Assembly: GCF_007998985.1 (NCBI RefSeq)
Contig: NZ_CP041659.1
Span: 1,486,001 to 1,550,000, forward strand
From: Sphingomonas xanthus
Lineage (GTDB): Bacteria; Pseudomonadota; Alphaproteobacteria; Sphingomonadales; Sphingomonadaceae
Length of the DNA: 64,000 nucleotides
Reading direction: 5' to 3'
Part shown: piece by piece, positions 1 through 64,000 of the stretch
Position numbering within the stretch: position 1 is the stretch's first letter
Layout: every line of letters starts with the position of its first letter
Notes under the pieces: model-generated
Database searches by the model: none
What the model was told of the DNA's origin: nothing
What the model saw: the letters and a program-made list of their open reading frames with translations, nothing else
Made by a program: the position numbers and the translations under genes

Positions 1-81
1 GGATTGTCGATGTCAGCGCGTAGGTCGATGGCGCGGCGACCTGGCGCAATTCGCGCTTCCTGTCCCACCCAGATCCGGAGA

Positions 82-546
82 ATGACGATGAAAATGATGA
101 TGCTTGCGCTCGCCGCCGCCTCTGCGGCCGCCGCGACCCCCGTGCATTCGGCGACGTCCATTGCCGTAAATTGTGACAATGGACCCGCGCCCGCCAGATC
201 GGAGCCGCCGAACCTGCATGGCAATTGGGACTTTCTAATGGACGTTGGGGGAACTCCGAGCTTCGGACTTTTGTCGATTGGACTGGTCGATGGCGGTTAT
301 GGAGGGTCATTGACGCCCGTAAGGACCGCGCCGGTGGTCCTGCGCCGCATCGACCTGGCCGGCGACAAGATCCACATGGTCGTCGCATCGCGCGAAGGCG
401 ATGTCCTGTTTGACGGCACGTTGTCGCCCAAGGGCGACCGGATGTGCGGGATTGTGACCTATCATGGCGGCCAGAGCTTCCCGATGATGGCGCAGAAGCG
501 TCCCTCAACCTATCTGTCGCGGCCCGAGGCCCCGAATGCGCGCTAG
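82..546 (+). CDS. small exported protein of unknown function
   Basis: I do not recognise the family. The start at 82 follows a GGAG-type ribosome binding site and gives a Met/Ala-rich hydrophobic N-terminus (MTMKMMMLALAAASAAAATP) ending near an AxS cleavage site, so the product of about 154 residues is probably periplasmic. The mature part holds two cysteines (near NCDNG and RMCGI) that could form a disulphide. An in-frame ATG further upstream at position 4 would add a basic non-signal extension and is less likely. It ends convergently with the META-domain gene, sharing a CTAG so that both stop codons overlap. Confidence 0.6.
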   Translation: MTMKMMMLALAAASAAAATPVHSATSIAVNCDNGPAPARSEPPNLHGNWDFLMDVGGTPSFGLLSIGLVDGGYGGSLTPVRTAPVVLRRIDLAGDKIHMVVASREGDVLFDGTLSPKGDRMCGIVTYHGGQSFPMMAQKRPSTYLSRPEAPNAR

Positions 547-1034
547 GGGCGTCGCGAGCGGACGAGGTCCAGGGTCCCGACCTCGTTGATCAGCCGCAAT
601 CGGTCAGGCGGGGTCAGCTCCATGGTTAGCGTCTTACGCAAGATCGCATGGGCCCGCTCTTCAAGCGCCATGGTCGCGGGGTCGCAGCCGCGCTCGGTTA
701 TTGTGGCATGGTCGGTCCCCAGCGTCAGCTTGTCGCCGTTGCGGGCCCACCCTCCAATGCGCAACTCGTTGCAGCCGAGGTAGGCGCTACTGGGTGGTTG
801 CGGAGATGCGCTGGCGGTCCCGGGCCCCGAACCGGCCGCTGTCGCCAGGCCCTGCGCCCCGAGCGTCAGCGACAGACCGCCGGAGGGACGCCCGTCCACC
901 GCGACAATCGCCCATCGCCCCTGAAGCCGGTCTTGAACCGTGACCGGCCGGACCTCTCTGGCCGGATCGACCGCAGCGGTAGGACCAAGACAGGCGCTGA
1001 GCGCTAGCGGGAGGAGCAGGGCGAGGCGGTTCAT
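543..1034 (-). CDS. META-domain lipoprotein (HslJ-like)
   Basis: The N-terminus has a signal peptide followed by a lipobox (LSAC, Cys about residue 14), so the protein is probably lipid-anchored in the cell envelope. The segment from GRWAIVAVDG through YLGCNELRIGG and ITERGCDPATMALEE is the usual META/HslJ pattern, with two spaced cysteines. META proteins are often linked to heat or novobiocin tolerance, but the molecular role is unknown. Length 163 residues is normal for a lipoprotein form of the family. The gene stands alone, convergent with the small exported protein. Confidence 0.78.
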   Translation of the reverse strand: MNRLALLLPLALSACLGPTAAVDPAREVRPVTVQDRLQGRWAIVAVDGRPSGGLSLTLGAQGLATAAGSGPGTASASPQPPSSAYLGCNELRIGGWARNGDKLTLGTDHATITERGCDPATMALEERAHAILRKTLTMELTPPDRLRLINEVGTLDLVRSRRP

Positions 1035-1081
1035 GGCATGATCCTAGATACGGGACGATGACCCAGGTGCAGTGTCGCCGC

Positions 1082-2260
1082 TCAAGCCCGTCTCAGAATT
1101 TTCTTGATGCCGCGCGCGGCCTGCCTCAGCCGCTGCTCATTTTCGACCAGGGCCAGGCGGACGAAACCCTCGCCTTCCTCGCCGAAGCCGACACCGGGGG
1201 CGACCGCGACATGGGCCTCGGTCAGCAGAAGCTTGGCAAATTCCATGCTGCCGAGATGCTTGAAGGCTTCGGGGATCGGCGCCCAGGCGAACATGCTCGC
1301 CTCCGGGACGGGGATGGTCCAGCCGGCGCGGCCGAAGCTTTCAACCATGACGTCGCGGCGCGCCTTGTAGAGCGCGCGGTTGAAGTCGACGATATCCTGC
1401 GGGCCGTTGAGCGCGGCGCAGGCCGCCGCCTGGATCGGGGTGAAGGCGCCATAGTCGAGATAGCTTTTGACCCGGGTCAGCGCTCCGATCAGCCGGGCAT
1501 TGCCGACCGCGAAGCCCATCCGCCAGCCAGCCATCGAATAGGTTTTGGACATGGAGGTGAATTCGACCGCGACCTCCTTCGCGCCCTCGACCTGCAGGAT
1601 CGACGGCGTCGGCGTCTCGCCGAAGTAGATCTCAGCATAGGCGAGATCGGAAATGACAATCAGTCCGGCTTCGCGCGCAAAGGCCACCAGCTTTTCATAG
1701 AAAGCCAGGTCGACGGTCTGCGCGGTCGGATTGGAGGGATAGCCGATCACCAGCACCTTCGGCCGCGGGACCGTGTAGCGCATCGCCTTTTCGAGCCGGT
1801 CGAAGAAGTCGGGACCGGGAACAGCGGGGATCGAGCGGATCGCGGCGCCTGCGATGATGAAGCCGAAATGGTGGATCGGGTAGCTGGGGTTGGGGGTCAG
1901 CACGACGTCGCCCGGCGCGGTGATCGCCTGGGCAAGATTTGCAAGTCCTTCCTTCGATCCCAGCGTGACGATCACTTCGCTGTCAGGATCGAGTTCGACG
2001 TTGAACCGCCGCGCATAATAGCCGGCCTGTGCCTTTCTCAGGCCGGCAATGCCTTTGGACGCCGAATAGCGGTGAGCGGTCGGCTTGGCCGCCACTTCCG
2101 CCAGCTTGTCGATGACATGTTTGGGCGGCGCGCCGTCGGGATTGCCCATTCCCAGGTCGACAATGTCCTCGCCCCGCGCCCGCGCAGCGGCCTTCATCGC
2201 ATTGACCTCGGCAAAGACATAGGGCGGCAGGCGGCGGATTCGGTAGAAGTCGTCGGTCAT
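1082..2260 (-). CDS. PLP-dependent class I/II aminotransferase, AlaC-like
   Basis: A 392-residue fold-type I aminotransferase. The N-terminus (FYRIRRLPPYVFAEVNAMK) and LGMGNPDGAPP motif are typical of the AlaC alanine transaminase group, which is often labelled LL-diaminopimelate aminotransferase in sphingomonads. Visible active-site elements are NPSYPIH (about residue 124), GYPSNPTA (about 173), SDLAYAE (about 204) and SMSKTYSMAGWR, with the PLP lysine near residue 239. It likely makes alanine from pyruvate with glutamate as donor; the exact substrate cannot be read from the sequence. No missing key residues were seen. Confidence 0.85.
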   Translation of the reverse strand: MTDDFYRIRRLPPYVFAEVNAMKAAARARGEDIVDLGMGNPDGAPPKHVIDKLAEVAAKPTAHRYSASKGIAGLRKAQAGYYARRFNVELDPDSEVIVTLGSKEGLANLAQAITAPGDVVLTPNPSYPIHHFGFIIAGAAIRSIPAVPGPDFFDRLEKAMRYTVPRPKVLVIGYPSNPTAQTVDLAFYEKLVAFAREAGLIVISDLAYAEIYFGETPTPSILQVEGAKEVAVEFTSMSKTYSMAGWRMGFAVGNARLIGALTRVKSYLDYGAFTPIQAAACAALNGPQDIVDFNRALYKARRDVMVESFGRAGWTIPVPEASMFAWAPIPEAFKHLGSMEFAKLLLTEAHVAVAPGVGFGEEGEGFVRLALVENEQRLRQAARGIKKILRRA

Positions 2261-2300
2261 TGCGGGGTCATGACGGCGACGCTGCGTCGCGGCAAGACCG

Positions 2301-2609
2301 CTAGTCGTAGAGAAGCCATATCGCCACGATCAGTAGCATTGCCGCGCCGGCAACCCCATAGGCCGACCGGCTCATGCCTGCGCGCGAGGGTGGAGTAACC
2401 TCATGGCTCGAAAGCCTTTCGATGGCCATGCACATCCTCCGCCTCGCGCTCAGGATCATGACGATTGCAAGCAGGAGGAACAGCGAGGCGATCCCGCGCG
2501 GGATCCAGGCTGGCTCGATCCGAGCAAACAGCGCCCTGAGGCCAAGGCCGACCCCGATCGCCGCAAAGGATGCGGAGGTCCAACTGGCCATCGTACGTTC
2601 GACCGCCAT
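2301..2609 (-). CDS. DUF202 (YidH-like) small membrane protein
   Basis: A membrane protein with three hydrophobic segments (about residues 10-28, 38-55 and 83-101). The MAVERTMASWTSASFAAIGVG start matches the DUF202 family, whose function is unknown. The ATG at 2609 is the first usable start, but the family normally has another RT-repeat before it. In-frame codons upstream of the ATG still encode TKFAEDRTL, preceded by about 20 polar residues, and no ATG, GTG or TTG is seen in frame there. Either the true start is non-canonical or the N-terminal segment has lost its start. Confidence 0.65.
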   Translation of the reverse strand: MAVERTMASWTSASFAAIGVGLGLRALFARIEPAWIPRGIASLFLLLAIVMILSARRRMCMAIERLSSHEVTPPSRAGMSRSAYGVAGAAMLLIVAIWLLYD

Positions 2610-2721
2610 CAGCGTCCGATCCTCGGCGAATTTGGTGCGCTGCCGGGCTTCCTCGGCTTGGTCGGTCGTGCTGATCGGCTTCTCCTTGCTTTTCCAACGA
2701 GACGCGAATGTTGCCGGTTCC

Positions 2722-3342
2722 CTAGCCCCGGTAGGCTGGCAGCGACAGCCCGCGAGCGATCGCCGCCGCCCTGAGCGAAAAGCCGGCGAGACCCGCGACC
2801 AGCGCGGCCAGCGTCAGCGGCACACCGGCCAGCGCGACGACCACAAACAGCCCAGACGCCAGCGCAGCAGCGGTAACATAAAGTTCGGGCCGCATCAGGA
2901 TCGAAGGTTCATTCGCAAACACGTCGCGAATGATGCCGCCGAGGCACGCGGTCATCACTCCCATGGCAAAGGCCGGGACCGGGGCAACCCCGTAACGCAG
3001 CGCCTTGGCCGCGCCATAAGTCGCATAGGCAGCAAGCCCGACCGCGTCGAACCACAGCAGCGCCCGCTCGGCGATCGCCTCGCGCGACAGAAACCAGACG
3101 CCGAGCGCCGCGCCGATGCAGATCAGCAACGTTGCATTGGTGTTCATCCAGAACACCGGCGCGCCGATCAGCAGGTCGCGCATCGTCCCGCCGCCGACCC
3201 CGGTAACGACCGCAAAGAAGATGAAAGTCACCAGTGTCTGTTTTTTTTCGGCCGCGAGCAGCGCTCCCGAAACGGCGAACACGGCGATGCCGACATAGTC
3301 CAGCAGGACCAGCGCGTCGGGGAGGAGCGGAGGCGAAGTCAT
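2722..3342 (-). CDS. TRIC/UPF0126-family membrane protein (YicG-like)
   Basis: A 206-residue integral membrane protein with about seven hydrophobic segments and an internal duplication. The motifs AVFAVSGALLAAEKKQ and VTGVGGGTMRDLLIG in the first half and GVMTACLGGIIRDVFANEPSIL in the second are the hallmarks of UPF0126/TRIC channels. Bacterial members are reported as small cation channels or glycine transporters. It is upstream of the DUF202 gene on the same strand with a gap of about 110 bases. The divergent neighbour is PHA synthase. Confidence 0.85.
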   Translation of the reverse strand: MTSPPLLPDALVLLDYVGIAVFAVSGALLAAEKKQTLVTFIFFAVVTGVGGGTMRDLLIGAPVFWMNTNATLLICIGAALGVWFLSREAIAERALLWFDAVGLAAYATYGAAKALRYGVAPVPAFAMGVMTACLGGIIRDVFANEPSILMRPELYVTAAALASGLFVVVALAGVPLTLAALVAGLAGFSLRAAAIARGLSLPAYRG

Positions 3343-3421
3343 CGGCCGTCATTGCGGGGAACCGCGGAGCTTCGCAATCCATTTGCTTCGTTCCGGCAAC
3401 AATGACGCGTATGATGGACCG

Positions 3422-5155
3422 ATGAGCGACGAAACGACAACGATGACCGGGCCGGAGGATTGGCAGCATTGGGCGCTGGTTATGGCCCGCGCCAACCAGA
3501 TGCTGCTCGAAGCCTGGGCCGACAGTCTTGGAAAGGCCAGGCAAATGCCGGGGCTGGGTCTGGCGCAGCCCCCGGTCGACGCTTCCGACCCGATGCAGTG
3601 GATGAGCGCCGGCGCCGAGGCCTGGTCTAAGGGGCTGGAAGGCTGGAGCCAGATGCTTGGCCAATATGCGTCAGCGGGTGAAGCGCGGGACCGCCGCTTC
3701 GGATCGCCGGAATGGCGCGAAAACCCGCTGTTCGACACCGTCCGCCAAAGCTATCTCGCCATTTCCGACAAATTGCTGGGAACCGTCGAGGAAATTGAGG
3801 GGATCGACGACAAGGCGCGGGACCGGCTGCGCTTCGCGACGCGCGGTTTCGTCGATGCCATGAGCCCGGCCAACTTCCTCGCTACCAATCCCGAGGTCAT
3901 GAAGCGTACGCTCGATACCCGCGGCGAGAACCTGCTCGCGGGATTGCGCAACATGCTGACCGACATTCAACGTGGGCAGGTCACGCAAAGCCCCGACGGC
4001 GCGTTCGAACTCGGCCGTAACCTGGCGGTGACCCCGGGCAAGGTCGTCTATGAAACGCCACTGTTCCAGCTGATCCACTATGCGCCGTCGACGCCGGAAG
4101 TGCTGGGCACCCCGCTCGTCATTTTCCCGCCGTGGATCAACCGCTTCTACATCCTCGACCTCACCCCTGAAAAAAGCTTCGTCAAATGGACCATCGACCA
4201 GGGCGTGAGCCTGTTCATGGTCAGCTGGAAGTCAGCCGACGAGAGCATCCGCGACATCGCCATGGACGATTATGCCGCCGCCCAGGCAGAGGCGATCGAC
4301 GTGATCCGCGACCTGCTCGACGTGCCGTCGGTCCATGCCATCGGCTATTGCGTTGCCGGGACCACGCTTGCGGCAACGCTTGCCTGGCTGGCGGCGAAAG
4401 GCGAAGCGGACAAGGTTGCCAGCGCGACCTTCTTCACCGCCCAGGTCGATTTCGAGGACCCTGGCGACCTGAAGCTTTTCGTCGGTGACGAGACGATGGC
4501 GACCCTAAAGCAGCTTACCGCGGAGGATGGGGTTCTCGACGGCCGGGTGATGGCCGCGACCTTCAACCTGCTTAGGGGACGCGATCTCATCTGGAACTAT
4601 GTCGTCAATAATTACCTGATGGGGAACGACCCGCCGCCGTTCGACCTGCTGCACTGGAACGGCGACGTGACCAATCTGCCGGGCGAATGGCACCGCGACT
4701 ATCTCGACCGGCTATATCGCCAGAACCTGCTGGTGAAACCCGGCGCGATTTCCATTCGCGGCGTCCCGATCGATCTCGGCCGGATCGAGACCCCGGCCTA
4801 TGTCCAGGCGGGACGTGAGGATCATATCGCGCCTGCGGGAAGCGTGTGGAAGCTGACTCGCACGCTCAAGGGTCCGACCCGCTTCGTGCTTGCGGGGTCG
4901 GGCCATATCGCCGGGGTCGTGAACCCGCCGGCCGCGAATAAATATCAATATTGGACCAATAACGGCGCGCCGGCGTCGCTCGACGAATTCGTCGCCGGTG
5001 CAACCGAGCATAAGGGAAGCTGGTGGCCTGACTGGATCGAGTGGCTCAATGGCCTCGACGGAAAAACCGTAAAGGCGGAAGGCGCGCGCATCCCGGGCGA
5101 TGGCAAACGCAAGGCGATCGAGGATGCGCCAGGCCGCTATGTCCGCACGCGCTAG
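3422..5155 (+). CDS. phaC: class I poly(hydroxyalkanoate) synthase
   Basis: Polymerises (R)-3-hydroxyacyl-CoA into storage polyester on cytoplasmic granules. The product is 577 residues from the ATG at 3422, a typical class I length. The alpha/beta hydrolase core carries the lipase-like box GYCVAGT with the nucleophile Cys near residue 310, Asp in AGREDHIAP near 467 and His in GSGHIAGVVNPP near 495, so the triad is intact. The PWINRFYILDL and TFFTAQVDF blocks also fit the family. No phaA or phaB is adjacent. The phasin gene lies about 5 kb downstream, so granule genes are dispersed here. Confidence 0.95.
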   Translation: MSDETTTMTGPEDWQHWALVMARANQMLLEAWADSLGKARQMPGLGLAQPPVDASDPMQWMSAGAEAWSKGLEGWSQMLGQYASAGEARDRRFGSPEWRENPLFDTVRQSYLAISDKLLGTVEEIEGIDDKARDRLRFATRGFVDAMSPANFLATNPEVMKRTLDTRGENLLAGLRNMLTDIQRGQVTQSPDGAFELGRNLAVTPGKVVYETPLFQLIHYAPSTPEVLGTPLVIFPPWINRFYILDLTPEKSFVKWTIDQGVSLFMVSWKSADESIRDIAMDDYAAAQAEAIDVIRDLLDVPSVHAIGYCVAGTTLAATLAWLAAKGEADKVASATFFTAQVDFEDPGDLKLFVGDETMATLKQLTAEDGVLDGRVMAATFNLLRGRDLIWNYVVNNYLMGNDPPPFDLLHWNGDVTNLPGEWHRDYLDRLYRQNLLVKPGAISIRGVPIDLGRIETPAYVQAGREDHIAPAGSVWKLTRTLKGPTRFVLAGSGHIAGVVNPPAANKYQYWTNNGAPASLDEFVAGATEHKGSWWPDWIEWLNGLDGKTVKAEGARIPGDGKRKAIEDAPGRYVRTR

Positions 5156-5201
5156 GCGGTCAGTTCTTCATTCGGTTGAGGTGACGTTGCGGGATCGCGC
5201 G

Positions 5202-5423
5202 TCAGATGATGCCGCCGCCGATCATCAGCCTGACGATACCGACCACGACCACGAACAGGTTGAGGTTACGGCCAGTGCGGCTGCCGGACACCTGGCCGAT
5301 GCCGGCGCCGACCACGGCTAGCGGGATAATCAGCCAGTTGGCCCAGCCGAGCAGGGGAAGAAAGGCAATCGCTGCGCAAAGCAGCGCGACGACCCCGATT
5401 ATCAACGAGACAAGGTTCAGCAT
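5202..5423 (-). CDS. small two-to-three-helix membrane protein
   Basis: A 73-residue, almost wholly hydrophobic protein with probable membrane segments at about residues 3-24, 28-45 and 54-72 and a short basic loop (SGSRTGRN). It looks like a real sphingomonad small membrane protein of unknown role. The gap to the upstream RarD gene is 15 bases on the same strand, so the two may be cotranscribed. No motif points to a function. Confidence 0.6.
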   Translation of the reverse strand: MLNLVSLIIGVVALLCAAIAFLPLLGWANWLIIPLAVVGAGIGQVSGSRTGRNLNLFVVVVGIVRLMIGGGII

Positions 5424-5438
5424 CGCGCGAGACTGCGC

Positions 5439-6371
5439 CTAACTGTCCTGGACTGCAAGTGGACGCCGGCGGCCCCGGGCCATCGCCCCGACATAGAGGA
5501 TAAGGGCAATCCAGATGCAGCCGAAGGCAATGCCGTGCGCTGTTGTGAAGGGTTCGTGGAAAACCGCGACCGCCAGCAGGAATTGCAGCGTCGGGGCGAT
5601 GAACTGGAGCATGCCGACAGTCGCATAGCGCAGTCGGCGCGCGGCGGCGGTGAAGCAGAGCAGGGGTACGGTCGATACCACTCCCGCAGCCATCAGCAGC
5701 CCGGTTTCGGTGCCGGATGTGCCGAACATCGGTCGGCTTTCGGCACCACCCATCAACAGCCAGCCCAGCGCCAGCGGGAAGAGGATCGCGGTCTCGATCG
5801 CCAGTCCGGGCAGTGATTCCACATGGGCGATCTTCCGAAGCAGGCCGTAGGTCGCGAAGCTGAAGCAAAGCGTCAGGCTGATCCACAAGGTGCCAAGCGC
5901 GCCTGCGGCCAGAACCGCGATGCCTACCCCGGCAATCGCCACCGCCGCCCACTGGACCTTGGTCAGCCGTTCCTTGAGGATGAACCGCCCCAGCAGGATG
6001 TTGGCGAGGGGGTTGAGATAATAGCCGAGGCTGCCGGCGAGGATGTGGCCACTGTTGATCGCGTAGACGTAGAGCAACCAGTTGATGCCGATAAGCACCG
6101 ACGTCAGCAGCAACAAGGCCAGAGTCTTGCGGTGCGCGATCGCCGAGCGAATCTGGGTGAAGGCCTTCCCGATCCATGCGAGCAGTCCCAGCACCAGCAG
6201 CGACCAGATGATCCTGTGCGCGACGATATCGATCGCCGGCACTGCCTGGAGCCATTTGAAATAGATGGGCATAATGCCCCACAAGCCGTAGGCTGCCAGG
6301 CCATAGATCAGGCCGGCGCGAGTCCTGCGGTCGGAGTCGGACGGCTTTGGGGCGGAATGTTCGGGGCTCAT
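5439..6371 (-). CDS. rarD: EamA-family transporter, RarD type
   Basis: A 310-residue drug/metabolite transporter with ten predicted membrane segments in two EamA repeats. The N-terminal GLIYGLAAYGLWGIMPIYFKWL, the EIIAHR-like DIVAHRIIWSLL and NWLLYVYAINSGHILAGSLGY are typical of RarD, a group first linked to chloramphenicol sensitivity. The natural substrate is unknown. A small membrane gene follows closely on the same strand. Confidence 0.88.
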   Translation of the reverse strand: MSPEHSAPKPSDSDRRTRAGLIYGLAAYGLWGIMPIYFKWLQAVPAIDIVAHRIIWSLLVLGLLAWIGKAFTQIRSAIAHRKTLALLLLTSVLIGINWLLYVYAINSGHILAGSLGYYLNPLANILLGRFILKERLTKVQWAAVAIAGVGIAVLAAGALGTLWISLTLCFSFATYGLLRKIAHVESLPGLAIETAILFPLALGWLLMGGAESRPMFGTSGTETGLLMAAGVVSTVPLLCFTAAARRLRYATVGMLQFIAPTLQFLLAVAVFHEPFTTAHGIAFGCIWIALILYVGAMARGRRRPLAVQDS

Positions 6372-6492
6372 CCCGTGCCGGTAATGTCCCTTGGCGCGCA
6401 GTCAATCGATGATCGCAACGAACCCGAGGTTGAAAGCGTTGCGGGGCTTTGACACCTTGGGAACGGGTCGGGGAAATCAAAGGAGTCGCGGA

Positions 6493-7158
6493 TTGCAAGT
6501 CGTCCGATGCCTGACGCTCATGTCCATTCTTGGGGCTGCCGGATGCAATCTTCCGTCGGGGCCCAAGCCTGGGCCGACGGTCAGCATCGCTCCCAAAATG
6601 AAGAGCGATGTCTGGGAAGCGGTCGCGAGTGAAGCCGACTTGGCGCGAATCCGCAGGGTCGCGACGGGCTGGTCGAGTGGCCTCGCGGAGGCGCGCGCCA
6701 GCGGGGCCGCGAATGAAATCAGGGCCGAGGGCAAGCTGCTCGACCCCGACGCGGGGCTGGCTCGGCCGGCGCCGACACCTGGAAGTTATAGCTGTCGGCT
6801 GGTGCGCCTGGGGAAGGAAGGTTCGCGCGGGCCCGCCTTTCAGAAGTTCAAGCCATTCTTCTGTTACGTCCAGGTCGAAGGCGACCTGTTCACCATTGTC
6901 AAACAGACGGGAAGCCAGCGCCCGGCCGGGCGGCTTTGGGAAGACGATCTGCCGACCCGGCTGATCTTCCTCGGCACGCTTGCGCTGGGGAACGAGGAGG
7001 AAGCGCGCGCCTATGGCGACGATCCCAAGCGCGACATGGCCGGCATTTTCGAGCGGTTCGCGCCGTTCAAGTGGCGGCTGGTCATTCCCTATCCGCAAAA
7101 TGGCGCGCGGCTTGATGTTTTCGAACTGACCCCGGTCGCCGACCAGCCCGCGGGATGA
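6493..7158 (+). CDS. DUF4893-type lipoprotein
   Basis: The TTG at 6493 is the preferred start: it lies about 8 bases after AAAGGAG and yields a short signal peptide with lipobox LGAAGC (Cys near residue 18). Starting at the earlier in-frame ATG (6391) would bury the lipobox. The mature protein resembles sphingomonad DUF4893 proteins (SYSCRLVRLG, FFCYVQVEGD, RLWEDDLPTRLIFLG, PFKWRLVIPYP). Function unknown; probably envelope-associated. Its stop overlaps the next start (ATGA), so translation of the pair is likely coupled. Confidence 0.72.
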   Translation: MQVVRCLTLMSILGAAGCNLPSGPKPGPTVSIAPKMKSDVWEAVASEADLARIRRVATGWSSGLAEARASGAANEIRAEGKLLDPDAGLARPAPTPGSYSCRLVRLGKEGSRGPAFQKFKPFFCYVQVEGDLFTIVKQTGSQRPAGRLWEDDLPTRLIFLGTLALGNEEEARAYGDDPKRDMAGIFERFAPFKWRLVIPYPQNGARLDVFELTPVADQPAG

Positions 7159-7526
7159 GCCTCGGCGACTGGCGGGGCGTGCGCGCGCATCTTGTCGCGG
7201 CGGCCGCCGCGGGCCATCCGCTTACCTATTCCCAGCTGCTCGAACATCTCGGCTATGGCTTTTCCCGGCCGAAGATGCGCGCATTGTGCAAGACGCTCGG
7301 CACTGTCGACGAAGATGCCGCCGCCAATGGCGAACCGGAGCTGGCCGTCCTCGTGGTCCGTCAGTCCGATGGCTTGCCCGGCCAAGGCTGGTGGGTGGCG
7401 GGCGGCGGGAGTGCCCATGGCTATGACGGGCCGTGGGAAGGACCCGAGGCCACCCGGTTCATCGACCGGCTTCAGCGCAAGGCCTTCGATTATTGGGCAA
7501 TGGCGAACAGCGAGCGGAACCGCTAA
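7155..7526 (+). CDS. conserved hypothetical protein with winged-helix-like start
   Basis: A 123-residue cytoplasmic protein. The core (PLTYSQLLEHLGYGFSRPKM, ELAVLVVRQSDGLPGQGWW) recurs in sphingomonads, where copies have been labelled ribose-phosphate pyrophosphokinase. I see none of the PRPP-synthase motifs and would not carry that name over. The N-terminal part resembles a small helix-turn-helix fold used by restriction-linked or DNA-repair-type proteins, but this is inference. It overlaps the DUF4893 gene by 4 bases and is 9 bases ahead of the pseudouridine synthase, so it sits in a five-gene run that ends with ATP12. Confidence 0.65.
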   Translation: MSLGDWRGVRAHLVAAAAAGHPLTYSQLLEHLGYGFSRPKMRALCKTLGTVDEDAAANGEPELAVLVVRQSDGLPGQGWWVAGGGSAHGYDGPWEGPEATRFIDRLQRKAFDYWAMANSERNR

Positions 7527-7535
7527 GGCGCCGCC

Positions 7536-8675
7536 ATGGTTACGCAATCCAGCGGCGATGTCCGGACTTTTACCGTCGGTGAGGATGATGATGGCATCCG
7601 TCTTGACCGGTGGTTCAAGCGGCATTTGCCCGACGTCAGCTTCAATCTCGTGTCGCGCTGGGCGCGGACCGGGCAACTTCGCCTCGATGGCAAGCGCGCA
7701 ACGCCCGGGGACCGGCTCGAGACCGGCCAGACGCTTCGCGTCCCCCCGGCCGAGCCTGCGCCCGCGGAAGGGCCCGGCGCCAAGCCCAAGCGGATCGTCG
7801 AGCCGCTCACCGAGGATGAACAGTCTTTCGTGCGCGACATGGTGATGGCCAGGGGCCGTGACTATTTCGTGCTGAATAAGCCGCCGGGGCTGGCGACCCA
7901 GGGCGGCACCAAGACCAACCAGCATCTCGACCGGCTGCTCGACGGGCTGGCCGACGACGATGGACAGCGGCCCAAGCTGGTGCACCGGCTCGACAAGGAC
8001 ACGTCGGGCGTGCTGTTGGTGGCGCGGACGGCGCGCGCCGCGGGCCATTTCTCCAAGGCTTTTGCCGGGCGCACCGCGCGGAAAGTCTATTGGGCGATCA
8101 TCGTCGGCGTCCCATCGCTGGAGGAAGGGACGATCGACGCGCCCCTGGCCAAGCAGCCGGGCACGGGCGGCGAGAAGATGCAGGTCGACGAGGAAAATGG
8201 CCTGCCCGCGAAAACACGCTACCGCTTGATCGACAGGGCCGGTAACCGCGCCGCCTGGGTCGAGCTTCAACCGCTCACCGGCCGCACGCATCAGCTTCGC
8301 GCGCATATGGCGGCGATTGGCCATCCGATTGTCGGCGACGCCAAATATGGCGGGGCCGACGCCTTCCTGACCGGCGGGATCAGTCGCAAGCTGCACCTCC
8401 ACGCACGGCGGCTGAAGATCGACGGGCTCGACGGCAAGCCAATCGACCAGCAAGCGGACCTGCCGGGCCATTTCGCGGAGAGCCTTGAGGCCTTGGGCTT
8501 CGATCGCATGGCCGGCGACATGCTACCGCTAGACACGCCCGATCCGGCCCGCACGCCTGAGGCCAAGGCCCGCCGCGCCGCGGCCCACGCCAAGTCGGCC
8601 CGCAAGGCCCGCAAGGGCGAACGCCGGTCGCGCGGGGCCGCACCGGCCAAGACCGGCAGGAGGCCGCGCAAGTGA
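7536..8675 (+). CDS. RluA-family 23S rRNA pseudouridine synthase
   Basis: Isomerises uridine to pseudouridine in RNA, most likely 23S rRNA (RluC/D group). An N-terminal S4 RNA-binding domain (IRLDRWFKRHLPDVSF, about residues 18-75) is followed by the catalytic domain with HRLDKDTSGVLLVAR (catalytic Asp near residue 152) and the LTGRTHQLRAHMAAIGHPIVGD block. The last 45 or so residues form an Ala/Arg/Lys-rich tail absent from most RluC proteins. The next gene starts within its stop codon (GTGA). Confidence 0.9.
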   Translation: MVTQSSGDVRTFTVGEDDDGIRLDRWFKRHLPDVSFNLVSRWARTGQLRLDGKRATPGDRLETGQTLRVPPAEPAPAEGPGAKPKRIVEPLTEDEQSFVRDMVMARGRDYFVLNKPPGLATQGGTKTNQHLDRLLDGLADDDGQRPKLVHRLDKDTSGVLLVARTARAAGHFSKAFAGRTARKVYWAIIVGVPSLEEGTIDAPLAKQPGTGGEKMQVDEENGLPAKTRYRLIDRAGNRAAWVELQPLTGRTHQLRAHMAAIGHPIVGDAKYGGADAFLTGGISRKLHLHARRLKIDGLDGKPIDQQADLPGHFAESLEALGFDRMAGDMLPLDTPDPARTPEAKARRAAAHAKSARKARKGERRSRGAAPAKTGRRPRK

Positions 8676-8899
8676 CCGACAATAATGAAGCGCTCTGGCG
8701 CAAGAGGTTCCAGCTGTTCAGCGCGGTTCGGCTAATCGGACTCCTGACTGTGCTGCTCGGCGTCGCGATCGCCCTTACCGACTTGCTCCGGCCAGGCGGC
8801 TGGCCGCTGATCGGCGGCGTGCTGATCGCGGTCGGCTTCATCGATGCGCTGATAGTCCCCAGCCTGCTCCGGAAAATGTGGGAGCGCGAAGACCGGTGA
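8672..8899 (+). CDS. small membrane protein
   Basis: A 75-residue protein with two membrane segments (about residues 20-38 and 44-64) and charged ends. The GTG start overlaps the preceding stop and lies 9 bases after AGGAGG. Its own stop overlaps the GTG of the ATP12 gene. Tight placement between a pseudouridine synthase and an ATPase-assembly factor supports it being real, but the sequence does not show what it does. Confidence 0.65.
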   Translation: MTDNNEALWRKRFQLFSAVRLIGLLTVLLGVAIALTDLLRPGGWPLIGGVLIAVGFIDALIVPSLLRKMWEREDR

Positions 8900-9588
8900 G
8901 GCGCTTCTGGAAGACGGCGGAGGTCGTCGAGGCGAACGCGGGTTTTGGAATCTCGCTCGATGGCCGGAGAGTGAAAACCCCGGCCCGCGCCGACCTCACC
9001 GTTCCCGTGCGAGACTTGTCCGAGGCAATCGCCGCCGAATGGAACGGTTGCGGCGATTGCGTCGATCCGCGCGCCATGCCGATGACCGGCCTAGCCAATG
9101 CGGCGGTCGACCGGGTCGCACCCGATCGTGAAAGCTTTGCGCGGGGCCTCGCCCGCTACGCGGAAAGCGATCTTCTCTGCTACCGCGCCGAGGGTCCCGC
9201 GGCGCTGGTCGAACGGCAGGCCGAAAGCTGGGACACGCTGCTCGGTTGGGCGCGACGCCGCTATGACGTCGACTTTGCCTGCCAGCAGGGGGTGATGCAT
9301 GTCGCCCAGCCCAAGGAGACGATCGACAAGCTTGGCCATGCCGTTGCGTCGCTCGATCCGTTTCGGCTGGCCGCGCTGTCGCCGCTCGTGACGATCGGCG
9401 GTTCGCTGGTCGCCGCGCTGGCCGTCCTCGAAGCGATGATGCCGGCCGCCGAGGCATGGGATGCGGTTAGCCTCGATGATCAGTGGCAACTTGAACAATG
9501 GGGCATGGATAGCGAAGCTCTGGCTTCACTCGATGCGCGGCAGCGCGATTTCCTCGCCGCTGCCCGGTTCCTAGATTTGTTGCGGTGA
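8896..9588 (+). CDS. ATP12-family F1-ATPase assembly chaperone
   Basis: ATP12 proteins bind the alpha subunit of F1-ATPase during assembly; they occur in mitochondria and alphaproteobacteria. Visible signatures are GFGISLDGRRVKTPARADL near the start, AAEWNGCGDCVDPRAMPMTGLANAA in the middle, YRAEGPAALVERQAESWDTLL and the C-terminal DDQWQLEQWGMDSEA. The GTG at 8896 overlaps the upstream stop and gives the N-terminus VRRFWK usual for the family. Length about 230 residues is normal. The ATP synthase genes are not in this window. Confidence 0.88.
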   Translation: MRRFWKTAEVVEANAGFGISLDGRRVKTPARADLTVPVRDLSEAIAAEWNGCGDCVDPRAMPMTGLANAAVDRVAPDRESFARGLARYAESDLLCYRAEGPAALVERQAESWDTLLGWARRRYDVDFACQQGVMHVAQPKETIDKLGHAVASLDPFRLAALSPLVTIGGSLVAALAVLEAMMPAAEAWDAVSLDDQWQLEQWGMDSEALASLDARQRDFLAAARFLDLLR

Positions 9589-10236
9589 CCCGGCGACGAG
9601 GTCGCGCACGAAGCTGACCAGATGGGCCTGGCGCCAGCGCTTCAGCCGTTCGGCAGCGAGGATCGATCGTACCTCGGCCAGACATGAGTCCATGTCCTCG
9701 TTGACCAGGACATAATCATATTCGGCCCAGTGGCTGATCTCCGCCGCGGCGCGCTGCATCCGTCCGGCGATCACCGCGTCGCTATCGGTTCCCCGTTCGT
9801 GCAATCGCCGTTCGAGCTCGCCCATCGACGGGGGCAGAATGAATACCCGTACCAGATCCTCACCCATCGCCGCGTGAAGTTGCTGCGTGCCTTGCCAGTC
9901 GATATCGAACAGCACGTCGCGGCCGTCCTTCAACGCCGCCTTGATCGGCGCCTGCGGCGATCCATAATGATGGTCAAACACCGGTGCCCATTCTGCGAAC
10001 TCGCCGTCGGCGATCATTCGCTGGAACTCGCCCGGCTCGACGAAATGATAGTCCCGACCTTCAACCTCGCCGGGCCGCATCGGCCGGGTCGTTGCGCTGA
10101 CCGACATAGTTACATGGGGATCGGAATCGAGCAGCATCCGGCTGATCGTCGACTTTCCCGCGCCGGAGGGCGATGACAGGACGATGAGAAGGCCCCGGCG
10201 ACGGCGGGCGGGCTGAGAACGGGTCAGGTCGGCCAT
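9571..10236 (-). CDS. gmk: guanylate kinase
   Basis: Phosphorylates GMP to GDP with ATP. The P-loop SSPSGAGKST is near residue 22, followed by the GMP-binding TTRPMRPGEVEGRDYHFV region and the lid ERRLHERGTDSDAVIAGRM. Length 221 residues is normal. The gene converges with ATP12 and the two overlap by 18 bases at their 3' ends. Upstream (right side) lies the divergent phasin promoter region. Confidence 0.95.
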   Translation of the reverse strand: MADLTRSQPARRRRGLLIVLSSPSGAGKSTISRMLLDSDPHVTMSVSATTRPMRPGEVEGRDYHFVEPGEFQRMIADGEFAEWAPVFDHHYGSPQAPIKAALKDGRDVLFDIDWQGTQQLHAAMGEDLVRVFILPPSMGELERRLHERGTDSDAVIAGRMQRAAAEISHWAEYDYVLVNEDMDSCLAEVRSILAAERLKRWRQAHLVSFVRDLVAGSPQQI

Positions 10237-10285
10237 GCGTGCTGTTGGCGCGGCCTTGACGCGCCGTCAAGCAGGCAACCCCTGA

Positions 10286-10347
10286 TTGTGCAGCGCACAA
10301 AAACTCTTGATTTTCTTTGTGCGGTGCACTATTGTGCATTGCAGCAA
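10286..10347. promoter_or_regulatory. triple TTGTGC-N3-GCA repeat, candidate PhaR operator
   Basis: Three copies of one dyad sit in 62 bases: TTGTGCAGCGCACAA (10286-10300, perfect palindrome), TTGTGCGGTGCACTA (10317-10331) and TTGTGCATTGCAGCAA (10332-10347). They cover the presumed phasin promoter and end at its ribosome binding site. In Paracoccus and Rhodobacter the repressor PhaR binds TGC/GCA-rich dyads in front of phasin genes, so PhaR is the best candidate. No phaR is present in this window. Confidence 0.7.
10307..10335 (+). promoter_or_regulatory. candidate phasin promoter
   Basis: TTGATT (10307-10312) and TATTGT (10330-10335) are 17 bases apart, giving a plausible sigma70 promoter about 20 bases before the ribosome binding site AAAGGAG (10346-10352). 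The second and third TTGTGC dyads overlap the spacer and the -10, which fits repression by steric block. Read by eye only. Confidence 0.5.
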
Positions 10348-10359
10348 AGGAGTTTTGAC

Positions 10360-11094
10360 GTGGCTGACGAAACCAAGGTCCAAGAAAAGATGGAAACGGC
10401 AACTGCCGCAGTGGCGACGCCGGTAAAGGTGGAGGCCGCAGCGGTCCAGCCGACCGTCCAGGCGAAAGTCCTCAAGCCCGCCGCCAAGGCCGCAACCAAG
10501 GTTGCCAAGGCGACGGCCAAGGGCGTCGATGCCGTCAAGCAAGTCAACAAGCGCGCGGCCAAGAAGGTCAAGCGCGCCCGCAAGGCCGCTCCGGTGGCCC
10601 GTGCAACCAAGATCGAAGGAACCAAGTCCATGAATTATGATTTCAACCAGCTGTTCACCAGCTTCCAGCTTCCGGGCACCGAAAAAGTCCAGGCGCTGTT
10701 CGCCGACGCCGGCGAGCGCAGCCAGGCCTATGTTGCCAAGTCGCAGAAGGCCGCCGAAGAAATGACCGACCTCGCCAAGGCGAACGTCGAGGCTTTCGTC
10801 GAAGCGGGCAAGATCGCTGCGACCGGCGCCAAGGCCATTGGCCAGGACGTCATTGCGTCGGGCCGTGAGGGCGTCGAGCAGGCGTCGGACGCGATGAAGA
10901 CGCTGGCGGAAGCCAAGTCGCCGGCGGAATTCTTCCAGATCCAGTCGGAACTGGCCCGCGCCTCGTTCGACCGCTTCGTCGCCGAAAGCTCGAAGCTGAC
11001 CGAGCGCGTCGTCAAGCTGGCCGGCGAAACTGCCGAGCCGCTGCAGACCCGCGCCAGCCTCAACGCCGAGCGCGTTAACACTCTGGTTGCCTGA
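10360..11094 (+). CDS. phasin family protein with Ala/Lys-rich N-terminal extension
   Basis: Phasins coat PHA granules. The GTG at 10360 lies 7 bases after AAAGGAG and is preferred over an upstream in-frame ATG that falls inside the operator repeats. Residues 1-90 are a low-complexity Ala/Lys/Val stretch resembling a PhaF/histone-like tail. The phasin domain follows from about residue 88 ([21 protein letters not shown]) to the end, mostly amphipathic helix with [20 protein letters not shown] and [15 protein letters not shown] strong terminator follows. The basic tail could tether granules to DNA, by analogy with PhaF (inference). Confidence 0.85.
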
Positions 11095-11127
11095 CCTCTC
11101 CCCCTCTTTGTGAAGGCAACCCTGTTC

Positions 11128-11176
11128 GCGGTCGTCCCTCAGCCTTACAGGCTGCGGGGCGGCCGCTTTTCTTTTC
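11128..11176 (+). terminator. rho-independent terminator after the phasin gene
   Basis: A long GC-rich hairpin (arms 11128-11144 and 11150-11166, loop TTACA, one mismatch and two wobble pairs) is followed by TTTTCTTTT. It lies 33 bases after the phasin stop and would insulate clpS. Confidence 0.8.
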
Positions 11177-11237
11177 GGGACAGGCGGCACCAGCCTCCTT
11201 GCGGCGCGTTGCGCCGTTGCCATATTTTAGGGCGACA

Positions 11238-11594
11238 ATGACAGACCAACCGATTCTCATGGCCGGCGACGAACCGGGGCAGGGCGACGGCCTCGACGAT
11301 ATCGAGACCGGCGTTGTCACGCGCACCCGGCCCAGGACGAAGAAGCCCTCCAATTATAAAGTGCTGATGCTCAACGACGATTATACGCCGATGGAATTCG
11401 TCGTACTCGTCCTGCAGCGCTATTTCTCGATGGATCTTGAAGACGCGACCCGGGTCATGCTCCAGGTCCATCAGCAGGGCGTCGCCGTATGCGGCGTGTT
11501 CACCTATGAAGTTGCCGAGACCAAGGTCAGCCAAGTGATCGACTTCGCGCGGGAGAACCAGCACCCGCTTCAGTGCACGCTCGAAAAAGCCTGA
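11238..11594 (+). CDS. clpS: ATP-dependent Clp protease adaptor ClpS
   Basis: Delivers N-end-rule substrates to ClpAP. The core ([47 protein letters not shown]) contains the conserved NDDYTPM and HxxG elements used for N-degron binding. The ATG at 11238 has an AGGG box just upstream and gives 118 residues; an earlier ATG at 11199 is possible but adds a non-conserved leader. The acidic N-terminal tail is typical. clpA is not in the window. Confidence 0.92.
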
Positions 11595-11632
11595 CATCTT
11601 GTGAGTCTCGTCGGGTGCGCTAAAGCCCGCCG

Positions 11633-12916
11633 ATGGATTCCATTCGCATTACCGGGGGAAAGCGCCTCGAAGGCAAAATCCCCATCTCCGGGGCGAAGAA
11701 CAGCGCGCTGACGCTTCTTCCCTGCGCACTGCTCACCGAAGAAAAGCTGACCCTGACCAACCTGCCGCGGTTGGCCGACGTCGACAATTTCTCGCATTTG
11801 CTGAACGAGCTTGGCGCTTCGACCAAGGTCGCCGCGCTGAAAAAGGGCGAGATTGGCCGGCGAATGACGCTGGAGGCGGACGAGATCGCCTCGACCGTCG
11901 CGCCCTATGACATGGTCCGCAAGATGCGCGCCTCGATCCTGGTGCTCGGGCCGATGCTCGCACGGGCAGGGGAATCGACCGTTTCGCTGCCCGGCGGCTG
12001 CGCAATCGGTGACCGACCGATCGACCTTCACCTCGAAGCGCTGAAGGCGCTGGGCGCGGAGATCGAGTTGGCTGCCGGCTATGTCAAAGCCAGCGCTCCC
12101 AAGGGCAGGCTTCCCGGCGGCGATTACAGCTTCCCGGTGGTTTCCGTCGGCGCGACCGAAAATGCGGTGATGGCCGCGGTCCTGGCGACCGGCAGCAGCC
12201 AGCTGTTCAATGCTGCGCGAGAGCCGGAAATTGTCGACCTATGCAACCTGTTGGTGGCGATGGGCGCCAAGATCGAAGGGATCGGTTCGTCGCACCTGAC
12301 TATCGACGGGGTCGAGGGCCTGAATGGATGCACCTATGCCGTCATGCCCGACCGTATCGAAGCAGGAAGCTATGCCTGCGCTGCGGGGATCACAGGCGGT
12401 TCGATCGAGCTGGTCGGCGCCAGGCCATCAGACATGCTGGCGATCACCAACGCGCTGGCGGCAGCCGGACTCGTCATCGAAATGACCCATAACGGCATGA
12501 AGGTTACCGCCGACAAGCCGCTCAGGCCGCTGGCGATCTCGACTGCGCCCTATCCGGGTTTCCCGACCGACATGCAGGCTCAGTTCATGGCCATGCTGTG
12601 CCTGGCGCAGGGCGAAAGCTTCCTTGAGGAAACCATCTTCGAAAATCGCTACATGCACGTACCCGAGCTTCGCCGCATGGGCGCGAGCATCGATGTGCGG
12701 GGCCGCTCAGCGATCGTCCATGGTGTCGCTGGCCTGACCGGGGCACAGGTAATGGCCACGGACTTGCGCGCCTCGATGAGCCTGGTGCTGGCCGGCCTCG
12801 CCGCCGAAGGCGAGACCGAGGTGCTGCGCGTCTATCATCTCGACCGCGGCTATGAGCGGCTCGAGGAGAAGCTCAGCGCGGTCGGCGCGAAGATCGAACG
12901 CGTCAGCGCGACCTAG
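11633..12916 (+). CDS. murA: UDP-N-acetylglucosamine 1-carboxyvinyltransferase
   Basis: First committed step of peptidoglycan synthesis: transfers enolpyruvate from PEP to UDP-GlcNAc. The product has 427 residues with the two-domain EPSP-synthase-like fold. Visible landmarks are [21 protein letters not shown] at the start, [17 protein letters not shown], the loop [15 protein letters not shown] whose Cys is the fosfomycin target, and the C-terminal [17 protein letters not shown]. All expected residues are present. It converges with the amidohydrolase, overlapping it by 4 bases. Confidence 0.96.
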
Positions 12917-14241
12917 TCGACTATCGTCAGCTGCCGTGCGCCACCTTGCTTGTGCACGCGGCCCGATTTCATCACGAAGCCGACGCTTTCGAGCAGCCGG
13001 ATGTTGGCCGTCGGGTCGCCGTCGACGGCAATGATGTCGGCATCCTTGCCGGCAGCAATCGTGCCGACCCGCGACGACACGCCCAGCAGTTCTGCCGCAT
13101 CGACAGTCGCCGATCGAATCGCGATCGCCGGGGCCATGCCGTTCTTGACCATCAGCGCAAACTCCTCGGCGTTTCGACCGTGCGGGCTGACCCCGGTGTC
13201 GGTGCCGAAGGCGATCTTGACGCCGCTGCGGATCGCCTGCGCAAAACTTTTCTCGGCATTGCCTGCGGCCAGCCGGGCTTTCTCAAATTGGGCGGGGGTC
13301 AGTGCGCCGCGCTGCCCGTCAGCAAGCGCCGCCGCCGGGGCGAGGAGGGTCGGGACATAATAGGCGCCCGTCTGCGCATAAAGGCGGAAGGTTTCGGCGT
13401 TGGTAAACGTGCCATGCTCGATCGAGTCTACGCCGGCGCTCAGGGCGGCATTGATCCCGTCGACCCCATGGGCGTGGGCCGCGACCTTGCGACCGAAGCT
13501 TTTGGCAGTGCTGACCGCGGCGCGGATCTCGTCGTCCATCATCTGCTGGTTTAGGCCACCGGGGACGTTCGAAAGGACGCCGCCGGTCGCCATGATCTTG
13601 ATCACGTCAGCGCCGTGGCCGACCTGTTCGCGGACCGCGCGGCGGCAATCGTCGGCGCCGTTGCAAACGTTCCGAGGGTTGGCGACGGCCAGGCTGGAAT
13701 CGCGATTACGCAGATTGCGCGGGTCGCCATGACCGCCGCTGACCGACACGCCGAGCCCTGCGGCGATAATCGTCGGGCCGCCGACCATGCCGTTGTTGAT
13801 CGCGTCGCGCAGCGACAGGATCAGGCGTGGATCGCCGCCAAGGTCGCGGACGGTTGTGAAGCCGGCCTGCAGCGTCTTTCGGGCATTGGCCAAGGCGATA
13901 TAGGCATTATCCTCGCTATCGAGCGAATTTTCTTGAAGCCGCGCCTGCAATCGGTCGTCGAGGCCGCGAAGGTGCACATGGCTGTCGATCAGGCCCGGCA
14001 TGACAGTCGCGCTACGCAGGTCGATGACCCGTGCGCCGGGGACCTCGGCGAAACCGGGCTGGACCGCTTCGATCGTCCGCCCGCGCACGATCACACTGGC
14101 GTTCCGCATTGGCGCCTTGCCGGGCTCGGCCATCAGCGTGCCGGCATGAATCACAGTCAGCGGTTCGGACTGCTGCGCTGCGCCGGGCACGGCGAGGGCG
14201 AGGGCCGCCGCAGTGGCGGTGAGGCGGGCGACAAGCTGCAT
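12913..14241 (-). CDS. exported amidohydrolase-family protein (prolidase-like)
   Basis: A 442-residue metal-dependent amidohydrolase with a signal peptide (first 22 residues, ending AVPGAAQQ), so it acts in the periplasm. Metal-binding elements are [12 protein letters not shown] (about residue 84), the lysine region [13 protein letters not shown] (about 212), [18 protein letters not shown] and [10 protein letters not shown]. This group includes Xaa-Pro dipeptidases and imidazolonepropionase-like enzymes; the substrate cannot be told from sequence. It is the last gene of a same-strand run after the efflux pair and DUF445. Confidence 0.85.
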
Positions 14242-14303
14242 GGAATTCTCCCCTGATCGAATTGCCGATCAATGGAGCCGGTTGGCCGGCCGGTTGCAAG
14301 TCC

Positions 14304-15572
14304 TCAGATGGCGTCGACGGCGTGAAGCGCCAGCCCGACCAACCCACCGACCAGCGTCCCGTTGATGCGGATATATTGGAGGTCGCGCCCGACCGTCGTT
14401 TCGAGCCGGTTGGTGATCGTCTGGGCATCCCAGCGGCGGACGGTCTCGCTGACCAGCTTGACGATCGACCCGCCATAGCTGGCGGCCATGCCAGACACAG
14501 CGCGGCGGGCGAACATGTTGATCGCCGATTTGAGCCGCGCGTCTTGTTCGAGACTGTGCCCCATCGACTGGAGCACTTCGCCGAGCTTGCCTGCCATCGC
14601 CGCGTCCGGGTTGCGGGCTGCGCGGATCATCGCCTCGCGCCCCCGTTCCCACAGCGTGTCGAGCCAAAGGGAGACTGACCGGTTGTCCAGCAGCTCCAGC
14701 TTGATCGCCTCGACCCGGGCCCGAGTCTCGGGCTTGGTCTGGAGGTCGTTGGCAAGTTGGGCGAGCGCTTCTTCGATCTTGATCCTGACCGGATGGGCGG
14801 GGTCGGTGTGCATGTCTGCGCTCAGCTTGCGCAGTCCATCGACGATCGCGTCGGCCAGCTTGGCATCGAGCCCGGCAAGCTTGAGCACCCAGTTGGCCCG
14901 CTTGTGGACCATGTCCCGGATCAATCCCTCATTGGCGTCCAGCGCCCGGGCGGTCCAGCGGATCGCCGCCTCGAGCATCGGCACGTGCCGGTCCTCGTTG
15001 ATCGCCGAGGCCAACGCATGGCCGAGCAGCGGTGACATCTCCATCTTGCGCACCCGCGCCGAAATGGCGGCTTTCACCAATCCTCCCAGCCGTTCCTGGT
15101 CGAGGCTTTCGAACAGGTCAGCAATGAGGCGGCTTGCGCCCTGCCGAATGCGGTTTTCCTCTCCCTGCGGCGCCTGCAGGAAGCGGCCTGCTGCGCCGGC
15201 GAGGTCGATGTTGCGCATGCGGCGCGCAACCACGGGCGCAATGAGGAAATTTTCCTTCAGGAAATTCGCCAGCGCTTCGCCGATTCGGTCCTTGTTGCGG
15301 GGAATAATCGCGGTGTGGGGGATGGGCAGGCCGAGCGGATGGCGGAACAGCGCGGTAACGGCGAACCAGTCGGCCAGCCCACCGACCATCGCCGCCTCGG
15401 CAAAAGCCTTAACATAGCCGACCCAGGAATAGGCAGCTTCAAACTGGCGACTGACCAGGAATACCGCAGCCATCAGGAGCAGCAGTCCGGTCGCGGCGAC
15501 CTTCATGCCGGTTGCGCCTGGCTGCGCCGGGTTGAAGCGGGACAGGGCTGGCTGACGAGGAGGCGGCGTCAT
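14304..15572 (-). CDS. DUF445 family membrane-anchored protein
   Basis: A protein of about 422 residues. A proline-rich N-terminus leads into a membrane segment (MKVAATGLLLLMAAVFLVSRQF) and the DUF445 block SWVGYVKAFAEAAMVGGLADWFAVTALFRHPLGLPIPHTAIIP. A long helical middle region follows, and a second hydrophobic segment near the C-terminus (RINGTLVGGLVGLALHAV) closes the family pattern. Function unknown. The ATG at 15572 is used because earlier starts would run into the preceding efflux gene. Confidence 0.85.
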   Translation of the reverse strand: MTPPPRQPALSRFNPAQPGATGMKVAATGLLLLMAAVFLVSRQFEAAYSWVGYVKAFAEAAMVGGLADWFAVTALFRHPLGLPIPHTAIIPRNKDRIGEALANFLKENFLIAPVVARRMRNIDLAGAAGRFLQAPQGEENRIRQGASRLIADLFESLDQERLGGLVKAAISARVRKMEMSPLLGHALASAINEDRHVPMLEAAIRWTARALDANEGLIRDMVHKRANWVLKLAGLDAKLADAIVDGLRKLSADMHTDPAHPVRIKIEEALAQLANDLQTKPETRARVEAIKLELLDNRSVSLWLDTLWERGREAMIRAARNPDAAMAGKLGEVLQSMGHSLEQDARLKSAINMFARRAVSGMAASYGGSIVKLVSETVRRWDAQTITNRLETTVGRDLQYIRINGTLVGGLVGLALHAVDAI

Positions 15573-15603
15573 CACCGCCACTCTAGCCTGCCCTGCGGCG
15601 ATG

Positions 15604-18600
15604 TCACTCCGCCGGTTGCGGAGCGGCCTCGCCGCCGGTCGCATGGTCGGGATCGTAGGTGAGGACCCGGGTCCGCAGCCACGGGCCGACCCGCTTCTCC
15701 AGTCCGTCGGCGAGGCTGAAGCCCGCGGGTACGATGAGCAAGGTCAGCAGGGTCGACAGCAGCAGGCCGCCGATCACCACCGTGCCCATTGGCGCGCGCC
15801 ACGCGCCGTCGCCCGACAGGGAAATGGCGGTCGGCACCATGCCGGCAACCATCGCCACGGTGGTCATGACGATCGGCTGGGCGCGCTTGTGCCCGGCTTC
15901 CATCAATGCCTCGAACTTGGGAGTTCCGCGATCCATCTCCTCGATCGCAAAGTCGATCAGCAAAATGGAGTTTTTGGCGACGATCCCGAACAGCATCAGC
16001 ACGCCGATAAACACCGGCATCGACAGCGGTTGACCGATCAGCGCGAGCGCGAGCAGTCCGCCAAGCGGCGCCAGAAGCAGGGAGCCCATGTTGACCAGCG
16101 GGGACATGAAGCGCTTGTAGAGCAATACGAGCACCGCAAAGACCAGCAAGATGCCGGAAGCCAGCGCGATGCCGAAGCTTTGCATCATTTCCTGCTGCCA
16201 TTCATCCTCGCCAAAGGGCGCGTTGGACACGCCGGCAGGCAGGTTGGCCATCGTCGGAAGCGCGTTGATCTTCTTCATCGCGTCGCTCTTGACCACGCCA
16301 GGGGCAAGATCGGCGCCGACGAAGATTCGGCGGCTCTGGTTGTAACGCTGTATCGAGGTTGGGCCCGATCCGAAGCGGATCGTTGCCACTCGGCTAAGCG
16401 GCACGCTGCCGCCGGTCGCGGTCGGGACCGGTAGGTTGCGGATCGTTTCGAGGTCGCGGCGCGAATTTTCGGGCAGCATCACGCGGATCGGCACCTGGCG
16501 ATCCGAAAGCGAAAATTTCGCGCTGTTCTGGTTGATGTCGCCCATCGTCGCGATGCGAATCGTTTGGCTCAGTGCGGCGGTCGTCACCCCCAGCTGCGCC
16601 GCGAGGTCCAACTGCGGCTCGATCAGCAGTTCGGGCCGGCGAAGGTCGGCGTTGATGCGCGGTGCCCGGACTTCGGGAATCCCGCTCATCTCGGAAACCA
16701 GTTTGCTCGCGGTGTTGTTGAGTAGGATCGGATCCGACCCCGACAACATGATCGAGATGTCGCGCCCGGTTCCGCCTCCGCCCGATTGCGACATGAAGTT
16801 CACCCGTGCGTCGGCGACCTGGGCCAACTGCGGCGTGATGTCCCGCTCATAATCGATGCTGGTCCGCTCGCGGTCCTTGCGCAGCGTGATGAAAATGGAG
16901 GCATTGCCTTCGCGGATGCTCTGCAATGCGGTTAGCGTCTCGGGCTGGGCATTGATGATCTCGGCGACCTTGTCGGCAACCTTTTCGGTCTGCTGGATCG
17001 TGGTCCCCGGCAGCATCTCGATCCGAACCCGGCTGAAATCCGAATTGGTGGTTGGGAAGAACTGCGTCGGCAGCGCCATGAACATGCCAATCGTCGCCAG
17101 GAACGACAAAAGGCCGATGCCCATGATCCAGATCCGATGGTCGCGAAGACGCGCGCCAACCCGCTGCCAGACGTAGGAGGACCATGCGCCGAACTGCGTT
17201 TCGCCTCGCCCGCGTACGGCGTTCCAGATGGCACCAAAGATCAGGGTCAGGAGAAGGCCGACGATCATGCCGAAAGGCAGGGCGACCAGCAGGCCCATGG
17301 CGATCTTGCCGCCGCTGATCCCGGCTTCGGCCGCGTCCGCAGCATCAGCTTGCGGCTGCGGTGCGAAGATGACCATCACCGCCACCAGCACGCCGAGCAC
17401 CAGGGCAAAGCTGAAATAACTCGCCTTCTTCGGAGTGCGAACGATTGCCGCCCGCATTTCCTTGGCCCGCTTGTTGTTCAACGACCAGCGAAGGATCGTC
17501 ATGTACCGATCCATCATCCAGCCCTCGCCATGGGATTCCTGGCCATGGGCCTTGAGGAAATAGGCCGCGACCATGGGTGTTATCATTCGCGCCACGGCCA
17601 GGCTGGCGAGCACCGCCGCGCAGACGGTCAGGCCGAAGTTCTTGAAGAACTGGCCGGACACGCCGGGCATCAGCCCCACCGGAAGGAATACGGCGACGAT
17701 CGAGAAGGTTGTGGCGACCACCGCGAGGCCGATTTCGTCGGCCGCATCGATCGATGCCTGATAGGCGGACTTGCCCATGCGCATGTGCCGGACGATATTT
17801 TCGATCTCGACGATGGCGTCGTCGACCAGCACGCCGGCCACAAGTCCGAGGGCGAGTAGCGACAGCGAATTGAGCGTGAAGCCCATCAGGTCCATGAACC
17901 AGAATGTCGGAATGGCCGACAGCGGGATGGCCAGCGCCGAGATGACCGTCGCCCGCATGTCGCGCAGGAACAGAAACACAACCAGCACCGCGAGCACCGC
18001 GCCCTCGATCATCGCCAGCATGGAGCTGTTGTACTGGCCCTTGGTATAGTCGACGCTGTTGAACAATTGGGTGAACTGGACTCCGGGATTGTCCTTTTCG
18101 ATCTGCCGCAACGCCTTGGTTGCGTCGTCGAACACCGTCACGTCCGACGCGCCCTTGGCGCGCGCCAGGGAAAAGTTGACGACCTGGCTGCCGCGGATCT
18201 TGCCGATCCGGCGCTGCTCACCAAAGCTGTCGCTCACGCTGGCAATGTCCGCCAACTGCACCGTCCGCCCATTGCCTAAGGCGATTTGCGTTTGCGACAG
18301 CGTATAGGCGTCGGGGGCATTGCCGAGCACCCGTACCGACTGCCGGGACCCGGCGATTTCGGCGCGGCCGCCAGCGGCATTGATGTTTAGCGTCCGCAGC
18401 GCGTTGTTGACCTGCGCGGCGGTGACGCCGAGCGATTGCATCCGCGCCGGATCGAGGATCACCCGGATTTCGCGATCGACCCCGCCATTGCGCTCTACCT
18501 GGGCCATGCCCTCGACGGCCAGAAGCCGCTTGGCAACCGTATCATCGACGAACCAGCTCAATTGTTCGATTGTCTTGTCGGGCGCCGACACAGCGAAATA

Positions 18601-19026
18601 AGCGATCGGCTGGCTCGACGTCGTCTGCTTCTCGACAAAGGGCTCGAGAATGCCGTCGGGCAATTCGCCGCGCACCTGGTCGACGGCATTCTTCACTTCG
18701 TTGACCGACTGGTTGATGTCCGTGCCGATTTCAAATTCGACGACGGTCGTCGACGAACCTTCCGAGGCTGTCGAGCTGATCGACCGGACCCCCGGCAAGG
18801 TGCGGACCGAGGATTCGACCAGCTGGGTAATCTGGTTCTCGATTTCGGTCGGCGCAGCACCAGGCTGGGCTATCGAGGCGATGACCACCGGGAATTCGAT
18901 GTCCGGATTGTCTTGGACGTCCATCCGCATGAACGCGACCAGCCCGGCCAGCGTCAGGGCGATGAACAGGACGATCGGAACGACCGGGTTGCGGATTGAC
19001 CAGGCCGAGATGTTTCTAAAGTTCAT
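15604..19026 (-). CDS. RND efflux transporter permease (AcrB/MexF type)
   Basis: Inner-membrane proton-driven pump component. The start [20 protein letters not shown] at 19026 is typical; longer versions overlap the adaptor gene. Family landmarks include [18 protein letters not shown] with the proton-relay Asp pair near residues 402-403, [11 protein letters not shown] and the C-terminal repeat. Length 1140 residues exceeds the usual 1030-1050. The excess is a segment at about residues 531-610 between membrane helices 6 and 7, which itself holds two hydrophobic stretches (about 537-554 and 576-600). No outer-membrane channel gene is adjacent. Confidence 0.93.
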
Positions 19027-19045
19027 GCGACGAGCCCCGGACGAA

Positions 19046-20218
19046 TTATTGCTGTTGGCGCTGCGGCCGGACCTTGTCGCCCGGGTTGAGGAACCCGCCG
19101 GCGCGAAGCACGACCATCTCATTGCCTTGCAGCCCTTCGGCGATGGCAATGCCCTGCGCCGTCACGGTGCCGGTCTTCACCGGCCTGCGCTCGACCTTAT
19201 TATCCTTGCCCACGACGTAGACATAATTGCCCTTGTCATCGCTGAGGACGGCGGATTCCGGCAGCAGCGGCGCCTGCTGTGACCCGGCGACGATGGTTAC
19301 CGACGCAAAGCCGCCCGGGCGAAGCGACTGATTGTAAGGAACCGCGACGCGGGCGATGCCTTGCCGGTTCTGCTGGTTGATGACGGGCGAAATCTGCCAG
19401 ACCGCGCCGCTGGTCGTGACGGTCGAACCAACCGGGGTCACGGTTGCCGGCGATCCGACATTGATTACCGACAGGTCGGATTCGCTAAGCTGGGCACGAA
19501 GCTCCATCTCCCCGCCGCGGGCGACACGAAACAATGCGCCCGATCCGCCACTCACGACCTGGCCAGGTTCGACATTGCGTTCAAGCACCAGGCCAGCGGC
19601 CGGCGCACGAATGTCGAGGCGGCCGATCCGTGCCCGGGTTTCCGCCAGGCTGGCCTGGGCAACGCGAACGCGGGCATTGGCGGCGTCGCGCGCGGCCCGC
19701 TTGCGGTCGAGATCGGCCTTGGACACGAATCCGCGCCCGACCAGCGCTTCGCTGCGTTCATATTCATTCTGGGCCAGACGGGCATCGGCGCGGGCGACTT
19801 CAACCTGCGCTGCCAATTGCTGGGCCTGCTGGGATTGAACCGATCGTTCGATAACCGCCAATGTCTGGCCGGCCTTGACCCACTGACCTGGCTGAACCAG
19901 CACGCGCGCCACTTGGCCGCCTTCACCGGCAACGCCAACAGGCATGTCGACCCGGGCGGCGAGCGTCCCGGTCGCGGCAATCGCGCGATCGACCGACTGG
20001 CGGCCAGGGATGACGACGGTGACGCTCGGAACCTGGCCCTGTCCCGCACCAGCCGCGCCGGCGCCCGCAGGTTCGTCCCCGCCGCCGCGCATCAGGAAAA
20101 AGGCGGCCGCCAGGATGATCACCGCCGCGACCGCGCCGATGATGATCGTGCGCCGGCGCCTGGACCGATCCACCACGATCAGCGTGTCCGAGCTGTCAAA
20201 AGTCGTTTCCCGGTTCAT
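19046..20218 (-). CDS. RND efflux periplasmic adaptor subunit
   Basis: Membrane-fusion protein that links the pump to an outer-membrane channel. It has a single N-terminal membrane anchor (IIIGAVAAVIILAAAFFLM), then a lipoyl-like half (VGVAGEGGQVARVLVQPGQWVKAGQTLAVIE), a coiled-coil hairpin (about residues 140-195) and the second lipoyl half (RAPAAGLVLERNVEPGQVVSGG). Two ATGs (20227 and 20218) are possible; the second has better spacing to GAAAG. It lies 19 bases ahead of the permease, so the two form an operon. No regulator is adjacent. Confidence 0.92.
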   Translation of the reverse strand: MNRETTFDSSDTLIVVDRSRRRRTIIIGAVAAVIILAAAFFLMRGGGDEPAGAGAAGAGQGQVPSVTVVIPGRQSVDRAIAATGTLAARVDMPVGVAGEGGQVARVLVQPGQWVKAGQTLAVIERSVQSQQAQQLAAQVEVARADARLAQNEYERSEALVGRGFVSKADLDRKRAARDAANARVRVAQASLAETRARIGRLDIRAPAAGLVLERNVEPGQVVSGGSGALFRVARGGEMELRAQLSESDLSVINVGSPATVTPVGSTVTTSGAVWQISPVINQQNRQGIARVAVPYNQSLRPGGFASVTIVAGSQQAPLLPESAVLSDDKGNYVYVVGKDNKVERRPVKTGTVTAQGIAIAEGLQGNEMVVLRAGGFLNPGDKVRPQRQQQ

Positions 20219-20439
20219 AGGCCGCATTCTTTCAAGTCCCGTAGCCCGCAGTGGCGATTACTGCGGGCGCTGTATTACGCAAATAAGTCACCCCGCGCAA
20301 CTGCAGCAGCGTTGGCGTTCTCGGCCAGCGAATTTCTACGAACGGCGGCACTCGCGACACCAATGCGCGTTGTTGCAATGGTGAAACGAGCATGGTCCAC
20401 TGGGCCCAGTTGGACCTTCTAACACAGGGAGCGTTTTGG

Positions 20440-20700
20440 ATGATCGAAAGTTACGGGTTTTTCGGCTGGATAGTGATCGGCCTGCTCGCGGGCGGAATCG
20501 CCAAGTTGCTTATGCCGGGCAAGGACCCGGGCGGGTGCCTCATCACCATGCTGCTCGGCATTGCCGGCGCATTGCTTGCGGGTTTTCTGGGCAAGGCGAT
20601 CGGCTGGTATGACCAGGGCGAGGCGGCCGGCTTTGTCGCCGCGATCGTCGGCGCCTTCCTGATCCTGCTCGTGTACCGGCTCGTGCTGCGCCGTCGCTAG
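20440..20700 (+). CDS. GlsB/YeaQ/YmgE family membrane protein
   Basis: An 86-residue protein with three membrane helices and the family signature GWIVIGLLAGGIAKLLMPGKDPGG near the start and GFVAAIVGAFLILLVYRL at the end. These stress-linked proteins have no established biochemical role. ATG 20440 has GGGAG about 7 bases upstream. A second, divergent member of the family lies 1 kb away. Confidence 0.85.
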   Translation: MIESYGFFGWIVIGLLAGGIAKLLMPGKDPGGCLITMLLGIAGALLAGFLGKAIGWYDQGEAAGFVAAIVGAFLILLVYRLVLRRR

Positions 20701-20783
20701 CATCCGGACCTAATGTTCATTTTGGGGCCATCGCCGCGGGTTAATCTTGCGGCGGTGGCCCCTTTGTCCATGGAGGAGAGTAT

Positions 20784-21500
20784 ATGAAACCCCTGTTGTT
20801 CGCCGCAGCCGTCACCGCGGCTGTTCCAACCGCCGCCGGAGCACAGGCCGTGGCAAGCGTCCCGGTGCTCACGGGCACCCGGGTTGATGTTAACGCCACC
20901 GGTGAAGTGACCCGAGTGCCCGACCTTGCCGTCATATCGGCGGGCGTCCAGACGCTGCAGCCGACGGCGACAGGCGCGATCGAGGAGAATGCGACGCGGA
21001 TGGAACGGGTGCGCGCCGCGCTGAAGCGGGCAGGGATCGCCGACAAGGATATCCAGACGTCGACGATCAGCCTCAACCCCGAATATCGCTACCAGGACAA
21101 CCAACCGCCGCGGCTGACGGGTTATCGCGCGACAAACACGGTCAACATCAAGTTTCGCGACCTCAAGCGGACCGGCGCGATCCTCGATGCGCTGGTGCAG
21201 GAGGGCGCCAACCAGATCAACGGGCCGTCGCTGACCATCGACAAGCCCGATGAAGCCTACGACGAGGCACGGGTGAAGGCGGTCGCCGCGGGCCGGGCGA
21301 GGGCGGAAATCTATGCTCGCTCACTGGGCAAGCGGGTGGTGCGGATCCTCTCGGTCAGCGAAAGCGGTGCTTTCGTTCCGCCGCCGATGCCTTATGCGGC
21401 CGACGCGATCCAGGTCACCGGATCGCGCGCCAAGACCGAAATTGACCCGGGCACCCAGCAACTTCAGGTCAACCTGTCGATGAGCTTCGAGCTCCAGTAA
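20784..21500 (+). CDS. exported SIMPL-domain (DUF541) protein
   Basis: A 238-residue periplasmic protein with a clear signal peptide (MKPLLFAAAVTAAVPTAAGAQA). The SIMPL features are VNATGEVTRVPDLAVISAGVQT, RVRAALKRAGIADKDIQTSTISLNPEY and a C-terminal VNLSMSFEL strand. Related proteins (BP26, YggE) are implicated in oxidative-stress resistance and may oligomerise; no enzymatic activity is known. A GGAGGAG box precedes the ATG. A shared terminator separates it from the convergent GlsB gene. Confidence 0.88.
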   Translation: MKPLLFAAAVTAAVPTAAGAQAVASVPVLTGTRVDVNATGEVTRVPDLAVISAGVQTLQPTATGAIEENATRMERVRAALKRAGIADKDIQTSTISLNPEYRYQDNQPPRLTGYRATNTVNIKFRDLKRTGAILDALVQEGANQINGPSLTIDKPDEAYDEARVKAVAAGRARAEIYARSLGKRVVRILSVSESGAFVPPPMPYAADAIQVTGSRAKTEIDPGTQQLQVNLSMSFELQ

Positions 21501-21504
21501 ACAT

Positions 21505-21536
21505 AAAAGGGCCGCCGGTTACCCGGCGGCCCTTCT
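21505..21536. terminator. bidirectional terminator between SIMPL and GlsB genes
   Basis: A perfect 10-base-pair GC hairpin, GGGCCGCCGG (21509-21518) with CCGGCGGCCC (21523-21532), loop TTAC, flanked by AAAA on the left and a short T run on the right. It can serve both convergent genes. Confidence 0.8.
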
Positions 21537-21555
21537 CGTTCGCATGTTCCGTTGC

Positions 21556-21825
21556 TTAGCGGACGTTGCCGCGGCGAACGAGGTTGACGATTGCCAACAG
21601 GATGATCGCGCCGAGCAGCGAGATCAGCAAATTCGGGAGCGAGAAGTCGCCCGAGGTGATGGAACCGCCGCCGAGCATCGGTGCTAGCAACAGTCCACCA
21701 AGAATTGCGCCGACGATGCCGACGACAATGTTCAACAAAATCCCTTGTTGCGCGTCCGTGCGCATGACGATGCTGGCAAGCCAGCCCAAAATACCACCAA
21801 CGATGATGATCAGGATCCAGGTCAT
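21556..21825 (-). CDS. GlsB/YeaQ/YmgE family membrane protein
   Basis: An 89-residue three-helix protein (MTWILIIIVGGILGWLASIVM, NIVVGIVGAILGGLLLAP, NLLISLLGAIILLAIVNLV) with the family Gly-rich pattern. The ATG at 21825 has a GGAGG box just upstream and is preferred over longer in-frame starts. Paralogous to the gene at 20440, but only in family; the two are not close copies. Role unknown, probably envelope stress. Confidence 0.85.
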   Translation of the reverse strand: MTWILIIIVGGILGWLASIVMRTDAQQGILLNIVVGIVGAILGGLLLAPMLGGGSITSGDFSLPNLLISLLGAIILLAIVNLVRRGNVR

Positions 21826-21952
21826 TGCGTTCCTCCTGTTCGAGGCCACTCCATTATACGCGGAGCGCCTTTCCGGCATCATAGACGCGCGATGCGTGTC
21901 TGTTGTTCCGGTAAAGCAACGCCTTGTCTAGTCCACTTCTGTCAGGACAAGG

Positions 21953-21984
21953 AAAAGGGCCCCGCCATGCCCGGCGAGGCCCTT
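21953..21984 (-). terminator. terminator after sciP
   Basis: Reading the minus strand, AAGGGCC (21978-21984) pairs with GGCCCTT (21955-21961), with inner GC pairs, followed by TTTT (21953-21956). It lies 30 bases past the sciP stop. Confidence 0.65.
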
Positions 21985-22013
21985 GACTGGATCACCGCTT
22001 AGGGGACGGGCGA

Positions 22014-22313
22014 TCAATAACGTTGCTGGCGCTCATACTGGTCGCGGTAATGCTTGATCCGGGTGACGCGAAGGCCCGGCATTCCCGACCGGTCGACTGC
22101 GCGCTGCCAACCGGTAAATTCCTCGAGGCTCAGCGAATAGCGCTGGCAAGCTTCGTCGACGGTCAGCAATCCGCCCGCGACCGCTGCCACCACTTCTGCC
22201 TTGCGGCGCACGACCCAGCGCGTCGTCGAGGGCGGCGGCAATGAGTCGAGAGTCAGCGGTTCGCCGAGCGGTCCGATCACCTGAGCAGGACGAATTTTCT
22301 GATTCTCGAGCAT
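22014..22313 (-). CDS. sciP: SciP-type CtrA inhibitor (DUF1153)
   Basis: A 99-residue helix-turn-helix protein that in Caulobacter binds the master regulator CtrA in G1 and blocks activation of its promoters. The conserved stretch is visible from VIGPLGEPLTLDSLPPPSTTRW through RRKAEVVAAVAGGLLTVDEACQRYSLSLEEF and the tail GLRVTRIKHYRDQY. ATG 22313 follows GAGG at normal spacing; an ATG at 22325 would add four residues. Its presence implies the CtrA network operates here, in line with the CtrA box at 62109. A GATTC (CcrM-type GANTC) site lies at the 5' end of the gene. Confidence 0.92.
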   Translation of the reverse strand: MLENQKIRPAQVIGPLGEPLTLDSLPPPSTTRWVVRRKAEVVAAVAGGLLTVDEACQRYSLSLEEFTGWQRAVDRSGMPGLRVTRIKHYRDQYERQQRY

Positions 22314-22408
22314 GCTAAACCTCAATCACATTAAACTCTAACCGATGGGCTGTTATTAACCGAAGGGCGTTTCGAAGGTCTGAAACACGCTGGTAACCGG
22401 ACCCTTCA

Positions 22409-22645
22409 TCAATCCTTACCTCCAGTTAACCACGACGCCTCCGCGCCGCTGGCAAACGTCCCCTTCAATGCCTTTTTCGCATCCCGCCAGCCTTCGCTCC
22501 CGGAGAGAAAACAGGCGATTGCCTGGTTTCGTCCGGATGGCCCGGAATGTGCCGCCGCAGGCAGCGAGACGAGGGCCGAAAGAAGTTCATCGGCGTCGAT
22601 CGCCGCATCTCCCGCTGCCTTCAGATGGCCATCGAATCGTGCCAA
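22409..22645 (-). CDS. possible small protein with TTG start
   Basis: The 420 bases between sciP and mnmA hold this 78-residue open frame. It would start at TTG 22645, with GAGGGG about 9 bases upstream. The product is soluble and mildly basic (DADELLSALVSL, AIACFLSGSEGWRDAKKALKG) and shows no family I know. The remaining intergenic bases (22314-22408) are AT-richer and hold scattered TTAA half-sites but no full CtrA box. A real gene is plausible; an accidental frame cannot be excluded. Confidence 0.4.
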   Translation of the reverse strand: MARFDGHLKAAGDAAIDADELLSALVSLPAAAHSGPSGRNQAIACFLSGSEGWRDAKKALKGTFASGAEASWLTGGKD

Positions 22646-22731
22646 TGAACGCCCCTCAACCCAATACCGACTTGCCTCGCTCTAGCCGGACAGGGTGAAT
22701 TTCGAGTAAAGAACTGCCGCCGAGCGCATCC

Positions 22732-23832
22732 ATGAACATCCATTTCGACCTTGACCGGCCCGCCGCCGAAAGCCGCATCGTCGTCGCCATGTCGGGCGGC
22801 GTCGATTCCAGCGTGGTCGCGGCGCTCGCCGCGCGCACGGGCGCGGAAGTGATCGGCGTCACGCTCCAGCTCTACGACCATGGCGAAGCCGTGAAGCGGT
22901 CAGGGTCCTGTTGCGCGGGTCAGGACATCTATGATGCCAAGACCGTTTGCGACCGGCTCGGAATCGCCCATTATGTGCTCGATTATGAAAGCCGGTTCCG
23001 AACCGGCGTGATCGATCGCTTCGCCGACGAATATGCCGCAGGACGAACGCCGGTTCCGTGCAGCCTGTGCAACCAAGGCGTGAAATTTACCGACCTGATC
23101 GGCTTTGCCCGCGAGCTTGGCGCCGACTGCTTGGCCACAGGCCATTATGTCCGCCGCGTCGTCGCTGCCGGGCGGGTCGAACTGTGGAAGGGCCGCGATC
23201 CATCGCGCGACCAAAGCTATTTTCTCTACGGCACCACCCGCAACCAGCTTGATTTCCTCCGCTTCCCGCTTGGCGACCTGCCCAAAAGCGAGACCCGGAG
23301 GCTGGCGGTCGAGACCGGTCTTGCAGTCGCCGACAAGCCCGACAGCCAGGACATCTGCTTCGTGCCCGACGGCGACTATGCCGGCCTGGTCAAGCGGCTT
23401 CGTCCCCAGACCGCCGCGCCGGGCGATATCGTCGACCTCGACGGCCGGGTCGTCGGCTCCCATCCGGGCGTCGTCCATTACACAATCGGCCAGCGCCGGG
23501 GGATCGAGATCGGCGGACAGCCCGAGCCGCTTTACGTCGTCCGGATCGAGCCCGAGCATCGCCGGCTCGTTGTCGGGCCACGCCGGGCGCTTGCCGTCTC
23601 GGTCGCATCGGTCGCCGAGATCAACTGGCTGGCGGAGGACCAGGTCGCAGTTGAAGCCAAGGTGCGCTCGCTGGCGCGGCCAGTGGCGGCGCACTGGAAC
23701 GGGTCGTCCCTGCGCTTTGCCAATCCCGAATATGGCGTCGCGCCGGGGCAGTCGGCTGTTTTTTACGAAGGTGAACGGCTGCTTGGCGGCGGGACGATCG
23801 TGTCCACCGAGGCGGCGCTGCTGGCGGCCTGA
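22732..23832 (+). CDS. mnmA: tRNA 2-thiouridine(34) synthase
   Basis: Thiolates the wobble uridine of tRNA for Lys, Glu and Gln using sulphur relayed from cysteine desulphurase. The PP-loop [17 protein letters not shown] is near residue 20, the first catalytic Cys is in [11 protein letters not shown] (about 108), and the second in [13 protein letters not shown] (about 208). Length 366 residues is normal. Transcribed away from sciP. Confidence 0.95.
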
Positions 23833-24288
23833 TCAGCCGGTTGGCGACCGACCCACGAAGCGCGCCCGAAAGCGCGTCGAGCGCGGTGCGGTAAGCCAAT
23901 AATTGCCCAGCACGCCCTTGCTCAGCTTGACCTTGGTGCCGGGCTTCAGCGGCTGGTCGAACTTGCCGTCGGCCGACAAGTCGAAGCGGTCGCCGCTGTC
24001 GAGCTCGACACGGATCAGGTTGAAGCCATGGGCAAAGGACAGCTTTACCGTTCCTTCAAGCGTGCTCGGCGTGGTCGCTTCGTCGGCCGGAACCAGCTGC
24101 CCGGCGCTCAGCGCAAGCTTCAGGTCGCCGACGGCCTTGTCGTAGCACTGTAGCCGGTCGGCATCGGCCTGGACGGCCGCGCAGGCCGTCGCGGCTTCGA
24201 TCCGGGGGTCGACCTTGTCCTTGGCGGCGGCGGGCATCGCGAAACCGATCAGGACAATCGCCGCCGAAACATTCCAGTACATCGCCAT
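23833..24288 (-). CDS. exported protein with disulphide-type CYD motif
   Basis: A 151-residue periplasmic protein: GGGAGG box, then MAMYWNVSAAIVLIGFAMPAAAK as signal peptide. The mature N-terminus ATACAAVQADADRLQCYDKAV is a two-cysteine helix-hairpin motif found ahead of many exported domains, and the rest (GTVKLSFAHGFNLIRVELDSG, KLSKGVLGNYWL) looks like a small beta domain. Function unknown. It is convergent with mnmA, stop to stop without a gap. Confidence 0.7.
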   Translation of the reverse strand: MAMYWNVSAAIVLIGFAMPAAAKDKVDPRIEAATACAAVQADADRLQCYDKAVGDLKLALSAGQLVPADEATTPSTLEGTVKLSFAHGFNLIRVELDSGDRFDLSADGKFDQPLKPGTKVKLSKGVLGNYWLTAPRSTRFRARFVGRSPTG

Positions 24289-24368
24289 GGTTCTGCCTCC
24301 CTCGTTGCGGCGAGCATGGCATGGGTACAAGTTCGGCGCAAAGGTGCAATCGATGCGTTCATCGCAAA

Positions 24369-25157
24369 TCAGAGCTGGAAAAAGCCTTCGATAACCGTAA
24401 CCGCCCGCCCGCCGAGGATCACCCGGTCGCCCTTCAATTCGCAATCGAGTAGGCCGCCGCGCGCGCTGGCCTGGAGGGCGGAAAAGCGGTTGCGCCCCAG
24501 CCGATCGGCCCAGAACGGGACCAGTGCGGTATGCGCAGCCCCGGTCACGGGGTCCTCCTCGATGCCGTGATGGGCGGCGAACACCCGGCTCGCAATGTCC
24601 TGCGAAGCGCCGGGCGCGGTTACGGAAACCAGATAGGGAAGCTGGCGCAGCGCCGCGAAATCGGGCCGCACCGCGCGCACCGCGTCTTCGTCCTTGAGCA
24701 GGACCAGCGCATTGCCATTGCCCGATCGATTGCGGAAGGCGTCTCCATCCACTCCCAGCGCTGCGATCACTTCGGGAAGATCGGCGGGTTCGACTTGTGT
24801 TGCCGGCATGTCGAGCCTCAGGAATGACGGATCGTCGGGATCGCGGGTCACGGTCAGCACGCCGGACCTAGTAGAGAAGCGGATCCGTTCGCCCTTTAAC
24901 AGGATGTGGGCGCTGGCCAGAGTCGCATGGCCGCACATCTCCATTTCGACCGTCGGCGTGAACCAGCGCAGGTCGAAGTCGGCGTCGTCGCGCGCGCTGG
25001 GTACGGTAAACGCCGTTTCGGCAAGATTATTTTCTGCGCCGATCGCCTGCATGACCGCGTCGTCCAGCCAATGGTCGAGCGGCATCACCGCGGCGGGATT
25101 GCCGGCGAAAGGACGATCGGAGAAGGCGTCGACCTGGAAAAAAGGAAGGGGGGTCAT
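24369..25157 (-). CDS. PhzF family epimerase/isomerase-like protein
   Basis: A 262-residue member of the PhzF / diaminopimelate-epimerase-like fold. Typical features are FFQVDAFSDRPFAGNPAAVM (start), the NLAETAFTV block with the catalytic-type Glu near residue 47, LRWFTPTVEMEMCGHATLA and VTGAAHTALVPFWADRLG. Most members outside phenazine clusters have unknown substrates and no phenazine genes are nearby. Its start overlaps the stop of the CDF gene upstream (25154-25157). Confidence 0.87.
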   Translation of the reverse strand: MTPLPFFQVDAFSDRPFAGNPAAVMPLDHWLDDAVMQAIGAENNLAETAFTVPSARDDADFDLRWFTPTVEMEMCGHATLASAHILLKGERIRFSTRSGVLTVTRDPDDPSFLRLDMPATQVEPADLPEVIAALGVDGDAFRNRSGNGNALVLLKDEDAVRAVRPDFAALRQLPYLVSVTAPGASQDIASRVFAAHHGIEEDPVTGAAHTALVPFWADRLGRNRFSALQASARGGLLDCELKGDRVILGGRAVTVIEGFFQL

Positions 25158-26077
25158 GTGGAACTCTCCGTTAGGCTCGACGGAAGGATGGTCTCGCGGT
25201 CGATATGGCCTTCGGGGTCGAGATGAATGATGATCTCGGTTCCCGGAAAGCGCTTCTGCAACGCCAGCTCGACCGCATCCATCCGGTCGTGGGCGTGGCG
25301 AACGGTCCAGTCGGCTGGCACCCAGACATGAAATTGGGCGAAGCGGTGCGTGCCCGAGCTGCGCGTGCGGAAATCATGCAGTCCAGCAAGCTCGGGATAT
25401 TCGCGCGCGGCGGCTAGGAAGGCGTCGCGCTCATCCTCCGGCCATTCGCGGTCCATCAGCTGGTCGATCGAGTGGCTTGTAGCGCGCCAGGCGCCATAGA
25501 GCAGCCAGGCTGCGATGCCGAACCCGAAAAGCGGGTCGGCCAACCGCCAGCCCAGCAGCTGGTCGAGCACCAGCGCGGCAATCACCGAGACGTTGAGCAG
25601 CAGGTCGGACTGGTAATGGACATGGTCGGTGCGAATTGCCAGCGAGCGGGTCTTGCGGATGACATGGCGCTGGTAGGCTAGCAGGCCAAGTGTTGCCACT
25701 ATCGCCGCAATCGACACGCCGACGCCCATCGCGAGGCCTTCGGTGCGCTGGCCGCTTTGCAGCTGGATCAGGGCACGCCAGCTGATTGCGAGCGCGGAAA
25801 TGGTGATCAGGATGACCTGGACCAATGCCGCCAGCGCCTCTGCCTTGCCGTGACCGAAGCGGTGGTCGGCATCGGCCGGGATCGCCGCCCAGCGAACGCC
25901 AAGCAAGGTGACGATGCTGGCAATCAGGTCCAGGCCGGTATCGGCCAGGCTACCGAGCATGGCCACAGATCCGGTAGCGCGGGTCGCTTGGAGTTTCAGC
26001 AGCAGCAGGAAGATCGCCGTGGCGATACTCAGCGATGCGGCGCGCGTGGTCAGCCTTGCGCGGTCGTCAGCGATCAT
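25154..26077 (-). CDS. cation diffusion facilitator (FieF-type) metal exporter
   Basis: A 307-residue inner-membrane antiporter for Zn, Fe or related divalent metals. Six membrane segments are followed by a cytoplasmic domain from about residue 210. Metal-site residues appear in SLADTGLDLIASIV and DHRFGHGKAEALAAL (helices 2 and 3 region) and HVHYQSDLLLNVSVI (helix 5). It overlaps pdxH by 4 bases on one side and the PhzF gene by 4 on the other, so the three are cotranscribed. Confidence 0.9.
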   Translation of the reverse strand: MIADDRARLTTRAASLSIATAIFLLLLKLQATRATGSVAMLGSLADTGLDLIASIVTLLGVRWAAIPADADHRFGHGKAEALAALVQVILITISALAISWRALIQLQSGQRTEGLAMGVGVSIAAIVATLGLLAYQRHVIRKTRSLAIRTDHVHYQSDLLLNVSVIAALVLDQLLGWRLADPLFGFGIAAWLLYGAWRATSHSIDQLMDREWPEDERDAFLAAAREYPELAGLHDFRTRSSGTHRFAQFHVWVPADWTVRHAHDRMDAVELALQKRFPGTEIIIHLDPEGHIDRETILPSSLTESST

Positions 26078-26652
26078 GGGTAAAGCAGCCCCTCACGCCA
26101 GCTCTGGCCGACCCGTTCGAACAGGCGGCGTTCGTGAAGCCGGTGCGGCCGGTCGCTCCAGAATTCGATAGAGACCGGGCGCAGGCGAAAGCCGGTCCAG
26201 CGATCGGGCCGCGGCACATCGCGGCCGTCGAACCGCTGCCTCGCTGCGTCGAACCGCGCTTCAAAGCCTTGCCGGGAATCGAGCGGGCGCGACTGGAGCG
26301 AGGCGTGGGCGCCAAGCTGAGAATCGCGGCTTCGCGTCGCGAAATAACGGTCCGCTTCCGCCGGTTCGACCTCCTCGACCGGACCCTCGATCCGGATCTG
26401 CCGGCGCAGCGATTTCCAATGGAACAGCAACGCCGCCACGGGATTCGCCGCCAGTTCCGCTCCCTTGCGGCTGTCGGCATTGGTGTAGAAGTTGAAGCCG
26501 TCCGGTCCGAAGCCTTTCAACAACACCATTCGGACCGATGGCGCACCAGACGCGGTCGCGGTGGCCAGGGCAACGGCATCGGGGTCATTGGGCTCGGAGA
26601 CTTTTGCCTCCTCGAACCAGGCGGCGAACAGCGCAATCGGGTCATCGGCCAT
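26074..26652 (-). CDS. pdxH: pyridoxamine 5'-phosphate oxidase
   Basis: FMN-dependent final step to pyridoxal 5'-phosphate. The sequence shows AWFEEAKVSEPNDPDAVALATA, VRMVLLKGFGPDGFNFYTNADSRKG (FMN and substrate binding) and the C-terminal ERRLFERVGQSWREGLLYP, all classic PdxH blocks. The ATG at 26652 gives 192 residues, normal for the family; longer starts overlap the divergent DnaJ gene. First gene of the pdxH-CDF-PhzF run. Confidence 0.94.
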   Translation of the reverse strand: MADDPIALFAAWFEEAKVSEPNDPDAVALATATASGAPSVRMVLLKGFGPDGFNFYTNADSRKGAELAANPVAALLFHWKSLRRQIRIEGPVEEVEPAEADRYFATRSRDSQLGAHASLQSRPLDSRQGFEARFDAARQRFDGRDVPRPDRWTGFRLRPVSIEFWSDRPHRLHERRLFERVGQSWREGLLYP

Positions 26653-26749
26653 GGCCGCGCTTTGACGCCTGAACCGCCCGCTGTCGAGGCTTGGACGCTT
26701 GACGGACGGGGACGAGGGTCCGAAATCCGGGGACAACAAAGGGGATGGA

Positions 26750-27703
26750 ATGGACCTGTATCAACAATTGGGCATCAGTCGCGACGCAAGCGAGGCCGAG
26801 ATCAAGAAGGCCTATCGGAGCCTTGCCAAGCAGCTTCATCCCGATCGCAACAAGGACAATCCCAAGGCGGCGGAACGCTTTGCGGCGGTAACCCGGGCCT
26901 ATGACCTATTGTCCGACAAGGAGAAGCGCGCCCGCTATGACCGTGGCGAAATCGATGAGGACGGCAACCCGCGCATGCCGTTCGGCGGCGGCTTTGGCGG
27001 CGGCAGACGACCACGACCGGGTAGCGCCGGAGGCGCGGGCCATGAGGGCTTCCCCGGCGGGTTCGAGGGCGATGCGGCTGATTTGTCAGACCTATTCGAA
27101 GGGCTGTTTGGCGGAGCGGGGGCCCGGCGAGGCCCCGGGGGGGCGGGTCCGTTCGGCGGATTTGGCAGGGCCCGGTCACCGCAAAAGGGCGCCGACATCG
27201 CGTACCGGCTGAAGGTGGGCTTTACCGATGCCGCGACGCTGAAGCCGCAACGCGTCACACTGTCGGGCGGGCGAACGGTAGACCTCAAACTGCCCAAGGG
27301 GGTCGAAGACGGGACCAAGATCCGGCTCGCCGGGCAGGGGCAGGAGGGGCCGGGAGGGCGCGGCGACGCGATCGTCACCATCGCCATTGCCCCGCACGCC
27401 TATTTCGTGCGCGACGGCGTCAACATCCGTCTAACACTGCCGGTAACGCTGAAGGAAGCCGTGCTCGGCGCCAAGGTCAAGGTCCCGACCCCGGACGGGC
27501 CGGTGATGCTGACCATCCCCAAGGGATCGAGCAGCGGCAAGCTGCTGCGGATCAAGGGCCGCGGGTTTACCGGGAAGGACGGAAACCGCGGCGACCAACT
27601 GGTCCAGCTTGCCATCGACCTCCCCGCAGGGGACGAATCGCTGCAGCAATTCGCTGAAGGCTGGCAGGGCGGTGGAAACCCGCGCGCCTCGATGGGGGTT
27701 TAG
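26750..27703 (+). CDS. DnaJ-domain co-chaperone (CbpA/DnaJ class II)
   Basis: A J domain (residues 1-70) contains the HPD triad in KQLHPDRNKDN that stimulates DnaK. A Gly/Phe-rich linker (about residues 80-145, FGGGFGGGRRPRPG) leads into the two beta-sandwich substrate-binding domains of DnaJ_C. There is no zinc finger, so this is a CbpA-like class II protein of about 317 residues rather than DnaJ itself. ATG 26750 follows AAAGGGGA. The next gene starts 10 bases downstream. Confidence 0.92.
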   Translation: MDLYQQLGISRDASEAEIKKAYRSLAKQLHPDRNKDNPKAAERFAAVTRAYDLLSDKEKRARYDRGEIDEDGNPRMPFGGGFGGGRRPRPGSAGGAGHEGFPGGFEGDAADLSDLFEGLFGGAGARRGPGGAGPFGGFGRARSPQKGADIAYRLKVGFTDAATLKPQRVTLSGGRTVDLKLPKGVEDGTKIRLAGQGQEGPGGRGDAIVTIAIAPHAYFVRDGVNIRLTLPVTLKEAVLGAKVKVPTPDGPVMLTIPKGSSSGKLLRIKGRGFTGKDGNRGDQLVQLAIDLPAGDESLQQFAEGWQGGGNPRASMGV

Positions 27704-27713
27704 CCCCTAGTCC

Positions 27714-28748
27714 ATGAAGGAAATCCATCCCCAGTCGCCCGAAGAACGGCGCAAGGCGCTGGCCCGTATCCGGGCCCGGTTCGGCAAGGCCGCGATTGAA
27801 CGCGCGAAAAGCGAGATTCGTCCGCTGGTCATCGCCAAGCGGGTCGGCCTTGGCATTTATGATGATGGTTTCATCCACGCCGGAAACCTGGCCTATCTGT
27901 CGTTGCTTGCCCTGTTTCCTTTCCTGATCCTCGCCGCCGCGGTCGCCCGGCTGTTCGGCCGGTCAGGCGACACGGTGCTGGCGGTCAATACGATCCTCGG
28001 ACGGCTTCCGCCCGAAGTGCATAGCGTGCTTGCCGAACCCATCACCGAGGTGCTCGATGGCCGTTCGGGGGCCTTGTTGTGGTTCGGGGCAGTCGTTGGC
28101 CTGTGGACCGCGGCCAGCTTCATTGAAACGATCCGGGATATTCTGCGCCGGGCCTATGGCGTCGAATATGCTGCCAGCTTCTGGCAATATCGCCTGGCGG
28201 CAATGGCCATAATTCTCGGGTCCGTCGTCCTGCTGTTCATCGCTTTCGGCGTTTCGGTATTATTGTCGTCGGTCCATCATTTCCTGATCGACCTACTGCC
28301 TTTTTCTGAAGGAGTAGGACGAACCCTCGGCCTGTATCGGATCGTGCCGGCAGTGACCCTGTTCGCCACTTTCTACATCATCTTCCTGGCGCTGACCCCA
28401 TCCCGTTACCGCGTCATCGAATGCCGCAAATGGCCAGGCGCATTCGTCGTCACGACCTGGTGGCTTGCGACAGTGGAGCTGTTGCCCAATGTGCTCAGCT
28501 TGTTCGGCGGCTATGAGCGGACCTATGGCAGCCTTGCGGGGGTCATGGTCGCGCTCATCTTTTTCTTCGTCATCGGGCTTGGCGTCGTTGCTGGCGCCGA
28601 ACTTAACGCCGCACTGGCGGAGCCCGGCGGTAAGGCGCTAAGGGGCGAGGTTTATGAGGGGCCCTACCGGGACGAACTTCCGGTGGACGAACCGGCCCCG
28701 GAGGAAAAACAGGGGCAGGCGCAGCAGGCCCCGAACAAAGGGGAATAG
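27714..28748 (+). CDS. YihY/BrkB family membrane protein
   Basis: A 344-residue inner-membrane protein with six membrane helices. Family landmarks are the amphipathic start followed by DGFIHAGNLAYLSLLALFPFLILAAA, LWFGAVVGLWTAASFIETIRDILRRAYGVE and the last helices VALIFFFVIGLGVVAGAELNA. Once called ribonuclease BN or serum-resistance BrkB, the family has no settled function. The Glu/Gln-rich C-terminus is cytoplasmic. It precedes fabI by 3 bases. Confidence 0.87.
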   Translation: MKEIHPQSPEERRKALARIRARFGKAAIERAKSEIRPLVIAKRVGLGIYDDGFIHAGNLAYLSLLALFPFLILAAAVARLFGRSGDTVLAVNTILGRLPPEVHSVLAEPITEVLDGRSGALLWFGAVVGLWTAASFIETIRDILRRAYGVEYAASFWQYRLAAMAIILGSVVLLFIAFGVSVLLSSVHHFLIDLLPFSEGVGRTLGLYRIVPAVTLFATFYIIFLALTPSRYRVIECRKWPGAFVVTTWWLATVELLPNVLSLFGGYERTYGSLAGVMVALIFFFVIGLGVVAGAELNAALAEPGGKALRGEVYEGPYRDELPVDEPAPEEKQGQAQQAPNKGE

Positions 28749-28751
28749 CCG

Positions 28752-29555
28752 ATGGGCGGCATCATGGCGGGCAAGCGCGGGCTGATTATGGGCCTGGCAA
28801 ACGACCGGTCGCTGGCTTGGGGAATCGCCCGCCAGCTTCGCGACCAAGGCGCGGAATTGGCCTTCAGTTACCAGGGAGAGGCGCTCCAGAAGCGGGTTGG
28901 CCCGCTGGCGGAGCAGCTTGGCAGCGACCTGCTGATCGATTGCGACGTCAGTGACATGGCGGCGCTTGATCGCGCGTTCGACCAGCTCAGGACGCGATGG
29001 GACAGTCTGGACTTCGTGGTCCATGCGATCGGCTTTTCCGACAAGAACGAGCTGCGTGGAGGCTATGTCGACACCAGTCTCGACAATTTCCTGATGACAA
29101 TGAACATTTCGGTCTACAGCTTCTGCGCGGTGGCGCAGCGGGCGCGAACCATGATGAAGCCAGGCGGTTCGATGCTGACCCTCAGCTATTACGGCGCCGA
29201 GAAGGTCATCCCTCACTACAACGTTATGGGCGTTGCCAAGGCGGCGCTGGAAACCAGCGTCAAATATCTCGCCGCCGACCTCGGTCCCGAGGGCATTCGC
29301 GTCAATGCGATCAGCGCCGGCCCTATCAAAACGCTCGCCGCGAGCGGGATTGGCGACTTCCGCTACATCATGAAGTGGAACGAATATAATGCGCCGCTGC
29401 GCCGCAACGTCACGATCGAGGATGTCGGGGGCGCCGGCCTCTACCTGCTGAGCGAACTGGCAAGCGGTGTCACCGGCGAAATCCACCATGTCGACGCGGG
29501 CTATAACGTCGTCGGCATGAAGGCCGAAGACGCGCCGGATATCGCCACGGTCTGA
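28752..29555 (+). CDS. fabI: enoyl-[acyl-carrier-protein] reductase (NADH)
   Basis: Last reduction of each fatty-acid elongation cycle and the target of triclosan. The product is 267 residues with a Rossmann fold. The cofactor loop GKRGLIMGLANDRSLAWGIA is at the start, and the catalytic Tyr-x6-Lys appears as YNVMGVAK (about residues 157-164). SLAVDLGPEGIRVNAISAGPIKTLAA-type sequence follows. It sits in a run DnaJ-like, BrkB, fabI, acylphosphatase with gaps of 2-10 bases. Confidence 0.95.
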   Translation: MGGIMAGKRGLIMGLANDRSLAWGIARQLRDQGAELAFSYQGEALQKRVGPLAEQLGSDLLIDCDVSDMAALDRAFDQLRTRWDSLDFVVHAIGFSDKNELRGGYVDTSLDNFLMTMNISVYSFCAVAQRARTMMKPGGSMLTLSYYGAEKVIPHYNVMGVAKAALETSVKYLAADLGPEGIRVNAISAGPIKTLAASGIGDFRYIMKWNEYNAPLRRNVTIEDVGGAGLYLLSELASGVTGEIHHVDAGYNVVGMKAEDAPDIATV

Positions 29556-29557
29556 TC

Positions 29558-29830
29558 GTGCGCGTTCGCCGGATCGTCAGGATTTCAGGCCGCGTCCAAG
29601 GTGTGTTCTTCCGTGCCTGGGTCCGCGAGCAGGCCGAGGGGCTGGGGTTGGCCGGCTGGGTTCGCAACTGCGCCGATGGGACGGTTGAGGCGGAGCTGGA
29701 AGGCGAGGAGGACGTGGTTAGCCAGATGATCGACCGGATGCAGTCGGGACCGCCGCTGGCGCGGGTCGACGATCTCGAGGTCGAGGCAAGCGAACCTTTG
29801 CTGGCCCGGTCCTTCACCGTTCGACATTAG
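29558..29830 (+). CDS. acylphosphatase
   Basis: Hydrolyses acyl phosphates such as acetyl or carbamoyl phosphate. The 90-residue protein has the signature RISGRVQGVFFRAWVREQA with the catalytic Arg in GVFFR, and GWVRNCADGTVEAELEG with the catalytic Asn. GTG start 2 bases after the fabI stop, so it is translated from the same message. Confidence 0.92.
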   Translation: MRVRRIVRISGRVQGVFFRAWVREQAEGLGLAGWVRNCADGTVEAELEGEEDVVSQMIDRMQSGPPLARVDDLEVEASEPLLARSFTVRH

Positions 29831-29850
29831 CCGCGGCGAGGAGGGACCGC

Positions 29851-31140
29851 TCAGGAGGTGAAGGGGTCCGACACCAGGATCGTATCCTCGCGCTGCGGCG
29901 AAGTGCTCACCAGCGCGACGGGGCAGCGGACGAGCTCTTCGATCCGGCGGACATATTTGATCGCCTGGGCGGGAAGATCGGCCCAACTGCGCGCGCCAGC
30001 GGTCGTCCCGCTCCATCCGTCCATTTCCTCATAGATGGGCTCGGCGCGCGCCTGATCCGCCGAATGGGGAGGAAGATAGTCCACCGTAGCGTCGCCAATG
30101 CGATAACCGGTGCAGATCTTCACCTTCTCCATCCCGTCGAGCACGTCGATCTTGGTCAGCGCGATGCCGGTCACGCCACTGACCGCGACCGATTGCCGCA
30201 CGAGGACGGCATCGAACCAGCCGCAACGCCGCTGGCGCCCGGTGACGGTGCCGAATTCATGCCCGCGTTCGCCCAGGCGTTGCCCGACTTCGTCGCCAAG
30301 CTCGGTCGGGAAGGGGCCGGAACCGACCCGGGTCGTATAGGCCTTGACGATCCCAAGCACGAAGCCGGCTGCGCCTGGGCCCATGCCGCTTCCGCTTCCC
30401 GTCGTCCCGGCAACGGTATTGGACGATGTGACGAACGGGTAAGTGCCATGATCGACGTCGAGCAAGACGCCCTGCGCCCCTTCGAACAGGATTCGACGGC
30501 CACGGCGGCGCGCTTCGTCGAGATCGCGCCATACCGGGCGGGCAAACTGCAGCACGAAATCGGCGATCTCGCTGAGGTCGGCCTTGAGCCGCTCGCGGTC
30601 GACCGGCGGATGGCCGAAGCCGGCGCGCAGGTGATCGTGATGGGCACAAAGACGGTCGAGCTGCGGGTCGAGGTCGCCAAGGTGGGCCAGGTCGCACACC
30701 CGGATCGCACGCCGTCCGACCTTGTCTTCATAGGCGGGGCCGATCCCGCGGCGGGTGGTGCCGATCTTTCCCGCGCCGCTGGCGTCTTCGCGCAGCGCGT
30801 CGAGGTCACGATGGATCGGCAGGATCAGCGGGCAGGTTTCGGCTATCATCAGCACGTCGGGAGTGATCGCCACGCCCTGCGCCGACAATTTCTCGACTTC
30901 GGCCTTCAATGCCCAGGGATCAAGCACCACGCCATTGCCAATTACCGATGGCGTGCCGGTGACGATGCCCGAAGGCAGCAGCGACAATTTATAGACCTTG
31001 TCGCCGACCACCAGCGTGTGGCCGGCGTTGTGTCCGCCCTGGAACCGGACCACCATGTCGGCGCGGCTGGCCAGCCAGTCGACGATCTTGCCCTTGCCTT
31101 CGTCGCCCCACTGCGCGCCAATGACGGTGACGTTGCCCAC
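29851..31140 (-). CDS. purA: adenylosuccinate synthetase
   Basis: Condenses IMP and aspartate using GTP in AMP synthesis. Typical blocks are [21 protein letters not shown] at the start, [10 protein letters not shown] with the catalytic His, [18 protein letters not shown], and the C-terminal [15 protein letters not shown]. The GTG start follows AAGGA by 8 bases. Length 429 residues is normal. It converges with the acylphosphatase gene. Confidence 0.96.
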
Positions 31141-31255
31141 GCGAAAATCCTTATTTTTTACGGTCGCGCGCTCCTAAGCGGGAAGCGGCCGCGCGTCCAG
31201 TTTCGCTTTCGTCGGACCAACCTCGGGCCTGCGTCCCTTATCCCGCGAACCGCGC

Positions 31256-32836
31256 TCAGAACCGCAGGGGAACCACGTCGCGCACTCCGTCCAGCGCACA
31301 CAGCGTCTTGACGACGCCTGCCGGAACCTCGCCGTCGACCGAAACCAGCGCCACCGCCTCCCCCAGCGCCGCCCGGCGGCCCAGGTTGAACGTCGCGATG
31401 TTGATCCCTGCCTCGCCCAGAGCGGTCCCGAGCTTGCCGATGAAACCCGGCATGTCCTTGTTGACGATGTAGATCATCATCCCGGCAAGGTCAGCCTCGA
31501 TCTCGACTCCGAACAATTCGACCAGCCGCGGCGCCTTGTTGCCGAACAGCGTTCCGGCGATCCGTCGAACGCCATCCGACGTCCCGGCCTCCACCGCGAC
31601 CAGCGTGTGATAATCGCCCTCGCGGTCGTGCCGGACTTCCCGCACGTCGAGCCCGCGTTCCTTGGCCAGCACCGGCGCGTTCACCATGTTCACCGTCTGC
31701 GAATAGGTGCCCATCAGCCCGGCCAGCACGGCGCCGGTGATCGGCTTGGGATTGAGTTGAGCGGCGGCGCCTTCGACTTCGACCGACACGGAGCGGATGT
31801 CTTCGCCAAGGACCTGGCCGATCAGTTTTCCGAGCTTTTCCGCAAGTGCCATATAGGGCTTCAGCCGCGGCGCTTCCTCGGCGGTGAGGCTGGGCATGTT
31901 GATCGCGTTAGTGACCCCGCCAAGCAGCAGAAAATCGCTCATTTGCTCGGCTACCTGGATCGCGACGTTGACCTGCGCTTCGCTGGTCGACGCGCCCAGA
32001 TGCGGGGTCGACACGAAACCCGGAGTCCCGAACAGGGGCGATGCGGTCGCGGGCTCGGTTTCGAACACATCGAGTGCGGCCCCGGCCACTTGGCCGCTTT
32101 CGAGCGCGGCCTTGAGTGCGTCCTCGTCGATCAGGCCGCCGCGGGCGCAATTGACGATCCGCACCCCTTTCTTGGTCTTGGCCAGGTTGGCCTTAGACAG
32201 GATGTTGCGGGTCTGGTCCGTCAGCGGCGTGTGCAATGTGATGAAGTCGGCGCGGCGCAGCAGCTCGTCCAGCTCGACCTTTTCGATGCCGAGCTCGATC
32301 GCTCGTTCCGGCGTTAGGAAGGGATCGAAGGCCGCAACCTTCATTTTCAGCCCGATCGCGCGCGTCGCGACGATCGAACCGATGTTGCCCGCGCCGATCA
32401 GGCCAAGCGTCTTTCCGGTCAGTTCGACGCCCATGAAGCGGTTCTTCTCCCACTTGCCTGCCTGGGTGGAAGCATCGGCTTCGGGAAGTTGGCGGGCGAG
32501 CGCGAACATCAACGCGATGGCATGTTCCGCGGTAGTGATCGAATTACCGAAGGGCGTGTTCATCACCACCACGCCGCGCGCCGTCGCGGCCGGGATGTCG
32601 ACGTTGTCGACCCCAATCCCGGCACGACCGATGACCTTGAGCCGCGTCGCCGCTTCGAGGATCGCCGTCGTGACCTTGGTCGCCGAACGGATTGCCAGCC
32701 CGTCATAGTCGCCGATGATCGCCTTCAATTCGTCGGGGGTCAGGCCGGGCTTCTCGTCGACCTCGATCCCGCGCTCGCGGAAGATCGCGGCGGCTCGCGG
32801 ATCCATCTGGTCGGAAATCAGTACGCGAACCGTCAT
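31256..32836 (-). CDS. serA: D-3-phosphoglycerate dehydrogenase
   Basis: First step of serine synthesis. The 526-residue product is the long type: a catalytic/NAD domain (GLIGAGNIGSIVATRA near residue 147; catalytic His in PHLGASTSEAQ), then the ASB domain and a C-terminal ACT domain (MIYIVNKDMPGFIGKLGTAL) that senses serine in related enzymes. ATG 32836 overlaps the serC stop by 4 bases, so serC and serA form one operon behind the structured leader. Confidence 0.96.
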   Translation of the reverse strand: MTVRVLISDQMDPRAAAIFRERGIEVDEKPGLTPDELKAIIGDYDGLAIRSATKVTTAILEAATRLKVIGRAGIGVDNVDIPAATARGVVVMNTPFGNSITTAEHAIALMFALARQLPEADASTQAGKWEKNRFMGVELTGKTLGLIGAGNIGSIVATRAIGLKMKVAAFDPFLTPERAIELGIEKVELDELLRRADFITLHTPLTDQTRNILSKANLAKTKKGVRIVNCARGGLIDEDALKAALESGQVAGAALDVFETEPATASPLFGTPGFVSTPHLGASTSEAQVNVAIQVAEQMSDFLLLGGVTNAINMPSLTAEEAPRLKPYMALAEKLGKLIGQVLGEDIRSVSVEVEGAAAQLNPKPITGAVLAGLMGTYSQTVNMVNAPVLAKERGLDVREVRHDREGDYHTLVAVEAGTSDGVRRIAGTLFGNKAPRLVELFGVEIEADLAGMMIYIVNKDMPGFIGKLGTALGEAGINIATFNLGRRAALGEAVALVSVDGEVPAGVVKTLCALDGVRDVVPLRF

Positions 32837-33954
32837 TGCAATGTCTCCCAGGCCCAGTCGAGCCAAGGCCCGAGGGCCTCGATATCGGCGGTGTCGACGG
32901 TTGCGCCGCACCATATGCGAAGGCCCGGCGGGGCATCGCGATAGCTGGCGATGTCGAAGGCCACGCCTTCCTTCTCGAGCAGCTTGGTGAAGCGCTTGAT
33001 GTACTCAGCATCGGCACCGGCGACCGTCAAGCAGACGCTGGTCTTCGACCGGCTGGCCGGGTCGGCGGCAAGATGGTCGAGCCATTCGCGCGTTGCGACG
33101 ATGCGGTCGAGCGCGGCAGCATTGGCCTCGGTCCGGGCGATCATTCCCTTAAGCCCGCCGACCGACTGCGCCCATTGCAGCGCAGCAATCGCGTCCTCCA
33201 CGGCCAGCATCGACGGCGTGTTGATGGTTTCGCCGCTGAAAATGCCTTCGATCAGCTTGCCGCCCTTGGTGAGGCGGAAGATTTTTGGCAGCGGCCTGTC
33301 GGGCACGAATCGTTCCAGCCGCTCGACCGCGCGCGGGCCGAGGATCAGGACGCCATGCGCGCCTTCGCCGCCGAGCGCCTTCTGCCAGCTGAAGGTGGCG
33401 ACGTCGATGCGGTCCCACGGCAGGTCATAGGCGAACACCGCGCTGGTCGCGTCGGCAAAGCTAAGCCCTTCGCGATCGGGGTCGATCCATGCGCCGTCGG
33501 GCACGCGGACACCGCTGGTCGTGCCGTTCCAAGTGAACAATATGTCATTGGACCAGTCGACCGACCCAAGATCGGGAAGCTGGCCGTAATCGGCGCGGAT
33601 CACCGCTGGGTCGAGCCGCAACTGCTTGACTGCGTCCGTCACCCAACCTTCGCCGAAACTTTCCCACGCCAATGCGGTTGTCGGCCGTTCGCCGAGCATC
33701 GACCACATCGCCATCTCGAACGCACCGGTGTCGGAGGCGGGGACGATGCCGATGCGGTGGGTGTCGGGCAGCTGCAGCATCTCGCGCATCAGGGTGATGC
33801 AAGTGGAGAGCCGTTCCTTGCCCAAGGGGCTGCGGTGCGACCGGCCGAGGGTTCGGGTGTCGAGGTCACCGAGAGACCAGCCCGGCGGCTTGGCGCATGG
33901 ACCGGAGGAGAAATAGGGCCGTGCGGGACGCGCGGCTGGCATGGCTATCGTCAA
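32833..33954 (-). CDS. serC: phosphoserine aminotransferase
   Basis: Converts 3-phosphohydroxypyruvate to phosphoserine with PLP. Seen are RPARPYFSSGPCAKPPGW at the start, SDTGAFEMAMWSMLG, WNGTTSGVRVP and TFSWQKALGGEGAHG with the PLP Lys near residue 190. The TTG at 33954 lies 7 bases after AAGGAG; an in-frame ATG 12 bases further in would be too far from it. This places the ribosome binding site inside a hairpin of the leader. Confidence 0.93.
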   Translation of the reverse strand: MTIAMPAARPARPYFSSGPCAKPPGWSLGDLDTRTLGRSHRSPLGKERLSTCITLMREMLQLPDTHRIGIVPASDTGAFEMAMWSMLGERPTTALAWESFGEGWVTDAVKQLRLDPAVIRADYGQLPDLGSVDWSNDILFTWNGTTSGVRVPDGAWIDPDREGLSFADATSAVFAYDLPWDRIDVATFSWQKALGGEGAHGVLILGPRAVERLERFVPDRPLPKIFRLTKGGKLIEGIFSGETINTPSMLAVEDAIAALQWAQSVGGLKGMIARTEANAAALDRIVATREWLDHLAADPASRSKTSVCLTVAGADAEYIKRFTKLLEKEGVAFDIASYRDAPPGLRIWCGATVDTADIEALGPWLDWAWETLQ

Positions 33955-34020
33955 TCAAACTCTCCTTTCAGAGAGCACGCGCCGCGTTGGGACGGCGTGG
34001 CCCGTCGCGGGGTTTAGCGG
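33955..34020 (-). ncRNA. serC leader RNA element (candidate)
   Basis: On the minus strand just before serC three hairpins follow each other: CCCG-CGA-CGGG (34011-34001), CGCCG with CGGCG (33997-33980) and CTCTC with GAGAG (33975-33960). The last one pairs bases inside the serC ribosome binding site. A conserved serC RNA motif (Rfam serC family) is known in front of serC-serA operons of alphaproteobacteria and has this position. Identity with that family is inferred, not tested. Confidence 0.6.
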
Positions 34021-34115
34021 CAAGTCGGGTCGCTGTGAACCGTGGGCACGGTTTGAGCAAACCCGGGCGAATCACAGAAAAGGGCGGTAAATTCCCGTTA
34101 AAATCTTAATCTAAC

Positions 34116-34177
34116 GCAAGTTCCTCCCTCAACTCGTCGTGGCGAGTTGGCGACTCACCCTTTCGCCGGGAACTTGC
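34116..34177 (+). ncRNA. three-way-junction structured element of unknown type
   Basis: A perfect 9-base-pair outer stem, GCAAGTTCC (34116-34124) with GGAACTTGC (34169-34177), encloses two hairpins: CAACTCG/CGAGTTG (34130-34136 with 34143-34149, 7 pairs, 6-base loop) and GCGA/TCGC (34150-34153 with 34163-34166). The single-stranded junction after the first arm reads TCCCT, part of an anti-ribosome-binding-site CCTCCC. Strand is uncertain because the structure forms on both. It lies 162 bases before the M23 peptidase gene and about 140 bases beyond the serC leader. Confidence 0.5.
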
Positions 34178-34258
34178 TGTTGAATTGGTAACGATCTGCG
34201 GGTCAGTTTCTGCCTCCGACGCTAGGTGGGCAATCGAACGTCGGGAGCCGGGGCTGGG

Positions 34259-34330
34259 GAGCTCCATGAAAATGAGGATGTTGCACTGGGCGCGAATCGT
34301 CGAGCCCGGTGTCGGTCACATGAGGAGCTC
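34259..34330 (+). promoter_or_regulatory. inverted repeat that could mask the M23 ribosome binding site
   Basis: GAGCTCC (34259-34265) can pair with GGAGCTC (34324-34330). The right arm contains the GAGGAG ribosome binding site of the gene that starts at 34339. If transcribed together, the pairing would hide that site. The rest of the 33955-34338 intergenic region is covered by the two RNA elements listed separately, with an AT-rich stretch (34098-34115). Confidence 0.35.
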
Positions 34331-34338
34331 TGCTGAGC

Positions 34339-35283
34339 ATGACCCAGACTACGATCGCCGCAGCCCGTTTGTTCCGGACGCGCGACCTGTTCTTCCACGA
34401 CGGCAATCACCTTCGCCGCTTGCGCCTGTCGGCGCCGGTGCAGCTGGTGATGCTGTCGCTGATGGCGCTGGTACTGGCCTGGTCGGCCTATTCGACCGTC
34501 CGCCTGTTCACCGTCCAGCCGGTTGTCGTTTCGGCCGCCGCTCCCTCGACCGACATCGCCCGCCTCGCTGCCGCCACAGAAGCAAAGGTCCGCGAGCTGG
34601 AACATCGCCAGCAAATCCTTGCCGCAATGCTTGCCGGCGAAGACGTCAAGCCGGAAGCGATCGCCGAACTTGGCTATGCGCTGGCCCCGGCGGGCGCCAA
34701 GGGTGGACCGTTCGAGGCTTCGAGCCAGGCCGACCCGACCTTCAAGTCGCTTTTCACCAGCTGGAAGAAGCTCGACAATCTCGCCGATGGCGCGATCGCG
34801 GTGCCTTCGGACAAGCCGGTAAAGACCGCTGAATTCACTTCGGGCTACGGAATTCGCTCCGATCCCTTCCGCGGCGGCGCCGCAAAGCATGCGGGCATCG
34901 ATCTCGCTGCTCCGATCGGGACCCCAATTTATGCCACTGCCGACGGGGTCGTCCGCGAGGCCGCCTACAATAGCGGTGGTTACGGCAACCTCATCAAGAT
35001 CGAGCATGGTCGCGGCATCGAAACCCGTTATGCGCACCTGTCGTCGATGACCGTCCGCCAAGGCCAGCGCGTGAGCCGCGGCCAGCTGATCGGACGAATG
35101 GGCTCGACCGGGCGCTCAACGGGAAGCCACCTTCACTATGAAGTCCGGATCGATGGCCGCGCGGTCAATCCGATCCCGTTCATGAAGTCGAACGAATATC
35201 TTCTCGCCATGCAGAAGAACGGCGCTGGCGTCCACGCGATGGACGCGGTGGCCCTGGGCGGTCCGACCGGGGGCAAGCGCTAA
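34339..35283 (+). CDS. M23 family peptidoglycan endopeptidase, membrane-anchored
   Basis: A 314-residue protein with an N-terminal cytoplasmic stretch, one membrane helix (about residues 35-55), a periplasmic linker with a short coiled coil (ATEAKVRELEHRQQIL) and an M23/LytM domain from about 165. Zinc-site elements are KHAGIDLAAPIGTPIYA (His and Asp) and GSHLHYEVRIDG (HxH). It most likely cuts peptide crosslinks in peptidoglycan. The GAGGAG box 11 bases before the ATG supports this start. Confidence 0.9.
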   Translation: MTQTTIAAARLFRTRDLFFHDGNHLRRLRLSAPVQLVMLSLMALVLAWSAYSTVRLFTVQPVVVSAAAPSTDIARLAAATEAKVRELEHRQQILAAMLAGEDVKPEAIAELGYALAPAGAKGGPFEASSQADPTFKSLFTSWKKLDNLADGAIAVPSDKPVKTAEFTSGYGIRSDPFRGGAAKHAGIDLAAPIGTPIYATADGVVREAAYNSGGYGNLIKIEHGRGIETRYAHLSSMTVRQGQRVSRGQLIGRMGSTGRSTGSHLHYEVRIDGRAVNPIPFMKSNEYLLAMQKNGAGVHAMDAVALGGPTGGKR

Positions 35284-35320
35284 GCTTGTTCGAACGGACC
35301 GGCCGCCCTATCTGGCGGAT

Positions 35321-35644
35321 GTGACCTCCATTACCCTTACCTCAAGCGCCGCGCGCCGCGTCGCCTCCATCGCTGACAAACAGGGCAAGTCGGCGGTGCT
35401 GCGCCTGTCCGTGGACGGCGGCGGCTGCGCCGGGTTTTCCTATCGCTTCGCGCTCGGCGAAGTCGAACAGGATGACGTGGTCAGCATGACTGACGGCGTT
35501 TCGCTGGTGGTCGATCCGGTAAGCCTCGACCTGGTCGCCGGGTGCGAAGTCGACTTTGTCGAGGAACTGGGTGGTTCTGCGTTCCGGGTGAACAATCCCA
35601 ATGCAGCGTCGGGCTGCGGATGCGGGTCAAGCTTTTCCGTCTAA
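35321..35644 (+). CDS. erpA: iron-sulphur cluster insertion protein ErpA
   Basis: A-type Fe-S carrier that passes clusters to target proteins. The 107-residue product has the three conserved cysteines: one in GGGCAGFSYRF and two in SGCGCGSSF at the C-terminus. VDPVSLDLVAGCEVDFVEEL also fits. The GTG at 35321 is used. The gene stands between the M23 peptidase and xth on the same strand. Confidence 0.92.
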   Translation: MTSITLTSSAARRVASIADKQGKSAVLRLSVDGGGCAGFSYRFALGEVEQDDVVSMTDGVSLVVDPVSLDLVAGCEVDFVEELGGSAFRVNNPNAASGCGCGSSFSV

Positions 35645-35684
35645 GCCGGATGACGGACCACAGGCTGCGCGCTAAGCCGGACCG

Positions 35685-36458
35685 ATGAAGATCGTCACCT
35701 TCAACATCAACGGGATTCGCGCCCGCCTTCCGCGCCTGGTCGAATATCTGGACCGGGAACGGCCCGACGTCGCCTGCCTTCAGGAGCTGAAGTGCGCCGA
35801 CGAGGCGCTTCCGATCGCCGATATCGAGGCGGCGGGTTATAGCGCGGTCTGGCACGGCCAAAAGGGCTTTAACGGGGTTGCCATATTATCGCGTGGCGCG
35901 GCGCCCCGGCTTCGGCAGATGGGCCTGCCCGGCGACCCGGACGACAGCCATAGCCGCTATATCGAAGCGGAAGTGGACGGCGTGATCATCGCCTCCATCT
36001 ACCTGCCCAACGGCAATCCCGTCGGAACCGAGAAGTTCGATTACAAGCTGCGCTGGATGGAGCGGCTGCGCGAGCGGGCGGCTGCCATCCTTGCCGAGGA
36101 GCGGCCGGCGGTGCTGGCCGGCGATTATAATGTCATTCCCGACGATCGCGATACATTCTCCCGGCGGGCGATGGCTGGTGACGCGCTGTTCCAGCCGGAA
36201 AGCCAGGCGGCCTTTCGGCGAATCGTCAATCAGGGCTGGACCGACGCGCTGCGCGCGCTCAATCCGGACGATGACCGGCTCTACACTTTCTGGGACTATA
36301 CCGCCGGGGCCTGGCCGCGCGACGCGGGGTTCCGGATCGATCACCTCCTATGCTCGCCGCAGGCGGCTGACCGGCTGGTCGGCGCCGAGGTCCATAAATG
36401 GGCAAGGGGCGAGGAGAAAGCCTCCGACCATGCGCCGGTGGCGATCGCGCTAGCCTAG
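35685..36458 (+). CDS. xth: exodeoxyribonuclease III
   Basis: AP endonuclease / 3'-phosphodiesterase of base excision repair. The product of 257 residues shows MKIVTFNINGIRARLPRL, the metal Glu in ACLQELKC, HSRYIEAEVDGVIIASIYLPNG, GDYNVIPDDRD and the terminal EKASDHAPVAIAL with the catalytic His. It converges with the next gene, overlapping 9 bases. Confidence 0.95.
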   Translation: MKIVTFNINGIRARLPRLVEYLDRERPDVACLQELKCADEALPIADIEAAGYSAVWHGQKGFNGVAILSRGAAPRLRQMGLPGDPDDSHSRYIEAEVDGVIIASIYLPNGNPVGTEKFDYKLRWMERLRERAAAILAEERPAVLAGDYNVIPDDRDTFSRRAMAGDALFQPESQAAFRRIVNQGWTDALRALNPDDDRLYTFWDYTAGAWPRDAGFRIDHLLCSPQAADRLVGAEVHKWARGEEKASDHAPVAIALA

Positions 36459-37592
36459 GTCGCGCTGGTAGATACGATAGACGTGGTTGATGTTCGCGCC
36501 GGGTAGCTGGGCGATCGACATCATGCCCTGATTATCCTCCAGCACCCAGCCGAATTCGCCATGGGTGACGCCGAAATCGGCGACGCAGGCGCGGCGGATC
36601 TGCTCGATCAGCATGAAGGCCAGTTGTCCCGCCAGCCGCGAGCCCTGGATTTTCTTGGCAACGCCCATCAATGGCACGCGCACTCGCGCCGTCCGCGGCT
36701 TGCGAAGCCGCCACAGCAATTTGGCCCAACCGAACGGAAACAGCCGTCCGTCGAGGTCACGGATCAGTTCGTTGACGTCCGGGATGGTGATCATGAAGGC
36801 CACCGGCTCGCCATCATATTCGGCAATCCGCACGAGATCCTCATAAATGATCGGTTTCAGCTTTTTGCCGGCATAGGCGATTTCCGCCTCGGTCAGCGGA
36901 ACGAACCCCCAATTGTCCGACCAGGCGTCGTTCAAAAGGTTGAGGATGATCGCTGCCTCCGCATCAAAGCGCGAGGCGTCGACCTTTCGCACATTGATCC
37001 GGGGGTTGGCCTCACCGGCCCGGATAAGCCGTTCGATCACCGGGATCATGTCAATCCGGATATCGAGCTCGTAGGTATAAAGGTCCTTGGCCTTGCTATA
37101 GCCGGCCGCTTCGATCCAGCCTTCATATTCGGGACGGTGATGACCCATCATCACCATCGGCGATTGCCTGAACCCCTTGATCAGCAGGCCGGGTTCATCC
37201 CAGATCGAAATGGACATGGGGCCGATCGCGCGAACCATCGCCTGTTCCCGAAGCCAGGATTCGGCGGTCGCGATCAGCGCGGCTGCGACCTCGGGCTCCA
37301 GCGCCTCGAACATGCCCCACTGGCCGGTTCCGGGGCGCATATGCTGCTGAACCAGTTCGTCGACCTGGGCGCTGATACGTCCCACCACCCGGTCGCCGCG
37401 CAGTGCAAGCCAAAGCTCCGCACGGCCATGGCCGAACCAGGGATTGCGCTTCGGATCTAGCAGCCCATGCACTTCGTCCTTGAGCGGCGGGACCCAATAG
37501 GGATCGTCGCGATAGACCGTCCAGGCGAAGTCGACGAAGCGTTTTCGATCAGCCTTGTCGGCGACCTTGCGGATGGTGAGCGGAGCAGTCAT
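36450..37592 (-). CDS. GNAT-like N-acetyltransferase family protein
   Basis: A protein of 380 residues. The N-terminal half carries DPYWVPPLKDEVHGLLDPKRNPWFGHGRAELWLALRGDRVVGRISA, as in a large group of GNAT-fold proteins that are often mislabelled dATP pyrophosphohydrolase in alphaproteobacteria. The middle (GFRQSPMVMMGHHRPEYEG, AGYSKAKDLYTYEL) is typical of the same group. The substrate is unknown. The ATG at 37592 gives the conserved start MTAPLTIRKV. Confidence 0.8.
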   Translation of the reverse strand: MTAPLTIRKVADKADRKRFVDFAWTVYRDDPYWVPPLKDEVHGLLDPKRNPWFGHGRAELWLALRGDRVVGRISAQVDELVQQHMRPGTGQWGMFEALEPEVAAALIATAESWLREQAMVRAIGPMSISIWDEPGLLIKGFRQSPMVMMGHHRPEYEGWIEAAGYSKAKDLYTYELDIRIDMIPVIERLIRAGEANPRINVRKVDASRFDAEAAIILNLLNDAWSDNWGFVPLTEAEIAYAGKKLKPIIYEDLVRIAEYDGEPVAFMITIPDVNELIRDLDGRLFPFGWAKLLWRLRKPRTARVRVPLMGVAKKIQGSRLAGQLAFMLIEQIRRACVADFGVTHGEFGWVLEDNQGMMSIAQLPGANINHVYRIYQRDLG

Positions 37593-37692
37593 CGCGCCAT
37601 GAGTTGCAGCCGAGCCCCCTCTGCGCAACCGCTTTCCTGACGGTCCTGTTCATTGTCCGGCCACGATGGTGCCACTATCTCCTGCAATCCGC

Positions 37693-38799
37693 ATGACGAT
37701 GAACAGCAAGACCATTCCTCTGCAGCGCGGCGGCGCTGGCCGGCGCGAATCGCCCGCTGCCTTGGTGCGCGCGGATGACAAGGCCATGCTGAAGGCTGCG
37801 GCCGACCTGACCCGCGAATTGAACCAGCCCAACAGCAGCATCTACTGGGCCGATTTCCTCGGTTCCGCACTACTCGGCTACGCCGCGCTGGCAATTGCGG
37901 TTACTGCGGCGAGTGTCAGCACCGGTCTTGTCGCCGCGCTCGTCTCGGTGCTCGCTCTCTATCGCGCCGGCAGCTTCATCCACGAATTGACCCATTTGAA
38001 GCCAGGCGCGGTGCCAGGTTTCCGATTGGCGTGGAACGCGATCGTCGGCGTGCCGCTGTTGGTTCCGTCCTTCCTCTACGAAGGCGTCCACAACCAGCAT
38101 CACGCCAAGACCTATTATGGAACGGCCAATGACCCCGAATATCTGCCGCTCGCGCTGATGAAGCCGTGGACCTTGCCGATATTCCTGCTGGCCGCGGCGC
38201 TCGCTCCGATTGGGATGCTAATCCGATTCGCGGTGCTTGCTCCGCTGTCGCTGGTGAGCCCGGCGCTGCGCGCCCAGGTGGTCGCCCGCTATTCCGGACT
38301 TCAGATCAATCCGCAGTTCCGCCGGCCTGCCCCGCAGGGCCAGTTCGGCCGCGATTGGGCGGTGCAGGAAACCGCCGCAAGCCTCTGGGCGATCGCGCTG
38401 ATCGTCATGGCGGTCAGCGGGGTCATCGCGCTCCGCCCGTTCCTGATCGGCCTCGGCATCGCGTCGGGAGTGATGTTCCTCAACCAGGTCCGCACGTTGG
38501 TCGCGCACCTGTGGGAGAATGACGGTCAGCCGATGAGCGTTGCCGAACAATTCCTCGACAGCGTCAACGTCCCGCCGCCGGCAACGCTTCCGGCGCTCTG
38601 GGCGCCCGTTGGCCTGCGGTATCACGGACTGCACCACCTGCTGCCTGGCCTGCCCTATCATGCGCTTGGCGAAGCGCACCGCAGGCTGGTTGCCACGCTT
38701 CCCGGTGACAGCATCTATTTCCGGTCGAACCATCGCGGCCTGTCGCCGCTGGTCGCGCGGCTCGCTGCAAGCAGCTGGCGGGGCGGCCGCCCGGGCTGA
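37693..38799 (+). CDS. fatty acid desaturase-family membrane protein
   Basis: A di-iron membrane oxygenase of about 368 residues. His boxes are visible as FIHELTHL (HxxxH), HNQHHAKTYYG (HxxHH) and GLRYHGLHHLLPGLPYHALGEAH (HxxHH with an additional His). Four membrane segments separate them. It could desaturate or hydroxylate fatty acyl chains or carotenoid-like substrates; the sequence does not decide. The start is uncertain (37693 or 37699, both in frame) because no strong ribosome binding site is seen. It converges with lptG. Confidence 0.8.
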   Translation: MTMNSKTIPLQRGGAGRRESPAALVRADDKAMLKAAADLTRELNQPNSSIYWADFLGSALLGYAALAIAVTAASVSTGLVAALVSVLALYRAGSFIHELTHLKPGAVPGFRLAWNAIVGVPLLVPSFLYEGVHNQHHAKTYYGTANDPEYLPLALMKPWTLPIFLLAAALAPIGMLIRFAVLAPLSLVSPALRAQVVARYSGLQINPQFRRPAPQGQFGRDWAVQETAASLWAIALIVMAVSGVIALRPFLIGLGIASGVMFLNQVRTLVAHLWENDGQPMSVAEQFLDSVNVPPPATLPALWAPVGLRYHGLHHLLPGLPYHALGEAHRRLVATLPGDSIYFRSNHRGLSPLVARLAASSWRGGRPG

Positions 38800-38804
38800 G
38801 GCTC

Positions 38805-39902
38805 TTATTCCTCCTGGCGGATCAGCACCAGTTCGCCAATCAACAGGAACAGGAAGAAGGGCGCCCAGGCGGCGAGGAACGGTGGGTAGGCGCCGATATT
38901 CCCAAGCGCCATGCTGAAATTGTCGGCAACGAAATAGGCAAACCCAAGCGCCATTCCGATCGTCGCGCGAAGCAGTACCTTGCCGGAACGCGCCAGCCCA
39001 AACGCGGCGGTCGCCGCCAGCAGCGGCATCAGCATGGTGGACAAGGGCCCGCTGATCTTGTGCCACCAGCCGGTGACGGCTTCCTCGGTTGGACGCCCTG
39101 CCTGCTCCAGTTCGGCGATCGCGCCGCGCAACGCATGGATGTCGCGTTCGGCGGGATCGACCTGGGCGAGGGTGAAGCGCTGGGGCTCGACCCCCTGAAG
39201 CAGCTGTATGCTACCTTGGCGCAAGACCATATTGGTCCGCGCGTCATAGATTCGGACCTTCTCGAGGCTCCAGCCACCGCGCTGCTGGGTCGCCCGCTCG
39301 GCCTCGATCACCCGGGCAAGCGTGCCGTAGTCGCGGTCGTAAAAGGTCACGCCGCGAAGCCGCGCGCCCTTGCCGCGCCCCAGGACGAGACGAGCCCGGA
39401 CAAGATCCTCGCCGTCGCGCACCCAGACGTTGGACAGGATGCCGCTGTCGGGCGGGATCGGGCCATAATCCTCGCTTTCCCAGGCGTTGAGGGTGCGGGT
39501 CGCCTTCACCACCACGGTCTCATTGAACATAAACAGCAAGGCGGCGACCGCCAGGCTGGCGACGATCATAGGTGCAAGGATCTGGTGCGCCGACAGTCCC
39601 GCGGCCTTCATCGACACCACTTCGCTATGCTGGTTGAGACTGGTGAAGGCGATCAGCGCGCCTAGCAGCACCGAAAAGGGCAGGAAACGCGAGACCAACA
39701 TCGGCACGCGCAGCGACACGTAGCGCCAAAGCTCGGCCTCGCCATTGCCCTCGACCTTGAGGATTTTGCCGGATTCGCCAAGCAGGTCGAGCGCCATCAA
39801 GACGAGGACAAGCGCCATCAGCACCGCGAAGCTGCGCGTGAGGAACATCTTGCCGGCGTAAAGCGCCAACTGCCGCGAAGGCATGAAGTTGAGGTTGATC
39901 AT
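38805..39902 (-). CDS. lptG: LPS export ABC transporter permease LptG
   Basis: One of the two membrane subunits that extract LPS from the inner membrane with LptB and pass it to LptC. Length 365 residues, six membrane helices, and a periplasmic beta-jellyroll domain in the middle (about residues 130-260). The pattern FLPFSVLLGALIAFTSLNQHSEVVSMKAAG is the conserved coupling-helix region. It overlaps lptF by 4 bases (ATGA). Confidence 0.9.
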   Translation of the reverse strand: MINLNFMPSRQLALYAGKMFLTRSFAVLMALVLVLMALDLLGESGKILKVEGNGEAELWRYVSLRVPMLVSRFLPFSVLLGALIAFTSLNQHSEVVSMKAAGLSAHQILAPMIVASLAVAALLFMFNETVVVKATRTLNAWESEDYGPIPPDSGILSNVWVRDGEDLVRARLVLGRGKGARLRGVTFYDRDYGTLARVIEAERATQQRGGWSLEKVRIYDARTNMVLRQGSIQLLQGVEPQRFTLAQVDPAERDIHALRGAIAELEQAGRPTEEAVTGWWHKISGPLSTMLMPLLAATAAFGLARSGKVLLRATIGMALGFAYFVADNFSMALGNIGAYPPFLAAWAPFFLFLLIGELVLIRQEE

Positions 39903-41140
39903 GCCGCCGCAACCGTTCGCTCAAAGCGCCGCTTGGGAAGCATCCGCCGGACCGCCCGGCCGAGCTTGGCAAATGCCGCTTCCAGCGCCCCGATCGGCTG
40001 TCCGCCGGGCCGGTGGGCGATGACATGGTACATCCAGGCAATCAGCGCGACGAGCCCAAGGAAAGGAAGCCACAGCGCAAGTTCGGGTTGTAACCGCCCC
40101 TGCGCGCCGGCGCTTTCGGCATATTGATTGATCTTGTGATACGTGACGACCATCACGATCCCGACGAAAATTCCCAGCGAACTATGGCTTCGCTTCGGCG
40201 GAACCGCGAGCGCGACCGCCAGCAGGGGCAGCATCAACATCATCGCGATCTCGACCAGCCGGAAATGGAGGTTGGCCCGGGCCGCCCGCTCGTCCTTGCG
40301 GCTTTCGGCCGTACCCGCATAGGCGCGGCTGGCGACTTCCGGCAGGGTCAGTTCCTTTTCCTGGTTGCCGCGGTTCCGGAAGGGATCGATCGCCGGCAGG
40401 TTGATCGGTAGGTCGTAGCTGTCGAACGACAGCGTTCGGGGCGTTGCGAATTTCGGCCCGTCCTGGACCAGCCGGCCCTGGCGGAGACGGAAAATGATCG
40501 TGTCCGGATCGTCGGTCGCGAGAAACTGGCCTTCCGCGGCGGTCGCCGCGAGGCGCATGCCCGACTTGTCGTCGAGCGCTGTAAAGATGCCCATAAGCTT
40601 GGTACCGTCGTCCTCGCTCCGCTCGATGCGCAGCGTCATTCGCTTGCCGAAGTCGGTGAACTCCCCGACCTTGATCGACGCGCCGAGCGCGCCGGACTTG
40701 AGGTCGAAGCGAAGCCCTTCGTAACGATAGCGGGCATAAGGATCGAGCCAGCCGACGATGGCGATGTTTAGCAGCAGCAGCGCGACCGTGTACATGTAGG
40801 GCACGCGAAGCAGCCGGGTATAGCCGACGCCGATGCCGCGAAGCGCATCCAGTTCCGACGACAGCGCGAGCTTGCGGAACGCGAGCAGGATCCCGAGCAG
40901 CAGGCCGATCGGAATGCCGAGGGAGAAATATTCCGGCAGCATGTTGGCCAGCATTTGCCAGACGACGCGGACTGGGCCTCCGGCGCTGATCACGAAGTCG
41001 AACAGGCGCAACATCTTGTCCAGCACCAGCAGCATCGCCGCCAATACCAGTGTCCCGATCAAGGGAACCGCGATGTTCCGCGCCAGATAGCGATCGACCA
41101 ACGCCAAAAGATCAGCACCTTTTCGTCCTCGCGGCACCAT
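39899..41140 (-). CDS. lptF: LPS export ABC transporter permease LptF
   Basis: Partner permease of LptG. The N-terminal DRYLARNIAVPLIGTLVLAAMLLVLDKMLRLFDFV and the coupling region GILLAFRKLALSSELDALRGIG are typical. A periplasmic jellyroll and three C-terminal helices follow. Of several possible starts, ATG 41140 is used; a little inside it a TTG gives the shorter LLALVDRY start. The unusual feature is a C-terminal basic tail (about 40 residues) after the last helix. Confidence 0.9.
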   Translation of the reverse strand: MVPRGRKGADLLALVDRYLARNIAVPLIGTLVLAAMLLVLDKMLRLFDFVISAGGPVRVVWQMLANMLPEYFSLGIPIGLLLGILLAFRKLALSSELDALRGIGVGYTRLLRVPYMYTVALLLLNIAIVGWLDPYARYRYEGLRFDLKSGALGASIKVGEFTDFGKRMTLRIERSEDDGTKLMGIFTALDDKSGMRLAATAAEGQFLATDDPDTIIFRLRQGRLVQDGPKFATPRTLSFDSYDLPINLPAIDPFRNRGNQEKELTLPEVASRAYAGTAESRKDERAARANLHFRLVEIAMMLMLPLLAVALAVPPKRSHSSLGIFVGIVMVVTYHKINQYAESAGAQGRLQPELALWLPFLGLVALIAWMYHVIAHRPGGQPIGALEAAFAKLGRAVRRMLPKRRFERTVAAA

Positions 41141-41261
41141 GATTTGGCCGCAAAGGGGGCCGACATGACAGCCGGGCGCCAAATCCCGGTCGACTCCAAC
41201 GTCAGGGAGAGCGGCAGGGTAAGGCGCCGCTTGTGCCTATAGCGAAGCGGACGATAAAATC

Positions 41262-41762
41262 ATGTCGAAATCTTCGATCCCTTTTCTCGCTGCCGGAGCT
41301 GGCCTCTTCGCCGCGCTTGCGCTGGCCGGCATCCCGGGATCGGCGGAAGCCAGCGCCAGCTGCGCGGCGGGCAGGCCGTCGGTGCTCGTTCGGGTTGACG
41401 GCCTCAAGCAGCCGACCGGCCAGCTCAAGGTTTCGCTTTACGGTTCCGACGCCAGCCTGTGGCTCGCCAAGCAGGGACGAATTCACCGGACCAAGGTGCC
41501 GGTGACGGGCAAGGCGATGGACATCTGCCTGCCGGTTCCCGCGCCCGGACGCTATGCGGTGGCCGTCCATCACGACCTCAACCTCAACGGTTCGCGCGAC
41601 CGCCAGGATGGCGGCGGCTATTCGCGCAACCCTAAGGTTAGCTTGCTTAACCCCAAGCCACCCTTCGCCCGGGCTTCCTTCCCGGTCGGTCAGGAACAGG
41701 CACAGGTCGGCGTGACCTTGCTTTACATCAAGGGGATGAGCGTAGGACCGGCAGGAAGTTGA
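41262..41762 (+). CDS. exported DUF2141 protein
   Basis: A 166-residue periplasmic protein with a signal peptide (first 31 residues, ending SAEASA). The mature part (VLVRVDGLKQPTGQLKVSLYG, GRYAVAVHHDLNLNGSRDR) is the DUF2141 beta-sandwich, whose function is unknown. Its stop codon overlaps the ATG of the lipid-kinase gene, so it begins the three-gene lipid operon. Confidence 0.85.
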   Translation: MSKSSIPFLAAGAGLFAALALAGIPGSAEASASCAAGRPSVLVRVDGLKQPTGQLKVSLYGSDASLWLAKQGRIHRTKVPVTGKAMDICLPVPAPGRYAVAVHHDLNLNGSRDRQDGGGYSRNPKVSLLNPKPPFARASFPVGQEQAQVGVTLLYIKGMSVGPAGS

Positions 41763-42736
41763 TGGCCCGGCCGCGGATCGCCCTGCTCAGCAACCCCAAG
41801 TCGACCGGCAATATTGCCCAGCTCCCGCGCATCCGCGCCTTTTGTGCCGAGCATCCCGACATTTTCCACTATGAGGTGGAGCGCGCCGACCAGATTGGGG
41901 AGGCGATGCGGACCATTGCCCGCATCCGTCCGACCGTGCTGGCGATCAACGGTGGTGACGGCACAGTCCAGGCCGCGCTTACCGAACTGCATAATGGCGG
42001 TCATTTTGGAACCGAGGCCCCCCCGGTTGCCGTGTTGCCCAGCGGCAAGACCAACCTCATCGCACTTGATTTGGGAGCGCAAGGTGACCCGGTCGAGGCG
42101 CTCCGCCGCTTGCTCGACATCGCCGCCGCCGACCTTGCCCCGCATCTCGTCGCCCGGGAGCTGATCGCCCTGTCGGGAGGCGAAGGCGGCATCACGCCTG
42201 TCATTGGTATGTTTCTTGGCGGTGCCGGGCTGGCCGACATCATGCTTTACTGCCGGGAACGGGTCTATCCGCTCGGCCTGCCGAACAGCGTCAGCCATGT
42301 GATCACCGCGATCGCCGTGGTGCTTCGGCAGGTATTCCGCCTGCGGGCCAGCTTCCTGCCGCCCGAGCCGCGCCTGCTAAGCGTCAGCGTTCGGCGCGAA
42401 GGCGCGATCACCGGCCGCTTCGCCTTCCTACTCGTGACCACGCTGGACAAGTTGCTGCTGTCCGGAGAGATGGCGTCGACCGGTCGCGGTCCGTTGAAAT
42501 TCGTCGCCGTCGAGCAAAAGCCGATTTCGCTGCTTCGGGCCTTCGGCGCGAGCCTGGTCGGCAGGCTTGGCCGGACAAAGCTTGACGGGGTTCATGTCGA
42601 GGAAGCCGACGAGATCGCCATCGAGGGGGAATCGAGTCAGGTCATCCTTGACGGGGAGACATTCTGCTCGGGACCCGGCAAGCCGATCCTGTTGCGCCCC
42701 GCCCAGCCTCTATCGTTCGTCCGAATCGCCGCCTGA
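41762..42736 (+). CDS. diacylglycerol kinase-family (YegS/DgkB-like) lipid kinase
   Basis: A protein of 324 residues with the DAGK catalytic fold. LLSNPKSTGN at the start and LAINGGDGTVQAALTEL near residue 62 are the nucleotide-binding motifs. The second half is the beta-rich lipid domain. It would phosphorylate diacylglycerol or a related lipid. It is followed 7 bases later by a Tam41-like CDP-DAG synthase, which would use the phosphatidic acid product. Confidence 0.85.
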   Translation: MARPRIALLSNPKSTGNIAQLPRIRAFCAEHPDIFHYEVERADQIGEAMRTIARIRPTVLAINGGDGTVQAALTELHNGGHFGTEAPPVAVLPSGKTNLIALDLGAQGDPVEALRRLLDIAAADLAPHLVARELIALSGGEGGITPVIGMFLGGAGLADIMLYCRERVYPLGLPNSVSHVITAIAVVLRQVFRLRASFLPPEPRLLSVSVRREGAITGRFAFLLVTTLDKLLLSGEMASTGRGPLKFVAVEQKPISLLRAFGASLVGRLGRTKLDGVHVEEADEIAIEGESSQVILDGETFCSGPGKPILLRPAQPLSFVRIAA

Positions 42737-42743
42737 GCAGCTT

Positions 42744-43610
42744 ATGGAAAACCGCTTAAGGCCGCTCGTCGAAGCCGAGCTGACGCGGCCGGTCGATCCA
42801 CGCGTCTCCGCCATCGCCAAAGCCATCGCTGCGCGCCACGGCGCCGCGAGCCGGGCCGTGCTTTTTTACGGCAGCTGTCTTCGCGAACATCAGCTTGAGG
42901 GGCTAATGCTCGATTTCTACCTGATCGTTTCGGACTATTCCGAGGCCTTCGACCGGCGCTGGCTGGCGATCGCCAACCGGCTAGTTCCGCCCAACGTCTT
43001 TCCATTTCATCTCGGCGGCCTCGGCGCGAAATATGCGGTGCTCAGCGAAAGCGATTTTCACCGCCTCAATGGGCCGGAAACGCTAAATGTCTCGGTTTGG
43101 GCGAGGTTCGCGCAGCCATCGCGGCTGGTGTGGAGCAGCGGTGCAGAAGCCACAAAGCGGGCGCTCGATGCAGTGGCGCGCGCCGCGCCAACCCTGCTTT
43201 CGGCAGCCCGGCCGCTACCCGATGTCGGGGACGGGCTGGAACCGTGGCGTCACGCCTTCGCAAAAACCTATTCGGCGGAGCTGCGCGCCGAACGAAAGGG
43301 ACGCTCGGGATCGATCGTCGACCATGATCCCGAACGATACCGGCAGTTCTTGCAACCCGCATTGGACACAATCGAACCGGGGGCGCGGTCTGGAGGCTGG
43401 GGACGGCGCCGGATCGCCGGCAAGCTCCTTTCAATAGTGCGGCTTGCCAAGGCCAGCGCGACCTATGCCGGCGGCGCGGAATATATCGCCTGGAAGATCA
43501 ATCGCCACGCAGGAACGACAATCGAGCTCAGCGCGTGGCAGAAGCGTCATCCGCTATTGGCCGCGATCAGCCTGTTGCCGCGGCTCCTCCGCTCCGGCGC
43601 GATTCGCTAG
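42744..43610 (+). CDS. Tam41-like phosphatidate cytidylyltransferase (predicted)
   Basis: A protein of 288 residues. AVLFYGSCLREHQLEGLMLDFYLIV has the nucleotidyltransferase Gly-Ser plus the Leu-Asp-Phe strand of mitochondrial Tam41, and GAKYAVLSESDFHRL with VWARFAQPSRLV matches the next Tam41 blocks (KYGVIS, YIAGRLQKPV) in order and spacing. Tam41 makes CDP-diacylglycerol for cardiolipin, so the likely reaction is phosphatidate plus CTP. The neighbouring lipid kinase supports this. The C-terminal part (TYAGGAEYIAWKI) looks membrane-peripheral. Its 3' end overlaps the convergent histidine kinase by 44 bases. Family assignment is by eye. Confidence 0.65.
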   Translation: MENRLRPLVEAELTRPVDPRVSAIAKAIAARHGAASRAVLFYGSCLREHQLEGLMLDFYLIVSDYSEAFDRRWLAIANRLVPPNVFPFHLGGLGAKYAVLSESDFHRLNGPETLNVSVWARFAQPSRLVWSSGAEATKRALDAVARAAPTLLSAARPLPDVGDGLEPWRHAFAKTYSAELRAERKGRSGSIVDHDPERYRQFLQPALDTIEPGARSGGWGRRRIAGKLLSIVRLAKASATYAGGAEYIAWKINRHAGTTIELSAWQKRHPLLAAISLLPRLLRSGAIR

Positions 43611-45555
43611 GGCCTGCCGACAAGGCCGCCGATACGCTGGCTGCCAATGTCGCAACGGTAAACGGTTTGCGCAGGAGGGCCGTTTCAGCCAACTCATCGC
43701 TGTCGCCTTCGCCGACATAGCCGGTGACGAACAACACCGCGACCTCGCCGTGCCTTGCTTTCAGTTCGCGCACCATTTCCGGCCCGGTCATCTCCGGCAT
43801 GATCACGTCCGAGATTACCAGGTCGAATTCCATGCTGGCGAACAGCGCGAGTGCTTCGGCCCCGCTGGAGCAGGCCACGGGCTCATACCCCAAGTCCTCA
43901 AGGGCGCCGACCGTCGCGGTACGGACCCGCGGATCGTCTTCGACCAGCAGGATTCGCGCTCCCTTGACGGCCAATTCCTCTTCGCTCTTGCCCTGCAGTT
44001 CAGGGTTTGCACGAACGCTCCTGCCGGCAACTTCGGTGCGCGGCAGATAGATGGAAACGGTCGTGCCCTTGCCAAGCGTGCTCTCAATTGCCGCTTCGCC
44101 TCCTGACTGATGGGCAAAGCCAAAGATCTGCGACAGTCCGAGGCCGGTGCCCTTGCCGACATCCTTGGTGGTGAAAAAGGGCTCGAAAGCCCGATCGAGA
44201 ACCTCGGCGGTCATTCCGCAGCCGGTGTCGATCACATCGATCACCAAATATTCGCCGGCCCGGATGTCGCCGACCTCGTTGGCGCTGACCTTTAGGTTGC
44301 GCGTGCGGATCAGCAGCGTTCCCGTGCCGTCCATGGCGTCGCGGGCGTTCACCGCCAGATTGAGGATCGCATTTTCCAGCTGGTGCGGATCGACGAACAC
44401 CGGCCAGGCGCCCTTCGCCAGCTCGGTCTTGATGGTGATGCGTTCGCCCAAGGTACGATCGAGCAGTTCGGTCATGCCGGTCAGCAATTCGCCGCTCTCG
44501 AGCCGTTCGGGCAGAAGCGGTTCCGACCGCGCAAAGGATAGCAGGCGGCGGGTCAGGGCCGCGGCGCGGGTCGCGCCTTCCATGGCATTGGTCAGGTGGG
44601 TCATGACCTCCCGCCGCGGGCCGTTGAGGCGGCGCAGGGCAAGGTCGATCCCGCCGACGACCACGGCAAGCATGTTGTTGAAATCGTGAGCGATTCCACC
44701 GGTCAGCTGGCCGACGGCCTCCATCTTCTGGACCTGGCGCAGTTGGGCCTCTGCCGCCTGGCGCTCGACCGCTTCGCTCCGTAGCGCCTGGTTGGCCTCC
44801 CAAAGTTCCTGGGTGCGTTCGCGCACCGCCATCTCCAGCGCCTCCGCTCGTTCCGATTCGGTTTCCGCCTGTTTTCGGGAAGCCGCGTTGAGGCGCAGCG
44901 CCTGAACCGCGACATAGCCCATGAAGATGGCAAACAGGCCGACGATCAGGCCTAGCCAGCTGAGGTAGTCGGTCAGTTGCTCGGCGCGCGCTGCGAAGAC
45001 CTGGGTGGTCCGCATCTTCGCCGACAGGGCTTGCCGCTCCGCGGTGGCGATTTCCGCCAGCTTGGCCCGCAATTCCTTGCCGATGTCGGCTTCAGTCGAG
45101 ATGTAATACCAATATTGGAAGCCGTAATTTTTTTGCCGCGACCGGACATAGGTGGCAACGGTCGAGAATTGCTGGCCCCGCTGCTGGAACAATGCGCGAA
45201 GCCGCGCGGCGCGTTCGCGTTGCGCCGCGTCGCCGGACAGCGACCGTTCCAATTGGGCGATCTGCTGTTCGGCAAGGCGCCAATGGGAATAATAGCGGCT
45301 GCCGGTTTCCTGCTTTTCATCAAGGGCGTAGCGCCCGACGGCGGCCTCCGCGCGGGCAACGCTGGCGTCGATCGTGCGGGTCAGAAGAGTGACGTCATAA
45401 GCATGCCGCTCGGCGGCCAGCGCACGGTCGCGCGTTGCATTGGTGAGTGCAACGAGGACGACCATGCCAAGCAGGACCAGCGTCGCGATCAGCGCTGCCG
45501 CCGCCGCCAGGCTGCCCCGCCGCCAGTCGAACGTCTGCTCTTCCCCCGGCGTCAT
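43567..45555 (-). CDS. hybrid sensor histidine kinase with receiver domain
   Basis: A 662-residue two-component protein. Membrane helices at about residues 15-38 and 200-222 enclose a periplasmic CHASE3-like helical sensor domain. A coiled coil (225-275) leads to the phosphoacceptor His near 290 (GGIAHDFNNML, the HisKA form of alphaproteobacterial hybrid kinases), an ATPase domain (NAILNLAVNARDAM, DTGCGM, GKGTGLGLSQIFG) and a receiver domain with the Asp near 583 (DLVISDVIMPEMTG). The response regulator output is not next to it. Signal unknown. Confidence 0.9.
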   Translation of the reverse strand: MTPGEEQTFDWRRGSLAAAAALIATLVLLGMVVLVALTNATRDRALAAERHAYDVTLLTRTIDASVARAEAAVGRYALDEKQETGSRYYSHWRLAEQQIAQLERSLSGDAAQRERAARLRALFQQRGQQFSTVATYVRSRQKNYGFQYWYYISTEADIGKELRAKLAEIATAERQALSAKMRTTQVFAARAEQLTDYLSWLGLIVGLFAIFMGYVAVQALRLNAASRKQAETESERAEALEMAVRERTQELWEANQALRSEAVERQAAEAQLRQVQKMEAVGQLTGGIAHDFNNMLAVVVGGIDLALRRLNGPRREVMTHLTNAMEGATRAAALTRRLLSFARSEPLLPERLESGELLTGMTELLDRTLGERITIKTELAKGAWPVFVDPHQLENAILNLAVNARDAMDGTGTLLIRTRNLKVSANEVGDIRAGEYLVIDVIDTGCGMTAEVLDRAFEPFFTTKDVGKGTGLGLSQIFGFAHQSGGEAAIESTLGKGTTVSIYLPRTEVAGRSVRANPELQGKSEEELAVKGARILLVEDDPRVRTATVGALEDLGYEPVACSSGAEALALFASMEFDLVISDVIMPEMTGPEMVRELKARHGEVAVLFVTGYVGEGDSDELAETALLRKPFTVATLAASVSAALSAGPSESRRSGGAAATG

Positions 45556-45602
45556 GGCTTCAACCTACCCGTCCGATTCGCGCGATGAAAGCCCGGATTG
45601 CC

Positions 45603-46805
45603 TCAGCCGATAACGCCAGTCCTGCGTCCTGCCGCTTCGAACATACCTAGGATCTCATTGACCTGTTCGCTGCTATGCTCCGCGCACAACGAGCAACGCA
45701 GTAATGTCATGTTGCCCGGCGTCGCCGGCGGGCGTGCAAGGTTGACGTAAAGTCCTTCATGCAGAAGCGCTTCCCACATCGCCGCGCCGCGTTCCAGGTC
45801 GGGCAAGATCACGGCGATAATCGCCGATTGCGGGGTTTCGGTGCCAAGCTTGAAGCCGAGCGCCTTCAGCCCCGCATGCAGCTTCTTGCTGTTTTGCCAC
45901 AAATGGTCGCGCTTGGCCTTGCCGTGCATCAGCTTGCGGATCGATGTCGCGGCGGTGGCGACAACCGACGGCGGCAGCGACGCGGTGAACACATAAGGCC
46001 GGCACACCAGCCGGAGGATCTCGAACTTGGGGTGGTTCGACACGCAAAATCCGCCGACCGTGCCGACGGACTTGGAAAAGGTGCCGATGATGAAATCGAT
46101 GTCGTCGATCACGCCCTGCGCCTCGGCCACGCCGCGGCCATTGTCGCCGATGAAGCCCATCGAATGGGCCTCGTCGACCAGGACCATCGCGCCATGGGCC
46201 TTCGATATGGCAACCATTTCCTTGAGCGGCGCAATGTCGCCGAGCATCGAATAAACGCCTTCCAGCACGACCAGCTTGCCGGCTTCGGGAGGAAGTCGTT
46301 TCAGCCGCTTTTCGAGCGCGTCGACGTCGTTATGGCGGAAAGGCACGATCTGGGCGTTGCCGAGCGCGCAACCGTCATAGATTGAGGCATGACTGTCGAT
46401 GTCGAGGATGATGTAATCATCCTTGCCGGCCAAGGTCGAGATGATGCCGAGGTTCGCCTGGTATCCGGTGGAAAACACCATGGCATGATCCATGGCGTAG
46501 AAGTCCTTTAGCGCGTCCTCGACGGCCTTGTGGCCGACATAGGTGCCATTGAGGACCCGGCTGCCGGTGGTGCCGGAGCCGAATTCGTCGAGCGCTTTCT
46601 TGCCCGCAGCGATGACCTCCGGGTCGAAGGTCATGCCCATATAGTTGTAGGTGCCCAGGAGGATGGTCTTCCGGCCGCTGCAGATGGCGACGGTCGGTGA
46701 AACCACTTCCTCCATCACCAGTCCGAAAGGATCGGTAAGGCCGGTCGACAGCAATTGTTCGCGGGTTTCGATCAGCGGATCGAACTTGGAGAAAAGGTCG
46801 GTCAC
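45603..46805 (-). CDS. spt: serine palmitoyltransferase
   Basis: Condenses serine and an acyl thioester to 3-ketosphinganine, first step of sphingolipid synthesis. It is a fold-type I PLP enzyme of 401 residues that closely follows the soluble Sphingomonas enzyme: LGTYNYMGMTFDPEVI, DIDSHASIYDG with the PLP-stacking His near 139, VDEAHSMGF and the PLP Lys in GTFSKSVGTVGG near 245. The GTG at 46805 starts one base after the ACP stop; an ATG at 46838 would overlap the ACP gene. The dedicated ACP upstream probably supplies the acyl chain. Confidence 0.93.
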   Translation of the reverse strand: MTDLFSKFDPLIETREQLLSTGLTDPFGLVMEEVVSPTVAICSGRKTILLGTYNYMGMTFDPEVIAAGKKALDEFGSGTTGSRVLNGTYVGHKAVEDALKDFYAMDHAMVFSTGYQANLGIISTLAGKDDYIILDIDSHASIYDGCALGNAQIVPFRHNDVDALEKRLKRLPPEAGKLVVLEGVYSMLGDIAPLKEMVAISKAHGAMVLVDEAHSMGFIGDNGRGVAEAQGVIDDIDFIIGTFSKSVGTVGGFCVSNHPKFEILRLVCRPYVFTASLPPSVVATAATSIRKLMHGKAKRDHLWQNSKKLHAGLKALGFKLGTETPQSAIIAVILPDLERGAAMWEALLHEGLYVNLARPPATPGNMTLLRCSLCAEHSSEQVNEILGMFEAAGRRTGVIG

Positions 46806-46806
46806 C

Positions 46807-47052
46807 TCAGTCGGCCTTGAGCTTGCCGACCGCATCAACCAGCTGGTCGACCGTCTCGATCTCGGCGGCCTGGTTCATGGTGATGATGATGTCGAATTCA
46901 TCTTCGACATTGGCGACGAAATCCATCACAGTCAGGCTGTCCCATTCAAGATCCTGGGCGAAACGGGTCGAGCCGTCGACCTCAGTTCCCTTTTTGTTGA
47001 ACGGTTCGATCAGGCCCTTGACGATGGCCTCGGTTTGCTCGCGGTCTGTCAT
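46807..47052 (-). CDS. acyl carrier protein linked to SPT
   Basis: An 81-residue ACP. The phosphopantetheine Ser is in WDSLTVMDFVA near residue 37. The acidic helix (EDEFDIIITMN) is typical. Its position directly ahead of spt, with a 1-base gap, matches the specialised ACP found with spt in Sphingomonas and Caulobacter, distinct from the fatty-acid ACP. Confidence 0.9.
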   Translation of the reverse strand: MTDREQTEAIVKGLIEPFNKKGTEVDGSTRFAQDLEWDSLTVMDFVANVEDEFDIIITMNQAAEIETVDQLVDAVGKLKAD

Positions 47053-47215
47053 TGCAGCGTCCTACGGTTGCGCGGGCGCTTTCGCAACGAAATCGGGCGG
47101 GAAAGTGGCGCGCGGCGCCAAATGACGGCCGCCGCTGATCGAACCGACAGGCTGCTGGTCTAGCGCGGCTGGCCAATGTGAACCGGTTGCCATAGCCTTG
47201 GGTTGGAGGTTCGCC

Positions 47216-48301
47216 TTGCCAATTGCCCGCCTTGGAATGGCCCTTTCGCTCGTGCTGGCCGATCCCGCGCTCGCGCTCGGCGCCCAGGGGTCCGGTCCGC
47301 CGGCCGTCGCCAAGCCGCGTCCTGCTCCCGACCGGCCTTCGACGATGCCGCCGTTGCCTCCTGCAGTCATCGACGATGAACTGGCCATTGGCGGCACTGA
47401 GGTCGATGCAAAACAGGTCAAGACCCGCCTGACAGTCGAAGTGCTGGTCAACGGCCGGGGCCCCTACCAATTCCTCGTCGACAGCGGGGCCGACACGTCC
47501 GTCGTCGGGTTGCGCATCGCCCGCGACTTGGAACTGCCGCTGGGATCCCCGGTGATCCTTAACGGGATGACGTCGCGCAATATCGTCGACCGCGTGGTGG
47601 TGAACGAGCTGACGCTCGGTCAAAGCACGATCCGCGGCCTCGAGCTGCCCGCGCTCAAGGAACAGGATATGGGCGGCGCCGGAATGATCGGGATCGACGC
47701 ACTGGTCCAGCAGCGGCTGATGATGGACTTTGAAAAGAAGATCATCCGCGTCGAGGACGCCCGCGAACCCGCCAAGGTGCTGGATGGGGAGATCGTCGTC
47801 ACGGCCCGGCGCCAGCGCGGCCAGCTGATCCTGACCGAAGTATCCATTGGCAAAGTTCAGATCGAGGCCGTCATCGATACCGGCACCGAGATTTCGATCG
47901 GCAATACGGCGCTGCGCGACAAGCTGTTCCGTGGACGGCGGGACCGGCCGCTGACCGTTGCGGCGACGGGCGTCACGGGCGTCACGGTGAACCTCGAACT
48001 GGCGATAGTGAAGGAGCTCCGGCTAGGCTCGGTGATTCTGCGTAACGTCCCGATCGCCTTTGCCGACCTGCCACCGTTCGAGGTGTTCGGCCTTAAGGAC
48101 GAGCCTTCGCTCTTGATTGGCACCGACCTTCTCGAAACCTTTCGGCGCGTCTCGCTGGACTTCAGGTCGCGTAAGGTCCGGTTCCAGCTGCGCCGATGCG
48201 GATCGTCGATTGTCGAGTTTGCGACGATGGAAAGCTCGACCATTTCGCGCCTGTCTTCGGGCGGGAATGACTCAGTTTGCCGGCGCGAGGCCCGGGACTA
48301 G
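47216..48301 (+). CDS. exported retropepsin-like aspartic protease
   Basis: A protein of 361 residues with a signal peptide from the TTG at 47216, which follows GGAGG by 6 bases. Two retroviral-type aspartyl protease motifs are present: FLVDSGADTSVVGLRIAR (about residue 95) and AVIDTGTEISIGNTALR (about 220). The full protein therefore has both half-sites, unlike retropepsins, which dimerise. It probably acts in the periplasm on unknown substrates. The last 50 residues are of low similarity. Confidence 0.82.
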   Translation: MPIARLGMALSLVLADPALALGAQGSGPPAVAKPRPAPDRPSTMPPLPPAVIDDELAIGGTEVDAKQVKTRLTVEVLVNGRGPYQFLVDSGADTSVVGLRIARDLELPLGSPVILNGMTSRNIVDRVVVNELTLGQSTIRGLELPALKEQDMGGAGMIGIDALVQQRLMMDFEKKIIRVEDAREPAKVLDGEIVVTARRQRGQLILTEVSIGKVQIEAVIDTGTEISIGNTALRDKLFRGRRDRPLTVAATGVTGVTVNLELAIVKELRLGSVILRNVPIAFADLPPFEVFGLKDEPSLLIGTDLLETFRRVSLDFRSRKVRFQLRRCGSSIVEFATMESSTISRLSSGGNDSVCRREARD

Positions 48302-48372
48302 CAGGCGGCGGGGCTTGCGTTGGATTGCAAAGCGCGGTTGCATGGCAATCCTGAAGGAACGGGGAACAATAG

Positions 48373-48948
48373 ATGAGCGAATCCGGGTCCGGACCCCATG
48401 CCGGTGACAACGCGCCTGACCGTTCGGCAGCATCAGGCGATGGCCGCTTCTTCGAGCCTGAATATATCAACGTCTTGGTGTCGGCCCATGCTGGCAATCT
48501 CGAAATGTCGAATATGGCGGACAGCAAGGCCTCGATCCTGCTGGGCGCGAGCTTCGTCGTCTTCGGCCTGTCGATCTCGGACATCGCAGAGGGCAAGGCC
48601 AGCATCCCGCTGGTCGTCCTGACGCTCTTTTCCTTCGCGGCCACCGTCCTCGGCGTGCTGACGGTGCGGCCGACCCGCATTCGCGACTGGAAGGTCGAAC
48701 CGGGCAAGGCCAACATCATGTTCTTCGGAAGCTTCACCAACGTCAGCCGGGAGCAATATATCGAACAATGCGTCGATACGCTCGCCTCGCAGGAAGGGTC
48801 GATCCGGGCGATGGCCGGCGACATTTACGATCATGGCAAGCTGCTCAAGAGCGAAAAGTTCAAATGGCTCTACTGGAGCTATACCGCGTTCCTCTGGGGG
48901 ATGTGGATCACGGCGGTTGTCGTAATCGCCGACGTCTACATGTCCTGA
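48373..48948 (+). CDS. DUF5706 / Pycsar-effector-like membrane protein
   Basis: A 191-residue protein with the signature of PycTM effectors. A soluble N-terminus leads to NMADSKASILLGASFVVFG (about residues 47-65), two membrane helices (about 53-71 and 78-98), then YIEQCVDTLASQEGSIRAMAGDIYDHGKLLKSEKFKWLYWSY and a last helix (about 168-188). In Pycsar defence this family opens membranes after binding cUMP or cCMP. No cyclase is in the window, so it is an orphan and may have another role. It is followed 5 bases later by a convergent ion channel gene. Confidence 0.8.
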   Translation: MSESGSGPHAGDNAPDRSAASGDGRFFEPEYINVLVSAHAGNLEMSNMADSKASILLGASFVVFGLSISDIAEGKASIPLVVLTLFSFAATVLGVLTVRPTRIRDWKVEPGKANIMFFGSFTNVSREQYIEQCVDTLASQEGSIRAMAGDIYDHGKLLKSEKFKWLYWSYTAFLWGMWITAVVVIADVYMS

Positions 48949-48952
48949 TCGG

Positions 48953-49720
48953 TCAGTCGGCCGGTTTTTCCCGGCGGCGCTGCATCACATCGCTCATCGC
49001 CGCGGCGAGAATCCCTGTAGGCAGCGCAATTGTCCCGATGGCCGCGATCGATACCAACGCGGAAAAGAACTTGCCCAGCGCAGTTACCGGATAGACGTCG
49101 CCATAACCGACCGTCGTCAGGGTGACGATGCCCCACCAGAAAGCGCGCGGAATGCTGCCGAACTTGTCGGGCTGCGCTTCGCTCTCGGCCCAGTAAAGCA
49201 GGGAACTGGCGATCAGCAGGGTGAATGCAGCGAGCGAGAAGGCAAGGAACAGTTCTTCGCGGCGCGAATGAAGCGCTTCGCCCAGATCGCGCCAGGCGCG
49301 GGAGAAGCGGCCGAGCCTGGCCAGGCGCAGGATCCGAAAGAAGCGCACGAAGCGAAGCATCAGCGTTGCACCGTCGGCAAATGCGAAAAATGAGGGGATG
49401 ATTGCCAGCAGGTCGACGATCGAGGCTGGCGACGTCACGAACTTCAGTCGCGGATGTTTCGCGGCGCCAAAAACAGGATTCAGGTCGGCGACCCACAGCC
49501 GCAACAGATACTCGACTGAAAACAGGATGCCGAAGCTCAGTTCGAGCGCCTGGAACAGGGTTTCGCGCCCGGCGGAAACGGTTGGCTCGGTCTCGATGAC
49601 CGCCGCGGCTACCGCGGCGAGGATCATGAAGATGACTAGCCGGTTGGTCGCGGACAGGCCGGACTCGCGCGCGGTCGGATCGACCTGCCGGAACACCACG
49701 CCTTTGATACCCTTTACCAT
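48953..49720 (-). CDS. voltage-gated-type ion channel (potassium filter)
   Basis: A protein of 255 residues with a six-helix voltage-channel layout. Helix 4 has regularly spaced arginines (LRFVRFFRILRLARLGRF), and the pore loop reads WGIVTLTTVGYGDVYP, the K+ selectivity filter TVGYGD. ATG 49720 follows a G-rich box. The C-terminal tail is short and no nucleotide-binding domain is present. The convergent DUF5706 gene is 5 bases away. Confidence 0.88.
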   Translation of the reverse strand: MVKGIKGVVFRQVDPTARESGLSATNRLVIFMILAAVAAAVIETEPTVSAGRETLFQALELSFGILFSVEYLLRLWVADLNPVFGAAKHPRLKFVTSPASIVDLLAIIPSFFAFADGATLMLRFVRFFRILRLARLGRFSRAWRDLGEALHSRREELFLAFSLAAFTLLIASSLLYWAESEAQPDKFGSIPRAFWWGIVTLTTVGYGDVYPVTALGKFFSALVSIAAIGTIALPTGILAAAMSDVMQRRREKPAD

Positions 49721-49795
49721 GATGCCCCCGCGATGGCCCGTGTGACGCAAGGCTAGCCTAAGGTCGCGATCCTGTTGAGTCAGGATCGGACGGTG

Positions 49796-51786
<1,991 letters not shown>

Positions 51787-52368
51787 CTATTCGCCGACGA
51801 TCCCCTTGATCAGTCCGACCGCATCGTCGCGCACCGCGATCCGCGCAAGGCCGGTCGCTTCGGCCACCTCCTCGCCGACCAAGCTGTCGCCGATCGCCAG
51901 CAGCACCAGTCCCAGTGTGACCCGGTCCATCGGCCGTTGGTCGCCCGATTCGCGAAAATCCTCGACGATAGAACGGATGGTGGTGATCAGCGGTTCGAGC
52001 GCCTGACGCTGCCGGGTGAGTGCGATCCAGCCGATCAACTCGCCCGCGCGCTCGGCATGGAAGGCGTCGAACATGGTGTTGACGACATCGCGGGCGCTGG
52101 CTTCGCCGCGCCGGCGCTTGCCGATGGCGGCCCGGATCGATCGTGAAACCGTCAGGCTGATATCTTCGGCAAGCGCCTGGTGCAGGCCCGCTACACTGCC
52201 GAAATGATGAAGAAGATTGGCGTGGGTCCGGCCAATTCTGGCGGCCACCGCCTTCAAGGTGACGCCGCCCATGCCTTCGTCGCGCAATAGGTCGCGCGCC
52301 GCCGCAACCGCAGTTGCGCGTGCGTCATCGGGGGATTGGCGTTTCCGCTTCGCTATTGTTATTGACAT
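51787..52368 (-). CDS. TetR/AcrR family regulator
   Basis: A 193-residue repressor type. The helix-turn-helix is near residues 28-48 (LKAVAARIGRTHANLLHHFG). The rest is the helical ligand domain. Its ATG lies inside the perfect palindrome TGACATTTATGTCA, so it probably represses itself and the divergent hydrolase gene. Confidence 0.9.
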   Translation of the reverse strand: MSITIAKRKRQSPDDARATAVAAARDLLRDEGMGGVTLKAVAARIGRTHANLLHHFGSVAGLHQALAEDISLTVSRSIRAAIGKRRRGEASARDVVNTMFDAFHAERAGELIGWIALTRQRQALEPLITTIRSIVEDFRESGDQRPMDRVTLGLVLLAIGDSLVGEEVAEATGLARIAVRDDAVGLIKGIVGE

Positions 52369-52376
52369 TTATGTCA
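52363..52376. promoter_or_regulatory. candidate TetR operator with overlapping -35
   Basis: TGACAT-TT-ATGTCA is a perfect 14-base palindrome. It overlaps the regulator's start codon on one strand, and on the other it includes a consensus TTGACA (52362-52367) that could be the -35 of the hydrolase gene at 52421; the matching -10 (about 52384-52390) is weak. Confidence 0.6.
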
Positions 52377-52420
52377 GCTAATTCACCATGTGACTGCAAC
52401 CTGTTCCTTGGAGTGGATTG

Positions 52421-53308
52421 ATGACCTCCGCAAGCATCGCCCGCCAGAAGACCCCGGCCGATCTCACCATCACCCCGCGTGACCGGCGTTTCGGCCGGGA
52501 CGCCAAGCCGACCCGCTGGTGGAACGGTGGCGATCCGGTCGCGACCGCGGTCTATAACGCCCTCTCGGCGACCTTTCCGAAGGGCGAGGCCTTCTTTGTG
52601 GAAAGCGTGCGAACGTTTCGCGAGGGTGCACCGCCCAAGCTCGCGGAGGAAATTCGCGGCTTCACCACCCAGGAAGTAATTCACAGCCGCGAACATGCCG
52701 CCTTCAACAAGGCGGCGCTCGATGCAGGCTATGTGTTGCAGGGGCTGGAAGATCGGGTTGAGTGGCGCCTCGACATGGTCCGGTCGAAGCCCCCGATCGC
52801 CTCGCTCGCGGCCACGATGGCGCTTGAACATTTCACCGCCATCCTTGCTCACGAACTACTCGCCGACCCTCGTCACCTGGCCAATGCGGAGGGCGAGGCT
52901 GCACGGTTGTGGCAATGGCATGCGGTGGAGGAGATCGAACATAAGGGAGTCGCCTACGACACCTGGCTCTACGCCACCCGCGATTGGACCCGGCGCAAGC
53001 GGTGGACGGTCAAGGCCAAGGTAATGATGCTGGTCACCCGCAATTTCCTCGTCGACCGGACTCGCGGTGCCCTGGAGCTGCTGCGGCAGGACGGAATCAC
53101 CGGCCCCCGGGCCTGGGGCCGGCTGCTGTGGTTCATGTGGGTCCGGCCCGGCATGATGCGCAAGATATTCGGGGCTTGGGCGAGCTTCTTCTTGCCGGGA
53201 TTCCATCCCTGGAACGAGGATGATCGCGCGCTTATCAAAACTTATGAGCAGCAGGCCCCCGCCGCCGAACCCGGGAGAATGGTCCGGCGGGCGAAGGCTG
53301 CGGCCTAG
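52421..53308 (+). CDS. metal-dependent hydrolase family (PF10118-type)
   Basis: A protein of 295 residues of the predicted metal-dependent hydrolase family. Seen are RWWNGGDPVATAVYNALSATFPKGEAFF at the start, GFTTQEVIHSREHAAFN (about residue 90), MALEHFTAI and WQWHAVEEIEHKGVAYD (about 170), whose Glu/His set resembles a di-iron ferritin-like site. The family has no proven reaction. It is divergent from the TetR regulator. Its stop overlaps the convergent GNAT gene by 4 bases. Confidence 0.85.
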   Translation: MTSASIARQKTPADLTITPRDRRFGRDAKPTRWWNGGDPVATAVYNALSATFPKGEAFFVESVRTFREGAPPKLAEEIRGFTTQEVIHSREHAAFNKAALDAGYVLQGLEDRVEWRLDMVRSKPPIASLAATMALEHFTAILAHELLADPRHLANAEGEAARLWQWHAVEEIEHKGVAYDTWLYATRDWTRRKRWTVKAKVMMLVTRNFLVDRTRGALELLRQDGITGPRAWGRLLWFMWVRPGMMRKIFGAWASFFLPGFHPWNEDDRALIKTYEQQAPAAEPGRMVRRAKAAA

Positions 53309-53850
53309 GCGGCCAGCGACGCGTCGACATCGGCCCGGCTAGCCAGCGACAGGCGCAAGATGCGCGACAGGCCCGACCCGCCGCGTCCGCAACTGTAGCG
53401 CTCGGCGCTAAGGCCGGTGGACACGAAGCCGAGCTTCTCGAGCACCCGGCCCGAGCCCGGATTGTCGACGAAATGCGATCCTTCGAGGCGCGGAAGCTTG
53501 AGCGTCCGGGCGATATCGATCAGTGCTCGCCCGGCCTCGGTGGCGAAACCCTTGCCCCAGTGCTGGCGGGCGATCCAATAGCCCAGTTCGACCGCACCCG
53601 AGGGGCGCCGGCCAAGGCCGCAGGCGCCGATGATGCGCGGAGGACCGTCGGTGCGTTCGCAGATCAGGAAACTCGGCAAGACCGGGTCGCGGGGCGCCGC
53701 AAGAAATGCCTCCGCGTCCTCCAAGGCATAAGGCCAGGGTGCCGTGGCCAAGTTGCGGACGATCTGTTCGTCTGCGATCGCGCAGGCCAATTCCGGCGCG
53801 TCCTCGGCCCAGCCGGGTCTCAATAACAGGCGTTCGGTTCTGGCAAACAT
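53305..53850 (-). CDS. GNAT family N-acetyltransferase (RimJ/RimL type)
   Basis: A protein of 181 residues from the ATG at 53850. The features are RTERLLLRPGWAEDAPELACAI, IIGACGLGRRPSGAVELGYWIARQHWGKGFATEAGRALI with the acetyl-CoA loop, and DNPGSGRVLEKLGFVSTGL. Similar enzymes acetylate ribosomal proteins or small molecules. A longer open reading frame upstream runs through the L27 terminator and is not credible. Confidence 0.87.
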   Translation of the reverse strand: MFARTERLLLRPGWAEDAPELACAIADEQIVRNLATAPWPYALEDAEAFLAAPRDPVLPSFLICERTDGPPRIIGACGLGRRPSGAVELGYWIARQHWGKGFATEAGRALIDIARTLKLPRLEGSHFVDNPGSGRVLEKLGFVSTGLSAERYSCGRGGSGLSRILRLSLASRADVDASLAA

Positions 53851-53933
53851 GACCAACGTCCTCCTCCCTTCGGGCTCCCCGCTAGGGCCGCCCTGTTGCA
53901 GTTTCGGGAGAAGAAAGGGTCGTTTTCGTGACC

Positions 53934-53970
53934 AAAAAAAAGGGAGAGGAGGGGGCTTCCCTCTTCTCCC
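53934..53970 (-). terminator. terminator of the rplU-rpmA operon
   Basis: On the minus strand the arms 53970-53959 and 53953-53942 pair over 12 positions with one G-U, followed by eight Ts (53941-53934). The plus strand also ends in a T run (53971-53975), so it may work in both directions. Confidence 0.85.
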
Positions 53971-54046
53971 TTTTTCGATTCCTGGTTTGCAGGTCTCGAT
54001 CCGGGCTGCCCCCTCGCGGGAGCGGCCCTTTATCGACCGATCCCGA

Positions 54047-54319
54047 TTATTCCGCCGCCTCTGGCATAATGGCTTCGACATGGACGTATTTGCGACCAAG
54101 CTTGCCATCGCGGAACGCGACGCGGCCGTCGGTAAGAGCAAAAAGGGTATGATCCTTGCCCAGGCCGACGTTCGTCCCCGGGTACCAGCGCGTGCCGCGC
54201 TGACGCACAATGATGTTCCCGCCGCGAACCACTTCGCCGCCGAACTTCTTCACGCCAAGGCGCTTTGCTTCTGAATCGCGGCCGTTACGCGACGAGCCGC
54301 CAGCTTTTTTATGTGCCAT
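54047..54319 (-). CDS. rpmA: 50S ribosomal protein L27
   Basis: A 90-residue ribosomal protein with the conserved start [28 protein letters not shown] and [29 protein letters not shown]. It lies 12 bases after rplU and ahead of a strong terminator. Confidence 0.97.
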
Positions 54320-54331
54320 TTTCTAGGACTC

Positions 54332-54838
54332 TTACTTCTTGGTCTTGGCCGCGGGGGCCTTCTTGGTTGCCGCCTTAGCAGGTGCAGCATCCTTTGTCGA
54401 CTTCGCCGCCTTGGGCGCGGCTTCCGCCTTGGCAGCGGTTTTCGGCTCGGCGGCCTTTTCCGCCTTGGCGGGCGCTGAAGCCTTTTCCTCGGCCTTGGCC
54501 GGGGCAGTCTTCTTCTCGGCCGGAGCCTTTTGCGCCTTCTGGCCGCCGATGCTCACGATCTCGAGGATCGTGTGCTGCTGGCGGTGACCGGCCTTGCGGC
54601 GGTAGTTATGGCGGCGGCGCTTCTTGAACACCGTGACCTTTTCGCCCTTGGCCTGGGCAACGATCTTTGCCGCGACGGTCAGGCCGTCGGTCGACTTTAG
54701 GTCCGATCCTTCGCCGGCCAGCAGGACATCAGTCAGGTCGATGCTGTCACCGGCGTCACCAGCCAGCTTTTCGACGACGATCTTGTCTCCGGGGGCAACG
54801 CGGTACTGCTTGCCACCCGTGCGCACGATAGCGAACAT
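54332..54838 (-). CDS. rplU: 50S ribosomal protein L21 with Ala/Lys-rich tail
   Basis: Residues 1-100 are L21 ([39 protein letters not shown]). The remaining 70 or so residues are a low-complexity Ala/Lys/Glu/Pro tail, so the protein is 168 residues against about 103 for E. coli. Such tails are common on alphaproteobacterial L21. ATG 54838 starts the conserved MFAIVRTGG. Confidence 0.97.
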
Positions 54839-54917
54839 GGGCCTTATCACTTTCCGTCACGTATGAACCGCGCAAGGCTTGGCGCCGCGTGGCGACGCCC
54901 CGCGCGGGAAAGCGTGC

Positions 54918-54946
54918 CGCCTATGGGAGAGGGGCGATTCTGTCAA
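54918..54946 (-). promoter_or_regulatory. promoter of rplU-rpmA
   Basis: On the minus strand TTGACA (54946-54941) and TAGGCG (54923-54918) are separated by exactly 17 bases. The -35 is consensus and the -10 is weak. The leader to the rplU ATG is about 75 bases. Confidence 0.6.
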
Positions 54947-54960
54947 CCGCCGCAGGGCGA

Positions 54961-55317
54961 TTAATGGCGATGTTCGGGTTTCAGCTTGTAGCGCTGACCA
55001 TCGAATCCTTCGAACAGCGTGCCAATCGCCGGATGATCGATCGGCTCGCCCTCGTCGTCATGAACCAGGTTCTGCTGGCTGACATAGGCGACGTAGCTCG
55101 ACTCCGCATTTTCGGCGAGCAAGTGGTAAAAAGGCTGGTCCCTGGCCGGCCGCATCGCCTCGGGAATGGCCTCGTACCATTCCTCGCTATTGGCGAAGAC
55201 CGGGTCGACATCGAAGATCACGCCGCGAAAATCGAGCAGGCGATGACGAACCATCTCGCCGATGCCGTAGCGGGCCTGGGGGATCTTTTCCTGGGGAGAC
55301 GCAGTGGATACGGACAT
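54961..55317 (-). CDS. hspQ: heat shock protein HspQ
   Basis: A 118-residue protein of the HspQ/YccV hemimethylated-DNA-binding fold. The sequence ARYGIGEMVRHRLLDFRGVIFDVDPVF, ANSEEWYEAIPE, QPFYHLLAENAESSYVAYVSQQNLV is unmistakable. In enterobacteria HspQ is a Lon substrate and Lon activator. It sits between rplU and an SDR gene, all on the minus strand. Confidence 0.93.
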   Translation of the reverse strand: MSVSTASPQEKIPQARYGIGEMVRHRLLDFRGVIFDVDPVFANSEEWYEAIPEAMRPARDQPFYHLLAENAESSYVAYVSQQNLVHDDEGEPIDHPAIGTLFEGFDGQRYKLKPEHRH

Positions 55318-55356
55318 GGTCCCAATTTAGGGACTGCTCGGCTGAAGGCAAGGAAA

Positions 55357-56085
55357 TCAGCCGGGGATTTCCTTACCCCGCCAGTCGAAACAGCGGCCGC
55401 TGTCGCCGGGGCGCAGGCCGTCCAACACCGACAACAGAGCCCGGGCGCTCTGTTGCGGTGAAATCAGCTGCCCGTCGCGCAGGTTGCGCTGGAACGGCTT
55501 GCTGAGCCCGGTGTCGACGGTTCCGGGATGCAAGCCAACGAGGATCGCCTCCGGCCGGGTCCTGCCGAGCTCGATCGCCAGGGTACGGATGATCTGGTTC
55601 AGCGCCGCCTTTGAGGCTCGGTAACCAACCCAGCCGCCCAGCCGATTGTCCGCGATCGAACCGACCCGCGCTGACAGCGCCGCCATAACCGCGCGGCGAT
55701 CGGGGCGTAGCAGGGGGAGGAAGTGACGCATCACCAGTGCAGGGCCGATCGCATTGACCTGGAAATAGCGGTCCAGCGTTTCAGCACGGATTGCCCGCAT
55801 GCTCTTCTCCGGCTCGAGCGCTTTGTCATGGAGCAGGCCCGTAGCGAGGAAGATCAGATCAAACGGCCCGTCGGGGGACAATTCGGTCGCGGCCCGGGCG
55901 ATGCTGCCCGGATCGGTGAGGTCGACCGACGGGGTCGCTGAACGCGACAATTGGCGAACAGACGCACCGCGCTCCGCCAGCGCCGACGATAGGGCGCTGC
56001 CGATCCCTCCGGTCGAGCCGATGATGATCGCTTGCACATTGAGCCAACGTCCGCGATCCCGGGCGGGTTCAAACAGGCTTTGCAT
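55357..56085 (-). CDS. short-chain dehydrogenase (C-factor-like)
   Basis: A protein of 242 residues. The cofactor motif AIIIGSTGGIGSALSSALAERG and the catalytic YRASKAALN (Tyr-x3-Lys near residue 157) place it in the SDR superfamily, closest to the C-factor/CsgA type. No substrate can be inferred. The start is uncertain: ATG 56085 gives a 16-residue leader, GTG 56037 would start right at the Rossmann fold (VQAIIIGS). Confidence 0.85.
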   Translation of the reverse strand: MQSLFEPARDRGRWLNVQAIIIGSTGGIGSALSSALAERGASVRQLSRSATPSVDLTDPGSIARAATELSPDGPFDLIFLATGLLHDKALEPEKSMRAIRAETLDRYFQVNAIGPALVMRHFLPLLRPDRRAVMAALSARVGSIADNRLGGWVGYRASKAALNQIIRTLAIELGRTRPEAILVGLHPGTVDTGLSKPFQRNLRDGQLISPQQSARALLSVLDGLRPGDSGRCFDWRGKEIPG

Positions 56086-56156
56086 CTGCGGCAACCGCTG
56101 CTAGAGGCCGCCACCGACCTTGCCGGCCGTCCGCCGGCCCGGTGTTGCGCTTCTGC

Positions 56157-56246
<90 letters not shown>

Positions 56247-56308
56247 CATTCTGATGCTGTTGAGACGCTCCAGCTGGACGCCGATTGGCGCACGGCAAGG
56301 GAATCCCG

Positions 56309-57370
56309 TCATTGGCCCGGTTGAGCCTTCTTCGCCTTAAGCCGTTCCTCAAGCTCGGAAATTTCCCAATAATCGTTGCGGCTGAGCGGAAGCAGGGGCT
56401 TCAACGCGGCGAAGCTGGCCTTGCCGATCGCATGGCGCAGTGCTTCCAGCCGGTCGAATGCCGCGCCGGCTTCGACCTCGACTTTCGACACATCATCCAA
56501 TTGATCGTGCAGCGCATCCTCCGCAGTCCAGGCGAGAAATGTCAGCTGCTCGCAATATTCGCGGATACTCTCACCAGTTTTCGGATCTGACCGCGCCACC
56601 AGGGCGGCGATCTTGCGGCCGCTGTCGCTATCCGGGTAGCGGCCCGCGCGCCACCTATCGAGCGCGATGCGATGGGCCTCGCGTTCGGTTGCGAGCCACT
56701 TTTGCGCTTCGATCGCGCCGAAGCGCAAAAGCGTCATGATCAAGAAGGGGGCGGCTGCCACGGTGGCGATCATCGCCAGCATGGGTTGGTTGGGAAATTG
56801 ATTGAACAGGGTGTGGACCGCGACCGCGCCGAGATAGCCGGGGGCGAACCACAGCGGACTGAAGTTGAATTCGGCGGCGACGCCGCGGGTCTCGCGCTCG
56901 GCAAATTCATGCGCCGTCGCGGCGAGGATAGCGACCGCGCAGCCGTGCATCACCGCGGTTCCCAGGCCCCGCACCATCCAGACGGTCGGCGCGAGATCCG
57001 GGAAACGGGTCAGGTAGATGATGTTCTCGACTACGGAGAAGCCGGCGCCGATGGCGAAGCCGGAAATGACCGCGTCCAGCTTGAAACCGATGCGGTTGAA
57101 ATAGAATAATCCGACGATGGCCAGGCCCTTGATGAGCTCCTCGATCCAAGGCGCTGCAAAGCGGCTGTAACTGGAATAGCCCAGTGGCAGCTGGTCAAGG
57201 AAAACACCGCTGACCGGGTAAGCGATCCCGGCGGTCATCCCGCCGAGCGCGAGCAGGCCGATCGTTTCCCAACCGGTCATTAGCTTGAACACGTCGAGCC
57301 AGATGAACATCATCAGCATGACGAGTACCGGCGCCAGGGCGACCGACCAGTTGGTGAGCTCGAAGATCAT
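56309..57370 (-). CDS. PrsW-type intramembrane metalloprotease
   Basis: A 353-residue polytopic membrane protein. The PrsW active-site motifs are visible: PWIEELIKGLAIVG (EExxK, near residue 96), GFAIGAGFSVVENIIYL (near 133) and the later His in VAVHTLFNQ (near 210). PrsW of Bacillus cleaves an anti-sigma factor. The C-terminal 110 residues are cytoplasmic. The gene begins 12 bases after the HELAH-protease/barrel gene, so it is its likely partner in one operon. Confidence 0.87.
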   Translation of the reverse strand: MIFELTNWSVALAPVLVMLMMFIWLDVFKLMTGWETIGLLALGGMTAGIAYPVSGVFLDQLPLGYSSYSRFAAPWIEELIKGLAIVGLFYFNRIGFKLDAVISGFAIGAGFSVVENIIYLTRFPDLAPTVWMVRGLGTAVMHGCAVAILAATAHEFAERETRGVAAEFNFSPLWFAPGYLGAVAVHTLFNQFPNQPMLAMIATVAAAPFLIMTLLRFGAIEAQKWLATEREAHRIALDRWRAGRYPDSDSGRKIAALVARSDPKTGESIREYCEQLTFLAWTAEDALHDQLDDVSKVEVEAGAAFDRLEALRHAIGKASFAALKPLLPLSRNDYWEISELEERLKAKKAQPGQ

Positions 57371-57382
57371 CGCACGCCGACC

Positions 57383-60300
57383 CTACATGATCTTGAGCGA
57401 CGCGAGCAGTTCGGTCTTCTGATAGCGGCCGTCTTCGAATCCCGCAGCGGCGCCGACCGAGAAAATCATTGGCAAGCGCAGCGCAACGGTGAAATTCAGA
57501 TCGACCTGTCCGCCAAGGTCGTAATAATTGTGATTGCGGCCAGCAGCGTCGCGGGTCAGCATGGCACCGGCGAACAGGGCCGGCCGAGCGTAGCTAAGAT
57601 AGATGGCAGGTGTGCCTATCTCGGCGAAACGGACCGGTGGCAGGTTGATTTCCCCGGTAAGCTTGACGAAGCGGCGGGCGCTGATCTGGTCGATTTCGAA
57701 CCCCGGGAAACTGTCGATTTCGCGGTAGCGTTTTTCGGGCCGGTTATCGACGTAGTTGTTGCGGAACGAACCGAAGTAGAAGCTGCCGAGCGGGCTGGTC
57801 GCCTTGCCACCGGCGACACCGCCATGGATGTAAATCCAGGCCGAGGCATTGGCGATCGGTAGCGGGATGCCGTAATCGAGCCCGAGCTGGAGCTTGGGAT
57901 AAATATCGGACCGTGCGAAATCGGTCGTCCCGATCGCGCGCCAAGCCACGCCCTTTTCATGATCGACCCCACCCAGGGACTTGCGGGTATTCGTGTATTT
58001 GACCCCGCCTTCGACACTGAAAATATTGGCCGGGCTCGTGATATTCTGCGCCGAGGGCAATTGCGCGAGTCCGAAATATGCGGCCGCCGAGCCGAAGAAA
58101 TCGAGCTGGCGCGGGGGGTCGTAGATTTTGGTCTTATTCCAGCTCACGATGAACGCGTCGCCCTTGCGGCTGCGCTCGACCGGTCCGAACAGATCGTAAA
58201 AGTCGGCGTCGTTATGCTTATATTCTAAGCTCCAGTTCAATGTCTTATACTTCAGTCCGATGTGGAGCCGCTCGCGGTTCGGCAAATTTCCGAACGGCGA
58301 ATAGCTCACCGTCGCGTCGAACTGGCTGAACTGCATCGGATCTTCGAAGTGTATATAATATCCAGGCGAGATGGCGCCCTGATAGCCTTCGACGATCGGG
58401 TAGGCGGCGGCCAGCTTCATCCGCCTGGCCGGGCGATATTTGCCTCGCTCGGTGACCAGCGGGTCGAGGTCGATCTTTGCCGGCGAGCCAACGCCCCATT
58501 CCTTCAGTTCCGGATGCGCCTTGATCACTTTTGTGCCAAGAAATTCGACCGTGCCGAGATCGTCGCGTTTTTGCGGAACAATGCGCGAGGGGGTCAGGCC
58601 GGCGCCTGTATATTCGTAGACCAGCATGCTCCCGTCGGGCTGCGGGAGGGGCCGGAAGAAACCAGTCGAGGCGTTGCTCACCACCTCGTACTTCTGGGTC
58701 GCGATATCGAACGTGAAGACGTTTGACACGCCGGTATAATAGGCGGTGCCAACCAATGACTTGCCATCGGGCGAGAAAGTAAAGCTTTCGGGCGTCGAGG
58801 GCGACAGGTCGAGGCGGGCAACTTCCTGCGGGCCGCCGCCGGAAAGCAGGCTTTCGGCAGTCCAGACGCGGACCGACTGCTTGCCGTCGATTTCCCCGAA
58901 GCTGGCGGCGACCAGACCCCCGTCAGGCGAAATGTCGAGATCGAACGGGGTCTGGCCGTAGTCGAAGGTGTGGACCTGGTTGAAGCCGGCATAGGGCTGG
59001 GGAATGCGCACGATGGTGGCGAAGCCGTTCTGGTGGCGGATTCCCCAGATGGTTTTGTCGGCGGGGTTGACCACCAGGTCGCCGATCCGCGCGTCGCGGA
59101 GCAGCGTGCGTTTTCTACCGGTGTCGATGTCGATTTCCACCAAGTCGCGGAAGGCGTAATTGTCCTCGGTGTAATATGCTTTGCGGACCGCGGGATCAAA
59201 CGCGAGGCTGGTGACCTTGTAGAGCATCATGCCCTTGATTTCCTGGAGCTTGCGGAGCTTGCCGCTCGTCAGATCCATGGTTCCGACGAAGCCGATCGTG
59301 CCCGGGTAGCGGAAGGCGGCGACCAGGCTGTTGGTCTTCGGGTCGACGAAGCCGCGGCTGATCGACCCCAGGCCGATTGGGGACAGGTGGGTGACGTCGG
59401 TCAGCGGATAGGCCGAAAGCTTCGCCAATTGTTCCTTTTGGAATTGCTTTTCGAATGCGATCCATTCGGCCCAGGCATCATCGAGCTTGCGCCCGAAAAC
59501 ATGGCGGAACTGGGCGGCGTAAAAGGCCTTGCTGTCCGCATCGCGGCCGAGCCACTGGACGACCTTCCCTGGACCGTAGGTCAGGGCGAGCCAGGAGAAG
59601 AAACGCGTGCCGTAGAGGTAGTCGTTGACGCCGACCTGGAAATCGACCGCAGTACCTTCGGATTCGAGGCCAAGCGGCGAATAGAATGTGTCGCCATCGC
59701 GGACCTTGGCGCGGAACACCATTTCGTCATAAGCGCCCTGCGCGCGGCCAAGACCTCCTGCCATCCACGTCTCGAAAAACACCGCCGATCCTTCAAGGTA
59801 CCAGCGCGGCACCGCGTTGCGCGGGGTGGCGAGGTAATTCCACAGGATCGATTCCGGATGCTCCTGGATCGGCATCGGTTTTCCGCGCAGGAAGCGGCGC
59901 CAGCCGGCATCCTGACTGTTCCACACGTCCATCGTTGCGACGTGGGCCAGCTCATGGTTGGTCAGGGTGAAGAAGCGCTCGCCCGGGGTGAAGGTTTCCA
60001 TCGACACCGACAGTGGCGCGACATCGAGCAGCACGGCGTTGTTGGGCGACGAGCGGGCCGCGGCATTGCCGTAATCGCCGAAATCCTTGAGCAACAAGGT
60101 GGTCCGATCCCACGGCGTCCAGTTGAAGGTCTTCTTGTGGAAGACCAGCGCATTTTCGAAAGCGCGCGCGATGTAAGGTGTCAGGTAGGTCTGGACCGGG
60201 TCGAAGTAGAGCAGGCTGAGATTGGCGGTTTCGAGGGTCGACAGGTCGATGCCCGATGCGTCGGGCGGGACATGGTCGGGACCTTCTGCTTCTTCCCCGA

Positions 60301-60481
60301 TTGGCTCGGCCGGTAGAGTGGTATCGGACAAGACTATCGGTTCGACCACCGTGGTGATGTCGGAGGGCGGAGGCAGCTGTTCAGGCGATTGCTGCGCATA
60401 AGCGGTCGTGGCCGCGCTGCAAAAAAGCGCGGCCACTTGCCCCCTGATGACTTGGCGGATTCGCCGCCGGTCCCCTGCCAT
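57383..60481 (-). CDS. exported gluzincin-like protease with beta-propeller and predicted C-terminal barrel
   Basis: I do not recognise a named family for the full 1032 residues. A signal peptide (residues 1-30) leads to a zinc-protease-like domain with TNHELAHVATMDVW (HExxH at 176-180) and YLEGSAVFFETWM (candidate third ligand Glu near 230), as in peptidase MA gluzincins. Residues about 360-680 are TolB-like WD repeats (DLDISPDGGLVAASFGE, TFSPDGKSLVGTAYY). The last 340 or so residues alternate aromatic strands with a barrel look (NWSLEYKHNDADFYDLF). Probably surface or periplasm. It lies 31 bases after the repeat-protein gene and 12 before prsW. Confidence 0.7.
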   Translation of the reverse strand: MAGDRRRIRQVIRGQVAALFCSAATTAYAQQSPEQLPPPSDITTVVEPIVLSDTTLPAEPIGEEAEGPDHVPPDASGIDLSTLETANLSLLYFDPVQTYLTPYIARAFENALVFHKKTFNWTPWDRTTLLLKDFGDYGNAAARSSPNNAVLLDVAPLSVSMETFTPGERFFTLTNHELAHVATMDVWNSQDAGWRRFLRGKPMPIQEHPESILWNYLATPRNAVPRWYLEGSAVFFETWMAGGLGRAQGAYDEMVFRAKVRDGDTFYSPLGLESEGTAVDFQVGVNDYLYGTRFFSWLALTYGPGKVVQWLGRDADSKAFYAAQFRHVFGRKLDDAWAEWIAFEKQFQKEQLAKLSAYPLTDVTHLSPIGLGSISRGFVDPKTNSLVAAFRYPGTIGFVGTMDLTSGKLRKLQEIKGMMLYKVTSLAFDPAVRKAYYTEDNYAFRDLVEIDIDTGRKRTLLRDARIGDLVVNPADKTIWGIRHQNGFATIVRIPQPYAGFNQVHTFDYGQTPFDLDISPDGGLVAASFGEIDGKQSVRVWTAESLLSGGGPQEVARLDLSPSTPESFTFSPDGKSLVGTAYYTGVSNVFTFDIATQKYEVVSNASTGFFRPLPQPDGSMLVYEYTGAGLTPSRIVPQKRDDLGTVEFLGTKVIKAHPELKEWGVGSPAKIDLDPLVTERGKYRPARRMKLAAAYPIVEGYQGAISPGYYIHFEDPMQFSQFDATVSYSPFGNLPNRERLHIGLKYKTLNWSLEYKHNDADFYDLFGPVERSRKGDAFIVSWNKTKIYDPPRQLDFFGSAAAYFGLAQLPSAQNITSPANIFSVEGGVKYTNTRKSLGGVDHEKGVAWRAIGTTDFARSDIYPKLQLGLDYGIPLPIANASAWIYIHGGVAGGKATSPLGSFYFGSFRNNYVDNRPEKRYREIDSFPGFEIDQISARRFVKLTGEINLPPVRFAEIGTPAIYLSYARPALFAGAMLTRDAAGRNHNYYDLGGQVDLNFTVALRLPMIFSVGAAAGFEDGRYQKTELLASLKIM

Positions 60482-60512
60482 CCGCCCCCTTTCAGCCCGA
60501 AGGCCGTGGCCG

Positions 60513-62078
60513 TTACCGGGCCGCGATCGCTTGCGAGAAAGCCGGGCTCTGCAAGGCAGCGGCGAAGTTTGCGTTCATTGCCAGTGCCTGGAAATTGGGG
60601 TTGCGACCCAAGGCTGCAAACGCCTGCGCGTTGCGCGCGAAGGCTGCCAGCGCCGCCGGGTTACGCGCCAGTGCCGCAAACGCCTGCGGATTGGCGGCCA
60701 TGGCCGAGAAAGCCTGCGGATTACGCGCCATGGCGGACATCGCCTGTGCATCCAGCCGGCCCTGTGCCGCCGCGGCCTGCGAATTGAACGCCTGCGCCGC
60801 ACGGGCCGAGGCTGCGAGGCCATTGGCATCGCGCGCCATAGCCTGGAACGCCTTTGCGTTGCGCGCCATGGCATCGAGTGCCTGCTGGTTCATCGCCGCT
60901 TGGAACGCCTGCGCGTTGGAAGCGAGGGCGTTAAAGGCACTGGCGTTTCGACCGAGCGCCGAAAAAGCCTGGGCATCGCGGGCCAAGGCAGACATTGCCG
61001 CGCTATCCCGGGCAAGCGCCTGGAACGCCTGGGCGTCGCGCGCCATCGCCGCGATCCCCGCGGGGTTGCGAGCCGCCGCCGCAAAGGCATCGGCATCGCG
61101 ACCATAAGCTGAAAAGGCGTTGGCATTGCGCGCCATCGCGGCAAACGCCTGAGGATGGCGGGCGAGTGCGGCAAAGGCTTGCGGGTGCTGCGCCAGAGCG
61201 GCGAAAGCCTGCGGTTGCAGGGCGAGGGCATTGAAAGCCTGCGCGTTCATCGCGATTGCTGATGCGGCACTGGAATCGAATGCATTGGCGGCGCGACCTT
61301 GCGAGGCGAAGGCCTGGGCCGAGCGCGCGGCGGCGCTCAGTGCAGCGGCGTTCCTCGCCATGGCCGAAAAGGCATCGGCATTGCGCGCCATCGCGTCGAA
61401 CGCCTGAGCATCGCCGGCCAGCGCCGACATCGCCGCGCTGTCACGAGCGAGCGCCTGGAACGCCTGGGCCTGACGGGCCATGGCGGTTACCCCGGCCGGA
61501 TTGCGTGCCGCCGCGGCGAATGCATTCGCGTCTTTCGCATATGCGGCAAAAGCCTGGGCATCGCGGGCCATTGCCGCGAAAGCTTGAGGATGGCGCGCCA
61601 ACGCGTCGAACGCGTTGGCGTGACGCGCCATTGCCGCAAAGGCCTGGGCATCGCGGGCATTGGCGGCGCGACCAGCAGCGGACGCGGTCTCAGCATTCCT
61701 GACCATCGCGGCGAACGCCTGAGGATCGCGGGCGAGGGCGGCGAATGCCTGCGGATTGGCAGCCATGGCCGCCATAGCCTGCGGATTACGGGCCAATGCG
61801 GCGAAGCCGGGATCCTTCGCCATGGCGCGGAAATTGGGATCTTTGGTCATCACTTCGAAAGCGTCGGACTGCATCAGTTGCGGAATCGACGTATCGCCGA
61901 GTGTGACATCGCCTTCACCCACTTGGGGCGCGACATAACGGTCGGCGGGAGTGATCGTGCCTTCAGTGGGGCCGAACGGCGGATAAACGCGGCCCAGACC
62001 ATAAGCGCCGGCGGCGATCAGGACGACGAGCGCGCCAGATGCCAGATACTTGCGGTTGTTCGCGGTGGTAGCGTTCAT
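60513..62078 (-). CDS. membrane-anchored decapeptide-repeat protein
   Basis: A 521-residue protein that I do not recognise. After one hydrophobic anchor or uncleaved signal (about residues 11-29) and a short linker, residues 70-521 consist of about 44 imperfect ten-residue units of the form D/N-x-Q-A-F-x-A-L/M-A-R. The first three and last three units are nine residues long. Composition is mostly Ala with regular Phe and Arg, so long amphipathic helices or a superhelix are likely. A 58-residue block repeats at a distance of 145 residues (163-220 and 308-365). It starts the operon with the protease/barrel and PrsW genes. Confidence 0.75.
   Translation of the reverse strand: MNATTANNRKYLASGALVVLIAAGAYGLGRVYPPFGPTEGTITPADRYVAPQVGEGDVTLGDTSIPQLMQSDAFEVMTKDPNFRAMAKDPGFAALARNPQAMAAMAANPQAFAALARDPQAFAAMVRNAETASAAGRAANARDAQAFAAMARHANAFDALARHPQAFAAMARDAQAFAAYAKDANAFAAAARNPAGVTAMARQAQAFQALARDSAAMSALAGDAQAFDAMARNADAFSAMARNAAALSAAARSAQAFASQGRAANAFDSSAASAIAMNAQAFNALALQPQAFAALAQHPQAFAALARHPQAFAAMARNANAFSAYGRDADAFAAAARNPAGIAAMARDAQAFQALARDSAAMSALARDAQAFSALGRNASAFNALASNAQAFQAAMNQQALDAMARNAKAFQAMARDANGLAASARAAQAFNSQAAAAQGRLDAQAMSAMARNPQAFSAMAANPQAFAALARNPAALAAFARNAQAFAALGRNPNFQALAMNANFAAALQSPAFSQAIAAR
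60516..61868 (-). repeat. tandem 30-base repeats coding the decapeptides
   Basis: About 44 diverged copies of a 30-base unit (27 bases at both ends) fill 1.35 kb. A larger duplication is nested inside: 61419-61592 and 60984-61157 encode nearly the same 58 residues, offset by 435 bases. The units are too diverged and without spacers for a CRISPR array. Confidence 0.85.
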
Positions 62079-62105
62079 GAGTGCCCCCTATTGAACCATC
62101 CGCCT

Positions 62106-62133
62106 TTATTAATAATTTGTTAACCGGAGTCAA
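62106..62133 (-). promoter_or_regulatory. promoter of the repeat-protease-PrsW operon
   Basis: On the minus strand TTGACT (62133-62128) and TAATAA (62111-62106) are 16 bases apart, about 28 bases before the start codon at 62078. An AGGGGG ribosome binding site precedes the ATG. A CtrA box covers the spacer and -10. Confidence 0.65.
62109..62124. promoter_or_regulatory. CtrA binding box
   Basis: TTAATAATTTGTTAAC fits the alphaproteobacterial CtrA consensus TTAA-N7-TTAA exactly, with the favoured C after it. It overlaps the -10 and spacer of the operon promoter, a position expected to repress more than activate. No other full box was found in the intergenic regions I inspected. Upstream (62134-62293) I see no further gene or element. 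Confidence 0.65.
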
Positions 62134-62293
62134 AGTTTTCGCGCACGAAAGGATGTCGGTCCGGGCCATGACGAGGGCTGGGTGCGCCAGTCCGATTATG
62201 CAGAAAACGGCCGTTTGTACCTCGCGAGGCACTTGCTTCCAATGGCGACGCGGCTCGAGTCGGACCGCCCGTTCGCGCCCGCAGCAGTTTCGA

Positions 62294-63028
62294 TCAGGCG
62301 GCAGTGCGCTGCTGTTCGCGCCAGTCCGTAGTGCGGCGATCGTAGTCATCGGCCAGCGCCTCGAGCGCGGCGGCGCAATCGCCTTCGAAGCTGGGTCCGT
62401 GCATCAGTGCTAGCCGGGCCGGCTTGAGCGCGGCAAGGCGGCGGATGGTTGATCCCATCTGGGGATGAAGGCTTGAGAAGCCGAACTGATCCTCGGCGGC
62501 GATCGCCGGACCGACAATGTCCGAAGCGGTCAGGGCATGCGCCGCTCCCACCTGCGTGAACAGATCGCCGCACAGCAATGTGTCGCTCGTTTCCTCATAA
62601 AGCAGTCCCGCATCCCATCCGTGCGGCGTATGCGGCGTGTCGATATAGCGCACACGCTTGCCGCCAAGGTCGAGCAGCGCTTCGTTTCCTAGCGCCACTG
62701 GTGCGCGGTCGCACATGTCGGTGAGATTGATATCGCAGGCAAGCGCACCATGCGCGACCTGCGCGTTCGCGGCAGTCTCGAGCCACAGATTGGCCGATCC
62801 GCATTCGTCGGCCTCGACATGGCCGAAGCTGATCCAGCGCAGGGTCTCGGGCGGGATGACCTGGGCGACGGCATCGCGCACCGCAGGGAAGAGCTGCCGC
62901 TGCCCCGTGTGGAAGAGCAAGGGCTGGTCGGCGAGGATGAGGAACTGGTTGAAGGTCAGGCCGGCAGGCGGAACAAAGGTCGAAATGCGAAAGATGCCGT
63001 CGGCGATCTCGTCGAGCTGGGTAGTCAT
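62294..63028 (-). CDS. MBL-fold metallo-hydrolase, flavodiiron-like domain
   Basis: A protein of 244 residues from the ATG at 63028. The metal-binding set FGHVEADECGS (HxExD near residue 73), QVAHGA, CGDLF and LMHGPSFEGD matches the beta-lactamase domain of flavodiiron proteins, but no flavodoxin domain follows. Family members of this single-domain type are often oxygen- or NO-linked; function here is not proven. It is divergent from a TetR gene, and the 62 bases between them hold a palindrome. Confidence 0.82.
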   Translation of the reverse strand: MTTQLDEIADGIFRISTFVPPAGLTFNQFLILADQPLLFHTGQRQLFPAVRDAVAQVIPPETLRWISFGHVEADECGSANLWLETAANAQVAHGALACDINLTDMCDRAPVALGNEALLDLGGKRVRYIDTPHTPHGWDAGLLYEETSDTLLCGDLFTQVGAAHALTASDIVGPAIAAEDQFGFSSLHPQMGSTIRRLAALKPARLALMHGPSFEGDCAAALEALADDYDRRTTDWREQQRTAA

Positions 63029-63055
63029 GCTGCCGCCTTTCCGATGAGAATTAAA

Positions 63056-63084
63056 TTGACTACACAGCACTGTGCAATTATTTT
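63056..63084 (+). promoter_or_regulatory. promoter and dyad operator between MBL and TetR genes
   Basis: TTGACT (63056-63061) and TATTTT (63079-63084) with a 17-base spacer form a promoter for the TetR gene. The spacer contains the perfect dyad CACAG-CA-CTGTG (63063-63074), a likely operator. On the minus strand TTGCAC and TTAATT are also 17 apart, so one dyad could control both genes. Confidence 0.55.
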
Positions 63085-63090
63085 GAGAAA

Positions 63091-63693
63091 ATGTCAACGC
63101 ATTCGCTTAATGCTCCCCCAAAACGGGATTATCGGCTGGGCAAACGGGCCAAGAAGCAGGAAGAGACGCGCCAGCGCATTGTCGAGGCGGCAGTCGACCT
63201 GCACTGTTCGATCGGTCCGGCGCGCACGAGCGTGTCGCAAATTGCCGAGCGGGCAGGGGTGCAGCGTCATACCTATTATGCCCACTTTCCCGACGAGTGG
63301 GACCTGTTGACGGCCTGCTCGGGCCTGGCGCTGTCTCGCGACCCGCTCCCCAGCGTTGAGGACTGGCTGGATTTTCCCCCCGGCCAAGAACGGATCGTCC
63401 ACGGGCTTGCTGAACTCTATGCCTGGTTCGGCCGCAATGAAGGGCAGGCCGCCTGCGTCCTGAGGGACGCGGAACATCACGAGCCGACACGAAAGATCGT
63501 CGCGCTAAGGATGCAGCCGACATTCCAGCGCGCGGCCGCTCTGCTCGCGGAAGGCCTGCCCGGGCAGGGCGCGTCGCTGGTCGCGGTGGCGCTCGATTTC
63601 CACTGCTGGCGGATCCTGGCGAGCGATCATAGTCCGTCAGGTGCAGCGGCGCTGATGGCGGGCGCTATTTGCAGCACGACCCCTGTCGCCTAA
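63091..63693 (+). CDS. TetR/AcrR family regulator
   Basis: A 200-residue regulator. The HTH is near residues 50-70 (TSVSQIAERAGVQRHTYYAHF), after a basic N-terminus. The rest is the helical ligand domain (LYAWFGRNEGQAACVLRDAEHH). It probably controls the divergent MBL-fold gene through the dyad at 63063. Confidence 0.88.
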   Translation: MSTHSLNAPPKRDYRLGKRAKKQEETRQRIVEAAVDLHCSIGPARTSVSQIAERAGVQRHTYYAHFPDEWDLLTACSGLALSRDPLPSVEDWLDFPPGQERIVHGLAELYAWFGRNEGQAACVLRDAEHHEPTRKIVALRMQPTFQRAAALLAEGLPGQGASLVAVALDFHCWRILASDHSPSGAAALMAGAICSTTPVA

Positions 63694-63705
63694 GGACAGC
63701 GCGTT

Positions 63706-64000
63706 ATGGCCGAGAGCGTACGTCCGATCCATGGGCAGGGGAAATGCCCCACAAGGCAAATCATTGTCCGCTGCGGCTCCCTCCTGACGCATTCGGAGTG
63801 CGAGCAGCTCCGCAGCCTTATGCTGGCGGCCATATTGCATCCTGCAAGCCGGTACGACGCGGAGCAAAGCCGCACATGGGCCAACAATGTTCCAGCGATT
63901 GCCAATCTCCAGGAAAGGCTAGCCCCGCAACAGTTGGTGTTGGCTGTCGAGGAAGAGGTACTGCAGGGATTCATGTCCCTTGCCGATGACGGGCTCATCG
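63706..64000 (+). CDS. GNAT-type acetyltransferase, 5' part only
   Basis: The frame from ATG 63706 is open to the end of the window (98 codons), so the gene is cut by the window edge. The N-terminus is lineage-specific; the visible end reads QLVLAVEEEVLQGFMSLADDGLI, the start of the acetyl-CoA strand region in GNAT enzymes. It starts 12 bases after the TetR stop on the same strand. Assignment is tentative because the catalytic part is missing. Confidence 0.5.
   Translation, partial: MAESVRPIHGQGKCPTRQIIVRCGSLLTHSECEQLRSLMLAAILHPASRYDAEQSRTWANNVPAIANLQERLAPQQLVLAVEEEVLQGFMSLADDGLI

Follow-up and report, generated by a model that had tools for sequence, protein, structure and literature searches.

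What role can be assigned to a predicted bacterial protein that is almost entirely a tandem array of ten-residue units? The question is raised by a gene on the reverse strand of the window (the whole stretch of 64,000 nucleotides of Sphingomonas xanthus DNA that was analysed), which an initial annotation, made from the letters alone, had described as encoding about 44 decapeptide copies. In its product, a single transmembrane segment near the N-terminus is followed by a membrane-proximal head and then by a tail of about 42 short units, and the gene is the first of an operon in which it is followed by the gene for a second protein, C0, and then by that for a PrsW-family protein (Table 1). The initial annotation had noticed neither the membrane anchor and head nor the partner genes and the sigma-factor context described below. 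Our main reading, to which we give a probability of roughly 0.4, is that the repeat protein, anchored in the inner membrane and extending into the periplasm, is one of the three proteins of an envelope module, in which it would serve as a tether or bait for two proteases.

Table 1. Features of the repeat gene, its partners and its surroundings, in window coordinates except for the last two rows, which are numbered within their own loci.
Feature	Position	Strand	Remarks
Repeat protein gene (C2)	60513..62078	-	ATG start; 521 aa
Shine-Dalgarno-like AGGGGG	62084..62089	-	
Sigma70-like element	62106..62133	-	TTGACTCCGGTTAAC...
Predicted transmembrane segment, residues about 12-31	61986..62045	-	read from sequence
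Membrane-proximal head, residues 33-77	61848..61982	-	PP..GT[IV]xPAxRY..DVxLGDxxVxxLMQ[ST]DAF; invariant columns of alignments A1, A4
Tandem repeat tail	60516..61844	-	short helices; 9-mers at both ends, 10-mers between
C0 gene	57383..60481	-	1032 aa; predicted outer-membrane protein; 31 nt downstream of the repeat gene
C0 peptidase-like domain, residues 81-355	59417..60241	-	
HExxH of C0 (H176 E177 H180)	59942-59956	-	with E230, invariant in 36/36 members
C0 TolB-like beta-propeller, residues 359-634	58580..59407	-	
C0 predicted outer-membrane barrel, residues 689-1031	57389..58417	-	strand pattern in model
PrsW-family intramembrane protease gene	56309..57370	-	353 aa; 12 nt downstream of C0; PF13367 7.1e-16
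tRNA-Ser (CGA)	56157-56246	+	just downstream of the PrsW gene
Open reading frame	55854-56312	-	GWDSNPRYRCRHAAF...; antisense over tRNA-Ser; probably a mechanical ORF rather than a gene
Open reading frame	54332-54850	-	ribosomal protein L21-like by eye; long Ala/Lys/Pro-rich C-terminal tail; 18-bp DNA repeat
ODP-type metallo-beta-lactamase-fold gene	62294-63097	-	directly upstream of the repeat gene; PF19583 1.5e-10; not among neighbours common to other loci
Remote C0 homologue, locus L085	7165-10017		HEFVH; Omp85 match 4e-8
Remote C0 homologue, locus L086	5568-8396		

The repetition is clear in the body of the array, where identity at a lag of 10 residues is 0.459, compared with 0.193 +/- 0.015 and a maximum of 0.247 in 2000 shuffles; a second level of repetition, with a block of about 145 residues, is visible as an identity of 0.438 at lag 145. 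In the DNA, Tandem Repeats Finder detects a period of 30 bp in part of the gene only (60600-60746). A strict pattern picks out 32 decamers, of which 31 are clean and one is out of register, and degenerate stretches are also present. Their consensus by column, [ND]-[AP]-Q-A-F-x-A-[ML]-A-R, agrees with the ten-residue unit first proposed, and nonapeptides of the DPxFxALA type were found at both ends of the array, as the same annotation had it. The AlphaFold2 model has 42 helices after the transmembrane helix, most of 7-9 residues and three of 19-21, and so predicts about one short helix per unit, in keeping with the regular helical array that had been anticipated; measured against these 42 helices and 32 strict decamers, the repeat itself stands and the count of about 44 copies was slightly generous.

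A gene of this composition could also be a low-complexity open reading frame and not a genuine protein, and the antisense frames are indeed partly open too; codon-position GC (0.71/0.58/0.72) is alone not decisive for coding. However, homologues, head, gene order and start signals all fall in the one frame. Because the homologues share that frame and the gene order is constant, we regard the gene as real and give the low-complexity reading next to no chance.

No Pfam or NCBIfam match accounts for the repeat array, which bears out the earlier failure to recognise a family. The NCBIfam scan of the protein gave no match, and in the Pfam scan YlbE rose above its cut-off, but across a 27-residue stretch, with CortBP2, XPC-binding and STI1 matches all under theirs. 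A faint resemblance to STI1-like helices, also remarked on at the outset, recurs in relatives (STI1/HOP_DP, 0.0079; XPC-binding, 7.9e-5) and in a structure profile, the STI1 NMR structure 2llw being matched at E 0.02 by an N-terminal profile; in the window itself the Pfam matches remain below cut-off (STI1-HOP_DP, 12.4 bits against 29.1; XPC-binding, 12.4 against 26.4). In locus L040, XPC-binding reaches 28.1 bits against a cut-off of 26.4, covering 20 of 57 positions, and the database protein P0022 has XPC-binding as its precomputed domain. Pfam, NCBIfam and PADLOC placed no C-terminal toxin domain, as in PrsW-dependent polymorphic toxin systems, in the repeat protein, and no solved fold accounting for it was found in the searches made.

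The N-terminal part of C0 carries HExxH, and the protein has a TolB-like propeller; the TolB equivalog TIGR02800 scores 19.9 bits against a cut-off of 343.15. Among 36 members of the C0 family one matched Peptidase_MA_2 (0.0082), and the peptidase-like piece of C0, searched alone, had no Pfam match. The third product belongs to the PrsW family (PF13367, 58.8 bits against a gathering score of 23.5), with E77, E78, K81, E115, H142 and H186 invariant in 17/17; the catalytic residues would be among these invariant motif positions of C0 and PrsW. Distance correlations (0.83 for C0 and head, 0.70 for C0 and PrsW, and a weak 0.48 for PrsW and head) are uncorrected for shared ancestry and are not evidence of interaction.

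The linkage of the repeat gene to its partners, and its co-occurrence with C0 in the genomes sampled, are documented by comparison of sequences. The 33 loci compared comprise the window, 26 loci of alpha-, beta- and gammaproteobacteria found by scanning species genomes with one head pattern, GT[IV][AT]PA[QD]RY, from alignment A1, and six further loci. Since the 26 were picked by this pattern, conservation of that stretch among them is selection; outside the selection are the rest of the head (the proline pair, DV, GD and MQTD), database proteins found through the repeat, and the profile-found loci L087-L089, whose heads include GTVAPMQRY and GTLAPAERT. In all 30 loci whose contig extends far enough, the next gene after the repeat gene is C0 (L058, L059 and L062 end within the repeat gene), and PrsW follows in 26 of the 27 with a complete C0, the exception being L053. 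A further family, C6, precedes the module in L057, L060 (Rhizomicrobium), L061 and L087; its longest open reading frame has 751 aa (L057), and those of L057, L061 and L087 have no Pfam match.

Across 337 genomes of the class, profiles of C0 (E <= 1e-20) and of the head (E <= 1e-5) match the same five. Among 149 genomes of the family, three have a full-length C0 and the same three have the repeat protein; any C0 match at all occurs in 48, and the 45 weak partial ones, mostly to the propeller (E 4.6e-6 to 9.1e-4), were left out of these counts, as were two weak repeat-only matches with internal stops (E 2.4e-4, 9.2e-4). The module is absent from a genome of the same genus (G077), and among 398 genomes of the phylum C0 and head occur together only in the window's own. 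Five genomes of one genus have a remote C0, matched in its peptidase part (E 1.7e-25 to 7.9e-22), and no head match; neither a repeat gene nor PrsW adjoins it in the two of these neighbourhoods that were examined (L085, L086). Judged by such profile matches, C0-like proteins can occur alone, and a head without C0 was not found in the samples searched. Three database proteins were set aside by their look, P0007 (peptidase-like, joined at EAFAAMA) and P0028 (sigma-factor-like, joined at the repeat) as apparent assembly chimeras and P0031 as frame-shifted.

Aligned with one another, the proteins have a common head and a replaceable tail. In the window the head follows the hydrophobic N-terminal segment as GTITPADRY...DVTLGDTSIPQLMQSDAF; AlphaFold2 models a helix at residues 4-28, over the transmembrane region, with low pLDDT, and gives the head region a pLDDT under 50 for residues up to 62. 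The head is alignable between lineages, being shortened to GTIAPAQRY plus DV in L062-L064; within the family, conservation is lowest in the repeat sequence, which thus does not define the protein. Tails of period 10 are found in 12 sphingomonad-type loci and in L039, L040, L088 and L089; of period 9 in L041, L043, L046, L049, L051, L053, L056, L058 and L059; of period 8 in L057, L060, L061, L087 and L064; and of period 5 in L062 and L063. Residues differ between the period classes, with Ala/Ser-rich 8-mers in L057, L060, L061 and L087, GQALGQAQ in L064, and ANQGT 5-mers in L062 and L063. These statistics cover 32 of the 33 loci, L052 having been left out, and the tails of L042 and L048 barely exceed chance (0.22 against 0.15, and 0.19 against 0.14). 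That a single head is joined to tails with four different unit lengths raises the question of which task needs a repeat, and none in particular.

In distant relatives, the module is further linked to an extracytoplasmic-function (ECF) sigma factor, an anti-sigma-like domain and a promoter. Upstream of it, BLAST finds an ECF sigma gene in 14 of the 33 loci, with a GAF-SpoIIE-type gene in 14/14 of these and a STAS gene in 13/14 (assigned by Pfam on L040). The ECF of L040 scores 102.3 bits with TIGR02937 (cut-off 42.9), and the best NCBIfam model for the ECF sigma is SigW (7.4e-35; 120.5 bits, under the cut-off of 209). The anti-sigma-like domain of L040 is below cut-off both with NF052375 (1.2e-7, 32 bits against 100) and with zf-HC2 (0.021). 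It is encoded by a separate gene in eight of the 14 loci and in frame with the repeat protein in six (L041, L043, L058 and L062-L064). Of 26 database proteins inspected visually (31 matches in total), 13 also carry it. The related loci would contain an ECF sigma/anti-sigma/PrsW unit, with the anti-sigma similarity below cut-off. In the six in-frame loci, a purine-rich Shine-Dalgarno-like tract and then an internal in-frame ATG come before the transmembrane segment. The anti-sigma/repeat linker was considered as a conserved protein feature and rejected, as the DNA there carries a promoter and the Shine-Dalgarno-like tract, for which reason the long fused product is only putative. L039 keeps the switch genes and has no ECF gene; in a further 18 of the 33 loci the sequence covered, which upstream of L047 is only 355 bases, contains no ECF gene.

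On reading, the gaps between genes show CCAACTTTT ... GTA. An initial search, in which the spacer could vary and the end was GGT, gave nine matches against about 0.9 expected. The form [CA]AA[CG][CT]T[TC]-N14-GTA has 26 matches on the gene strand and one on the opposite strand in 15 loci (L039 included), compared with 0-5 matches at each spacing of 8-13 and 15-20; the motif was fitted on the same loci in which it was counted, so that the 26 matches are no independent test, and L062 and L063 are near-identical. The 18 loci without the sigma gene have one match on each strand. The motif precedes 14/14 ECF genes and 12/14 repeat genes (not those of L053 and L064), lying inside the linker in the in-frame loci, and is not found in L039. 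Across 14 whole genomes, a strict CCAACYTT-N14-GTA has 32 matches, 23 at the module locus and nine elsewhere, the latter compared with 22 in a backward control and hence no enrichment; this strict pattern makes the sigma gene itself and the operon of the repeat gene the putative targets of the sigma factor. In 12 of the 14 loci (L040, L041, L043, L046, L049, L052, L053, L056, L058, L062, L063, L064) GTA is 3 nt away from the likely sigma start codon, with 6 nt in L051 and about 31 in L059, and the 3-nt distance suggests a leaderless sigma mRNA.

Between the repeat gene and C0, strong hairpins, in several cases with a T-run behind them, are present in L040, L041, L043, L046, L049, L052, L053, L056 and L063; they are weak in L064 (z-score -1.64) and L051 (-0.58), the gap in the window has none (-0.28), and the z-scores are biased because the stretches were chosen by eye. 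Hairpins with T-runs suggest partial termination, by which the repeat protein might be made in excess of C0.

The sigma arm is missing from the window. Its operon contains neither an ECF nor an anti-sigma gene and so no such signalling unit, and its genome has no match to the N14 promoter, no close sigma factor (two distant ECF-like matches, the better at 30% identity, 5e-10) and at most weak local matches to a switch gene. With sigma factor and promoter absent, signalling by the sigma route cannot be the role of the module in this genome, from which the arm was presumably lost rather than gained elsewhere. A Shine-Dalgarno-like tract and a sigma70-like element stand upstream of the repeat gene (Table 1), and TTGACT followed by TTAA 4-5 nt on is found in 6 of 11 sphingomonad-type upstream regions, a count made without a shuffled control. 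In the window genome a housekeeping-type promoter would then drive the trio, which would work by itself as an envelope tether or maintenance unit.

How such a module might work can be proposed from the predicted topology. We infer that the head, just outside the inner membrane, would be the site of PrsW action, and that the tail would extend into the periplasm, where C0, in the outer membrane, could hold or cleave it. A disturbance of the outer membrane would free the tail or allow it to be cut, whereupon PrsW would cut the head; in sigma-type bacteria, this cut would release the anti-sigma part and turn the sigma factor on, and active sigma would yield more sigma and more repeat protein. PrsW cleaves RsiW next to the membrane. 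We favour the bait or tether model by analogy with this reaction, in which PrsW is the site-1 protease according to PMC3498285, and with TolA-TolB. Counting against the model are L053, which is without PrsW, L039, with neither ECF gene nor motif, the eight of 14 sigma-type loci in which the anti-sigma gene is separate, the anti-sigma scores below cut-off, the absence of the sigma arm from the window genome, the remote C0 homologues that have no head, the same-genus genome G077 without the module, and the weak correlation of PrsW and head distances.

Other functions would also suit parts of the evidence. The tail could be an STI1-like holdase array, whose Phe/Met/Leu faces form a hydrophobic groove and pass unfolded envelope proteins to C0, for degradation or insertion, and to PrsW. 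The units begin with D/N-[AP] and have Phe as their fifth and Met/Leu as their eighth residue, profile similarity to STI1 and XPC-binding domains points the same way, and PMC8010706 describes STI1-type domains as helical hands, rich in methionine, to which hydrophobic segments bind. However, the tails of L057, L060, L061, L087, L062, L063 and L064 are without such faces and the gene order is unchanged, and most STI1/XPC matches are under cut-off, the exceptions being L040 and the precomputed domain of P0022. Since tails change type behind a common head, an activity that depends on a Phe face is not the function of all members, and we consider a holdase quite unlikely.

It is unlikely, too, that the repeat protein is cargo, cut free by PrsW and exported or displayed by the C0 barrel as a surface fibre or coat. 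The change of repeat type behind a common head is as in surface proteins; the barrel has weak Omp85 similarity (weak Omp85_2 matches in 8/36 C0 members, in addition to that of the remote homologue in L085); PrsW has been proposed, in PMC3482391, as a releasing or export protease for unrelated secreted proteins; and of the 11 sigma-type gaps that were folded, nine have hairpins after the repeat gene, which would favour an excess of repeat protein over C0. Against export stand the Pfam matches of the 36 C0 members, among which there is no POTRA or secretion domain, the periplasmic part of C0, which resembles a peptidase plus propeller, and the in-frame anti-sigma-like domain of six loci, which fits badly. 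A transmembrane segment with a long Ala-rich tail is also reminiscent of TolA. Coupled with a TolB-like propeller partner, and with very different repeat types at the same place, such a layout might be a pure spacer, a TolA-like tether between inner and outer membrane whose tail is merely long and soluble and whose proteases serve turnover only. Yet the repeat protein has no TolA match in a Pfam scan up to E 1, its C-terminus consisting of repeat units; the common part adjoins the membrane and not the far end; and complete tails of 132 to 533 residues make no fixed ruler. We hold a pure spacer to be distinctly unlikely, and prefer the bait or tether reading.

The locus could represent a new class of envelope signalling and repair module of Proteobacteria, with a constant bait head cut by PrsW, an interchangeable tail monitored by C0 from across the periplasm, a dedicated ECF for which no targets were detected beyond its own gene and the bait operon, and a form in sphingomonads that persists without sigma, the tail being a solenoid of ten-residue helices unmatched among the solved structures searched here; we put this forward as a doubtful, tentative proposal. 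Its parts (ECF, PrsW, TolB-like propeller) are known, no description of the assembly, the repeat family or the promoter was found among the listed titles and opening lines of abstracts from the open-licence literature, and the ECF group may be covered by the published ECF re-classification. The comparison ties an orphan repeat protein to two predicted proteases and, in relatives, to a self-contained ECF circuit whose promoter can be recognised, which opens the function of the protein to ordinary genetic tests. Further, a decapeptide array that folded as predicted would offer protein designers a compact helical repeat.

Among known systems, SigW-RsiW-PrsW of Bacillus subtilis is similar in that PrsW sits beside a single-pass protein, which in relatives of the window is accompanied by an anti-sigma-like domain and a SigW-like ECF. 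It differs in that the module is Gram-negative, with a predicted outer-membrane peptidase-propeller-barrel partner, a long repeat tail and an upstream partner switch (GAF-SpoIIE, HATPase, STAS), and in that the window is without such a sigma factor. Unlike TolA-TolB-Pal, the module has its propeller in one polypeptide with a peptidase-like domain and a barrel, its repeat protein has no TolA match, and no tol/pal genes were noticed adjoining it among the neighbours searched in part. With STI1/DP and XPC-binding domains the repeat protein shares short helices, D/N-P starts, Met/Phe faces and weak profile similarity, but it is predicted to have about 42 helices in one array, not five, and its tail type is not conserved. 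The RsbU-RsbW-RsbV switch belongs with SigB-type sigma factors; GAF-SpoIIE phosphatase, HATPase and STAS genes likewise head the sigma-type operons (Pfam in L040, BLAST in the others), whereas the switch of this module sits beside an ECF sigma factor.
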